Assembly: GCA_013151775.1 (NCBI GenBank)
Contig: JAADHO010000418.1
Span: 1 to 43,351 of the forward strand
From: Deltaproteobacteria bacterium
GTDB taxonomy: Bacteria; Myxococcota_A; Polyangia; Polyangiales; Houyiibacteriaceae
Length of the DNA: 43,351 nt
Direction: 5' to 3'
In this document: positions 1 to 43,351 of the stretch, piece after piece
Layout: each line of letters opens with the position of its first letter
Position numbering within the stretch: position 1 is the stretch's first letter
Notes under the pieces: model-generated
The model's input: the letters and a program-made list of their open reading frames with translations, nothing else
What the model was told of the DNA's origin: nothing
Database searches by the model: none
Made by a program: the position numbers and the translations under genes

Positions 1-402
1 GCCGAGGCGTTGGCTCGCGGGCTCGACCGGCAGCCCGCTCGGGTCGAGGCACGCATCGACCTCGCGGACGGCGAGCGCGTGCTCCTGGTGGAAGAAGACG
101 GGCGTCTGCGTGTGGCCGGAGGCGTACTCGACGCGCCGAGCCTCAGCACGCCGGAGGACGCCGTGCTAGCGCTGCGTCGGGCCTTGATGCGCCGCAGCCT
201 CGCCGGCGCGTTGCGCACCTTCTCCCAAGCCTCGCGCGCCGACGTCGAGGCGGAGATCCGCGATTTCCTCGAGGCCACGGCCGATCCCTTGGATCTCGAG
301 ACCGAGGTCGCCGGAAACGAAGCACGCGTGCGCCTGACCGGTGGGCGGCACGTCACGCTGGTTCACGAAGAAGGCGAGTGGCGCGTGGTCGAGGTGGAGT
401 AG
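1..402 (+). CDS. C-terminal part of a hypothetical protein (5' end outside window)
   Basis: Frame open from window edge; ends ...GRHVTLVHEEGEWRVVEVE*. No family recognised. Confidence 0.6.
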   Translation, partial: AEALARGLDRQPARVEARIDLADGERVLLVEEDGRLRVAGGVLDAPSLSTPEDAVLALRRALMRRSLAGALRTFSQASRADVEAEIRDFLEATADPLDLETEVAGNEARVRLTGGRHVTLVHEEGEWRVVEVE

Positions 403-427
403 CGGCCGAGCAGAGTCGGAGCGTCGA

Positions 428-724
428 CTAGAGCCCCGTGACGGCGCCGTCGGGGTTGCCGCCGCGGGGCACATCGTGCCGGCAGTAGCCGCGCCGGCTG
501 CCGAGCTCGTCCACGCAGGTCTCGTCCGTGCCGCACTGATCTTGGCTGTCGCAGGGCGTCGAGCAGATGCCGGGGCAGCCTTCGGGGCCACAGGCGGAGA
601 GATGTGCGCAGATGAGCGAGCCACATTGGCTGTCCGTGGTGCAGCTGTTGTCCTTGTTCTCGCCGCAGGCGGAGAGAACGAGGAAGCACGAGGCGAAGAG
701 CAGTGAGACGAAGAGGTGGCGCAT
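428..724 (-). CDS. Small Cys-rich lipoprotein
   Basis: MRHLFVSLLFASCFLVLSACGEN: signal peptide with lipobox (LSAC), followed by many Cys residues. Confidence 0.7.
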   Translation of the reverse strand: MRHLFVSLLFASCFLVLSACGENKDNSCTTDSQCGSLICAHLSACGPEGCPGICSTPCDSQDQCGTDETCVDELGSRRGYCRHDVPRGGNPDGAVTGL

Positions 725-863
725 GGGGACTCCTGAGTTGCGGTGGAGGGTAGGTACCCATCCGAGGCCCTCGGGTCAACGACTCGGCGCGAAATCTCGC
801 CCGAGCGAGCTTCTGGACCCGACTCGACCCTGCGGCGTCCGCAGCGTAGAACGCGGCGAGTTC

Positions 864-2264
864 ATGCCACGCAAGATCCACTTCGTCTCCCTTGGCTGCG
901 CCAAGAACCGCGTCGACACCGAGATCATGCTCGGAGTGGGAGAGGGCGCGGGCTACGTGCACGAGCCCGTCGCCGAGGCCGCCGACGTGATCGTCGTGAA
1001 CACCTGCGGCTTCATCGGAGAGGCCAAGCAGGAGTCCATCGACGCCATCCTCGAGATGACCGCGCTGCGCGCCTCCGGTAGCTGCCACACCTTGGTGGTC
1101 GCGGGCTGCCTCAGTCAACGCTACGCCGCCGAGCTCGCCGTGGAGATGCCCGAGGTCGATCACTTCCTCGGTTCGAGCGACATGCTCACTCTGGGGAAGG
1201 TCCTCGAGGGCGGCGCCGGGCGCATGCTCGTGCACGATCCCGCCTTCTACACGCAGCGCGCGAGTGATCCCCGCGTACTGAGCCAGAGCCGGCACAGCGC
1301 CTATGTGAAGATCGCCGAAGGCTGCAATCGCACGTGCTCCTTCTGCGCCATCCCCGGCATCCGCGGCAAGCAGCGCTCGCGTTCGATCGATGACATCGCC
1401 GCCGAGGTCGTGCGCCTGGTCGCCGAGGGCGTGGTCGAGGTGAACCTCGTCAGCCAAGACACCATCTCCTATGGGCGCGACCTGCCCGATCGTCCCGACC
1501 TCGCGGCCTTGGTAGCGCGCCTCGCCGAGCTCGACGGATTGCGCTGGCTGCGCCTCCACTATCTCTACCCGGAGCGCCTGAGCGAGCCTCTGCTCGAGCT
1601 CCTGGCCGATCACCCCGTGGTACTACCCTATGTCGACATGCCGCTGCAGCACGCGAGCGACGGGCTGCTCACGCGTATGCGCCGAGGTCATGGGGGTGAG
1701 CGCTTGCGCAAGGTGGTGTCGCGCCTGCGCGAGCGTCTGGGCGACATGGTGTTCCGCTCCACCTTCATCGTCGGTCACCCCGGCGAGACGGAAGCTGACT
1801 TCGAGCAGCTGCTCGAGTTCTTGCGCTGGGCCGAATTCGATCACGTCGGCGTCTTCGGCTACTCCCACGAAGAGGGCACGGCGAGCTTCGAGCAGGACGC
1901 TCTGGTGCCCGAGGAGTTGATCGCCGAGCGTCGCGAGCGCGCCATGGAGCTGCAGCGCCCGATCAGCCGCGCGAAGCTCGACGCGCGTGTGGGAGAGCAG
2001 CTCGAGGTGCTGGTCTCGGGCGTGAGCGACGAGAGCGACCTGTTGCTCGAGGGCCGCTTCTTCGGACAGGCGCCCGAGGTGGACGGACGCGTCTTCTTGG
2101 CCAACGGCGTGGCGCGTCCGGGTGAGCTGCGCCTCGCCCTCGTGACCCAAGCCGGGGACTACGATCTCGTGGCCGACTTGCTCGACGACGAAGGCGCGCG
2201 TGACGCTCCACCCGGCGCGTCGACCCCTACGCCTCGCGTGAAGCTGCGCCTGCTCGACGAATGA
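864..2264 (+). CDS. rimO: Ribosomal protein S12 methylthiotransferase RimO
   Basis: MPRKIHFVSLGCAKNRVDTEIMLG N-terminus, radical SAM CNRTCSFCAIP motif, C-terminal TRAM-like region. ORF track extends upstream but the ATG at 864 fits the family. Confidence 0.93.
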   Translation: MPRKIHFVSLGCAKNRVDTEIMLGVGEGAGYVHEPVAEAADVIVVNTCGFIGEAKQESIDAILEMTALRASGSCHTLVVAGCLSQRYAAELAVEMPEVDHFLGSSDMLTLGKVLEGGAGRMLVHDPAFYTQRASDPRVLSQSRHSAYVKIAEGCNRTCSFCAIPGIRGKQRSRSIDDIAAEVVRLVAEGVVEVNLVSQDTISYGRDLPDRPDLAALVARLAELDGLRWLRLHYLYPERLSEPLLELLADHPVVLPYVDMPLQHASDGLLTRMRRGHGGERLRKVVSRLRERLGDMVFRSTFIVGHPGETEADFEQLLEFLRWAEFDHVGVFGYSHEEGTASFEQDALVPEELIAERRERAMELQRPISRAKLDARVGEQLEVLVSGVSDESDLLLEGRFFGQAPEVDGRVFLANGVARPGELRLALVTQAGDYDLVADLLDDEGARDAPPGASTPTPRVKLRLLDE

Positions 2265-2998
2265 GCGCGACGCGACATCTCCACTCGCGCGCGTTGTTGT
2301 CGATGCTCCTCGTCGGCGGCTGCGCCATCGCTCCACCCGCGCTCACGGGAGGCTCGACCACGCCTTCGCGACGCGGCGACGTGTTGCTCGGCGGCGCCGC
2401 CCGCGTGCCCTTCGGTCGGCTGCGTGAACCCAGCGTGTTGACCGCTGGAGACAGCCGCTATCGCCGCGACGCTCAGGCTGGAGGCGTCGTGCCCGTGGTG
2501 GCCGCGCGCTATGGGCTCGCCCACCACTTCGACATCGGGCTCGGCGTGGCGGGCAGCACCGCACGCGTGGAGCTTCGACGGGAGCACGTGCTAGCCGAGG
2601 GCAGCACGCGACCGAGCTTCGTGTACGCCATCGCGCCCTACGTGGGGCAGATCGCTGGCGGCGGATCCGAGGGCGGGCAGGCCACGCGCTTCGGCGTCGA
2701 CGTCCCCGTCACCTACTCGATCGATTTCGGCGGAGTGTACGAGTTCTGGTTCGGCGCACGCGCAGGTGCCGAGGGAGTGCGGGGTCGACTCGGAGTCGAC
2801 GGCGCGCGTCAAGATGTGCGCGCACAGAAGCTCTACGGAGGCGCCCTCTTCGGGCTGGCCTTGGGTTTTCGTCGCGTCCACATCTTGCTCGAGCTCACGG
2901 CCGCCTACGAGCAGTGGTGGGGCACACATGGCGACACGTCCCTCGATCGCGGTGGTCTCGTGTTGACGCCGGCCTTCGCGTTGCGCGTGAGGCTCTGA
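2261..2998 (+). CDS. Hypothetical lipoprotein / outer-membrane-like protein
   Basis: LLSMLLVGGCAIAP lipobox; ATGA overlap with rimO suggests translational coupling; Gly/aromatic-rich body. Confidence 0.7.
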   Translation: MSATRHLHSRALLSMLLVGGCAIAPPALTGGSTTPSRRGDVLLGGAARVPFGRLREPSVLTAGDSRYRRDAQAGGVVPVVAARYGLAHHFDIGLGVAGSTARVELRREHVLAEGSTRPSFVYAIAPYVGQIAGGGSEGGQATRFGVDVPVTYSIDFGGVYEFWFGARAGAEGVRGRLGVDGARQDVRAQKLYGGALFGLALGFRRVHILLELTAAYEQWWGTHGDTSLDRGGLVLTPAFALRVRL

Positions 2999-3011
2999 GG
3001 CACGCTCGGGA

Positions 3012-3560
3012 CTATCTCGCGGGACCTGTCCTGCTCGCGCTCTTGTCTTCGCGGCGGATCTGAATCTTCTCGCCCAAGAGGGCGCCGATCAGCGTCATCA
3101 TCACGCCCAGGGCGCCGAAGATCAGGTAGGAGATCTGCGAGACCTCGCGTACGTCGGAGATGCGCATCAGCCACGCCACCGTGGGCAGCACGGCGATGGC
3201 GGCGCCCACCGAGGGCTCGATGAAGGTCTTGCCGGGTGAGATGGCGCCGACGACCACGCCGCCGACGAACCAGATGCCCGCCGAGATCACCAGACCCCAC
3301 AACCCCTGCGGGTCGTAGCTGTCGATCACCGCCGGCAAGAGCGCCAGCGCGATCGCCTGCAGCACGATGTAGATCACGAAGGAGGCGATGACCCACTTCC
3401 ACGCGAAACCATCCTGCTGATAGCGCTTGGCTTGCCGCTCCTCTTCGGAGAGGTCGAGGGTGCCGAGGGACTCGAGCTTGGCGCCACACGCGTCGCAGCG
3501 AGATTTGTTCGCGGGGTTCTTGGCCCCGCATACGGAGCAGATGATCGTTTCCGACGCCAT
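3012..3560 (-). CDS. Zinc-ribbon membrane protein
   Basis: MASETIICSVCGAKNPANKSRCDACGAKL double CxxC zinc ribbon followed by several hydrophobic TM segments. Confidence 0.75.
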   Translation of the reverse strand: MASETIICSVCGAKNPANKSRCDACGAKLESLGTLDLSEEERQAKRYQQDGFAWKWVIASFVIYIVLQAIALALLPAVIDSYDPQGLWGLVISAGIWFVGGVVVGAISPGKTFIEPSVGAAIAVLPTVAWLMRISDVREVSQISYLIFGALGVMMTLIGALLGEKIQIRREDKSASRTGPAR

Positions 3561-3662
3561 AGGACGGCCATTGTCACAGCAGGTGGCCCTGAAACGCAAC
3601 CCATTGCAGAAAAATCCACGCAGGCGCTCGACCGGCGCGGTCGGATCTGCTGCAATCGACGC

Positions 3663-5015
3663 ATGAAGACCTTGGAAGTCGCCTTCAACGGTCTCGTGGG
3701 TCCGACACACAATTACGCAGGGCTGAGCCATGGGAACGTCGCCTCCGAGACACACGCGTCGCAGATCTCGCGCCCGAGGCAGGCGGCGCTGCAGGGTCTC
3801 GAGAAGCTGCGCCTGCTCTTCGAGCGAGGCGTGCCGTGTGGCATCCTGCCGCCGCAGGAGCGGCCGAGCATCGGCTTCTTGCGTCAGCTCGGCTTCACGG
3901 GATCGGACGTCGACGTGCTCTCGGCGGCGGCCAAGCAGCCACGCCTGCTCGCCGCTGCGTCGAGCGCCTCGTGCATGTGGACCGCCAACGCCGCCACGGT
4001 CTCGCCGAGCGCGGATACGGATGACGGTCGCGTGCATTTCACGCCGGCCAACCTCGCGAGCAAGCTGCACCGCACCCTCGAGCCCGACGCCACCGCGCGC
4101 GCACTGCGTCGGGTCTTTCACTGCGAGTCGCATTTCGCACACCACGCGCCCCTGCCCGGCGGCGTGCATCTCGGCGACGAGGGTGCGGCCAATCACACGC
4201 GCCTGTGCTCCGCGCCGGGCGCTCGAGGTCTCGAGCTCTTCACCTTTGGGCGTCGCGCCTTCGGAGGTGGCGCGGAGCCCACGCGCTACCCGGCGCGTCA
4301 GACCCTCGAGGCGTCCGAGGCCATCGCACGTCGACACGGGCTCGCGGCCACGCGGACCTTCTTCTTGCAGCAGTCGCCGGACGCCATCGACGCGGGGGTG
4401 TTTCACAACGACGTGATCGCCGTGGGCCACGAGGACCTCCTGCTGCTGCATGAGCGCGCCTACGTGGAGCATGCGGCCGCGCTCGAGGATCTGCGTCGGG
4501 CCTTCGATGGAGAGCTCTGCGTCGTCGAGGCGCGGGAGTCGGAGCTGCCGCTCGCGCACGCGGTTGGCAGCTATCTCTTCAACTCCGAGCTGCTGCGCAC
4601 CTCGGCTGGATCGCGCCTGCTCTTGGCACCGCAGGAGTGTGCCGAGGACGAGCCCACAGCGCGCTTCATCGAGCGTCTGCTCGCGTGGCCCGGCACGCCG
4701 GTGGACGAGGTGCACTACGTCGACCTGCGCGAGAGCATGCAGAACGGTGGCGGGCCCGCCTGTCTGCGTCTGCGTGTGAGCATGACCGTGCCCCAGTATC
4801 AGAGCGTGCTACGCGAGTGTCTCTACGACCTCGAAGCCCACGACAAGCTCACGGCGTGGATCGAGTGTCACTACCGAGAGCAGCTGTCAGGCAGCGACCT
4901 CGCGGATCCCGCCCTGCTCGACGAGAGCCGCCGCGCCCTAGACGAGCTCACAGGCATCCTCGCCCTAGGCAGCGACTTCTACGAGTTTCAGCGAGTTCAT
5001 CGGGGACGGTCCTAA
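3663..5015 (+). CDS. astB: N-succinylarginine dihydrolase AstB
   Basis: MKTLEVAFNGLVGPTHNYAGLSHGNVASETH...RPRQAALQGLEKL...CMWTANAATVSPSADTDDGRVHFTPANL...MQNGGGPACLRLRV, typical of AstB. The TAA stop (5013-5015) lies inside a palindromic repeat. Confidence 0.92.
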   Translation: MKTLEVAFNGLVGPTHNYAGLSHGNVASETHASQISRPRQAALQGLEKLRLLFERGVPCGILPPQERPSIGFLRQLGFTGSDVDVLSAAAKQPRLLAAASSASCMWTANAATVSPSADTDDGRVHFTPANLASKLHRTLEPDATARALRRVFHCESHFAHHAPLPGGVHLGDEGAANHTRLCSAPGARGLELFTFGRRAFGGGAEPTRYPARQTLEASEAIARRHGLAATRTFFLQQSPDAIDAGVFHNDVIAVGHEDLLLLHERAYVEHAAALEDLRRAFDGELCVVEARESELPLAHAVGSYLFNSELLRTSAGSRLLLAPQECAEDEPTARFIERLLAWPGTPVDEVHYVDLRESMQNGGGPACLRLRVSMTVPQYQSVLRECLYDLEAHDKLTAWIECHYREQLSGSDLADPALLDESRRALDELTGILALGSDFYEFQRVHRGRS

Positions 5016-5067
5016 GGAATCCACTTATTGGATGTACACAATAAGTGGATTCCTTAGGACCGTCCCC
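5002..5067. repeat. REP/RAYT-like palindromic element, copy 1 (perfect 29-bp inverted repeat, 8-nt loop); possible bidirectional terminator
   Basis: GGGGACGGTCCTAAGGAATCCACTTATTG-gatgtaca-CAATAAGTGGATTCCTTAGGACCGTCCCC; arms 5002-5030 and 5039-5067. Confidence 0.9.
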
Positions 5068-5077
5068 AAAATCAGAA

Positions 5078-5515
5078 TTATCGGACGCAGACGTCGATGA
5101 CCGGGGGCACACAGTCGTCGACGAGTTCACTCTGGCACGCGGTCCAGCTCTCTAGCTCGACGCTACACTGTGCGTTCAAGCAGGTGTCGTCATCGAGGCG
5201 GCAGCTCTGGTCTGCGGCGCAGCAGGCGAAGTCTTCGTATTCGGGTTCGCAGCCCAATTCGCGCCAGCAGAGCACGCTCTCGGTGATCAGGCAGTTCGCG
5301 CACACGGGTCGTCCATTGTAGCAGGCTCGTTCACAGTCGGTGTTGTCTGTGCAGGCCGCTAGGCAGGTCAGTATGTCGTTGGTGCAGGGCTTCCCACCCG
5401 TCCAATGCTGCAACGCGGGACCGCACTCGGTGTAGCTGAAATCGTCCGCGGGGTAGACTGCGCTGCATCCGGCGAGCGTGAGCGCGAAGAGGACGAAGAA
5501 GGCGGAGGTGCGCAT
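5078..5515 (-). CDS. Cys-rich lipoprotein
   Basis: MRTSAFFVLFALTLAGCSAVYP lipobox; 1-nt stop/start overlap (TGATG-type) with upstream TPR gene. Confidence 0.75.
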   Translation of the reverse strand: MRTSAFFVLFALTLAGCSAVYPADDFSYTECGPALQHWTGGKPCTNDILTCLAACTDNTDCERACYNGRPVCANCLITESVLCWRELGCEPEYEDFACCAADQSCRLDDDTCLNAQCSVELESWTACQSELVDDCVPPVIDVCVR

Positions 5516-6420
5516 CAGAAGCTCCCTTGCATGCTGAGGCCGCAGCCACTCGGCCCGCAGCCAGCGCTCACGGCCGGCTCTTCGGAGCTGTCTCTCCGCA
5601 GCAAGAAGAGGACCACGCCGGTGATCAGGCTGGCGCCACCGAGGATGAAAGAGAGGTCCGCGAGTCCAGTATTCCGGCGCAGAGCGTCGATGTCGTCCTG
5701 GCTCGAAGCGTCCAGACAGACACCGTCTGTGCAGTCGGAGTCGAGGGTGTTGTACTTTCCCTTTGCAGCGAAAGCGAAGGCCGTGCCTAGGACCACCACG
5801 GCGCCACCGGCGATCATCAAGGTGAGGGGCAAGACGCGGCTTCGCGGGGACACTGGCGGTCCGGCGGTCTCGTCGGCGTCGGTCTCATCGGTCGCGTCGT
5901 CGGTCGCGTCGTCGGTCGCGTCGTCGGTCGTGTCATCGGCCGTGCCATTGGTTGCCGCGGTGGCCGCGAGCTGTCTGTCCAGAGCCGCGAGTCGTCCCTC
6001 CATCAGGCCTCGGTCGGGTATCTCCGAGGCGTCGCTGAGGTAGGTCCGCAGGGCGTCCGCGGCCTCCTGTGTGTTGCCCGCGTCGCGCTCCACGAGGTAG
6101 AGGTTGTAGAGCAACTCCGGTCGATGGGAGACCTCGTAGGCCGCTCGAAACTCGCGCGCGGCGTCGGCGAAGCGACCTTGCCGGTAGAGGGTCGTCCCAA
6201 GCCTGAAACGCGTCCTCGCTTCGTCGTCGAGCAAGGCGCTGACCTGCTCCTGGTCGGGCTGCTGAGCGTCGCCTGCGCTGGACTCGGAGTCCTGCGCGGA
6301 GGCCGCTTCGTCGGACGTGTCCGGCGCCACTTCGGCCGCTGGGGGTTGTGCACGGACGCCTCGCGCGACTCCCAAGGAGGCGACGAGAGCGAGCGGCAAG
6401 ACCAATTTCGAGTAGCTCAC
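5515..6420 (-). CDS. TPR protein with two C-terminal TM segments (STPK-associated)
   Basis: GTG start VSYSKLVLPLALVASLGVARGVRAQ signal; TPR-like FRLGTTLYRQGRFADAAREFRAAYEVSHRPELLYNLYLVERDAGNTQEAADAL; C-terminus CGPSGCGLSMQGSF. Confidence 0.78.
   Translation of the reverse strand: MSYSKLVLPLALVASLGVARGVRAQPPAAEVAPDTSDEAASAQDSESSAGDAQQPDQEQVSALLDDEARTRFRLGTTLYRQGRFADAAREFRAAYEVSHRPELLYNLYLVERDAGNTQEAADALRTYLSDASEIPDRGLMEGRLAALDRQLAATAATNGTADDTTDDATDDATDDATDETDADETAGPPVSPRSRVLPLTLMIAGGAVVVLGTAFAFAAKGKYNTLDSDCTDGVCLDASSQDDIDALRRNTGLADLSFILGGASLITGVVLFLLRRDSSEEPAVSAGCGPSGCGLSMQGSF
5887..5939. repeat. In-frame 12-bp tandem repeat (about 4 copies) encoding TDDA repeats
   Basis: cggtcgcgtcgt x3 plus diverged copies; encodes TDDTTDDATDDATDDATDE linker on the minus strand. 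Confidence 0.85.
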
Positions 6421-6463
6421 GCCGCGAGCATAGCAGCGGCTACCGCCGCGTGGCAGTGCTGGA

Positions 6464-8434
6464 TCAAGTTGGGCCACTCGCTGCCGGCGGGAGCAGCCTC
6501 TCGAGGTGCCACTTCTGAGTCAGCATGCTGCGCTCGGCCTCGTTCAAGCGACCACGCAGGATACCTCCGTAGACGATCGCGGGGACGATCACGGCCAGCA
6601 TGGACGCGGCCAAGAGGTAGGGCACGGTCGCGCCCGCTGGGAAGGCGTGCATGTGAGGCAGCACCTCGAGCACTCCGTTGCGGATGGCGTAGGAGGGTGA
6701 GAGCAGGCCCGCAGTCTCGAGCAGGTAGGGGCCGAGCACCGCCATGCTGCACAGAGCCGTCCAGATGTAGCGACGGCCGGTCTTCTCGGTCATGGCGAAG
6801 GAGAGCGCCGCGGTGGCGGTCACCGCCGGGATATACATCAGCGGGCCGAACATGCGCGTGCCGGCGCCCAGCGCGATGGCGCTGCCGATCACGGCGGCGT
6901 ACTGGATCGGTGCGCCCAGAGGTCGCTGGCGAGATCCGATATGGAGCGCGAGCATGGTGCTGAGGGTGGCGATGGCGCCGATGGCCATGGACTTGGGTTC
7001 GCGCACCCCGGCCCAGAAGATGAAGGGCGCGGGCAAGAGCCAGAGCAGATAGATCCACCGCGCCACACCCATGGCCCAGCGCGACTTCTCGTCGCTCATC
7101 TCGTGCCAGGTGACGCGCACCTCGTCGGGTATGCGCCGTGGTGGCGAATCGAGCAGACGCACCATGGTGCGCAGAGGTTCCGGGTCTTCGGGTGTGAGGG
7201 CGAGCGCTCGGCCGACTTCGTGCATCGCCTTTCTGCGCTGCGCCTCGGCGAGCTGTTCGTCTTCCAGCGCGAGCGCCTCGTCGGCGGCAGCCTCGGCGGC
7301 TTGCCTGTGATCTCGCGCCAACTTCTCGCGTAGATCCGAGTCGCGCATGCCGTCGAGGTAGGCCTCGACCGCGTCACTGAGCTCTCGCGCGGAGCCGAAT
7401 CGATCCTCGACCGCGAGCTCGGTGGCGTGGAGCACGATCTGGTCGAGCTCGGGCGCGATCTCGCGACCCGGCGTGCGTGACGCGGGGCTGCGATCTGCGG
7501 AGCCCATGACCGTGGAGGCGATTCGCAGAGCCACGCCTTCTTCGCCATGTATGGGCTCGAGGGCGAGCATCTCGAAGAGGATCGTGCCCAAGGCGTAGAT
7601 GTCGGCCGCCGGACCCGCCGTGTCGCCGTCGCCGCGGGCTTGCTCTGGAGCCATGTAGCCGGGTGTGCCGATCAGGTCTCCTGCACGCGTCGCCCGCGGT
7701 GTGGATCCGCTCGACCCCTCGCCCGACTCCGCCGGCAAGGGAAGCGCGCCGGGCATGGTCGCCAGACCCCAATCGAGCACGTAGACCTCGCCGAAGTCGC
7801 CAAACATCAGGTTGGCGGGCTTGAGGTCGCGATGCACGACGCCGTGCTGATGCGCGTAGTCCACGGCCAGGCAGACCTGATTGAACGCGCCGAGCAGCTT
7901 GCGCTCCGACCAACCCGTCTGCTCCAAACCGCCTCCCTTGCGGGCGCTCCGTAGAATGGAGTGGAGCGTCGTGCCCTTCAGGCGCTTCATGGAGAAGTAG
8001 GCGTCACCGTTCTGATCGAGTCCCAGATCGTAGACCGGGACGATCGACGGATGTTCGAGCTGACCCTGCACGCGCGCCTCTCTCAGGAAACGCACGACCT
8101 GACCCGCGTGCACCTCGTCGCCCTGGATCACCTTGATGGCCACGTCCCGACCGATGCGGTGGTCGTGAAACAGGCGTACTTCGCCCATGCCTCCAACGCC
8201 CAACAGCTCGCCGCGGTGATAGCGCGCGGAAAACCCCTCGTCGGCGAGTACGTCGTCGAGCGTGAGTTCACCACTGAGCAGCGCCTCTTCACTCGGAATC
8301 GGCAGCGTCGGCGCCATCGATCTCGAAGGCGGCATCGACTCGCCCTCGCCCGTCACAGCTCGACGGTCTACGCGCGTGCGCGCCACGGATTGCTCTGGAG
8401 TCTCTGGACTAGTCTCATCGTGCTCATCGACCAT
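6464..8434 (-). CDS. Eukaryotic-like Ser/Thr protein kinase with C-terminal multi-pass membrane domain
   Basis: LLGVGGMGEVRLFHDHRIGRDVAIKVI, VVHRDLKPANLMFGDFGEVYVLDWGLAT, GTPGYMAPEQARG; hydrophobic C-terminal third. Alternative GTG start at 8473. Confidence 0.9.
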   Translation of the reverse strand: MVDEHDETSPETPEQSVARTRVDRRAVTGEGESMPPSRSMAPTLPIPSEEALLSGELTLDDVLADEGFSARYHRGELLGVGGMGEVRLFHDHRIGRDVAIKVIQGDEVHAGQVVRFLREARVQGQLEHPSIVPVYDLGLDQNGDAYFSMKRLKGTTLHSILRSARKGGGLEQTGWSERKLLGAFNQVCLAVDYAHQHGVVHRDLKPANLMFGDFGEVYVLDWGLATMPGALPLPAESGEGSSGSTPRATRAGDLIGTPGYMAPEQARGDGDTAGPAADIYALGTILFEMLALEPIHGEEGVALRIASTVMGSADRSPASRTPGREIAPELDQIVLHATELAVEDRFGSARELSDAVEAYLDGMRDSDLREKLARDHRQAAEAAADEALALEDEQLAEAQRRKAMHEVGRALALTPEDPEPLRTMVRLLDSPPRRIPDEVRVTWHEMSDEKSRWAMGVARWIYLLWLLPAPFIFWAGVREPKSMAIGAIATLSTMLALHIGSRQRPLGAPIQYAAVIGSAIALGAGTRMFGPLMYIPAVTATAALSFAMTEKTGRRYIWTALCSMAVLGPYLLETAGLLSPSYAIRNGVLEVLPHMHAFPAGATVPYLLAASMLAVIVPAIVYGGILRGRLNEAERSMLTQKWHLERLLPPAASGPT

Positions 8435-8473
8435 GCGGCGCAATGTACAGAAGATCCCAGACCTCATCAGCAC

Positions 8474-8507
8474 GGGGACGGTCCTAAGCAGCTAAGTCGT
8501 TGCCCCG
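8474..8507 (+). repeat. REP/RAYT-like element, copy 2
   Basis: GGGGACGGTCCTAAGCAGCTAAGTCGTTGCCCCG; 26/29 identical to the first 29 nt of copy 3. Confidence 0.75.
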
Positions 8508-8561
8508 TCGATCGCCCGCCCACGCCAAGGCGGCTACGGCGATGTCGTCGAGCGTCGCCGC

Positions 8562-9374
8562 TCAGCGAAGTTCGACGACCACGTCGGCGATCTCGTTGTA
8601 GTCCTCGAGGTGCGCGAAGCTCGCCGACGTCAGATCGCTGCCGAGCGCCGGGATGATCCACGACTCGTCGCCCTCGTCGGGGCCGAGCAGAGGCGAGTCG
8701 TAGACGCCATCGCCCGTCTTGTCGGACCAGATCGTCACCTGATAGCTCGAGCCGAGGTCGATGATGCCCGGGATGGTGACGTCGAAGTCGGACTGGGTGA
8801 CCGCGGCCTTGCGATAGAGTCCGACCGTGCGCGCGGGCGGTGGCTCGTCTACGCCCGCCGGTGGCATGGAGATCACGCGGACCTCGAGCGCGTTCCCGTC
8901 GGCGTTCATGCCGCTGAGGCTGAGCGTGAAGTCCTCTCCGATGGCTATCGGCTCCGTCAGGTTCACGAAGTCGAAGCGGTGCACGAAGACACGGGTTGGC
9001 GAGACGCAGGCGTCGTCGATACGCCACACATGATCGTCTGGCGGATCCGTGTACAGGTCGTCGTTGTTCTCGTCGGAGTAGAAGTCGAGCGCTGCGTGTC
9101 CGGCGGGCGCCGCGTCGAGCATCACGATGCGCGCGTTGACTGCTCCCATGGGGTCGAGGATCGCGCGGGCGCTGAGGAAGGGCGTCGTCGAGCCTTCGAC
9201 GATCTTCACCACGCGCAGCTCGAAGAGATCCTCGGCGTGGGGCGTGAAGCCTTGAAGGTCGAGGTCGACGTCGCAGCCCTCGTCGGGTTCGAAGCGACCG
9301 AGGTCCGAGATCGCGAAGCAGCCGGAGCTCGTGAGCGAGAGCAGCGTGATGGCCATCAGGACGAACGCGCGCAT
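8562..9374 (-). CDS. Hypothetical lipoprotein
   Basis: MRAFVLMAITLLSLTSSGCFAISDLGRF lipobox; 1-nt overlap with upstream TPR gene. Confidence 0.72.
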   Translation of the reverse strand: MRAFVLMAITLLSLTSSGCFAISDLGRFEPDEGCDVDLDLQGFTPHAEDLFELRVVKIVEGSTTPFLSARAILDPMGAVNARIVMLDAAPAGHAALDFYSDENNDDLYTDPPDDHVWRIDDACVSPTRVFVHRFDFVNLTEPIAIGEDFTLSLSGMNADGNALEVRVISMPPAGVDEPPPARTVGLYRKAAVTQSDFDVTIPGIIDLGSSYQVTIWSDKTGDGVYDSPLLGPDEGDESWIIPALGSDLTSASFAHLEDYNEIADVVVELR

Positions 9375-10252
9375 CAGAACGCCCTCCGGTAGCTGGCCGC
9401 GCAGCCGTGTCCGTCGCAGAAGGCGCCCACGCGGGTCGCCGGCTCGTCGGCGTCGGAGTTGGCGGTGAGCAGCAGCACGAAGCCCAAGATCGCCACCGCG
9501 GCGCCGGAGATCCACAGGGCGTCCGTGGCGATCACGGCGCGGCGCGCTCGGCTGCGGTCTCCGGCCAAGTCCACATTGGAAGGGCAGCGATTGTTCGGGC
9601 AATTTGCCTCGAGTCCGTCCACCCGCGACTTGGCGATCAAGGCCAGCACGCCGCTCGCTAGAATCAGCCCACCGCCAGAGGCCGTGACGACCCAAGCTCG
9701 GCGCGTGGCGCTGCTCATGCGCGTCGCCTCGTTCGCGCGCTGACGTTCCCTGTCCGCACGCGCCTCCGCCTCCTGCCGCTCGTGCTCGGCCTGCGCTTGG
9801 CCCGCCACGGCGCGCTGTCGCTGCGTCTCCACCTCGTCCTGTTCGGCGAGCCGGGCTCGCATGCGCTCGAGGCGTGCGCTGAGCTGCGGTGCCCCCGGGT
9901 TCTCCGGATCCGTCTCGAGGTAGCGCGCCAGAGACTCCGTCGCGCGCTCGAAATCCGCTCCATCACGATACGCCACGAAGGCGTTGAAGAGCATCTCCGA
10001 GCGATGCGAGAGTCGATACGCCTGCTCGAACTCATCCCCCGCCTCCACGTAGCGGCCGGTGCGGAAGAGCGCCTGCGCGACCTGAAAATGTCCGCGCGCC
10101 GCGCCGTCGTCGAGCTCCACACCCATCATCGGGCGAGGCTCCTCCTCGGCGCTCGCCGTGGGCGCCGGTGCCTCCGTCTGAGCCTCGACGTGAGGCATGG
10201 CCAAGGCCGTCCACGCCAACGCGGCCGCGATTCGAATCGAAATGGTCTTCAA
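9374..10252 (-). CDS. TPR protein with two C-terminal TM segments, paralogue of 5515-6420
   Basis: FQVAQALFRTGRYVEAGDEFEQAYRLSHRSEMLFNAFVAYRDGADFERATESLARYL; C-terminus CDGHGCAASYRRAF. Confidence 0.78.
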   Translation of the reverse strand: MKTISIRIAAALAWTALAMPHVEAQTEAPAPTASAEEEPRPMMGVELDDGAARGHFQVAQALFRTGRYVEAGDEFEQAYRLSHRSEMLFNAFVAYRDGADFERATESLARYLETDPENPGAPQLSARLERMRARLAEQDEVETQRQRAVAGQAQAEHERQEAEARADRERQRANEATRMSSATRRAWVVTASGGGLILASGVLALIAKSRVDGLEANCPNNRCPSNVDLAGDRSRARRAVIATDALWISGAAVAILGFVLLLTANSDADEPATRVGAFCDGHGCAASYRRAF

Positions 10253-10371
10253 GTTGCCCTCCTAAGAGCCGAATTCTAACCAACGTGGGAGACGCCCGAC
10301 GTCGTGTCCGGAGGCGTTCCTCCTTCGTGTGTACGGTCGAGCTACGCCCTCGGTTCGACGAACATCGAGCC

Positions 10372-11685
10372 CTATGCCCTGCGCGTCAATGTGATGAGGC
10401 GCTGTTCGCGGTTCAGCTCCTCGCGCAGGCTCGTGGCGTTGAGCTCGCACATCGGGATCATGCGGCCTCTGACCGGCACCCGGAACGCGCAGGAGTCGAG
10501 GCGAGCCTTGCCTTCTTCCGTGTCGAACTCCTCGGGGCTCATGAAGTCGTGCATCACGATGGCGAAGGGCGAGATGGAGCAGCGGGCTCCGCGGGCCCAA
10601 GCGGCCACGAACGCCGGCAGCCAGCGTCGCTCGGTCGCCGCGCGATAGATCGCGTAGGCGGGCCAGCTCAGCAGCTGTCGGGGCTGACGCGCGAAGAGCC
10701 CCAAGAAGCGCCCGATGGCCTCCGCGCCCTCGGCGTCGTCCGTGTTGAAGTGTGCGGTCTCCCCTCGCTCCAACTCTCGCAGGAAGCGCGCGTCGATCTG
10801 TGCGTCCTCGCGCGCCACCTCCACCACCTCGAGGCGTTCTCCGAAGCGCACGACGAAGAAGAGGCTGACGCGGTTGCAGGCCTGATGACCGAAGTGGAAG
10901 GTGTGGGGGTTCAGCCTGCGGCCCGCGCCTTGCTCGACGCGTCGCCACAGGCTCTCCCCTCGCATGCTGTCGGCGCGCGTGCGGCCCACGCCCGCTGTGG
11001 GCATCAGGCCGATCAGGCGAAAGGCGTCGGCGTTCTCCATGGTGAAGCGCACGAGGGCGGGGATATCGTCCACGTTCTCGGGCGTGACGGTGACCGTGTG
11101 AGCCGCGTGGAGCGGCCCCTTGCTGCGTCTTCGGGCGTCTCTGATCAACGCTGCGAAGCGCTCCCGCACGACCATCAGCTCGGTCTCGCTCGCTCCCCTC
11201 TCGTAGCCGTCGCGCCCGCGCTGTGTGCTGTCCACGTGGATCGAGATCTTCTGCAGACCCGCCTCGCACAGCGTGTCGAGGTAGCTCGAATCCCGCGCGA
11301 GGGTCTGCCCATTGGTCATCAGCATGGGGTCGAGGCCGATCTCCCGTGCGTAGCGCACGATGCGCGCGAGCTCATGGGCGGGCATCAGCGTGACCTCACC
11401 GGCCGTGATCTGCGCGTTGCCGCCCGGTCCGAGGTGGGCTCGCAGGGCGTCGAGCTGCGTCATGACCTGCTCGAAGGTCAAGGGCGGCGTCTTCTGAGCG
11501 GTGGGCGCCAAGTAGCAGGCCGTGCAGGAGAAGTCGCAGGCCTCGAGCACGCCGTGGGTTGCCCCGCAGCCGGCGTTGCGCTTGCCGAGCCACTGACGTG
11601 GCAGCTCGCGCACTGCCCTGGGCAATCCGTTGGCGACGCGCTCGCAGCTGCGCTTCAACTCGTCGTGTGGAGGCCGATACGCCAT
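10372..11685 (-). CDS. Radical SAM protein of unassigned subfamily
   Basis: CDFSCTACYL (CxxxCxxC) motif; GGNAQITAGEVTL; MLMTNGQTL; start uncertain (ATG at 11685 or upstream). Confidence 0.82.
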   Translation of the reverse strand: MAYRPPHDELKRSCERVANGLPRAVRELPRQWLGKRNAGCGATHGVLEACDFSCTACYLAPTAQKTPPLTFEQVMTQLDALRAHLGPGGNAQITAGEVTLMPAHELARIVRYAREIGLDPMLMTNGQTLARDSSYLDTLCEAGLQKISIHVDSTQRGRDGYERGASETELMVVRERFAALIRDARRRSKGPLHAAHTVTVTPENVDDIPALVRFTMENADAFRLIGLMPTAGVGRTRADSMRGESLWRRVEQGAGRRLNPHTFHFGHQACNRVSLFFVVRFGERLEVVEVAREDAQIDARFLRELERGETAHFNTDDAEGAEAIGRFLGLFARQPRQLLSWPAYAIYRAATERRWLPAFVAAWARGARCSISPFAIVMHDFMSPEEFDTEEGKARLDSCAFRVPVRGRMIPMCELNATSLREELNREQRLITLTRRA

Positions 11686-11833
11686 GCCGCGTCGAACATT
11701 CGCGAGGGCCCTGCGCAGCCTGGTTTCAGCGAACACGTGATGCCTATGCACGAGTCCGCGTTTCGTGACGTCTGGACGCCCGACTGGGGTGCCCACTGGC
11801 GGGGAGTGGGACTTTGGCGCTAAATACGCCTTC

Positions 11834-12469
11834 ATGCGTCCCGTCTTCATTCTCCTCCTCGTCTCCCTCGTCGCCCTCGTCGCCTGTGACAATCAGGAGC
11901 CCGCGTCCGCGGCTTCCGCCGAGGTTCAGGTCGAAAACGCTCCTGCGACGGCTCAGCCTGCGACGGCTCAGCCTGCTGCGGCACCGGCCTTGGCCGCGGC
12001 GGCTCCAACGACGCAGCAGTCGCCCGTGCTGCCCGCGAACATCGTAGGCGCCACCGAAGCGCCGCCTGGGGCCGCGCCGACGGCGGAGCCCCACGCCGTG
12101 GTCGATCCGAACGCCGCCGGGCTCGCCGAAGTTCGCGAGACGGGTGAGGCCATCGAGGCGGCGCTGAACGCGGCGGCCGAGGCGGGCGGAGACACGCCCT
12201 GCGAGCGCGGCTACAACAACCTCGTGGCCATGGTGCGTGAGCTGCGCGCCCACGTCGGCACCTCCGGGCAGCGCAACCCTCCGGATCGAGAGCCCTTCCT
12301 CGAGGCCTGCAACGACCTGCCACCCGAGGTGCAAGAGTGCCTCGTGCTGCCCTACGCTTTGGCGCACCGCATGGAGTGCCAGACGCGCAAGGACTCCCTC
12401 GATCCAGAGGTCCGCGCGCGCATCCGGGCTCTGATGAGTGGCGAGTCGGCGCCGGGTTCGGAGCAGTAG
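11834..12469 (+). CDS. Hypothetical lipoprotein with Ala/Pro-rich linker
   Basis: MRPVFILLLVSLVALVACDNQEP lipobox; APATAQPATAQPAAAP linker. Confidence 0.72.
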   Translation: MRPVFILLLVSLVALVACDNQEPASAASAEVQVENAPATAQPATAQPAAAPALAAAAPTTQQSPVLPANIVGATEAPPGAAPTAEPHAVVDPNAAGLAEVRETGEAIEAALNAAAEAGGDTPCERGYNNLVAMVRELRAHVGTSGQRNPPDREPFLEACNDLPPEVQECLVLPYALAHRMECQTRKDSLDPEVRARIRALMSGESAPGSEQ

Positions 12470-12524
12470 GGCGCCGTCCGAGTCGCGCCGCCTCTTGGGG
12501 TGAGCGTGCGTTTGCACACGTTCG

Positions 12525-14492
12525 TTGGCATCGCCTCCATGGAACCTTCCCTGCGTGCACACGCCCCACGCTGTCTCGCTTGGTCTCCTCGCGCTCCTCG
12601 CCCTCGCTTCCTGCGTCTCGCCCGCGTCCGAGGTCGCGCCACGTCGTGCGGCCATCGCCGGCGGCACGCCCGAGCCGGGTGAGCCTGCGGTGGTTGGGGT
12701 GAAGCTCGTGGGCGGCGCGGCCTCCTGCACGGGCACATTAATCTCGCCGAGCGTCGTGCTCACCGCCAAGCACTGTGTGCAGCTCTCGGGCGCCGAGGGT
12801 CCCGTACCCCCTGGTCTGCTCAGCATCACGCTGGGCTCGAGCTTGTTCGGTGGCACGGACTTTCGCGTGCGCCGTGTGGCCACGACCCCGGGCCGCTTCA
12901 GCACATCGGGGGGTCTCTCGGGCGCTCTCGTGGGCATCGACGTGGCGGTGATGACGCTTCGCCCCGACGCGGACGGAAACCTGCCGGACGTCACGCCCAT
13001 GCCCATCTTCCGGGGTGATCCAGTGGAGTTGGTCGGCCGTGACGTGACCTTCGTGGGCTATGGGCAGCGACCCGATGGCGAGTCTGGTGAGAAATACACG
13101 AAGGTGGGGCAGGTTCAGAGCGTGCGCAGCGGGGACCTCTACTCTTCGGGCAACATCTGTTCGGGAGACTCGGGCGGACCCATGATCTGGGAAGACGCAC
13201 CCGGTGGACGTGCCGTGGTCGGTGTCGCCTCCTTCGGGCAGGCCACCGTCGCGGGTCCTGCGTGTCCGAGCACGGTCGACGCACACAACGTGCTTCAGCC
13301 CTTCCTCGGGCTGATCGACACCGCGCTCTACGAGGCGGGCGATTGTCCCTTCGTGACCGAGGAGCTGTGCAACGGCCTCGACGACAACTGCGACGGAGAG
13401 ATCGACGAGGGCTGCCTCGGGCTCGGCGAGGCCTGCACGAGCGACGACGAGTGCGGCTTCGCGCAGCTGCCCGAGCGCTTCGAGCCGCGCGCCGACGCCG
13501 TGACCTGTGGCGAGACCCCGGCGGGTCGCGTGTGCACCCACACCTGCTCTCCCCTGCGGCCTCTGGAGAGCTGCGCCTTCATTCAGCACGCCTTCGACGC
13601 GGGGTCCGACGACACGCCCGGCGCCTACTGCGCTACGACCACCGGTTGCGAGGGCGCGTGTGTCGCCGGCGCGCCCGGGGCCCTCGCCAACGCTGCGGAC
13701 TGCAGCGCCGACACGGACTGCGCTTCGCTCTCCTGCTTCGATCCGGGGGACGGCCGAGCGCGCTGCCTCTCACGCTGTCAGGGAGGCGAAGGTCAGTGCG
13801 CCGTCGGGGAGGTCTGCGGGGTGAACGTGGGCGCCTGTGGAGGCTGCTTGCCCGGGGACTTCGTCAGCGGCCTCCGCGCCTTCGGGGAGGGCTGCGCCCA
13901 AGACGCCGACTGCGGCAGCGGCAGCTGCGTGATCGAGGGCGCGACGGGCTACTGCAGCGCCGCCTGCAGCACGGATGCGGACTGCCCCACGCTGGGCCAC
14001 TGTCGAGACGCCCTGTGTCGACGTGGCGCGCCCGCGGAAGACGGCGAAGCCTGCCTGACGGACGAAGACTGTGTGCGCGCCGACAGCTGTCGGGTGGACG
14101 CGGAGCGCGCCTATTGCTCGCGCTCCTGCAGCCGAGATCGCGACTGTGGCGAGGGCACGCGCTGCGACGTGGACCACTGCGCGCCGACCGGGGCCTTGCT
14201 CGGCGAGGCCTGCGCGGCCGACATGGACTGCGCCTCGGGTCGCTGCCTCGAGCTAGCCGGGGAGCGCATCTGCACGCAGCTCTGCGGCGCCTCGGCCGGC
14301 TGCCCCGTGGGTCTCGAATGCGTGCGGGGTGACGTCGCCGAGGCCTACTGTCACACGCCTGCGCCCTCGGGTGGAGGCTGTTCCGTGGGCGCCTCGAACG
14401 AAGCGCCTCCCGCGTGGCTGCTCATCGGCCTCAGCGCGCTGTTCCTCCGCCGTCGACGTCGCTTCGGGACGTCGCTTCGGGGACGGTCCTAA
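12525..14492 (+). CDS. Secreted S1-family serine protease with Cys-rich repeats and MYXO-CTERM-like tail
   Basis: Triad motifs LTAKHC, GIDVAVM, CSGDSGGPM; LCNGLDDNCDGEIDEGC metal-binding motif; tail GGGCSVGASNEAPPAWLLIGLSALFLRRRRRFG. Stop codon lies in repeat copy 3. Confidence 0.87.
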   Translation: MASPPWNLPCVHTPHAVSLGLLALLALASCVSPASEVAPRRAAIAGGTPEPGEPAVVGVKLVGGAASCTGTLISPSVVLTAKHCVQLSGAEGPVPPGLLSITLGSSLFGGTDFRVRRVATTPGRFSTSGGLSGALVGIDVAVMTLRPDADGNLPDVTPMPIFRGDPVELVGRDVTFVGYGQRPDGESGEKYTKVGQVQSVRSGDLYSSGNICSGDSGGPMIWEDAPGGRAVVGVASFGQATVAGPACPSTVDAHNVLQPFLGLIDTALYEAGDCPFVTEELCNGLDDNCDGEIDEGCLGLGEACTSDDECGFAQLPERFEPRADAVTCGETPAGRVCTHTCSPLRPLESCAFIQHAFDAGSDDTPGAYCATTTGCEGACVAGAPGALANAADCSADTDCASLSCFDPGDGRARCLSRCQGGEGQCAVGEVCGVNVGACGGCLPGDFVSGLRAFGEGCAQDADCGSGSCVIEGATGYCSAACSTDADCPTLGHCRDALCRRGAPAEDGEACLTDEDCVRADSCRVDAERAYCSRSCSRDRDCGEGTRCDVDHCAPTGALLGEACAADMDCASGRCLELAGERICTQLCGASAGCPVGLECVRGDVAEAYCHTPAPSGGGCSVGASNEAPPAWLLIGLSALFLRRRRRFGTSLRGRS

Positions 14493-14517
14493 GCAGTCAA
14501 GTTGTTGAGATGTCCCT
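14479..14517 (+). repeat. REP/RAYT-like element, copy 3
   Basis: GGGGACGGTCCTAAGCAGTCAAGTTGTTGAGATGTCCCT; terminal GGGGAC / GTCCCT inverted ends. Confidence 0.8.
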
Positions 14518-14545
14518 GAATGGGGACGCTAATGCGACGCTGGTT

Positions 14546-15523
14546 TCAGCAGCAACCGTCGCCCGTGTAGTGCCACGTCGGCTCGCTCAAGAAGAGGTCG
14601 TCGCGTCCGAGGGCAGCGAGCGCCGCGGAGGTCTTGTCGCACACGCCGAGGGGCAGGTCGCGTAGCATGAAGTGGCCTCTGCCGTCGTCGAAGGACTCTT
14701 CCTCACCCACGTAGATCGCCGTGCGGCCCGTGAAGATGCAGGGGCCGTCGTCGGGGATCGGATCCTTGATGGCGACCACCTCGACGCTCTCGAGCAGCAG
14801 ATCCTCGTCGAGGCCGTAGCGGCGCTTGTCGAGCAGGCGATAGGGTCGGCGACCACGCACCTCGACGGTGCCGAAGCCTGCCTCCACCAACGCACCGAGG
14901 TACTCGTCGAGGGGCAGGGCGCCCGAGAGGCAGGCCGCGCGCAGGGAGTCGTCTGCGGCCAGATGGGCGGGCATGGGCCGGCTCGCCACCGGATCGCTGA
15001 GCACGAGCTTCCCGTGGGGCTCGAGCACGCGATGGATCTCCGACAGGGCGCGCCCGAGGTGCTCGCGCGTGAAGATGTTGAAGAGGCAGTTCTGGGCCGC
15101 GAGACCAATGGAGGCGTCTTCCACGGGCAGCTCCAACGCGTCGCCCCGGCGCAGGTCGACGAAGCTCGGATCGAACCACTCGTTGGTCGTCGCCGCTTCG
15201 GCGAGCAGCTCGCGCGCCGTGTCGAGCATGGCGGGCACGGTGTCGATGGCGATCACGCCCGACGGCCGACGCACGAAGTAGGCGAACTGCAGCGCCTCCA
15301 TGCCGGCGCCGACGCCCACGTAGAGCACACGGCTCACGTCGGCGAGATCCCTCGGATGCACCGTCGTGCCGCAGCCGTAGTTTCGGTCGAGCATCGCCTG
15401 GGGCAGCTCGAGCCCTGGCAGCTTCCAGGCTGGCGTCTGAGTGCAGCAGAGCACAGGCATCGGCTCGGCGGCGGCCTCAGCGTAGAGTTCTTCGACGGCT
15501 TCTCGGTAGTCCATGGTCCGCAT
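14546..15523 (-). CDS. arsM: Arsenite methyltransferase of the arsenosugar-biosynthesis ArsM type
   Basis: LCCTQTPAWKLPGLELPQAMLDRNYGCGTTVHPRDLADVSRVLYVGVGAGMEALQFAYFVRRP, SAM-binding region, LLESVEVVAIKDPIPDDGPCIFTGRTAIY, C-terminal GDGCC. Confidence 0.75.
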   Translation of the reverse strand: MRTMDYREAVEELYAEAAAEPMPVLCCTQTPAWKLPGLELPQAMLDRNYGCGTTVHPRDLADVSRVLYVGVGAGMEALQFAYFVRRPSGVIAIDTVPAMLDTARELLAEAATTNEWFDPSFVDLRRGDALELPVEDASIGLAAQNCLFNIFTREHLGRALSEIHRVLEPHGKLVLSDPVASRPMPAHLAADDSLRAACLSGALPLDEYLGALVEAGFGTVEVRGRRPYRLLDKRRYGLDEDLLLESVEVVAIKDPIPDDGPCIFTGRTAIYVGEEESFDDGRGHFMLRDLPLGVCDKTSAALAALGRDDLFLSEPTWHYTGDGCC

Positions 15524-15618
15524 GTTGGCAGCCTACGTTCACGAAGCACGCGGGTTACGCCTAGGGTCCGCGCCTCACCGGCCTTGACACCACCCGAGCC
15601 ATCGTCTCCCCTACGAAG

Positions 15619-16836
15619 GTGAGTCTCTCGCGCGTCTTGGGTTCTTTCTTCGTCGTCTCGGCCAGCCTGTTGGTCCTCGCCTGCGATCCCGTACCGGCGC
15701 CCATCTCCTCCGGTCTCGCCGTCGGCGTAGCGCGCTCTTGCGTCATCGCGGCGCCACCACAGGTTGTCGACGCGGGGGTCGGGTCGGACGCGGGCTCGGG
15801 GTCCGGTGCGACGCTCACGACCGGAGGGCCGCTCTACTGTTGGGGAGACGGCGATCTCCGAGCCGTGCCCACGCAGCTCTCGATCTCGGACGCGGTGCAG
15901 GTCAGCTTGGGTGAGCCAAACTGTGTCTTGCGGCTCCGCGGTTCGGTCTCCTGTTGGGGCGAGAACTCCGCTGGCGAGGTCGGTGACGGCACGACCGAGG
16001 CTCGCCCGGACGCGCGCGCGGTGCCGGGACTCGTCGACGCCGTGCAGGTCGCGACGTCGCGCTTTCGCTCGACCGGCAGCGCCTTCGGTGGCACGCGGGC
16101 GGGCCCCGGCTTCGCCTGCGCAGTGCGCGCCCGGGGCGTCGTCTCGTGCTGGGGCGCCAACGACGCGGGGCAGCTCGGCGATGGCAGCACGACGGAGCGC
16201 CATCTGCCCACGATCGTCACTGGCATCGAGCCCGCGCTCGCAGTCGCCCTCGGCGCGCGTCACGCTTGCGCTCTGGTGGCTGGCGAGGTGTTCTGCTGGG
16301 GCGCCAACGATCGCGGTCAGCTGGGCAACTCGAACCTTGCGGACTCTCCGCGTCCCGTGCGCGTGCAGGGCGTGGAGCAGGCCACGGCGATCGCGCTCGG
16401 CGAGGCCCACTCGTGCGCGCTGCTCGCGACCGGCGAGGTGATGTGCTGGGGTCGCAACGACCTCGCGCAACTCGGTCAGGGCAGCGTGGGCGCCGATGGC
16501 AGCGTCCCTCGACTCGTCCTCGGGCTCTCGGGCGCGACCCGGATCGCCGCGGGAGCCAATCACAGCTGCGTGGCCACCGCCGAGGGTGTGCTCTGCTGGG
16601 GCGCCGACGACCAAGATCAGACGGGCGTCCCGGGGAACGGTCCTCAGGTTCAGCCCGGCATCTCCCGGCAGCTCGCGCCGGTCTCGGAGTTGAGTGCCGG
16701 TGCGGCCCACACCTGTGTCGTGACCGCGGGTGAGTTTCGTCAGGTGTTCTGCTGGGGAGCCAACGATCTCGGGCAGTTAGGCGGCGGCGACACGCAGCCC
16801 TCGTCTTTCCCGCGCAGCGTCTATTCCGTGCCCTGA
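15619..16836 (+). CDS. RCC1-repeat (regulator of chromosome condensation-like) protein
   Basis: Repeated CWGxNDxGQLGxG units (e.g. SCWGANDAGQLGDGSTTERHLPTIV, FCWGANDRGQLGNSN). ORF start approximate. Confidence 0.85.
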   Translation: MSLSRVLGSFFVVSASLLVLACDPVPAPISSGLAVGVARSCVIAAPPQVVDAGVGSDAGSGSGATLTTGGPLYCWGDGDLRAVPTQLSISDAVQVSLGEPNCVLRLRGSVSCWGENSAGEVGDGTTEARPDARAVPGLVDAVQVATSRFRSTGSAFGGTRAGPGFACAVRARGVVSCWGANDAGQLGDGSTTERHLPTIVTGIEPALAVALGARHACALVAGEVFCWGANDRGQLGNSNLADSPRPVRVQGVEQATAIALGEAHSCALLATGEVMCWGRNDLAQLGQGSVGADGSVPRLVLGLSGATRIAAGANHSCVATAEGVLCWGADDQDQTGVPGNGPQVQPGISRQLAPVSELSAGAAHTCVVTAGEFRQVFCWGANDLGQLGGGDTQPSSFPRSVYSVP

Positions 16837-16945
16837 TCGGATCCGAGCCAAGGTCTTGCGCCTTTGACGGTTCTCCTTCATCACTGCGGGCAGCCGCACG
16901 GGGTGGTTCGCGTTTCCGCCGCGCTCGGCTATGCTCGGGAGACGA

Positions 16946-18655
16946 ATGTTCAAGCCTGGAGACCAGATCGATCACTACCAGGTGATCGCCCAGCTGAAGT
17001 CGGGCGGCATGGCGACGCTCTTCCTCGCGCGCCGTCAAGGCGCTGCTGGATTCGCCAAGCACGTGGCCATCAAGCTGATCCACAGCCACCTCGCCACGAA
17101 CGACCGCTTCGTCCAGATGTTCGTAGACGAGGCCATGCTCTCGGCACGGATTCACCACCCGAACGTCGTACACGTGGAGGAACTCGGCGAGACCGAGGGC
17201 ACCTACTACCTGGTGATGGAGTACGTGCACGGCGGTTCTCTGGCGCAGCTGCTGAAGGCGCTGGCCAAGGCGCGTCGCCGGATGCTCCCAGAGCTCGCCG
17301 TCAGTATCGCCGTGGCTGTGGCCGATGGCCTGCATGCCGCCCACGAGACCACGGGCGACGACGGTCGCCTGCTGGGTGTGGTTCACCGCGACGTGACTCC
17401 CGAGAATGTGCTGATCGCCTTCAAGGGCCACGTGAAGCTGATCGACTTCGGCGTCGCCAAGGCTCGTGAGCGCACGAACCAGACGACCGCGGGCACGCTG
17501 AAGGGCAAGTTCGCCTACATGGCGCCCGAGCAGGCCAAGGGCCTCGCCGTGGACCGCCGCACGGATATCTACGCCTTGGGGATCGTGCTCTGGGAGATGC
17601 TGACCATGCGTCGGCTCTTCAAGTCCCAGAACGATCTCGAGCTCCTCGACATGGTCCGCGATCCACACGTGAGGCCGCCGAGTGAGCTCGCGCCGGGGAT
17701 CCCGCCCGCGCTGGACGCCGTCGTGCTCAAGGCCCTCGCACCCAACGCAGACGATCGCTACCCCGACGGTCGCGCGTTTCGCCGGGCCCTCGCGGACGCC
17801 GTTCCACGTGCGCTGGCCATGGACGCTTCGCACCTGAGCGATCTCATGGCCACGGTGATGCACGACGAGATCCAGCGCGAGCGCGCCTCCATTCCGGAGA
17901 GCGTCTCGGGCATCGTCGAACCTCGTGGCGCGAGCTCTGTGGATCAGGAAGAGGTGCTGCGCACGCTCACCATCGACGCCGCGGATCTGGAGAGTCCTGC
18001 GGCCACCGTGTCCTCCCGCGGTGCCGCGGCCGGTCCGCCCCGAGCCGGAGGCGCTCCACCGCCGCCACCACCAGTGGACGGTGAGCCCACGGGCGCCACG
18101 CCTGTGGTGACTCCCAGCGGGCCAGGGCGAAGTCTGGCCATCGCCGTCGTCGCCTTGATCGCGATTCTGGGGGGTGGTTTCTTTGGAGGCCGCGCGCTCT
18201 TCGCTCCGGAGGAGACCTCGAGCGTGTCCAATCCGCCTCCGCGAGTTACCACCTCCGAGACCACGGACGCGGGTCTCGCCGAGCAAGAGCAGCAGCCGGA
18301 GCCCGGCATCGCCACACCGGTTGGATCGAGCGAAGCGGACGCCGGCACCGACGCGGCCCGCGCGGCTCTAGACGTGCCACCTTCTGTCGAGCCACCAGTC
18401 GAGCCGCCTCCTGTCGCGACGCAGATGGTCGCGACGCAGATGGTCGCAACGCAGATGGTCCAGGCCGCACAGAACACATGGCATCGGCGCCCGGTACGCG
18501 AGGGGAACACGATGCGAACAGACATGACGGAGCGTCACCGCCCGACGGCAGAGATGCAGCCCGCGGCCATGATGGAGGAGGCGACGATGGTCTCCACCAC
18601 GACCATGGGTGGTCGCACCGTGGTCACTCCCTTCGTGGACAACCCGGGGTTCTGA
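16946..18655 (+). CDS. Eukaryotic-like Ser/Thr protein kinase with TM segment and repetitive tail
   Basis: VVHRDVTPENVLIAFKGHVKLIDFGVAK, GTLKGKFAYMAPEQAKG; TM SLAIAVVALIAILGGGFFGGRALF. Confidence 0.92.
   Translation: MFKPGDQIDHYQVIAQLKSGGMATLFLARRQGAAGFAKHVAIKLIHSHLATNDRFVQMFVDEAMLSARIHHPNVVHVEELGETEGTYYLVMEYVHGGSLAQLLKALAKARRRMLPELAVSIAVAVADGLHAAHETTGDDGRLLGVVHRDVTPENVLIAFKGHVKLIDFGVAKARERTNQTTAGTLKGKFAYMAPEQAKGLAVDRRTDIYALGIVLWEMLTMRRLFKSQNDLELLDMVRDPHVRPPSELAPGIPPALDAVVLKALAPNADDRYPDGRAFRRALADAVPRALAMDASHLSDLMATVMHDEIQRERASIPESVSGIVEPRGASSVDQEEVLRTLTIDAADLESPAATVSSRGAAAGPPRAGGAPPPPPPVDGEPTGATPVVTPSGPGRSLAIAVVALIAILGGGFFGGRALFAPEETSSVSNPPPRVTTSETTDAGLAEQEQQPEPGIATPVGSSEADAGTDAARAALDVPPSVEPPVEPPPVATQMVATQMVATQMVQAAQNTWHRRPVREGNTMRTDMTERHRPTAEMQPAAMMEEATMVSTTTMGGRTVVTPFVDNPGF
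18413..18460. repeat. In-frame 15-bp tandem repeat (3 copies) encoding VATQM
   Basis: gtcgcgacgcagatg gtcgcgacgcagatg gtcgcaacgcagatg gtc. Confidence 0.9.
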
Positions 18656-18692
18656 AGCGCGTGGCGAGTCGCCCGGACTCGTCCCGTCCGAG

Positions 18693-19496
18693 CTAGCGAA
18701 CCTCGAGCACGCCCCAGTTGCCGTCGTTGTAGGGCGACTTGCTACCACCCGAAGCGACCAGCACCGCGACGAGCACGCCCACCAGCACCGCTGCGCCCAC
18801 GCCAGCGCCCACGTAAATCCAGACGTTGCTGTTGTCGGGTGGAGGTCGCTGAAGTCCTAGATCGAGGGTGTCGTCCTCGGTGCTCTGGCGCGCGAGCTCT
18901 TCCGGACTGGGCACGCTGGCCGGTCGCTCGAGCGTCACCTCGAAGCGCCGCAGCTCCCGCTCCGAGAGGCTGAACGTGCCGTGGCCCCATTGGACGCCCT
19001 CTCGCTCGACCACCACTTCGTGGTCTCCGGGGCTCACGGGCAGCTCGTTGTTGAGGACTGCGTGGACCAGAGGCTCTCCATCGAGCTTCACCACGTCGTC
19101 CTCGTTCAGTCCAGGGACGAGCAGGCGCAGGCGCGGGATGCGCGCCTCCACGTCCTCGAGCGCGTCCTGAGCCGCGGGTCGCTGCCGCGCCAGGCTGCCC
19201 GATGTCACCTCACGCAGAAACTGACGGTACGATTCCGCGCCCTCGACCAGGCGACCGCTCTGCACTTGGGAGCCGGCGAGGTTCAGCAAGATGGTGGGGT
19301 TGGGGACGAGATCATAGGCCTGTTGGAAGGCGTCACGGGCTTCCGCCCACTCGTCCGCTTGAGCGTTCCTCACGCCCTGGCCGAAGAGCCGGCGGGCGAG
19401 GGATCGCTGGCTCGCCGAGGCTTCTTGGGCTTGCACGGTCGCTACGCCGGTGACGAGCACGAGGCTGAGCCCGATGATGAGTTTTGCAAGTCGCAT
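18693..19496 (-). CDS. TPR plus PEGA-like protein with C-terminal TM, convergent with STPK
   Basis: MRLAKLIIGLSLVLVTGVATVQAQ signal; TPR-like FGQGVRNAQADEWAEARDAFQQAYDLVPNPTILLNLA; PEGA-like VKLDGEPLVHAVLNNELPVSPGDHEVVVEREG. Confidence 0.77.
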   Translation of the reverse strand: MRLAKLIIGLSLVLVTGVATVQAQEASASQRSLARRLFGQGVRNAQADEWAEARDAFQQAYDLVPNPTILLNLAGSQVQSGRLVEGAESYRQFLREVTSGSLARQRPAAQDALEDVEARIPRLRLLVPGLNEDDVVKLDGEPLVHAVLNNELPVSPGDHEVVVEREGVQWGHGTFSLSERELRRFEVTLERPASVPSPEELARQSTEDDTLDLGLQRPPPDNSNVWIYVGAGVGAAVLVGVLVAVLVASGGSKSPYNDGNWGVLEVR

Positions 19497-19766
19497 GCGA
19501 TGTCTCCACGTCCCCACGCCGGCTTTCCATCCGCGGCGCCACACCATAGCACGTTCTTCTTCACCAGAACTCCGAACGGGCCGGATCCGGCCTGCGCCGC
19601 GAGCGCGGGCGATCCTCCGCTGCGCCCGCCCGCCTGAACTCCGTCTGGGCAGAGCTTCGCTCGACGCCGATCTGGACTTGCGGCTGGCTTGCGGGGTCTG
19701 CCGGGATCGGCTAGATAGTTCGCCCCCTAGCGGAGGGCTCTCATCGTCGGAGCCCGAGGAAGCGTC

Positions 19767-19985
19767 ATGAAAGCCGAAATCCATCCGAACTACGAGCAGG
19801 CCACCATCTCCTGTGCATGTGGAAACGTCATCGAGACCTTCTCCACGCGAGGATCCTACACCGTGGACGTGTGCTCGGAGTGCCATCCCTTCTTCACCGG
19901 CAAGGAGAAGTTGATGGACACGGCGGGTCGCGTCGAGCGTTTCCGCAAGAAGTACGGCATCAAGGCCACGGAGGCCGAAGCCTAG
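19767..19985 (+). CDS. rpmE: 50S ribosomal protein L31 (zinc-binding form)
   Basis: [63 protein letters not shown]; CxC and CxxC retained. Confidence 0.95.
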
Positions 19986-20001
19986 TCGGCTGGAGCGCGC
20001 C

Positions 20002-21054
20002 GTGTCCTCGACCCGCGCAGATTCGCCAGCCAAGGCTGGCACCCGAAAACCATACATCGGCGGGCAGGCCGTGCTCGAGGGCGTGATGATGCGCGCGCCG
20101 GGCGGGCTCAGCGTCGCCGTGCGTCGGCCCGATGGCACGATCGCCGTGCGTGAAGGCCCCCACGCGGGCATGGCGGGGCGCATGCCACTGTTTCGTCTGG
20201 TCGGTTTTCGCGGCGTGGCGTCCTTGGTCGAGTCGCTGAAGCTTGGCTTTGGCGCCTTGAAGTTCAGCGCCGATCAGCAGATGACGGAGGAAGAGCGGGC
20301 GCAGGACGCGGGCACGGGTGCGGGCTCCATGTGGCTCTCGACGCTCTTCGCCCTCGCGCTCTTCATCGCGCTTCCCCAAGGCCTCGCGGGTGGACTCGGC
20401 AAGCTCTTCGGCACCCACTGGGAGCTGACCGACCCGCGCTTTCATCTGGTGATCGGTGGCTTCAAGTTGCTGATCTTCATGGGCTACTTGCTCGCCATCC
20501 GGCGTGTCCCAGAGATCCGGCGCGTATTTCAGTATCATGGCGCAGAGCACAAGACGATCCACGCCTACGAGGCGGAGCTGCCGCTGACGGTGGAGAACGT
20601 GCGCATCCAGTCCACTCTCCACCCGCGCTGCGGCACGACCTTCTTGGTGATGGTGGTCGTGGTCTCGATCCTCGTTGGAGCCATCGCCGCGCCTCTGCTC
20701 TTGCCCAACGCCGAGGGCCTCACGGGTCACCTCTCGATCTTGGCCTTGCGAATCGCGCTGCTGCCGCTGATCGCCGCCATCTCCTTCGAGCTGCAGCGTC
20801 TGAGTGCGCGCTTCTTCACGCGAGGGCCATTGAGGATCTTCCTGTGGCCAGGCTTCCTGTTCCAGAAGATCACCACCGCTGAGCCCGACGCCGCGCAGAT
20901 GGAGATCGCCATCGCCGCATTGAAGGCCGCGGAGTGGCGCGAGGAGCAGGCCACGGGCGTGCCTTCAGACGATGACGCTCTAATCTTTCCATCATTCGAC
21001 GGCTTCGTGGACGCGCTCCCGCAGCTCCGCGGCGCCGTCCCCGAAGCTTCATGA
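20002..21054 (+). CDS. DUF1385 family membrane protein
   Basis: YIGGQAVLEGVMMRAPGGLSVAVRRPDG, FQYHGAEHKTIHAYE, STLHPRCGTTFL. Confidence 0.9.
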   Translation: MSSTRADSPAKAGTRKPYIGGQAVLEGVMMRAPGGLSVAVRRPDGTIAVREGPHAGMAGRMPLFRLVGFRGVASLVESLKLGFGALKFSADQQMTEEERAQDAGTGAGSMWLSTLFALALFIALPQGLAGGLGKLFGTHWELTDPRFHLVIGGFKLLIFMGYLLAIRRVPEIRRVFQYHGAEHKTIHAYEAELPLTVENVRIQSTLHPRCGTTFLVMVVVVSILVGAIAAPLLLPNAEGLTGHLSILALRIALLPLIAAISFELQRLSARFFTRGPLRIFLWPGFLFQKITTAEPDAAQMEIAIAALKAAEWREEQATGVPSDDDALIFPSFDGFVDALPQLRGAVPEAS

Positions 21055-22142
21055 TACCGTGCGACAAGCTCGATCGCTTGGCCGCGAGGTATCGCGAGAT
21101 CGAGGAGCTCCTGTGTCGTCCCGAGGTAGCCACGGACGCCAAGCGTCTCCAGAAGCTCTCCCGTGAGCGCGCAGACCTGACGGAGCTAGTCGCCTCCTAC
21201 GCTCGCTATTGCGATCTCCAGTCCCAGCTCGCGGGCAACAAGGAGCTGCTCACGGATCCCGAGCTGCGTGAGCTCGCCCAGGCGGAGATCCCTGAACTCG
21301 AAGGGGAGATCGCGAGCCTCGACGAGAAGATCGCGCTCCTGCTCCTGCCGAAGGATCCGAACGACGAGCGCAACACGATCTTGGAGATTCGGAGCGGCAC
21401 GGGTGGCGAGGAGGCGGCGCTCTTCGCCAAGGATCTCTTCCGCATGTACACGCGCTACGCAGAGCAACGGGGATGGAAGCTCGAGGTCACCTCCATGAGC
21501 GAGGCGGCAGCGGGCGGGATTAAAGAAGTCCTCGCCATGGTGTCGGGCGATCGCGTGTATTCGGAGCTGCGCTTCGAGGGCGGCGTACATCGCGTGCAGC
21601 GCGTGCCCGCGACCGAGTCTCAGGGACGTGTGCACACGTCAGCGGCGACCGTGGCGGTGCTGCCCGAGGCGGACGAGGTAGACGTGCAGATCGACCCCAA
21701 GGACCTCGAGATCACCAAGACGGGCGCTGGCGGACCTGGAGGTCAGGGCGTCAACACGACGAACTCCGCCATCAACCTGAAACACGTGCCTACGGGTATC
21801 TGCGTGCGCTCGGAAGAGCAGCGTTCACAGCACCAGAACTTGGCTCGTGCGATGCAGATCCTGCGCGCCAAACTGCTCGAGACGGCTCAGCGGGAGCAGA
21901 CGGCGGCCATCGGCGCCGAGCGCCGCAGCATGGTGCGCTCCGGAGATCGCTCCGAGAAGATCCGCACCTACAACTACCCCCAGAACCGTGTGACGGACCA
22001 TCGCATCGGGCTGACGTTGCACAGCCTCGACCGCATCGTGGCGGGCGACCTCTCTGAGCTACTCACGGCGCTGCGTTCGCATCATCAAGCGGAGCTGCTC
22101 GAGTTTCAAAGCGACAGCGGAGTGGGGCGCGGCATCGGCTGA
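21051..22142 (+). CDS. prfA: Peptide chain release factor 1
   Basis: GTGGEEAALFAKDLFRMYTRYAE, GGVHRVQRVPATESQGRVHTSAATVAVLPE, GGQ motif GPGGQGVNTTNSAI; ATGA overlap with DUF1385 gene. Confidence 0.95.
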   Translation: MIPCDKLDRLAARYREIEELLCRPEVATDAKRLQKLSRERADLTELVASYARYCDLQSQLAGNKELLTDPELRELAQAEIPELEGEIASLDEKIALLLLPKDPNDERNTILEIRSGTGGEEAALFAKDLFRMYTRYAEQRGWKLEVTSMSEAAAGGIKEVLAMVSGDRVYSELRFEGGVHRVQRVPATESQGRVHTSAATVAVLPEADEVDVQIDPKDLEITKTGAGGPGGQGVNTTNSAINLKHVPTGICVRSEEQRSQHQNLARAMQILRAKLLETAQREQTAAIGAERRSMVRSGDRSEKIRTYNYPQNRVTDHRIGLTLHSLDRIVAGDLSELLTALRSHHQAELLEFQSDSGVGRGIG

Positions 22143-22165
22143 GGCGCTGGCCTGGCTGTTGCCTC

Positions 22166-23707
22166 TCAGCCGGCGGTGTCGACGAACACGCTGGGGAAGC
22201 GCGCGGCGAAGGCGATGGCGTGCTGTAGCTCGCGCAGGTCGACGCACTCGCCGATCTTGTGCGTGTTCTGTTCGATGCCGGGTCCGAGGCCGAACATGGC
22301 GGGGTGCTTCACTGCGCCGGAGACGACCCAGCTCTTCTTTTCGGAGACCGCGATGGACTCGTCCTCGACGGGGATCGGGAAGCCCACTCCGTCAGTGGAG
22401 AAAATCCAGCGGTCGACGCGCGGCTCCTTGCGCAAAGCGCCCGCCTCTTCGCTCGAGTCGCTGACGTGAGGAGTGATGACGCCGCGGTAGGCGGTCTGCG
22501 CGGCCTGGATCGCCGGGTGGTCCTCAGGGGTGACCCAGCCCATGTAGACCTGCGGATTGTTCAGGCGGTAGCCCCGCCAGCTCGGCTCCTCGTAGGTGGG
22601 GATCTTCACGTCTACGCTGAGGCCCGCGTCGCGCGCCGTCTTCACGGCGTCGAGGGCCTCGACGTCAGCCACGGCCTGGTCGGGCATCTCGCCCACGGTC
22701 AGGCGACGGTCGAAGCGGAAGACAAAGCTCTCCGGCACGGCGCAGTCGCTCGGGGTGTGCAGCTCGGACCAAGAGGCCGTGCGCGTGCCATGACCGAGGA
22801 ACTCGTCGTCGAGGAAGCCGACGCGGTCGTCATACTTCTGAGCCGCCTCGGCCAGGATGGCGCCGCCGAACTCGAGCGGATTCTTGCCCTCCCAAGGCAT
22901 GGAGCCGTGGCACGATCGGCCGGTCACCGTGACCTCGATCTGCATGCGCCCGCGCTGTCCGCGGTAGATACCGAGGGCGCCCTTGCTCGCGTCGCCCGTG
23001 CCTTCCGTCAGCACGACCACGTCCGGGATGCGCTCGGCGCCCGCGCCGGGAAGCTCCTTGCGGATCAAGAACATCGGGCCCGCGCCGTCGTTGTCCTCTT
23101 CGCAGACGGTGGCGTAGCAGCGCACGATCACGCCACGCAGCGCACCCTCGGACTGAAGCTCGAGCATGATCTTCGTGGCCACCACCTCGGTGATCACGCC
23201 GCCGAGCTGATCGGCGGATCCGCGACCGAAGAGCAGGTGCTCCCACTCGTCGTCCGCGGGCAGATGGCCCAGCTCTTGGCGCAAGAAGCTGCGGTCGATC
23301 TTCGAGCCGTCGACCAGACCATCGTAGGAGTCGAGTCCGCCCGTGCGCTCGATCCAGGCGGGGCGCAGCGCCTTCACCGTGTCCGAGTGTCCGTCGAAGT
23401 AGACGACGCGCTTGTCCTCCCGGGCGATGCCGTCGTCGGGATCTTCCACGCTCCAGACCAGGTTGCCGAAGTCATCGAAACCCACGTCGTCCGCGTGGCG
23501 CACGGCGCCGATCTCGACGATGCGCTTCTTCAGATACTCGAGGCGGGGCTGCTCGTGGTTGCTCAGCCCGCAGTCCGGGTCGCCACCATCGTCCACGGGG
23601 CGGTCGACGTAGTCGGCGGGAATGCGCACGACCTCGGCGAGCAGCTCGGCGGCGAGGGGACGGTACTTGGCGGCGAGCTCGGCGGTCTTTTGATCAAGGT
23701 TCGACAT
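22166..23707 (-). CDS. ygeY: M20-family YgeY-like hydrolase/deacetylase
   Basis: YFDGHSDTVKA...YDGLVDGSKIDRSFLRQELGHLPADDEWEHLLFGRGSADQLGG, YATVCEEDNDG, VSGAVKHPAMFGLGPGIEQNTHKIGECV. Confidence 0.85.
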   Translation of the reverse strand: MSNLDQKTAELAAKYRPLAAELLAEVVRIPADYVDRPVDDGGDPDCGLSNHEQPRLEYLKKRIVEIGAVRHADDVGFDDFGNLVWSVEDPDDGIAREDKRVVYFDGHSDTVKALRPAWIERTGGLDSYDGLVDGSKIDRSFLRQELGHLPADDEWEHLLFGRGSADQLGGVITEVVATKIMLELQSEGALRGVIVRCYATVCEEDNDGAGPMFLIRKELPGAGAERIPDVVVLTEGTGDASKGALGIYRGQRGRMQIEVTVTGRSCHGSMPWEGKNPLEFGGAILAEAAQKYDDRVGFLDDEFLGHGTRTASWSELHTPSDCAVPESFVFRFDRRLTVGEMPDQAVADVEALDAVKTARDAGLSVDVKIPTYEEPSWRGYRLNNPQVYMGWVTPEDHPAIQAAQTAYRGVITPHVSDSSEEAGALRKEPRVDRWIFSTDGVGFPIPVEDESIAVSEKKSWVVSGAVKHPAMFGLGPGIEQNTHKIGECVDLRELQHAIAFAARFPSVFVDTAG

Positions 23708-23755
23708 GGGATCTTCTTCGGTCTTGGATTTGGGAAAATGAGGAGGTGGGGCGGC

Positions 23756-24886
23756 TCAGCCGAGCTTCGCTTCGAGGTTCTCGACCTTGGCCACTGCGAG
23801 CAGCGCCATGATCACGTAGACCTTCCAGTTGGCCTCGCGGGCGAGATTGACGCGATGCTTCTCCATCACGCCTTCGGTCACCTCAGCGCCGATGTCGGCG
23901 GGCAGGCAGTGCATGTAGAGGGCGTCGCCTGCGTCGGTCAGCGCCATGCGCCGCTCGTCACAGATCCAGTCCGTGAAGTCGGCGTTACGCGTCAGGGCGC
24001 GCTGCTCGATGTCGCCCATGCGCGCCTTGTCCGCCGCGCGGTTGGCGTCCACGCGCTCGAGCATCAGGTCGTAAGGACCCCAACTCTTGGGGTAGACGAC
24101 GTGGGCGCCCTCGAAGGCCTGGTCCATCTCGTTCGTCTGCGTGAAGCTGCCGCCCGACTCCTTGGCCTGACGCTCGGCCGCCTCCACGCACGAGGGCATG
24201 AGCTCATACCCCTTGGGGTGAGCGAGCGTCACGTTCGCGCCGAAGCGCGTGAGCAGCGTGATCAGGCCCTGTGGCACGCTCAGCGGCTTGGCGTAGCTCG
24301 GCGAGTAGGCCCAACTCACGCCAATTTTCTTGCCGCGGATCGCGTCCGGAGAGGCGTCCTCAAAGTGTTCACGCAACCAGCTCATGTCGGCGAGGGTCTG
24401 CGTCGGGTGGTCGATGTCGCATTGGAGGTTGACGAGCGGCACCTTGCGGGCGTTGTCGGTGGCGGCGAGGTAGTCGCTGATGCCCTTCTCGACGTCGCGC
24501 ATGAAGGTGTTGCCTTCGCCCAAGATCAGGTCGTGGCGGATGCCCATGGCGTGGGCGTTCATGCCGAGCATGGCGCCGGTTTCGACAGCCGTCTCGCCGT
24601 GGGCGACCTGCGTGGAGGAGCCGTCGACGATCACGGGGTTCATACCGAGGCGCGTCACGGCGCCGGCCCACGCGCTCTTGGTGCGGGTGGAGTTATCGAA
24701 GAAGACGGCGTAGCCGAGCTCGTTGGGGATCAAGGCGTTCGACTCGCCCGCACGGTCACGGGCGGCGAAGCGGGCGGCGACGTTCAAGAGAGTCTCGAGC
24801 TCGTCTGTGGACCAGTCCGTGGTGAGCATCAGGCTCTTGCCGAAGAGCCCCTTCAGGGTCTCCGCGTCGAGGGTGGGCGTTGTCAT
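23756..24886 (-). CDS. ygeW: Knotted carbamoyltransferase YgeW-like
   Basis: FFDNSTRTKSAWAGAVTRLGMNPVIVDGSSTQVAHGETAVETGAMLGMNAHAMGIRHDL; MHCLPADI near C-terminus. Alternative start at 24898. Confidence 0.87.
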   Translation of the reverse strand: MTTPTLDAETLKGLFGKSLMLTTDWSTDELETLLNVAARFAARDRAGESNALIPNELGYAVFFDNSTRTKSAWAGAVTRLGMNPVIVDGSSTQVAHGETAVETGAMLGMNAHAMGIRHDLILGEGNTFMRDVEKGISDYLAATDNARKVPLVNLQCDIDHPTQTLADMSWLREHFEDASPDAIRGKKIGVSWAYSPSYAKPLSVPQGLITLLTRFGANVTLAHPKGYELMPSCVEAAERQAKESGGSFTQTNEMDQAFEGAHVVYPKSWGPYDLMLERVDANRAADKARMGDIEQRALTRNADFTDWICDERRMALTDAGDALYMHCLPADIGAEVTEGVMEKHRVNLAREANWKVYVIMALLAVAKVENLEAKLG

Positions 24887-24984
24887 ATGGGACTCCAATT
24901 CAGCGAGGCCTCCCGTCGATGGGAGCCTCAGGTTGGGCGAGGCCAGATGCGGCGCTCGCGAAAAGCTGGGAGTGCGCGAGGACG

Positions 24985-25950
24985 TCAGTCATGCCGAATC
25001 GTCGTCCCGGCGCGGTGCTCGTAGCCGGCGCAGAGGTCCTCCGGCCGGCAGATGGTGACCTCTTGGCCGCCGCGCTCGAGGAAGGTGAGGGCGGCCTCGA
25101 CCTTCGGGCCCATGCTGCCCGGAGGAAACTCGCCCGCGTCGGCGAGGGCGCGCAGCTCGGAGACGCGGATCTCCTCGATGGCCTCGGGCTCACCGCTGCG
25201 GAAGCCGCGGAAGATGCGCTCGACGCCGGTGGTGATGATCATGCGCTTCAGACCCAAGAGGTTCGCGAGCAGCGCGCTCGTGCGATCCTTGTCGATTACG
25301 CCTTCGATGCCGCGGATGGTGCCGCCCTCTACGCGCACCACGGGGATGCCGCCGCCGCCGCAGGCGATCACCGTCACGCCCTGATCCGCGAGGCGCCGGA
25401 TGGTGGCGAGCTGCACGATCTCGAGGGGAAAAGGCGAAGGCACGACGCGCCGATAGCCGCGACCGGAGTCCTCGACCATGGCCCAGCCGCGCTCGCGCGT
25501 GAGCGCCTCCGACTCGTCCTTGGTGTAGAATTGGCCCACGGGCTTGCGCGGGTTCTGCATCTCCGGATCGTTCGGATCGACGCGCACCTCGGTCACGAGC
25601 GTCGCCACCTCGGCCTCCACCGTGGAGCCAGCCTCTGTAGCCAAGCGCCGCAGGTGCTCGCGCAGATCGCGCTGGATCATGTAGCCCAAGGCGCCCTGCG
25701 AATCGGCGACCAAGGAGTCGAGGGGCACCTGATGCACCTCTTCGCGCGCGAGGTGCTGCCTCAGCTGCATGAAGCCCACCTGCGGCCCATTGCCATGGGT
25801 GATCACCATGTGGAGCCCGCGCGCCATCAGCTCCGCCACGGGCGCCACGGCTCGCGAGGTGATGGCGAATTGATTCTCCACCGTGGGCGGCAGAGAGCGG
25901 TCGATCAGTGAGTTGCCCCCCATGGCGAGCAAGAAGGCGTCTGTCGTCAT
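24985..25950 (-). CDS. arcC: Carbamate kinase
   Basis: LLAMGGNSLIDR, ITHGNGPQVGFMQLR, VIACGGGGIPVVR, VIDKDRTSALLANLLG, GSMGPKVEAALTFLERGG. Confidence 0.92.
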   Translation of the reverse strand: MTTDAFLLAMGGNSLIDRSLPPTVENQFAITSRAVAPVAELMARGLHMVITHGNGPQVGFMQLRQHLAREEVHQVPLDSLVADSQGALGYMIQRDLREHLRRLATEAGSTVEAEVATLVTEVRVDPNDPEMQNPRKPVGQFYTKDESEALTRERGWAMVEDSGRGYRRVVPSPFPLEIVQLATIRRLADQGVTVIACGGGGIPVVRVEGGTIRGIEGVIDKDRTSALLANLLGLKRMIITTGVERIFRGFRSGEPEAIEEIRVSELRALADAGEFPPGSMGPKVEAALTFLERGGQEVTICRPEDLCAGYEHRAGTTIRHD

Positions 25951-26168
25951 GCGGAGGTCGGCCTTTGGTTCGCGAGGAGATTCATGGTGTCAGCCCCGAG
26001 GGGAGCCGAGCGGTGTACTCCTAGTTGTGAGGGTTGGCAAAGGGGCGAAGAGCCGAAGGGCTCTGCCTCCACGCCGGGGCTCGAGGAAGAGATATCTCTG
26101 GGCGCGCTGAGTACACGTCGGGGAAGCGTCGGCGCTCACATCGTGAGCTGTGCCGATCTCGAATGGCA

Positions 26169-27461
26169 TCAGACTTGGCGCTGGCGCCTTCTTCTCCGAC
26201 ACCAGACCGCGCACAGCAAAGCGAGCCATGCTCCGGGCCCCTCTCCTCGATGGCCGCCGATGGCGCAACCGCCTGCGCCATCCGGACCCGTAGAGCCAGC
26301 GTCCACACGACCTCCGGAGTCGGAGTCGCCATCAGGCGTGCCCGCATCGGGCACCGTGGAGTCAGGCGAGTCGGGTGGCGTGGCGTCTGGAGCGCCAGCG
26401 TCTGACACTCGCGCGTCGTCCGCGCCCCCATCCACGATCGCTCCATCAACCCCTCCATCGTCGGTGCTCCCATCGCTCACGCTTCCATCAACCGTGCCTC
26501 CATCGACCGTCCCGCCATCGCTCACGCCTCCATCAATGGTGCCTCCGTCACCCACACCGCCGTCCGTTGTGGTGGGCACACAGGTAGCGCTCGGCGTGCT
26601 GGCGAGTGGGGTGCTCGCGCAGCTGCCCCAGCTCGCTCCGCTGCCTTCGAGGCTCACGGGGAAGCGACCGCAACCCAGACCAGGCGACCAGACGCCATCG
26701 GCGTCGTGGCAAGGGCTGACGTCGTAGGGCAGCACCGACTCGATGAAAGGCACGGCCATGGACGCCAATGCGTCGGTGTGATCACCACCGTCGCAACCTG
26801 AGCCGCCCTGCATGGAGTGGATGCCGAACACCCGCCAGGTGCCGTCATCGAGGCGGAGGAAATCGGGCCCCCCCGAATCTCCCGGACAGATGCCTTCTGC
26901 CGGCGTCGCACCGAATACGATCACCGAGCGGCGTGCGGCGAGCAGCATGCCAACGACTTCGCCATTGGCGGAGTGCTTCACTCCCGACCCGCCGCTTGGC
27001 GTGCGCCCGAAGCCGACGAGCACAGCGGCGGCGCCGGGCACGACTTGGTCCACCTCGCAGCCCATCACGATCGGCACCACAGGCAGATCGACCGCGACAG
27101 GCAGCTCACACACGGCGAAGTCGTAGTCTAGCCAGTCATAGCCTTCCCGGGCCGCAAAACGCGGATGCACGAAGCAGCGCGTGGGGGTCTGCCGGTCTGT
27201 GGACGAACCCGCGGAGCCAAAGGTGATGCGCACGATATCGGCACCACAATGCCCCGCGTAGAGCACGACTCGAGGCGCGACCAATACCCCCGAGCAGAGG
27301 CTCGTAGCGCTCCTCAACTCGACCACCGACGGATAGTCGCAGGCACCCGCAGCCACACCCCCAGCGATGGCCGCTGTCTGCGGCTGTACGTCGTCCACGT
27401 GAGCGGCGCAGGCCGTCAACGTCAGGAGCAAGACGGGAAGCATCCACTGGGTCAAGCGCAT
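26169..27461 (-). CDS. Secreted S1-family serine protease with low-complexity DGG linker and MYXO-CTERM-like tail
   Basis: Lipobox-like LTACAAH; triad motifs YAGHC, YDFAVC, CPGDSGGP; (V/T)DGG repeats; GGCAIGGHRGEGPGAWLALLCAVWCRRRRRQRQV. Confidence 0.86.
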   Translation of the reverse strand: MRLTQWMLPVLLLTLTACAAHVDDVQPQTAAIAGGVAAGACDYPSVVELRSATSLCSGVLVAPRVVLYAGHCGADIVRITFGSAGSSTDRQTPTRCFVHPRFAAREGYDWLDYDFAVCELPVAVDLPVVPIVMGCEVDQVVPGAAAVLVGFGRTPSGGSGVKHSANGEVVGMLLAARRSVIVFGATPAEGICPGDSGGPDFLRLDDGTWRVFGIHSMQGGSGCDGGDHTDALASMAVPFIESVLPYDVSPCHDADGVWSPGLGCGRFPVSLEGSGASWGSCASTPLASTPSATCVPTTTDGGVGDGGTIDGGVSDGGTVDGGTVDGSVSDGSTDDGGVDGAIVDGGADDARVSDAGAPDATPPDSPDSTVPDAGTPDGDSDSGGRVDAGSTGPDGAGGCAIGGHRGEGPGAWLALLCAVWCRRRRRQRQV

Positions 27462-27666
27462 GCTCGCTGTCAAGCCAGGACCATGCCATCGGTGAAGGCC
27501 CCTACACGGCGCGCCGATACAACATGCGCGCTACGCAGACAATGCAGAGCCAGAACCATCCTGCATATGCCACCAGACCACAGGTCAAGGAGTACACCAA
27601 GTCTCGAAGACACCGCGCGGTGCTATGGGGTGACGTAGAGGAGTGGTTGTACCACCGGGCGCTCGC

Positions 27667-27756
27667 CGAGATTTGGCCACGCATGCTGTCTAAGGTGGCC
27701 AAATCTCGATTGCGGAGAAAGATTTGGCCACCTATGCTGTCAAACGTGGCCAAATC
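27667..27756. repeat. Tandem pair of 36-bp inverted-repeat elements (51-bp spacing)
   Basis: 27670-27705 GATTTGGCCACgcATGCTGTCtaagGTGGCCAAATC and 27721-27756 GATTTGGCCACctATGCTGTCaaacGTGGCCAAATC; first copy arms extend to 14 bp (27667-27680/27695-27708). Confidence 0.93.
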
Positions 27757-28025
27757 GATCCAGCGCGCCCTCGGGATCGAGAATCTCGTGACCGACGCCG
27801 GCTCGTGGCGCCACATTCCGCGCAAGAAGTCGAGCAAGCGCGCTGGCGCGCAGGTCGACCTACTCTTCGATCGACGCGACGGCGTCATCAACCTCTGCGA
27901 GATGAAGTTCAGTGACCGCCCATACGTGGTCACCAAGGCCTACGCCCACGAGCTCGCTCAGAAGATCACGCTCTTCGAAGAGCACACCAAGACCAAGAAG
28001 CGCGTCGTCCTCACCTTGGTCGCGC
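27757..28025 (+). pseudogene. Remnant of AAA-family ATPase C-terminal PD-(D/E)XK-like domain
   Basis: IQRALGIENLVTDAGSWRHIPRKKSSKRAGAQVDLLFDRRDGVINLCEMKFSDRPYVVTKAYAHELAQKITLFEEHTKTKKRVVLTLV; no Walker motifs upstream; homology stops abruptly near 28020 although the ORF runs on antisense to the next gene. Confidence 0.72.
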
Positions 28026-28057
28026 CCGAGCCTGTCGCCACCCGAAGAGCGTCCACC

Positions 28058-28525
28058 CTAGGTCGGCTTGCGGAAGCGCACGACGAGCACCTTCACGGGG
28101 CTATCGAGCTGCTGCAGCGTCTCGCAGATCAACGCCTCCGCGCGGTCGGGCGAGAAGCCACCGGAACCGCTGCCGAGCAGCGGCGTGGCGAGGGAGCGAT
28201 AGCCGTGGCGCTCAGCCAGCTCGAGGGCGGACCGCGTGCAGTCCGTGATCGAGCGAGCAGAGGCGCGCCAGAGCATGTTGATGGCCGCGACGTGGATGAT
28301 GCCGGCGTAGGGCAGACGGCCGGCGGAGGTGTGGCGCGCCGTGCCCAAGGGTAAGGGCCGGTAGCCCAGCTCGCGGAAACACCCATAGCCAGCGCGTCGC
28401 TTGATGGCGCCGCTGACGCCCTGCGGAATCAGCAACCACCAGGGGATGATGTTGCGATTCCAGGCGTTGACGATGACGTCCACCGGCTGCTCGAGCAGAT
28501 CGCCCTCCACGACATCGAAGGTCAT
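28058..28525 (-). CDS. Macro-domain (ADP-ribose-binding) protein
   Basis: MTFDVVEGDLLEQPVDVIVNAWNRNIIPWW...GVSGAIKRRAG...ATPLLGSGSGGFSPDRA. Confidence 0.87.
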   Translation of the reverse strand: MTFDVVEGDLLEQPVDVIVNAWNRNIIPWWLLIPQGVSGAIKRRAGYGCFRELGYRPLPLGTARHTSAGRLPYAGIIHVAAINMLWRASARSITDCTRSALELAERHGYRSLATPLLGSGSGGFSPDRAEALICETLQQLDSPVKVLVVRFRKPT

Positions 28526-28668
28526 GCTCGATCCCGGAACTTCGGACAGCTGGGCATGTGTGGTGGAACCCGCGTCACCCGGTGCGCCATTCCGCCGCGA
28601 CTTCAGAAACGGTAGGCGACGAACGCTGCGGGGGCCGGGTGAAGGCGTGGCGCCCGAAGCACCCGCGC

Positions 28669-30699
28669 CTACGCGTTGACGTAGTTCACGTCGCCGTCGA
28701 GTACGGCGCGGCGCAGGGCGTCCATGATGTAGAGGAAGGTGAGGTCCACCTCGTGTTCGATCTTGGCGTCGCGCACCTCGAAGCTCTCTGGCGCGAGCGT
28801 CAGCGCGAAGCCTTCGCCGGAGTAACGTGCGTCCTCGGCGCCAACCTCGAGCAGGTGGACCAGACCGTCGAAGCGTCCGTGTACTGCGTCGCCTTTCGGA
28901 GTGCGCTCGAGGAAGAAGCCGTCGTGATCCCGGTACTCCTCGAAGTCCTCGAGGCTGCCGAAGAAGCGCGGCTTGAGCACGTAGGGTCCGCCGTCTTCCG
29001 GACAGAAGACGTCGCAGTTGCCGCACTCGTTGCAGAAGTCCGCGAAGTTCGCGAGCTGATGCTTCTTCTTCAGCGTGATGGCCGCGCCCTCGACTCGTCT
29101 GAAGCCACCTGCGCCGTCGGGGAGGAGGCGCGCGCTCGGGATCTCGGCATCGGGCAGCTTCAGCGTGAAGTTCGCGTCATTGGGGCAGACGGGCACACAT
29201 TTGTCGCAGGTGAGGCAGTCGAAGAGCACGAGCGTGCTCCCCACCTTGCGGGGTAGCTTGGCGTTCGCCGCGCGGCCGTAGCGGGCGTCGGACTCGAGCG
29301 CCTCGACGTAGCTCGCCGTGTTCATCAGCTTCGCCTGACTGACCCAACTCTCCCACGCCTCGTCGGCGATGGCGCGCGCGTCTCCCTCCGCGAGCGCCTC
29401 GAGGCAGGCCGCGCGCGTGGCGTCGTCGAGCCCGTCGACCTTGGCCAAGGCCGCCTCCGCGTGACCATGGGCAGAGAGGATGAAGTGCTCCACATCGGGC
29501 GCCGAGAGCGCCTCCATGCGCGACCACAGACTCTTGAAGTAGCGCTCCATGCGCGCGTAGCCGCCGGGCTTCAGCAGATCGCTGCAGACCGTCACGGGCA
29601 CCAGCCCGAGGCTGACGGCGTCGGCGAAGTTCGCCTGGTCGATGCCGGCAGAAAACGAGATGGGGTGTGCGTCGCCGAACACGTCGCGGAAGCGGCGCAC
29701 GAGGTTCATGGCCAGCACATGCAGTGGTGGACCCGAGAGGTACATCTGCTGCTCGCTCGCGGGGAAGAACTCGCGCTCGTTCTCCACGATCAAGGTGTTC
29801 GTGAACTTCACGCCGAGGCCGAGCTCGAGGCTCGCGGCGGTCTCCGCCAGACGCCCCGTGAAGTCCACGGCTTGCTGCCAGGTCGCGTCGCCCGCGAAGG
29901 CGCTGTCGGGGATCTGATCCGGGTAGCCGAGTAGGTCGTTCAAGAGCCCGCGCGCGCGCTCGGCGCCGAGCAGCGTCGGGTTCAACTTCACCACGCAGTT
30001 CAGCCGCTGCTCGCGCAGCAGAAAGTCGACGATGCGCTCGATCTCATCGGGCGGGCAGCCGTGAAACGTGGAGAGGGTGAGCGTGTCGCTGAGCTCCGTG
30101 CGAAAATCGAGGTCGCGATATTCGGCGTACTCCGCGGGGATCTGCGAGCGCAGCCGCGCCACCACGTCGCTCGCGTCCTTCATGCCGCACATGAAGGCAC
30201 GCACGCGCTCGCTCTGGATTCCGGCCAGATCGTAGCCGACGCTCATGTCGAAGATCACGTGCTCGAAGCCCGGCGCGAGCTCCAACTTGCCCGACGCGAC
30301 CAACATGTCGAGCAGCATGCTGGCCTTCACGTACTCCTCGAGGGACTCCTCGAGCTTCAGCTCCTGCGACCACTCCACGTTGTAGCCGATGGTCTGCATG
30401 TCGATGCAGGGGCGCGGGACCTCCAGCTCATCGAGGATCTGCACCGTCTTCAGCTCGAAGACGCGACCGCCTCCGAGGAAGGCGAGCACGATATTCTGCG
30501 CGAGCTGCGACTGCGGACCCGCGGCCGGTCCGAGGGGCGACGAGGCGAGCTGATGGTGAAACGCGACTGACGTGTCGAGCCCGGCGCGCCCACGCACGAA
30601 GCGCTTCTGCGGCAGGTCGAAGATGGAGCCGCGCTCGTCGAGCTCGCGGAAGATGCGCGAGACGAGGCGAGAGAAGGGATAGGGGCGAAGCTCGGCCAT
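28669..30699 (-). CDS. ygfK: YgfK-like putative selenate reductase / purine-catabolism oxidoreductase, short form
   Basis: MAELRPYPFSRLVSRIFRELDERGSIFDLPQKRF, GPAAGPQSQLAQNIVLAFLGGGRVFELKTVQILDELEVPRPCIDMQTIGYNVEWSQEL; CLTCDKCVPVCPNDANF and CNECGNCDVFCPE ferredoxin motifs. Confidence 0.86.
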   Translation of the reverse strand: MAELRPYPFSRLVSRIFRELDERGSIFDLPQKRFVRGRAGLDTSVAFHHQLASSPLGPAAGPQSQLAQNIVLAFLGGGRVFELKTVQILDELEVPRPCIDMQTIGYNVEWSQELKLEESLEEYVKASMLLDMLVASGKLELAPGFEHVIFDMSVGYDLAGIQSERVRAFMCGMKDASDVVARLRSQIPAEYAEYRDLDFRTELSDTLTLSTFHGCPPDEIERIVDFLLREQRLNCVVKLNPTLLGAERARGLLNDLLGYPDQIPDSAFAGDATWQQAVDFTGRLAETAASLELGLGVKFTNTLIVENEREFFPASEQQMYLSGPPLHVLAMNLVRRFRDVFGDAHPISFSAGIDQANFADAVSLGLVPVTVCSDLLKPGGYARMERYFKSLWSRMEALSAPDVEHFILSAHGHAEAALAKVDGLDDATRAACLEALAEGDARAIADEAWESWVSQAKLMNTASYVEALESDARYGRAANAKLPRKVGSTLVLFDCLTCDKCVPVCPNDANFTLKLPDAEIPSARLLPDGAGGFRRVEGAAITLKKKHQLANFADFCNECGNCDVFCPEDGGPYVLKPRFFGSLEDFEEYRDHDGFFLERTPKGDAVHGRFDGLVHLLEVGAEDARYSGEGFALTLAPESFEVRDAKIEHEVDLTFLYIMDALRRAVLDGDVNYVNA

Positions 30700-30748
30700 G
30701 GCATCGATGCTACCGAATGCCGAGCGTGGATGCGCGCTTCTCGCGACC

Positions 30749-32128
30749 TCAGGGAGCTGCGGCCGATGCCGGCGCCTCGGCGTCGACGATCAGCCGGAAG
30801 GTGCGGATGTTCTCGTCGATGTAGTCCGCGTCGGGCAGGCGCCTGGACAGGTTGAGCACCACGATCACCACAGCGGCCGTGCCGGCGTCGAGCTGAACCG
30901 GCAGGTAGCCGCGCGGCACGTCTCCACGCGGCGGTGCGCTCATGCGCCCGAGCTCTCGACCGTCGGCGTCGAGGCGCATGGTCACCATGGTCCACTCCAC
31001 GCCGTACTCGCCCCGCAGCCACACGCGCAGGATCGAGTCGGGCGCGGCGTCGCGCACGTCTACGATGGCGTAGCTCGAGCCGTAGGGCTCGATCGCCGGG
31101 ACCATGGTGGGCGAGTGCGCGGGCAGCTGGCTCCAGCGCGCGCGCCAGAAGACGGGCACCGCCACGCCCTGATCCGCGGCCAGCAGAGCTCGGTTGGTGG
31201 CGCCGCGTCGACGCTCGGCGTTGCCGAGGAAGAAGCGATCCGCCGCCAGCCGCCTGAGCGAGCGGGGGAGCTTGTCGCTCGAGTGCTCGATGACCGCGTG
31301 GATCGTCTCCCACAGGTCGGGGCTCGCGCGCAGGTCCGAGCCCTCCCAGGTGCGCTGCCGGGCGAACTGCACCACCTCGCGGATGAAGCGGCCCGTGCCT
31401 CCGTCCCGCGGGAGCGAGAGGCCCTCGAGCAGCAGGGCGCCGCCGCCGCCGTCCTCTGCGCCATCTTGCACGTAGGAGCGCCAGGGCTCGAGCTGCTGGC
31501 TCGCCACGGGATCTCCACAGCCGAAGCGCCCCGTCTGGGCGAAGGCGAGCCAGGCGCCGTAGGCGTGCCTCCACTGGGCAGACTCCGCGGGGTCCTGGCT
31601 CAGGAAGCTGGCCTCGGCGAGCGCCTGCGCCACGCAGCTCTCGAGCTTGTCCGCGTCGACCTCGGGATCGACGCTGGCGTAGCTCGAGACCGCGTCGAGG
31701 AAGGCGAAGGCCACGGGCGCGTCGGCGTGGACCTCGGCGCCGCGGGCCGTGGGCTCGAGGTAGAGATCGAATTCGCCCGTGCCGCCCCGGCCTCCGTCGG
31801 GCCAAGGCAGACCGAAGCCGGTCTCCTGCGAGAGCAGGTAGGCGTGCTCCAGCGCACGCAAGCTGGCCTCGATGCGCTCCCTCGGGACGCTCGCGTCGGC
31901 GTGGACCGCGAGCGGCAGGAACACCGAGCGCGCCGCCACGGGCAGATCCGGACGCGGCTCCTCCGGCGGATGCGGCACCCGCGCACCCGTCCAATGGGGC
32001 TCCATCATGATCACGAGGCTGGCGGCCACGTCGTCGAAGATGCGCTCGCTCTGCGTCTGCCCAGCGTCCTGCGCAGCCACCGTCGCCGACAGCAACCACA
32101 GCCCCACGACGCACACGCGCCCAGACAT
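30749..32128 (-). CDS. Hypothetical secreted protein
   Basis: MSGRVCVVGLWLLSATVAAQDAG signal peptide; no family recognised. Confidence 0.72.
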   Translation of the reverse strand: MSGRVCVVGLWLLSATVAAQDAGQTQSERIFDDVAASLVIMMEPHWTGARVPHPPEEPRPDLPVAARSVFLPLAVHADASVPRERIEASLRALEHAYLLSQETGFGLPWPDGGRGGTGEFDLYLEPTARGAEVHADAPVAFAFLDAVSSYASVDPEVDADKLESCVAQALAEASFLSQDPAESAQWRHAYGAWLAFAQTGRFGCGDPVASQQLEPWRSYVQDGAEDGGGGALLLEGLSLPRDGGTGRFIREVVQFARQRTWEGSDLRASPDLWETIHAVIEHSSDKLPRSLRRLAADRFFLGNAERRRGATNRALLAADQGVAVPVFWRARWSQLPAHSPTMVPAIEPYGSSYAIVDVRDAAPDSILRVWLRGEYGVEWTMVTMRLDADGRELGRMSAPPRGDVPRGYLPVQLDAGTAAVVIVVLNLSRRLPDADYIDENIRTFRLIVDAEAPASAAAP

Positions 32129-32132
32129 TTTC

Positions 32133-32173
32133 AGGGACGGTCCTAAGCAGTTAAGAAATGAGATATTGTCTCC
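32133..32173 (+). repeat. REP/RAYT-like element, copy 4
   Basis: AGGGACGGTCCTAAGCAGTTAAGAAATGAGATATTGTCTCC; shares GGGACGGTCCTAAGCAG core with copies 2 and 3. Confidence 0.72.
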
Positions 32174-32302
32174 AGAGGCTCTCCCCACGACGACGGGGGC
32201 GTGACATGATGTCACGAATGCCACGCGTCGCGTGTGGTGTTCTCAGCGGATGAATTGACATACGCGGCCCTGAACATCTACACCCGTCTCGGAGGTTCAC
32301 GC

Positions 32303-32851
32303 ATGGCGATCCCCCCCTTCGATCCTGGCGACTTCTTTCATATCGACTTGGCCCATGGCGCGATGAACACGCGTGGCGGTCAGCGCGTGCTCGTCTTGTC
32401 CGACACCGTGGTGGCGCCTTTGGTTTCCGCGGCGGTGCAAAATGGCGATCTGACGGCCTTGCGCGAGCTCGGACGCGTCGTGGGCGCCCACGTGGAGTCA
32501 TCCCTTGGAGGGAGCCCGCGCGCGGCGAGCGCCGAGGACGTGCTGGGTCACGCCCGCGCGGCGCTGGCGCTCTTCGGCTGGGGCCGCTTGTGCTTCGAGC
32601 GCTGGGGAGAGGCGCTGGTGGCGAGCCTGTCGGGTTTGCCCCGGCTCGATGAGGATCACCTGGGCGTCGCGGCGCTGCTCGGTGGCCTCGTCTCGGCCCT
32701 GGCGGAGGCGGAAGTGGCGTGCGTACCCGTCGGCGACGACCGCTTCTTGGTGGTCGATCCCAGCGTGGCCGAACAGATCTGGACCTGGTCGCGCGAGGGC
32801 GCCGACCTTGCGACTCTGGTCGCTCACCTCGCCGCTCCGGAGGCCGCATGA
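32303..32851 (+). CDS. Hypothetical protein
   Basis: MAIPPFDPGDFFHIDLAHGAMNTRGGQRVLVLSDTVVAPL...; ATGA overlap with next gene. Confidence 0.72.
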   Translation: MAIPPFDPGDFFHIDLAHGAMNTRGGQRVLVLSDTVVAPLVSAAVQNGDLTALRELGRVVGAHVESSLGGSPRAASAEDVLGHARAALALFGWGRLCFERWGEALVASLSGLPRLDEDHLGVAALLGGLVSALAEAEVACVPVGDDRFLVVDPSVAEQIWTWSREGADLATLVAHLAAPEAA

Positions 32852-33408
32852 GCCCGCGTATTCAGAAGCTCGAGGCGCTGCGCGATCGCATCGCTCAGAA
32901 CCGCCGCCCTGTGCCCGCGTCGAGCGCGCTGAGAGCGGTCAGCGAGCCCGAGCTCGAGATCGTCGTCGAAGAACCGGCCGCCGAGGCCCCCGTGGCCGCG
33001 AGCCCCGTGGCCCCACACGAGGCGGCCACCACCGGACGGCGTCGTCCGTCGTCACCCCTCGAGATCGCCGTGGTCGAGCACTCGGCGACTCCAAAGAAGA
33101 CTCCTCCAGCGGCTCCAGCGTCGACTCCCGCAGCTCCGACTCCCGCGGCCGCAGCGCAAGCTTCGGCTCCCGCGCCGACTCCCGCAGTTCCGGTGGCGGC
33201 AGCGGAAGAACCGAAGACGTTGGAGCGCCCCGCCGTTCAGCCCGCTGCGGCCAAGGCCGCGACGCCAACCGAGGCCAGCCCCGTGGAGGTCGAGGCAGCA
33301 GCTCCCGCACCTCCCTCGCAGCCCATCATCCGTGTGGACACGGCGGCCGAGGTGATCGACACCTTCGGCGAGATGCTGGACCATGCCCTGGCGCTCAGGC
33401 CTCGCTGA
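32848..33408 (+). CDS. Hypothetical Ala/Pro-rich protein
   Basis: MSPRIQKLEALRDRIAQNRRPVPASSALRAV...; coupled to upstream ORF; long low-complexity middle. Confidence 0.65.
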   Translation: MSPRIQKLEALRDRIAQNRRPVPASSALRAVSEPELEIVVEEPAAEAPVAASPVAPHEAATTGRRRPSSPLEIAVVEHSATPKKTPPAAPASTPAAPTPAAAAQASAPAPTPAVPVAAAEEPKTLERPAVQPAAAKAATPTEASPVEVEAAAPAPPSQPIIRVDTAAEVIDTFGEMLDHALALRPR

Positions 33409-33454
33409 GGCCTAGCGACTACTTCGCAGGCTGCGCACGGCGTAGGGTGATCCC

Positions 33455-34222
33455 ATGCTCCTCGCGATCGACATCGGCAACACGCACACGGTGCTCGGCT
33501 TCTACGACGGCGCGCGCCTGGTCCACGATTTTCGTATCGAGACCTCCCGTGGCCGCACGACCGATGAGTATCTCGTGCTGCTGCTCTCGCTGCTGGATCT
33601 CGCGGGCCTGAAACCCCGGGACGTCCACTCGAGCATCCTCGCCTCCGTCGTGCCGCAGCTCGACGAGGTCTTGGTCGAGGCGATCGATCGCGGCTTCGAT
33701 CACGAGGCCCTGGTCGTGGGCCCTGGCATCCGCACGGGCGTGCCCATCCTCTACGACAACCCGCGCGAGGTGGGCGCCGACCGCATCGTCAACGCCGTGG
33801 CGGCCTACGCGCGCGTGGGCGGCGCGGTGATCGTGGTGGACTTCGGTACGGCCACGACCTTCGACTGCATCTCCGCCAAGGGCGAATACCTCGGCGGCGC
33901 CATCGCGCCCGGCATGAACATCAGCGCCTCGGCGCTCTTCGAGCACGCAGCCAAGCTACCCCGAGCGGAGCTGGCCATGCCTCCCCACGCCATCGGCCGC
34001 ACGACCGTGCAGTCCATGCAGGCGGGCATCGCGTATGGCTACGTCGGCCTGGTGGATGGCCTAGTCGAGCGCTTGAGGCGCGAGATGGGCGGGAAGGTCG
34101 CCGTGATCGCCACGGGCGGACTCTCGCACCTGATCGAACCCGAGAGTGAGACCATCGAAGAGGTCGACGACTTTCTCACCCTCGAGGGTCTGCGCTTGAT
34201 CTACGAACTCAACCGCCGCTGA
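33455..34222 (+). CDS. coaX: Type III pantothenate kinase
   Basis: MLLAIDIGNTHTVLGFYDG, DNPREVGADRIVNAVAAY, VVDFGTATTFDCIS, GGAIAPGMNIS, ATGGLSHLI. Confidence 0.95.
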   Translation: MLLAIDIGNTHTVLGFYDGARLVHDFRIETSRGRTTDEYLVLLLSLLDLAGLKPRDVHSSILASVVPQLDEVLVEAIDRGFDHEALVVGPGIRTGVPILYDNPREVGADRIVNAVAAYARVGGAVIVVDFGTATTFDCISAKGEYLGGAIAPGMNISASALFEHAAKLPRAELAMPPHAIGRTTVQSMQAGIAYGYVGLVDGLVERLRREMGGKVAVIATGGLSHLIEPESETIEEVDDFLTLEGLRLIYELNRR

Positions 34223-34364
34223 CGTAAGCCGCCCTGCGTGTCGCAATCATCCGCCTCGATTAAGATGCGGCCGAGCTGTCGGCTCTGAGCGCAATGGGCC
34301 GAAGTGCGTGATTCGTGCGACCTGCCCCATCGAAATCGAGGCCGAACCAAGTGTGACGTCGACT

Positions 34365-34395
34365 GGGACGGACCTCGCTACGCGAGGACCATCCC
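34365..34395. terminator. Hairpin between convergent genes; possible diverged relative of the GGGACGGTCCT palindrome
   Basis: GGGACGGACCTCGC-tac-GCGAGGACCATCCC; 12/14 arm pairing; outer arms resemble GGGACGGTCCT/AGGACCGTCCC. Confidence 0.4.
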
Positions 34396-34430
34396 TCGTC
34401 GTCCGTCTCGTTGCGGCTGGGCCCACGGAC

Positions 34431-36416
34431 TCAGTCGGGACCGCCGGGGAGGGCAACCTCGGGCGGCACCAGGAAGAAGATGTCGCGCGAGTCGAGCTCG
34501 GTGAAGCCGTCTCCGAGGACGCGCAGGGTGGCGCGGAAGATCTGCGGCATGGTGGTGGGAGGAACGGTGTCGTTCTGCTTCACGACGATGTCGAAGCAGA
34601 TGGGGGAACCGGGCGTGACGCCGCGGAAGGTGTCGGGATAGCCGTCTCCGTCCGTGTCCTCACCCGTGCGCGGATCGCAGCCACGCGCCGGGTCGCCCGC
34701 CTCGTTGGCTTGGAGGTGGTCGACGAAGGCGGCGAAGCTGTCCACCGAGTCGCCCGGGTCGTCCTCGTAGACGAGGGAGATGTCGATGGGCGTCTCGTTG
34801 GCCAAGGTGCTGATCTGATTGACCACCGAGTCGCTGATGGCGCCTCCGCTGTACAGCGAGACCAAGGGCGCACCACCGGCGTCCACCGCGCCGCTGTCTC
34901 GGGCGATGTCGCGCAGGTCCGAGATGCCGCCGCTGCCCTGGCCGATGCCGATCACTCGAATTCGGGCGGCCGTGATCGCGGCGAGCATGGTCGCGTAGTT
35001 GGTGTAGCCGTAGCCGTTGCCTCCCGCCTTGTTGTTGTGGAAGGGGGCGTCCGTGATCAGCACCACGATCGGCACAGCGCCCGAGCGGAAGCAGGGGTAG
35101 CCGAAGGTACCGGCCGGGCAGCCCGTGCGGTTGCTGATGCCATAGCCGCCGGGGCTCATGCCCGTGGCGACGGACCACAGCACGGGGACGTCTCCCTCGG
35201 GACCGTCACCGCCGCCACCGGGGCTTAGGGTGCGGAGCGCTGCCTGTGAGGCTGCGGGATCCGAACTCAGGTCTTGGCGGTTGCGGTACATGGGGCTGTC
35301 GCCGTAGTCCCTGAACTCCCCAATGCCGAACCACACGTCGGGGATGACGGCGCGTACCCGCGGGATCAAGCCTGAAAGTCCGGTGCGTAGGCTGTTGATC
35401 GAGCCACTCATGGAGCCCGTGGTGTCCATCAAGAAGTAGACGTCGGCGACCTGCAGGTCGGTGGAGAAGACGAGGGTGTCACGCAGGGGATCCGGAGCCT
35501 CCATGTAGGGCTCGAGGAAGACGAAGTCTCCGCGCGTGCGCGGGCTCGCGCTCGGGTCCGTGGCGTCCATGGCGCAGGAGGGGTCTCCTCCGCAGGCGGC
35601 CACCTCGATCAGGTCGGTCACTCCATCGCCGTCCGTGTCGGCGAGGCGCGGGTTGGTGCCGGCGAGGCGCTCGGCCTCGTCGCTGAGTCCATCGTTGTCG
35701 CTGTCTGGATCGCGGAAGTCGGGCGTGAGGTCACCGTCCGTGTCGACGGGAGGTGTGGTCGGATCGCCGTCGCCGGACTCCTCCATGTCGGAGTAGCCGT
35801 CTCCATCCGTGTCGAGGTCGTGACGGTCCGGCGTGCCGTCTCCGTCCGTGTCCTCGGGCAGCGCCTCGAAGCGGTCGCCGATGGTGTCGTCGTCGCTGTC
35901 GATGTCGAGGTAGTCGGGCAGCCCGTCCCCGTCGTAGTCGATGGGCGCCGCGGGATCCCCACCGATCTCGTCCACATCGGTGACGGAGTCGCCATCGTTG
36001 TCGAGATCGGCGTAGTCGCCCACGCCGTTTCCGTCCGTGTCGATGGCTCCCTCCGTGACGTCGGGGATGCCGTTGCCATCCGAGTCGAGGTCGCGGAAGT
36101 CGGGCGTGCCGTCACCGTCCGCGTCGCGCGGAGGCACGTCGGCTCCGAAGGTCCCACCCTCGTCCGAGTCGGGGATTCCGTCGCCGTCGCTGTCGGTGTC
36201 CTGATAGTCCGGTGTGCCGTCCCCGTCCGTGTCGGGCGCGCCTCCGGGATCCTCTGAGCCCTCGTAGAAGTCCGAGATGCCGTCACCGTCCGCGTCTCGC
36301 AGGGGAGGCGCCGTGGTGCCGTCGCGGCCGCCTCCGTCGGGGGTGGGGTTCGAGGTCGAGGCGCTGCAGCCCAATGCCAGCGCTCCCATCAAACATACAA
36401 GTGCAAATCTACGCAT
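34431..36416 (-). CDS. Lipoprotein with thrombospondin type-3-like Ca-binding repeats and VWA domain
   Basis: LMGALALGCSAS lipobox; DxDGDGxxD repeats; VYFLMDTTGSMSGS MIDAS motif. Confidence 0.88.
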   Translation of the reverse strand: MRRFALVCLMGALALGCSASTSNPTPDGGGRDGTTAPPLRDADGDGISDFYEGSEDPGGAPDTDGDGTPDYQDTDSDGDGIPDSDEGGTFGADVPPRDADGDGTPDFRDLDSDGNGIPDVTEGAIDTDGNGVGDYADLDNDGDSVTDVDEIGGDPAAPIDYDGDGLPDYLDIDSDDDTIGDRFEALPEDTDGDGTPDRHDLDTDGDGYSDMEESGDGDPTTPPVDTDGDLTPDFRDPDSDNDGLSDEAERLAGTNPRLADTDGDGVTDLIEVAACGGDPSCAMDATDPSASPRTRGDFVFLEPYMEAPDPLRDTLVFSTDLQVADVYFLMDTTGSMSGSINSLRTGLSGLIPRVRAVIPDVWFGIGEFRDYGDSPMYRNRQDLSSDPAASQAALRTLSPGGGGDGPEGDVPVLWSVATGMSPGGYGISNRTGCPAGTFGYPCFRSGAVPIVVLITDAPFHNNKAGGNGYGYTNYATMLAAITAARIRVIGIGQGSGGISDLRDIARDSGAVDAGGAPLVSLYSGGAISDSVVNQISTLANETPIDISLVYEDDPGDSVDSFAAFVDHLQANEAGDPARGCDPRTGEDTDGDGYPDTFRGVTPGSPICFDIVVKQNDTVPPTTMPQIFRATLRVLGDGFTELDSRDIFFLVPPEVALPGGPD

Positions 36417-36519
36417 CCGCGCCTCCGAAACTACCAGGGGGTTTGCAGGGTAGCGGAAATGATCCTCGGATGACAACGCCCCCCGGACGGAAGCGGTGAC
36501 GGACGCGGAGCGGCGGGCT

Positions 36520-38289
36520 CTAGTTGGCGCCGCCGCGGGCGAAGACTTGATAGAAATAATCTCCTGCGCCGCCGGCGGCCCGGATCGTCAACGTGTAGCT
36601 GCCCGCTCGCGTCGTGCAGTAGCGCACAGCGGGGAAGGCCGTCCGCGTCTGGTCTGCGGCCACCTGCTCGCCGCCGAAGGAGAGGGAGGCGTCGAGGTCG
36701 TTCACGCCTTCACCGCCCACGGCCAGGATCGCGAAGCAGGCGTTGGCGGGGAGGTTCAGCCTCTTGGTCGTGCTGCGGCCTTGCCTGGCGAGCCGTCCGC
36801 GATCGGGCATGAAGTCCGAGCTTGGCTCGTAACCCTCCACGCCGAGCAAGGACGTGACCTCCGCCAGGCGCACATACATCAGCCCCGCGAGGTTGAAGGG
36901 CCCGCGGGTGCCTCGGGGCCATCGATAGGGTGAGTAGACGAAGGTGCCTTGGCCGTTGGCCATGCGCACACGGATGGCGTAGTCGCCGCTGCGCTCGGGG
37001 CACACACGCACGATGGGGCGCGCGTCCTGCTCGATGTCCCGATCGATCTCGCGGCCTCGCGGATCGAGCAGCAGGAGGTCTAGATCGCGCACGCCTCCGT
37101 CACCGACGGCGAACACGGCGTAGCATTTTCCACCCTCGAGGGAGATGGGGAAATCACGAGACTCGCCCTCTCCGAGCTGTCCACGGGACGTCTCTCCATA
37201 GCTCGTGTAGCCACGCGCTCGCATGTCCGCGTCGAGCAGGCGCACGTTCTCGTCGAGGGTCGCGCCGGCCGTGGACTGGGTCGCGATCACGGTTGCAGTG
37301 GGCGCGCTGGGCTGCTGCGCGGTCGTCTGTGCCCAAGCGGCGACGAAGAGCGGACCCGTGCCTCCATACATCATCGCGCGTAGGTTGTAGGTGCCCGTGG
37401 ACTCGGGGCAGAAGCGCACCAAGCTGTCGAGCTCCGTGCTGGTGTCGCTGGCCAATATGTTCCCCGAGCCGTCGATCACGGAAGCGTCCGTGTCCTCGGC
37501 TCCCGGTCCACCCAAGGTCGCGAACGCGTAACACGTGCCCGCCTGGAGGCTCAGCGGATAGCTGCGATCCTCTCGATTGGAGAACACGGCTCCGCGAGGC
37601 TCGCCCACACGCCGGAAGCGATCGGAGGTCAGGCGGGCGTCGAGGGCACGGAGCCGGCCCGCCGTGGTGGGGTCGATCTGCGCGACCTGCACCTGGTCGG
37701 TGCTGCCTCCGAAGATGGCGCTCAGATCCACCTGACGCCCGCTGGGACCGCTGTAGAGCGCGTAGTAGTAGCTGCCGCTGCCGGACACCATCTGCAGGCG
37801 AGCGATGTGCCGCCCCGCCGAGGTGGCGCAGAAGCTGATCCAAGGGTGGGCGTCCGTACGCACGTCGTGGGCCACGGTTCCACCCGACGGGTCGAGCAGG
37901 ACCATGTTGAGGTCGGTGTTCTCGGAACCCAGCGCGACCGCCGCGTAGCAAGTGCCCGCCGTCGCGTCGATGGCGTAGGCCACCATGCCGTTCGCGGGCA
38001 TGTTGGTGTTGCGCACGGCCGGACCCACGCGCGTGAAGCCCTGCTGGGTGAGCGCCTGCTCGACTTGATTGAGCTGGGCGAGCTGAGGATCGCTTCCAGC
38101 GGGCAGAGCTCCTGGAGCCGCGCCGGATGTCGCTCCGGGCGCTGCAGCCTGGGCCGTGGCGCCCGTCGTCTGGTTTGGGCCTCTCGGGCCGAGCATGAAG
38201 CCGCGGCGGCGCGGGGAGAGCGTGCAGCCCGTGGAGGCTAGGACGGCGAGCACCAAACTCATGGCCAAGAGCGTGAAATTGCGGGTCAT
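36520..38289 (-). CDS. Lipoprotein with four tandem copies of a ~130-aa domain
   Basis: LASTGC lipobox; recurring pattern (R/Y..)-C(Y/F)A-(V/L)GxxGxxDLDxxL...(V)(R)(F/Y)C...G.Y four times. Confidence 0.8.
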   Translation of the reverse strand: MTRNFTLLAMSLVLAVLASTGCTLSPRRRGFMLGPRGPNQTTGATAQAAAPGATSGAAPGALPAGSDPQLAQLNQVEQALTQQGFTRVGPAVRNTNMPANGMVAYAIDATAGTCYAAVALGSENTDLNMVLLDPSGGTVAHDVRTDAHPWISFCATSAGRHIARLQMVSGSGSYYYALYSGPSGRQVDLSAIFGGSTDQVQVAQIDPTTAGRLRALDARLTSDRFRRVGEPRGAVFSNREDRSYPLSLQAGTCYAFATLGGPGAEDTDASVIDGSGNILASDTSTELDSLVRFCPESTGTYNLRAMMYGGTGPLFVAAWAQTTAQQPSAPTATVIATQSTAGATLDENVRLLDADMRARGYTSYGETSRGQLGEGESRDFPISLEGGKCYAVFAVGDGGVRDLDLLLLDPRGREIDRDIEQDARPIVRVCPERSGDYAIRVRMANGQGTFVYSPYRWPRGTRGPFNLAGLMYVRLAEVTSLLGVEGYEPSSDFMPDRGRLARQGRSTTKRLNLPANACFAILAVGGEGVNDLDASLSFGGEQVAADQTRTAFPAVRYCTTRAGSYTLTIRAAGGAGDYFYQVFARGGAN

Positions 38290-38461
38290 TTATCCAACCT
38301 TCACAAGCGGGGGGCCGCTGAGGGGTCTTTCCCCAGTCCTTGGGACGTCGTCGCGCGCCAAGGCTTCAATCGCGAACCGACCCGCCAATCCAACCACGGG
38401 CTGAATGAGCCCGCAACCAGCGCGCGCTCGGACCGAGAAGAGGAGTGATCGCGAGACCACG

Positions 38462-39013
38462 ATGCAGCACTCACCACATACTCGATTCGCCCTGATCTTC
38501 TTCCTCGTCGCCTGCGCCTCCCTCGGCCACGCGGCGGCTCAACCCTCCGCCGAAGACGCCCACGCGCCGAGCCAATCCCTGGGTAGCGACCCGTCGTCGC
38601 CCGTGCCTCGAATTGCGCTGACCGTGGATCCCTTAGCCCTCTACTTCGGCAGCTATGGCCTCTCCGTGGAGTTCGCCCCGCGGCGCTACCAGAGCGTGTG
38701 GATCTCTCCCGCCTGGGCGCGATCGGGCGCCCAGGAGGGCCTCGCTGTGGAGCTGGGCTGGCACCTCTGGCCCCAGGGTCGAGGACTCGACGGCATCTTT
38801 CTGGGTCCAGTGGCGGGCGTCGGCACATCTCGCGGAGCAGGCCGTGGGCTGAGCCTGCGGGGTGGCGCCGAGCTCGGATATCAGGCCGTCTGGGGAGCCC
38901 TCGCCATGGGCCTCGCCGTCGGCGTCGACTACGATTGGCGACGGCAGGACGAAGAGGTGCGCAGCGGCGCCACGCTGCGCGTCCGCCTAGCCTTTGGTTG
39001 GGCCTACCTCTGA
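38462..39013 (+). CDS. Hypothetical outer-membrane-like protein
   Basis: MQHSPHTRFALIFFLVACASLGHAAAQ signal; alternating aromatic/hydrophobic beta pattern ending LRVRLAFGWAYL. Confidence 0.7.
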   Translation: MQHSPHTRFALIFFLVACASLGHAAAQPSAEDAHAPSQSLGSDPSSPVPRIALTVDPLALYFGSYGLSVEFAPRRYQSVWISPAWARSGAQEGLAVELGWHLWPQGRGLDGIFLGPVAGVGTSRGAGRGLSLRGGAELGYQAVWGALAMGLAVGVDYDWRRQDEEVRSGATLRVRLAFGWAYL

Positions 39014-40351
39014 GGGCTCGTCGCCCGTCACGCGCACGAGGACCCACAGGCCGAGTCCGAGCCCGAGGGTCACGACGGCCGCCAGAGCCGTGAGCGGTCG
39101 TCCGAAGGCGGTGTAGACGATCATCCAAGAGGAGAGCGTCAGGAAGAGCAGCGGCGTCAGCGGATAGCCCCACGCTCGGTAGGGCCGCGGGAGTTCGGGT
39201 TCGCGCCAGCGCAGCACGAAGACGCCAGCGGCGGTCAGGCAAGCCATGACGGCGAGCGTCAGCCCCGCCCACTCGAGCAAGCTGTCGAAGGTCGAGCTGA
39301 TGGCGAAGACCACAGCCAGCACGGTCTGAAGCGCGATCGCCGCCACGGGCCCGCCACCCTCGCGGCGCACGCTCAACCACGCGAGGCGTGAGTAGCGCCG
39401 GCCCACGGCCTCGTAGATGCGCGGCCCCGTCATGGTCAGCGCACCGACGGCGCTCCACAGCCCCAAGGCGACCAGACCCGCGACGTAGCGCCCCGCCACC
39501 GGGCCCCAGACATGGCTCGCCGAGATCTGCGCGACCTCGACGTGTCCGGCCAGCAGCTCCCGAGGCGCCGCGTCGAGGAAGAAAGCGTTCAGAGCCACGT
39601 ACAACAGAGTCACCAACGCCGTGCCGAGCAAGAGCGCCCGCGGCAAGGCGCGCCCCGGCGATCGCGTCTCCCCGGCGACGTAGATGGCGGCGTTCCAGCC
39701 CGCGTAGCTGTAGGAGATGAAGACCAGGCCCACGGCCATCTCGGGGGAGAGCAGCGCCGCGGAGAAGTCGCGCGTGCCCGCCTCGGCCAGGAAGCCTCCG
39801 CGCGCGCTGAGAGCACCCGCGACGAGCAGGCTGACGATCAGACCGAGCTTCAGGATCGTAGCCACGTTCTGGCCGATGGCTCCGCGCGACACGCGCATGG
39901 AGTGCAGCGCAGCGCTGAAGAGCATGAGCGCGAGTCCGAGGGCAAGCTCGGGCGTAACCGACGTGGGCAGCAGCTCGCCCAGACCGGCCGCCAAGCTCGG
40001 CCAAGCGCGCACGGCGTAGCGACCGAAGGCCAACGACGAGGCGGCTACGGGCGCGGCGAAGCCCACGATCAGCGAGACGAAGGCGGCCATGAAGCCCAAG
40101 GCGGGGTGATAGACCCGCGTGAGCAAGGCGTACTCCCCGCCGTTCTCGGGTAGGGCCGCCGTGAGCTCCGCGAAGCACAGGGCGCCCGAGAGCGCGGCCA
40201 CTCCACCGAGGGCCCAGCCCACCAAGACCGCCTGCGCGTTGCCCACGTCTCGGACCAAGAAGCCCGTGGTGGTGAAGACGCCCGTGCCCACCATGGACGC
40301 GACCACCAACGCCAAGGTGGTGCCGAGTCCGAAGGTGCGCCGCGAGGTCAT
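38987..40351 (-). CDS. APC-family amino acid permease
   Basis: LGTTLALVVASMVGTGVFTTTGFLVRDVG; FAELTAALPENGGEYALLTRVYHPALGFMAAF; about 12 hydrophobic segments. Confidence 0.9.
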   Translation of the reverse strand: MTSRRTFGLGTTLALVVASMVGTGVFTTTGFLVRDVGNAQAVLVGWALGGVAALSGALCFAELTAALPENGGEYALLTRVYHPALGFMAAFVSLIVGFAAPVAASSLAFGRYAVRAWPSLAAGLGELLPTSVTPELALGLALMLFSAALHSMRVSRGAIGQNVATILKLGLIVSLLVAGALSARGGFLAEAGTRDFSAALLSPEMAVGLVFISYSYAGWNAAIYVAGETRSPGRALPRALLLGTALVTLLYVALNAFFLDAAPRELLAGHVEVAQISASHVWGPVAGRYVAGLVALGLWSAVGALTMTGPRIYEAVGRRYSRLAWLSVRREGGGPVAAIALQTVLAVVFAISSTFDSLLEWAGLTLAVMACLTAAGVFVLRWREPELPRPYRAWGYPLTPLLFLTLSSWMIVYTAFGRPLTALAAVVTLGLGLGLWVLVRVTGDEPSEVGPTKG

Positions 40352-40402
40352 GGCCCGGGATGCTATCCTGCTCTGGGTCGAGGCGCCGAAACGCGGCCCA
40401 GG

Positions 40403-41650
40403 TCAGGGAGCGGGGGTCGCGAAGCTGGGGAGCGCCCGGATCTGCGCGTAGCCATCCATCGCGGCGAGCTGCTCGGCGTTCACGTTGAAGCGCCGGATCA
40501 GGATCCCGAGCTCCCGATCCGCGACCGCCATGTCTCCCTGGCGCAGGGCGATTAGCATGCGCACATCATGCACATCGAGCAGCTCGGGCTCCGCCGTCTG
40601 CGCGGCTTCGATCAGAGTGAGGGCTCGCTCCACGTGGCCCGCGCGCTCCTCCATGCGGGCTTGCACGGTGTCCAGGTAGGGATCGGGCAGAAAGAGCTGG
40701 ATGCGCTGAATGTCTGCGGCGGCCTCGGCCCACTGCTCCGCGAGCGCGTGGCGATCGATCAACATCACCAACACCGCGGGATCGTCGGGCCGCAGGGCGG
40801 CGACCTCGTCGAGCACGGCGGCGTAGCGCTCGGGGGCGGTCGCCGCTGCGGCCTTCACGCGCAGCAGCGAGACCAAGCGCGAGTCGCGCATGACCTGCGG
40901 CAGCGCGTCCAAGAGCGCGAGGGCCTCCTCCGCGCGACCGTCGGCCATCAGCGTCTGGGCTCGCCTCAGCTCCTCCCCATGGGTCGTCCAGGGATTGCGC
41001 TGTCCGCCGAGTCGACGGAGCAGGCTCGGATTCGCGGCGCGGACGCCGCCGAGGGCCTCGGCCAGGGTGCTGGATAGATCCTCGCCGGTGTTGATCGACC
41101 AGGCGTCGATCACCCGCGGATCCGTGTCGGGGCGCGCGCGCACGAGCAGCTCGACGAACTGAAACCCTCCCTGCCGAGCGACGCGCCGAAAGCGCAGACG
41201 TGAGACACCGTCTCGAGGAAAGACCCCGCGAAAGGAAAACAGGCTGTCGTTCGGCTGACCGCCGTTCATCACCACGCTGAATCCCCTGCTGCGCATGCCG
41301 GTGACCCCACCGGTGGCCAGCGCCCTGCGAGCTGGCGTGGTCATGGCGGCGGAGGTCCGAGCCTCGAACGCAGGCCAATCCATCTGATCATCGACCGCGG
41401 CCCAATCCCCCGCCACGAGCTGCTCTTGGAGCTGCTGACCGAAACCCAGCAGCTCGTCATCGCTCGGCGTGCGATAGACGGGCTCGGCTGGCGTCCGAGA
41501 TCCCTCGACGGCGCGCTTGAACCCCTTGGTGAAAGCGTAGCTGAAGGCGCCAATCCCGCCGCACACTCCGATCAGCATGATCACCGCCAAGAAGGCGATG
41601 CCGAGCCCGATCCAGATCCGCTTCGCGTCCGTGTTTGCGCTGGTCTTCAT
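40403..41650 (-). CDS. Membrane-anchored TPR-like hypothetical protein
   Basis: N-terminal TM LGIAFLAVIMLIGVCGGIGAFSYAF; C-terminal helical repeat-like region. Confidence 0.7.
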   Translation of the reverse strand: MKTSANTDAKRIWIGLGIAFLAVIMLIGVCGGIGAFSYAFTKGFKRAVEGSRTPAEPVYRTPSDDELLGFGQQLQEQLVAGDWAAVDDQMDWPAFEARTSAAMTTPARRALATGGVTGMRSRGFSVVMNGGQPNDSLFSFRGVFPRDGVSRLRFRRVARQGGFQFVELLVRARPDTDPRVIDAWSINTGEDLSSTLAEALGGVRAANPSLLRRLGGQRNPWTTHGEELRRAQTLMADGRAEEALALLDALPQVMRDSRLVSLLRVKAAAATAPERYAAVLDEVAALRPDDPAVLVMLIDRHALAEQWAEAAADIQRIQLFLPDPYLDTVQARMEERAGHVERALTLIEAAQTAEPELLDVHDVRMLIALRQGDMAVADRELGILIRRFNVNAEQLAAMDGYAQIRALPSFATPAP

Positions 41651-41701
41651 GTGACCCCCAGGCTCTCAGGATAACAAAACACAGGGAATCTGCTGAAGCG
41701 C

Positions 41702-43351
41702 GTGCCTGACGCCGCACCACGGCTTGCCCGCACGCTCACGCTGCACTACGAGCCCGCCGTGCCCGTCCTCACCGCGCGCGATGTCGAGAGGAGCTACGGA
41801 GACCGCACGGTCCTCGATGGCGTCTCGCTCTCGATCCATCGCGGCGATCGCGTGGGGTTGGTGGGTCCCAACGGCGCGGGCAAGTCCACTCTGGCGCGCA
41901 TCCTCGCGCAGCAGGAGCCGCCCGACGCGGGTGAGGTGGTGCGCCGCCGAGATGCTCGCATCGCCTACCTGACGCAGGAGCCTGAGCTCTCGCCCGAGCT
42001 GACCGCCCTCGAGACGGTGAAGGCGGGGCTCGGCGAGTGGTCTGCCGCCTTCGCGCGTCATGAGGCGGCCACGCTGCGCATCGACGCGGGAGATCACTCG
42101 GCCTTCGAGGCGCAGGCGGAGGCCGCCGCGGAGGTCGAGCGGCTCGGTGGCTGGGAGCGCGAGCACGACGCCCGGGCGATGCTGGCGCACCTCGGCGTGA
42201 GCGAACTCGACGCCCCCGTCGGGCGCATGAGCGGCGGCGAGCGGCGGCGCGTAGACCTCGCGCGGCTCTTGGTGTCACGTCCCGACTTGGCGATCCTCGA
42301 CGAGCCTACGAACCATCTCGACCTGGACACCATCGAATGGCTCGAGGGCTATCTGGCGCGCGACTACTCGGGCGCGCTGCTGCTGATCACCCACGATCGC
42401 TATCTGCTCGACCGGGTCGCCACCCGCACGCTCGAGATCGACGAGGGCGCGATCTTCGCCTACGAGGGCGGCTTCACTCGCTTCCTCGAGGCCAAGGCGG
42501 AGCGTCTCGAGCACGAGGCGCGAAGCGAGGCCAAGCGCCAGAACTTTCTGCGACGCGAGATCGAGTGGCTGAGGCGTTCGCCGGCTGCGCGCTCGACCAA
42601 GCAGAAGGCGCGCATCGGGCGCGCGGAGTCCGCGATAGACGAGGGGCCGACGCGTCGCGTGGGCCAGGCGAAGCTCGCGCTCGAGACCACGCGCTCGGGA
42701 CACACCATCCTCGACATGCGGGACGTCCGGCTGCGCCTCGGCGATCGCGTCTTGATCGACGGTCTGACCTTCTCGCTCACCCGAGGCGCCCGCGTAGGCG
42801 TGATCGGACCGAACGGCTGCGGCAAGACCTCGCTGCTGCGTCTGGTGCTCGGCGAACTCTCCGCCGAATCGGGTCTGATGAACCTGGGCAAGAATTCGCG
42901 CATCGCCTACTTCGACCAAGCGCGTGAAGGGCTCGACGACGACAAGTCGGTGCAGGAGAACGTGGCGGGCGATCAGACTCGACTTCAGGTCGGTGATCAG
43001 GTGATGGACGTGCGCACCTGGCTCGCTCGTTTCTTGTTTCGCCCGGAGCGCGTCCGCATCAAGGTGGGCGCCTTGAGCGGCGGCGAGCGCGCACGCGTGG
43101 CCTTGGCGAAGCTGCTGCTGGAGCCGGCGAACCTGCTGCTCTTCGACGAGCCCACCAACGACCTCGACGTCGACACCCTCGGCGCTCTGGAGGGCTTGCT
43201 GCTCGACACCGCCGCCACGGCGCTGGTGGTCAGCCATGACCGTCACTTCCTCGACCGGGTCTGCACTCACATCCTGGCCTTCGAAGGCGAGGGCCGGGTC
43301 GTGCCCCACGCGGGCGGCTACACGGAGTGGCGCGAGCGAGCCGCGGCGACC
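41702..43351 (+). CDS. ABC-F family ATPase (Uup-like), truncated by window end
   Basis: Two ABC domains: [47 protein letters not shown] and [44 protein letters not shown]. Start GTG 41702 or 41759. Confidence 0.9.

Follow-up and report, generated by a model that had tools for sequence, protein, structure and literature searches.

A RAYT-linked palindromic repeat, putatively mobile, clusters at the 3' ends of unrelated genes and provides some of them with a stop codon

Two unrelated proteins encoded in a 43,351 nucleotide stretch of a deltaproteobacterial genome (contig JAADHO010000418.1; the whole stretch analysed is called the window below) end in the same residues and the same stop codon, which are supplied by copies of one short repeat. 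Ten genes of this genome stop inside a copy, and the clustering of copies at gene 3' ends is real and striking in its strength. We interpret the repeat as a non-autonomous palindromic mobile element associated with a RAYT transposase (REPIN/TIRtron-like), whose insertions at 3' ends are tolerated and whose donation of stop codons is a by-product, a reading to which we assign a probability of about 0.8.

Within the window the 14-mer GGGGACGGTCCTAA at 14479-14492 provides the last residues (RGRS) and the TAA stop of a trypsin-like protease with a MYXO-CTERM motif (TIGR03901, residues 616-646). Positions 14476-14492 read ctt cgg gga cgg tcc taa, and the protease ORF (12525-14492, + strand) closes as ...RRRRRFGTSLRGRS* (asterisk, stop); the C-terminus of its relatives comes shortly past an arginine run (RRRR tail). 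Another copy, at 5002-5015, closes AstB as ...FYEFQRVHRGRS* in the same frame as the protease copy, giving FQRVHRGRS* here versus FQR* in relatives. The earlier note had reported that AstB and the S1/MYXO-CTERM protease both end in RGRS in one frame, and the sequence, the coordinates and both ORF ends confirm it. With at most one mismatch allowed, the window has 9 occurrences of GGGGACGGTCC where 1.8 would be expected. The host sites and neighbouring copies are:

3432..5015, + strand: AstB (succinylarginine dihydrolase; PF04996, E 4.8e-182), ending ...FQRVHRGRS*
5002..5067, no strand assigned: full palindromic element of 66 bp with 29-bp perfect arms (RNA fold -57.6 kcal/mol)
5078..5515, - strand: convergent ORF that keeps its own stop, 10 bp beyond the opposite end of the 5002-5067 element (gene calling)
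8474..8501, + strand: solo half element adjacent to a protein-kinase gene at its 5' end and thus no 3'-end case (element/gene-end map)
12525..14492, + strand: trypsin-like protease (Pfam Trypsin, E 7.2e-16) that carries a MYXO-CTERM tail and terminates within the element as ...LRGRS*
14479..14506, + strand: solo half element supplying the protease's C-terminal GRS and TAA stop (14490-14492)
32133..32160, + strand: solo half element with first base A, between divergent genes (element/gene-end map)

A + strand ORF ending FQGRS* (stop at 32146) over the last of these elements scored 28 versus 177 for the gene on the opposite strand, is probably spurious, and was dropped. Other repeats occur in the window as well: two near-identical 37-bp palindromic units (AGATTTGGCCAC...GTGGCCAAATC) 51 bp apart at 27669-27756, possibly another small repeat family; 8 diverged repeats of ~75 bp at 35670-36335, within the minus-strand ORF 34431-36476; and a short sequence, GTCGCGACGCAGATG, repeated directly with a period of 15 bp at 18398-18457.

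Across the genome (6.05 Mb, a fragmented assembly of 460 contigs) the 14-mer GGGGACGGTCCTAA has 44 exact copies, compared with 0 for its reversed control, and GGGACGGTCCTAAG has 47 exact matches at ~32 loci. The full unit is a perfect palindrome of 73 or 66 bp with the layout GGGGACGGTCCTAAG-arm-loop-arm-CTTAGGACCGTCCCC. Most copies are inverted pairs forming this palindrome. The remainder are single halves of 28 bp, such as the one at 14479, or halves arranged in tandem at a spacing of 28 bp. The earlier note had called the element an insertion sequence, a term that does not apply to the unit itself: with a length of 28, 66 or 73 bp it carries no gene and hence no transposase of its own. Reading inward from either end of the element, one frame meets a TAA and another frame meets a second TAA 8 bases later. 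Full units fold as RNA at -57.6 to -67.7 kcal/mol; neither of the solo halves at 14479 and 8474 folds more stably than shuffled sequence.

Alignment of 11 full copies reveals an invariant outer 15 bp and variable arms. Despite the differences between copies the arms pair at 99.7% of cells, both sides have changed in 10 of 35 pairs, and none of 500 shuffles reaches such covariation. Because the arms vary between copies yet stay paired, the palindrome is evidently maintained, and the covariation suggests either arm-to-arm copying or strong constraint on the hairpin. The differences at the ten pairs are complementary within each copy, as for example at L033:949-1021 (alignment A1). The three positions that immediately precede the GGGG terminus are rich in T, with T in 24-28 of 48 ends at positions -1 to -3 and A in 1 of 48 at -1; this outer flank could be an insertion preference or a part of the element.

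The ten genes that stop inside an element use two of the three possible frames, seven ending ...GRS* and three ...GTVLxx*, with none in the third frame, which lacks an early stop, and no gene read through an element:

GGA CGG TCC TAA frame: AstB, the protease, a HisC-type aminotransferase, a gamma-carbonic anhydrase, an alpha/beta hydrolase, a Nudix protein and an AlaX-like protein
Frame stopping 8 bases later (GTVLSN*, GTVLSS*, GTVLRN*): a LolA-like protein, a thioesterase and a short BamD/TPR-like ORF

Clear database relatives exist for nine of the ten. The BamD-like ORF is the weakest case, and at least nine unrelated genes have a stop supplied by the element. Comparison with relatives and with joined flanks indicates what some of these ends were before. 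At hisC a same-genus genome (G001) aligns continuously across the site, convergent neighbour included, which is the empty site expected of a mobile (MITE-like) element and was found at this one locus. Joined together, the flanks of the hisC element read ACT GCC TTG G^AG ATC TAG (TALEI*) where the present end is TALGGRS*, so the insertion took place two codons ahead of the old stop, which the element's own stop has replaced. Joining the flanks of the AlaX-like gene restores an in-frame TGA (LRCIS*, now LRCISWGRS*), and a same-genus protein ends nearby at RFLG*; relatives of the alpha/beta hydrolase end near FLPRS*, compared with FLPRASGGRS* here. The joined flanks of AstB, the gamma-carbonic anhydrase and the BamD-like gene restore no nearby stop, indicating that these sites have changed since insertion or that the boundary is not a simple one, and a same-genus search with the gene beside the gamma-carbonic-anhydrase site returned weak partial matches only and no usable empty site.

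Positions relative to genes were evaluated in the window and in stretches of at most 13 kb surrounding each site, with genes called by a home-made codon-usage scorer trained on the studied loci. Outer element ends face a gene 3' end in 29 of 48 instances. Of the genes concerned, 10 terminate within the element itself, 18 terminate before reaching it at a distance of 1 to 20 bp, and for one the distance is 128 bp. Overlap or a distance of at most 20 bp thus characterises 28 of 29 3'-facing ends versus 15% of random intergenic positions (P ~4e-22), a bias far larger than the effect of the incomplete independence of the two ends of one element. The non-overlapping 3'-facing ends alone give 18 of 19 within 20 bp (P 4e-14), and ends that face a gene 5' end show no proximity (2 of 19, null 14%). 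Targeting of AT-rich flanks alone was rejected as the cause, given that weighting random intergenic sites by the flank preference lowers the expected proximity to 12%. What the earlier note had proposed from two proteins, an element that lands at 3' ends and supplies stops to unrelated genes, is accordingly what the genome contains: the genes stopping in the element number ten rather than two, and the 3'-end bias is extreme.

A candidate source of mobility lies on another contig, C439, where a Y1/HUH transposase gene has a + half of the same repeat on one side and two - halves on the other:

C439 (L055:4482-5615): RAYT-like gene, bracketed by inverted repeats (+ half at L055:4409; two - halves at L055:5633-5688)

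The encoded protein has the HUH motif (HIH at 71-73), the Y1 catalytic tyrosine (Tyr133 in YVHNNPVRA) and the RAYT NNP signature. We call it RAYT-like because its match to the NCBIfam RAYT model NF047646 (E 8.7e-12, 45.1 bits) is below the curated cut-off of 80; a PDB sequence search with the protein gave no matches. Bracketing by inverted copies of a genome-dispersed repeat is one mark of a RAYT, and because the same motif brackets this gene we assign the element to RAYT/TIRtron-type miniature elements. GGGGAC-type inverted repeats of their own also flank the RAYT-like genes found in three relatives and another such gene of the same genome, on contig C55. A third Y1 transposase gene (L057:3491-4842; G000 C203) is flanked by inverted repeats of an unrelated type, AGCTTCCAGGATGAATT.

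To judge from its position between copies of the repeat, the C439 transposase probably mobilises the element, moving it in trans as a single-stranded hairpin; this transposition activity is putative. Since each end of the element has an early TAA in two inward frames, a copy entering at a gene's end or slightly upstream of it would shorten or lengthen the protein by only a few residues and would hence be tolerated. Such tolerance of insertions that stop within a few residues would account for the seven ...GRS* and three ...GTVLxx* ends. The donation of stops is an observation; that it is a tolerated by-product of insertion at 3' ends rather than a selected property is what we infer.

The principal alternative is that the stop itself is selected. 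The same genome holds a second RAYT-linked family (GGGGACGCTCTGCG...), without an early stop, which lies mostly between divergent genes, so that a 3'-end bias is not general for RAYT-linked repeats. Its RAYT-like gene (L154:2074-3172; G000 C55:24073-25171) has its own stop-less inverted repeat, GGGGACGCTCTGCGTCATTGCGTCATTCG, of which five further loci have exact copies, most of them lying between divergent genes. One could suppose a portable stop under selection, by which the family with early stops colonises coding 3' ends and its stop-less sister is confined to intergenic, mostly divergent sites, and the contrast in location would be compatible with the stop codon playing a part as well; we nevertheless consider this unlikely. 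Only 1 of 11 ends of the second family lies within 20 bp of a gene 3' end, versus 28 of 48 for the first (Fisher P=0.006), but the second family comprises six loci only and may have a different target.

A narrower form of this idea, that the TAA in the GGA CGG TCC TAA frame is kept, or that in-frame insertions are preferentially retained, as a clean or backup stop before a stable hairpin, we hold to be distinctly unlikely. It echoes the suggestion of the earlier note that a GGACGGTCC-TAA reading frame is selected, and the frame counts lean slightly that way: the genes that lost their own stop are distributed 7/3/0 over the three frames (7 of 10 in the GRS frame, P=0.02), and 16 of all 28 gene-end elements are in that frame (P=0.008), in both instances by tests made post hoc, after the pattern had been seen. 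However, 18 of the 28 elements come after an intact upstream stop of the gene, where the element's frame is untranslated, and these genes alone give a non-significant 9 of 18 in frame (P=0.11). The invariance of the first 15 bp, which would suit a conserved stop cassette, is equally expected from a transposase recognition site. The frame skew therefore lends the suggestion a little weight, and the neutral reading, 3'-end insertion plus tolerance of insertions that stop quickly, suffices.

The hairpins might instead be host regulatory elements, terminators or 3' stabilisers of mRNA, kept at gene ends for their function, with the overlap of stops incidental. Very stable hairpins do lie directly after stop codons, and E. 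coli REPs at most 15 nt from the stop are described as stalling ribosomes (Liang 2015, as cited in PMC12306157). Yet the conserved end CCGTCCCC is followed by no T-run of the intrinsic-terminator type, copies also occur between divergent genes and as half units, and a motif search of 57 related genomes found no exact copy, unlike the distribution of a conserved terminator; we regard this explanation as quite improbable. Chance or an assembly artefact, which the number of contigs and three copies near contig ends might bring to mind, is negligible and is refuted by the copy number and distinct flanking context of each of the 44 exact copies, as well as by another genome in which the orthologous locus is an empty site.

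The reading of a RAYT-associated mobile element with tolerated 3'-end insertions places the phenomenon among known ones, because gene-end location and stop donation by REP-type repeats have already been published. The repeat family itself is new relative to the literature searched, where a query with the terminal motif had only unrelated papers among the matches listed. What stands out is the tightness of the 3'-end bias and the contrast between the two families. As to why REP-type repeats are placed so tightly at gene 3' ends, an early-stop and a stop-less family that differ in location within one genome make it possible to test whether the terminus, by its stop content, governs which insertions persist. 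For annotation there is a warning as well, in that identical C-termini of unrelated proteins (RGRS, GGRS, WGRS) can be mobile-element sequence.

The nearest counterparts are the TIRtrons/TIRYTs, in which a RAYT-like gene is bracketed by inverted repeats (Di Nocera et al. 2013, PMC3733652). As in the part of that source describing them, the RAYT-like gene here lies within GGGG... inverted repeats and the repeat is moderately abundant elsewhere as dimers, clusters and singles, here as pairs, tandems and solos at ~32 loci. Unlike the TIR motif GGGGWSAS given there, the present units begin GGGGACGG, matching 7 of 8 positions with G rather than A as the seventh base; the passages of PMC3733652 on TIR repeats hold no stop-codon data. 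GTAG REPs and REPINs, as portrayed in sections of PMC2817692, PMC3116915 and PMC3733652, share the HUH/Y1 transposase flanked by its own repeat, the inverted pairs that form hairpins and the location at gene 3' ends. According to PMC3733652, most REPs lie downstream of genes, in many cases with each of two convergent neighbours ending <20 bp away, and ORFs flanking GTAG REPs often take their TAG stop from the REP terminus. Unlike these, the units begin GGGGACGG, with no GTAG tag at the foot of a 20-40 nt hairpin, the half unit is a poor hairpin, and the donated stop is a TAA 12-14 bases inside the element. Rickettsia palindromic elements, as described in PMC3733652, are likewise short palindromes that become protein-coding, although they sit in frame inside ORFs whereas none is read through here. 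The Coxiella elements QMITE1 and QMITE2 differ in being MITEs with direct repeats, described in passages of PMC5896051 that mention neither a RAYT link nor a frame preference, but they resemble the present family in both the site and the product of insertion: according to those passages functional genes are hit solely at the 3' end, and the element gives them C-terminal residues, 33 in EnhC.

Follow-up and report, generated by a model that had tools for sequence, protein, structure and literature searches.

Palindromic arrays of four half-sites at the start of PDC-S27 genes, and a copy left upstream of a truncated gene

Described systems of a similar kind

Inverted repeats at the promoters of defence loci have been described in systems that bear on the locus reported here. 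In the AbiE type IV toxin-antitoxin/Abi system the locus is repressed by its own DNA-binding protein, AbiEi, which binds inverted repeats in its own promoter, in one case as two sets, and which is a precedent for autorepression (PMC7319586). BrxR repressors, which carry a WYL domain, control a phage-defence locus through inverted-repeat operators (PMC9122601). The likeness of AbiE to the genes studied here is one of regulation: AbiEi is a separate antitoxin protein, whereas the putative regulator of PDC-S27 is the ATPase-nuclease itself. BrxR, for its part, is the product of a stand-alone winged-helix/WYL regulator gene, and none was seen at PDC-S27 loci. Rickettsia palindromic elements (RPEs) and REP elements share with the palindromes of this study that they are palindromic and, in the window, protein-readable. 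Unlike them, the window palindromes are not dispersed, are not multi-copy and are tied to the promoter of one gene.

PDC-S27 is presented as a putative single-gene defence system, a fusion of an ATPase with a PD-(D/E)XK superfamily member, with about 8,000 reported occurrences in archaea and bacteria; the same source gives validation as pending for most of these defence candidates (PMC12988326). Our literature search found nothing relevant on PDC-S27 together with palindromes or promoters, and no mechanism for it, and no mention of an operator was seen in papers that name it. The variable-letter tandem operator that we propose for PDC-S27 appears to be undescribed in the literature searched.

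The palindromes and the truncated gene in the window

The window, which is the whole stretch of DNA analysed, comprises 43,351 nucleotides of contig JAADHO010000418.1 from a Deltaproteobacteria bacterium. The features relevant here are as follows.

27667 to 27708, no strand: distal palindrome (putative operator site 1), with 14-bp perfect arms CGAGATTTGGCCAC / GTGGCCAAATCTCG
27710 to 27715, forward strand: putative -35 hexamer TTGCGG, the best sigma70-like match but weak (3/6), with a 17-nt spacer
27721 to 27756, no strand: proximal palindrome (putative operator site 2), with 11-bp perfect arms
27733 to 27738, forward strand: putative -10 hexamer TATGCT, within the inner loop of the proximal palindrome
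27746 to 27748, forward strand: GTG, the likely (leaderless) start codon, in the 3' arm of the proximal palindrome
27746 to 28054, forward strand: truncated PDC-S27 gene, its start codon fused to a C-terminal PD-(D/E)XK-type domain (homology 27758 to 28033)

A pattern scan located 36-bp palindromes at 27670–27705 and 27721–27756, with 0 mismatches and an expected chance count of 0.00, the arms of the distal one lying at 27667–27680 and 27695–27708. The first-pass annotation had described two near-identical units 51 bp apart from start to start, with perfect arms of 14 and 11 bp, and this was confirmed by position. Its statement that both units stand in one frame was confirmed as well, the frame running on into IQRALGI. 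The proximal palindrome extends over the -10 box and transcription start, both putative, and over the likely start codon; the distal unit is probably not translated in the window, because the likely GTG start sits in the 3' arm of the proximal unit.

Apart from these two, the 6.05-Mb genome contained no copy of the palindromes, even when a shortened pattern was allowed 3 mismatches, and 4 of the 6 genome-wide GATTTGGCCAC sites are the arms of the two window palindromes. Among 184 genomes of the order, exact sites were seen in G000 and G093 only and one-mismatch sites in G042 and one stray place only, while two-mismatch counts were about those of a reversed-pattern control. The search for copies in the genome and its relatives that had been proposed at the outset thus led, within the order and apart from this stray, only to PDC-S27 genes. 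An exact scan of a wider genome contig collection, which may omit the source genome's own records, returned 0 copies.

The gene behind the palindromes had been taken for a coding remnant, and this description holds: it is a C-terminal piece of a PDC-S27 gene, matching the PADLOC PDC-S27 profile (E 2.1e-27) only at positions 363–455 of 474. It lacks the AAA domain, the winged helix and the extreme C-terminus, and is not a complete PDC-S27 gene with both ATPase and nuclease. Homology ends at about 28033, with the tail gone, and the junction to the C-terminal domain lies within a few bases of the end of the proximal palindrome, with homology to PDC-S27 loci on both sides of it. Both palindromes, the weak putative promoter and the GTG start are kept. 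A working nuclease from this fragment is unlikely, judging by its residues, because it has lost the W-x-G-x-x-F-E segment (W359, G361, F364, E365), which homologues keep without variation, although the later Q-x-D and E-x-K residues are present.

The fragment shares 66.7–68% identity with the G093 protein over 96 residues (G093 residues 399–494). By the same comparison the intact homologue in G042 is 59.4% identical to G093, so the window fragment (66.7%) is no more diverged. The deletion looks young relative to the divergence of these genes, or else the fragment may still be under selection, because its 96 remaining codons hold 0 stops, retain a coding pattern and show similarity at the level of an intact homologue. 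The domain was found in 0 of 34 other genomes searched of the window's family, an absence that fits horizontal acquisition followed by loss. The window palindromes would be the orphaned regulatory region of a truncated PDC-S27 gene, left without its presumed regulator. Immediately downstream a gene for a macro-domain protein (28058–28525, reverse strand; PF01661, E 3.6e-19) faces the truncated gene tail to tail, and a trypsin-like serine protease gene (26169–27473, reverse strand; PF00089, E 1.3e-16) is divergent from the palindrome array.

Palindrome arrays at intact PDC-S27 genes

In two related genomes the array stands directly upstream of an intact gene for an AAA ATPase, winged helix and PD-(D/E)XK protein, overlapping its start codon. 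In G093, of another family in the same order, two copies of the window arms surround a 14-nt loop at 51-bp spacing (one outer base differs in one copy), with an additional degenerate third copy, and an intact 517-aa AAA ATPase follows right behind; its C-terminal domain is homologous to the IQRALGI stretch of the window. In G042, where the protein is 63% identical to that of G093, two copies also lie 51 bp apart, and the second holds a GTG start codon inside its 3' arm. The distal window palindrome has its equivalent, at equal spacing, upstream of both intact genes. As the start codon sits in the arm in G042 and L019, V-A-K-S is the native N-terminus there. A single-protein search of the genome contig collection for related loci returned the G093 record alone, and an alignment search through the class of G366 gave 0 new homologues.

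We then compared 35 PDC-S27 upstream regions, the window included, from the order, other Myxococcota-type relatives, Bacteroidota, Bacillota and other plasmids, and proviral contigs. Inverted repeats were scored over the 130 bp that precede the GRxxE codon, with windows from the same loci as controls, and a strong tandem was defined as four half-sites scoring at least 20 of 24. Strong tandems were found in 21 of the 35 upstream regions, whereas control windows gave 1 in 137 and shuffles 5 in 875; about 14 regions, mostly of distant homologues, fell below the threshold. The best inverted repeat averaged 9.8 upstream and 6.1 in controls (p = 1.3e-14, among homologues that are related and not fully independent), and the best upstream repeats also scored far above shuffles.

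The spacing of the array was 51–56 bp across homologues, about five turns of B-DNA, with inner distances of 18–20 or 25–27 bp. With values of 52, 53, 55 and 56 bp among homologues it is often no multiple of three, and in some homologues (e.g. L020) a stop codon falls between the units. The arms vary among homologues (GATTTGGCC, GATTCCGCC, CTCGCC, CAGCC, TGGCC and others) with a GCC...GGC core usually kept; the copy in Wolbachia phage WO has a differently lettered pair (ACCGCGG), and that of a Rhodothermus plasmid a single ATTATACTC palindrome just ahead of the start codon. In L068 (G532:C21) the operator region consists of a 53-bp tandem duplication, near-exact, that holds several half-sites; together with the three units in G093 (L015) this suggests that operator copy number changes by duplication.

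A homologous GTG or ATG lies in the 3' arm in L018 (third unit), L019, L020, L022 and L066. A -10-like hexamer was seen in the proximal inner loop in fixed register in 6 of 6 short-class homologues, the window included, 2–3 nt after GCC and with the start codon 6–9 nt beyond it; for G093 the register was measured on the degenerate third unit, the one nearest the start. Long-class homologues had no single clear -10 position in common. The putative window promoter matches the consensus at 7 of 12 bases, which is weak, and a generic promoter scan flagged nothing at the site. By position, then, the inverted repeats overlap the start of the gene and its predicted promoter. A site covering a promoter, a transcription start and a leaderless start codon is a repressor arrangement, and the predicted elements would make this one, because the -10-like hexamer and the start codon both fall inside the proximal site.

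Seven intact homologues that carry the array (L015, L019, L023, L034, L037, L039 and L043) gave full-length matches to the PADLOC phage-defence candidate PDC-S27 (E 1.6e-158 to 1.1e-187), whereas the window copy is without ATPase and winged helix. The intact protein also matches Pfam ATPase_2, and MarR_2 at a sub-threshold level only. In an AlphaFold2 model of the intact protein (mean pLDDT 80, pTM 0.81) an AAA domain is followed by a winged helix at about 276–350 and by a C-terminal mixed alpha/beta domain. The winged helix, with helices at 302–309 and 315–326 and strands at 330–333 and 344–347 (pLDDT mostly 86–91), gives the intact product a predicted DNA-binding domain that the window copy is without. 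The best fold matches were the archaeal AAA ATPases 2qen (PABY2304; E 4e-10) and 2fna (SSO1545; E 4e-9), a likeness that spans the AAA part and the portion following it at only 15–18% identity; these proteins have about 350 residues, against 517 in intact PDC-S27.

PDC-S27 occurs on plasmids, where it is alone in annotated loci, and in proviruses. In L043, L044 and L091 the gene lies in proviral contigs and Wolbachia phage WO, annotated there as an archaeal ATPase fused to a C-terminal DUF234, and a pair of ACCGCGG palindromes at 56-bp spacing accompanies it. In L066 (G506:C905) a PDC-S27 gene with GATTCCGCC operators adjoins a phage-type integrase gene, consistent with mobility. The G506 genome holds three PDC-S27 genes, of which L062 and L066 clearly differ in operator letters.

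Proposed regulation of PDC-S27 genes

The reading that best explains these observations, to which we give a probability of roughly 0.68, is that the palindromes are a paired operator over the PDC-S27 promoter and start, probably self-repressed through the winged helix, and orphaned in the window by an internal deletion. The four half-sites would form two dimer sites, separated by about five helical turns, over promoter and start codon. Most likely the PDC-S27 protein would bind all four through its winged helix and repress its own transcription, covering the -10 box, the transcription start and the leaderless start codon, until a trigger alters its ATP-dependent state. Loss of about 370 internal codons in the window genome would have joined the start codon to the C-terminal nuclease fragment, leaving the operator without its regulator and a fragment that is probably non-functional. 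The analysis establishes how the sites are built, that they recur with this gene family, homology on either side of the junction and a winged helix in the modelled structure; from these features we infer promoter activity, the identity of the binder, repression and a function in defence. The first-pass annotation had offered a paired operator for a dimeric regulator as one of two possibilities, and in kind this is supported by the four-half-site array at PDC-S27 5' ends; so is the association with AAA-ATPase genes that it had asked about, in G093 and G042.

Its other possibility, that a repeat of the RPE (Rickettsia) or REP kind had entered a coding gene in frame, is the least probable of the readings weighed here and hardly tenable. 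Both window units do lie in one open frame, but recurrence was confined to the 5' ends of a single gene family and not, as that reading would have it, seen inside ORFs in one frame; the spacing often not divisible by three, the stop between units (L020), the differing arms and the G042 and G093 loci contradict it. RPEs are dispersed inside unrelated ORFs, and no such copies were found in the genome, exact copies across the order lying only at PDC-S27 genes; REP/BIME elements are multi-copy intergenic repeats, and no further copies were found. Two observations had been named beforehand as fatal to that idea, namely no other copies anywhere and the same residues native to intact AAA-ATPase homologues. 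The latter was made, an intact homologue (L019) having VAKS natively; the former was not, and copies do exist in relatives. RNA hairpins in a 5' leader that govern translation or termination are very improbable. As RNA the region folds well (-49.8 kcal/mol, z-score -6.1), but perfectly symmetric DNA at a fixed spacing accounts for this folding just as well, neither an Rfam match nor a poly-T tail was found at the site, and the putative short-class transcript would begin at or near the start codon and leave no leader.

The palindromes might also be recognition or parking sites for DNA processing (self-targeting, element mobility or cruciform sensing) instead of operators. Their long perfect arms might allow extrusion of a cruciform or hairpin, a nuclease-type domain is part of the protein, and the family occurs on plasmids, in proviruses and beside an integrase. 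We consider this improbable all the same, as the sites lie only 5', at a fixed distance from the start codon and overlapping promoter-like elements, and a non-systematic look saw no matching site on the 3' side.

The rival with most to be said for it, though unlikely, accepts operators of the PDC-S27 gene but has them bound by a separate host transcription factor and not by the ATPase. By eye, helix types go with half-sites (GGT with CAGCC, GGRF with TCCGCC, GGG(L/I)N with TTTGGCC, GGGAT with TCGCC), and a correlation reached only p = 0.046 on the first set. On a larger set with overall protein divergence controlled it was not significant, and L025 and L063 have nearly identical helices yet TCGCC and TAGCC, respectively. 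The tracking of recognition-helix types by half-sites is suggestive but does not amount to evidence of binding; covariation did not point specifically to the winged helix, and winged helices in AAA proteins can serve other DNA transactions. Against a shared host regulator, homologues from a single order already have different arms, and the sites are nowhere else in the tested genomes. Nor was a recurring regulator gene seen beside PDC-S27 among ORF picks that are crude in these GC-rich loci; a Pfam scan of the neighbouring ORFs was mostly uninformative, the longest stop-to-stop frames in GC-rich DNA often not being genes. The likeliest ligand would be the protein's own winged helix, since the gene is alone in annotated plasmid loci, the site is confined to this gene and the arm letters seem to follow the helix type.

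Going further, and only tentatively, PDC-S27 may be a self-repressing sensor-nuclease, an ATPase switch, nuclease and transcription factor in one, sitting on its own promoter. Its operators would co-diversify with the recognition helix, insulating copies from one another, and the promoter could serve as decoy or sensor. If this were true, an invader titrating PDC-S27 off the DNA would raise both expression and nuclease activity. The variable-letter, four-half-site operator proposed for PDC-S27 is a testable regulatory hypothesis and provides a DNA handle for binding assays, and the array may be used as a signature for finding both intact PDC-S27 genes and decayed remnants like that of the window.
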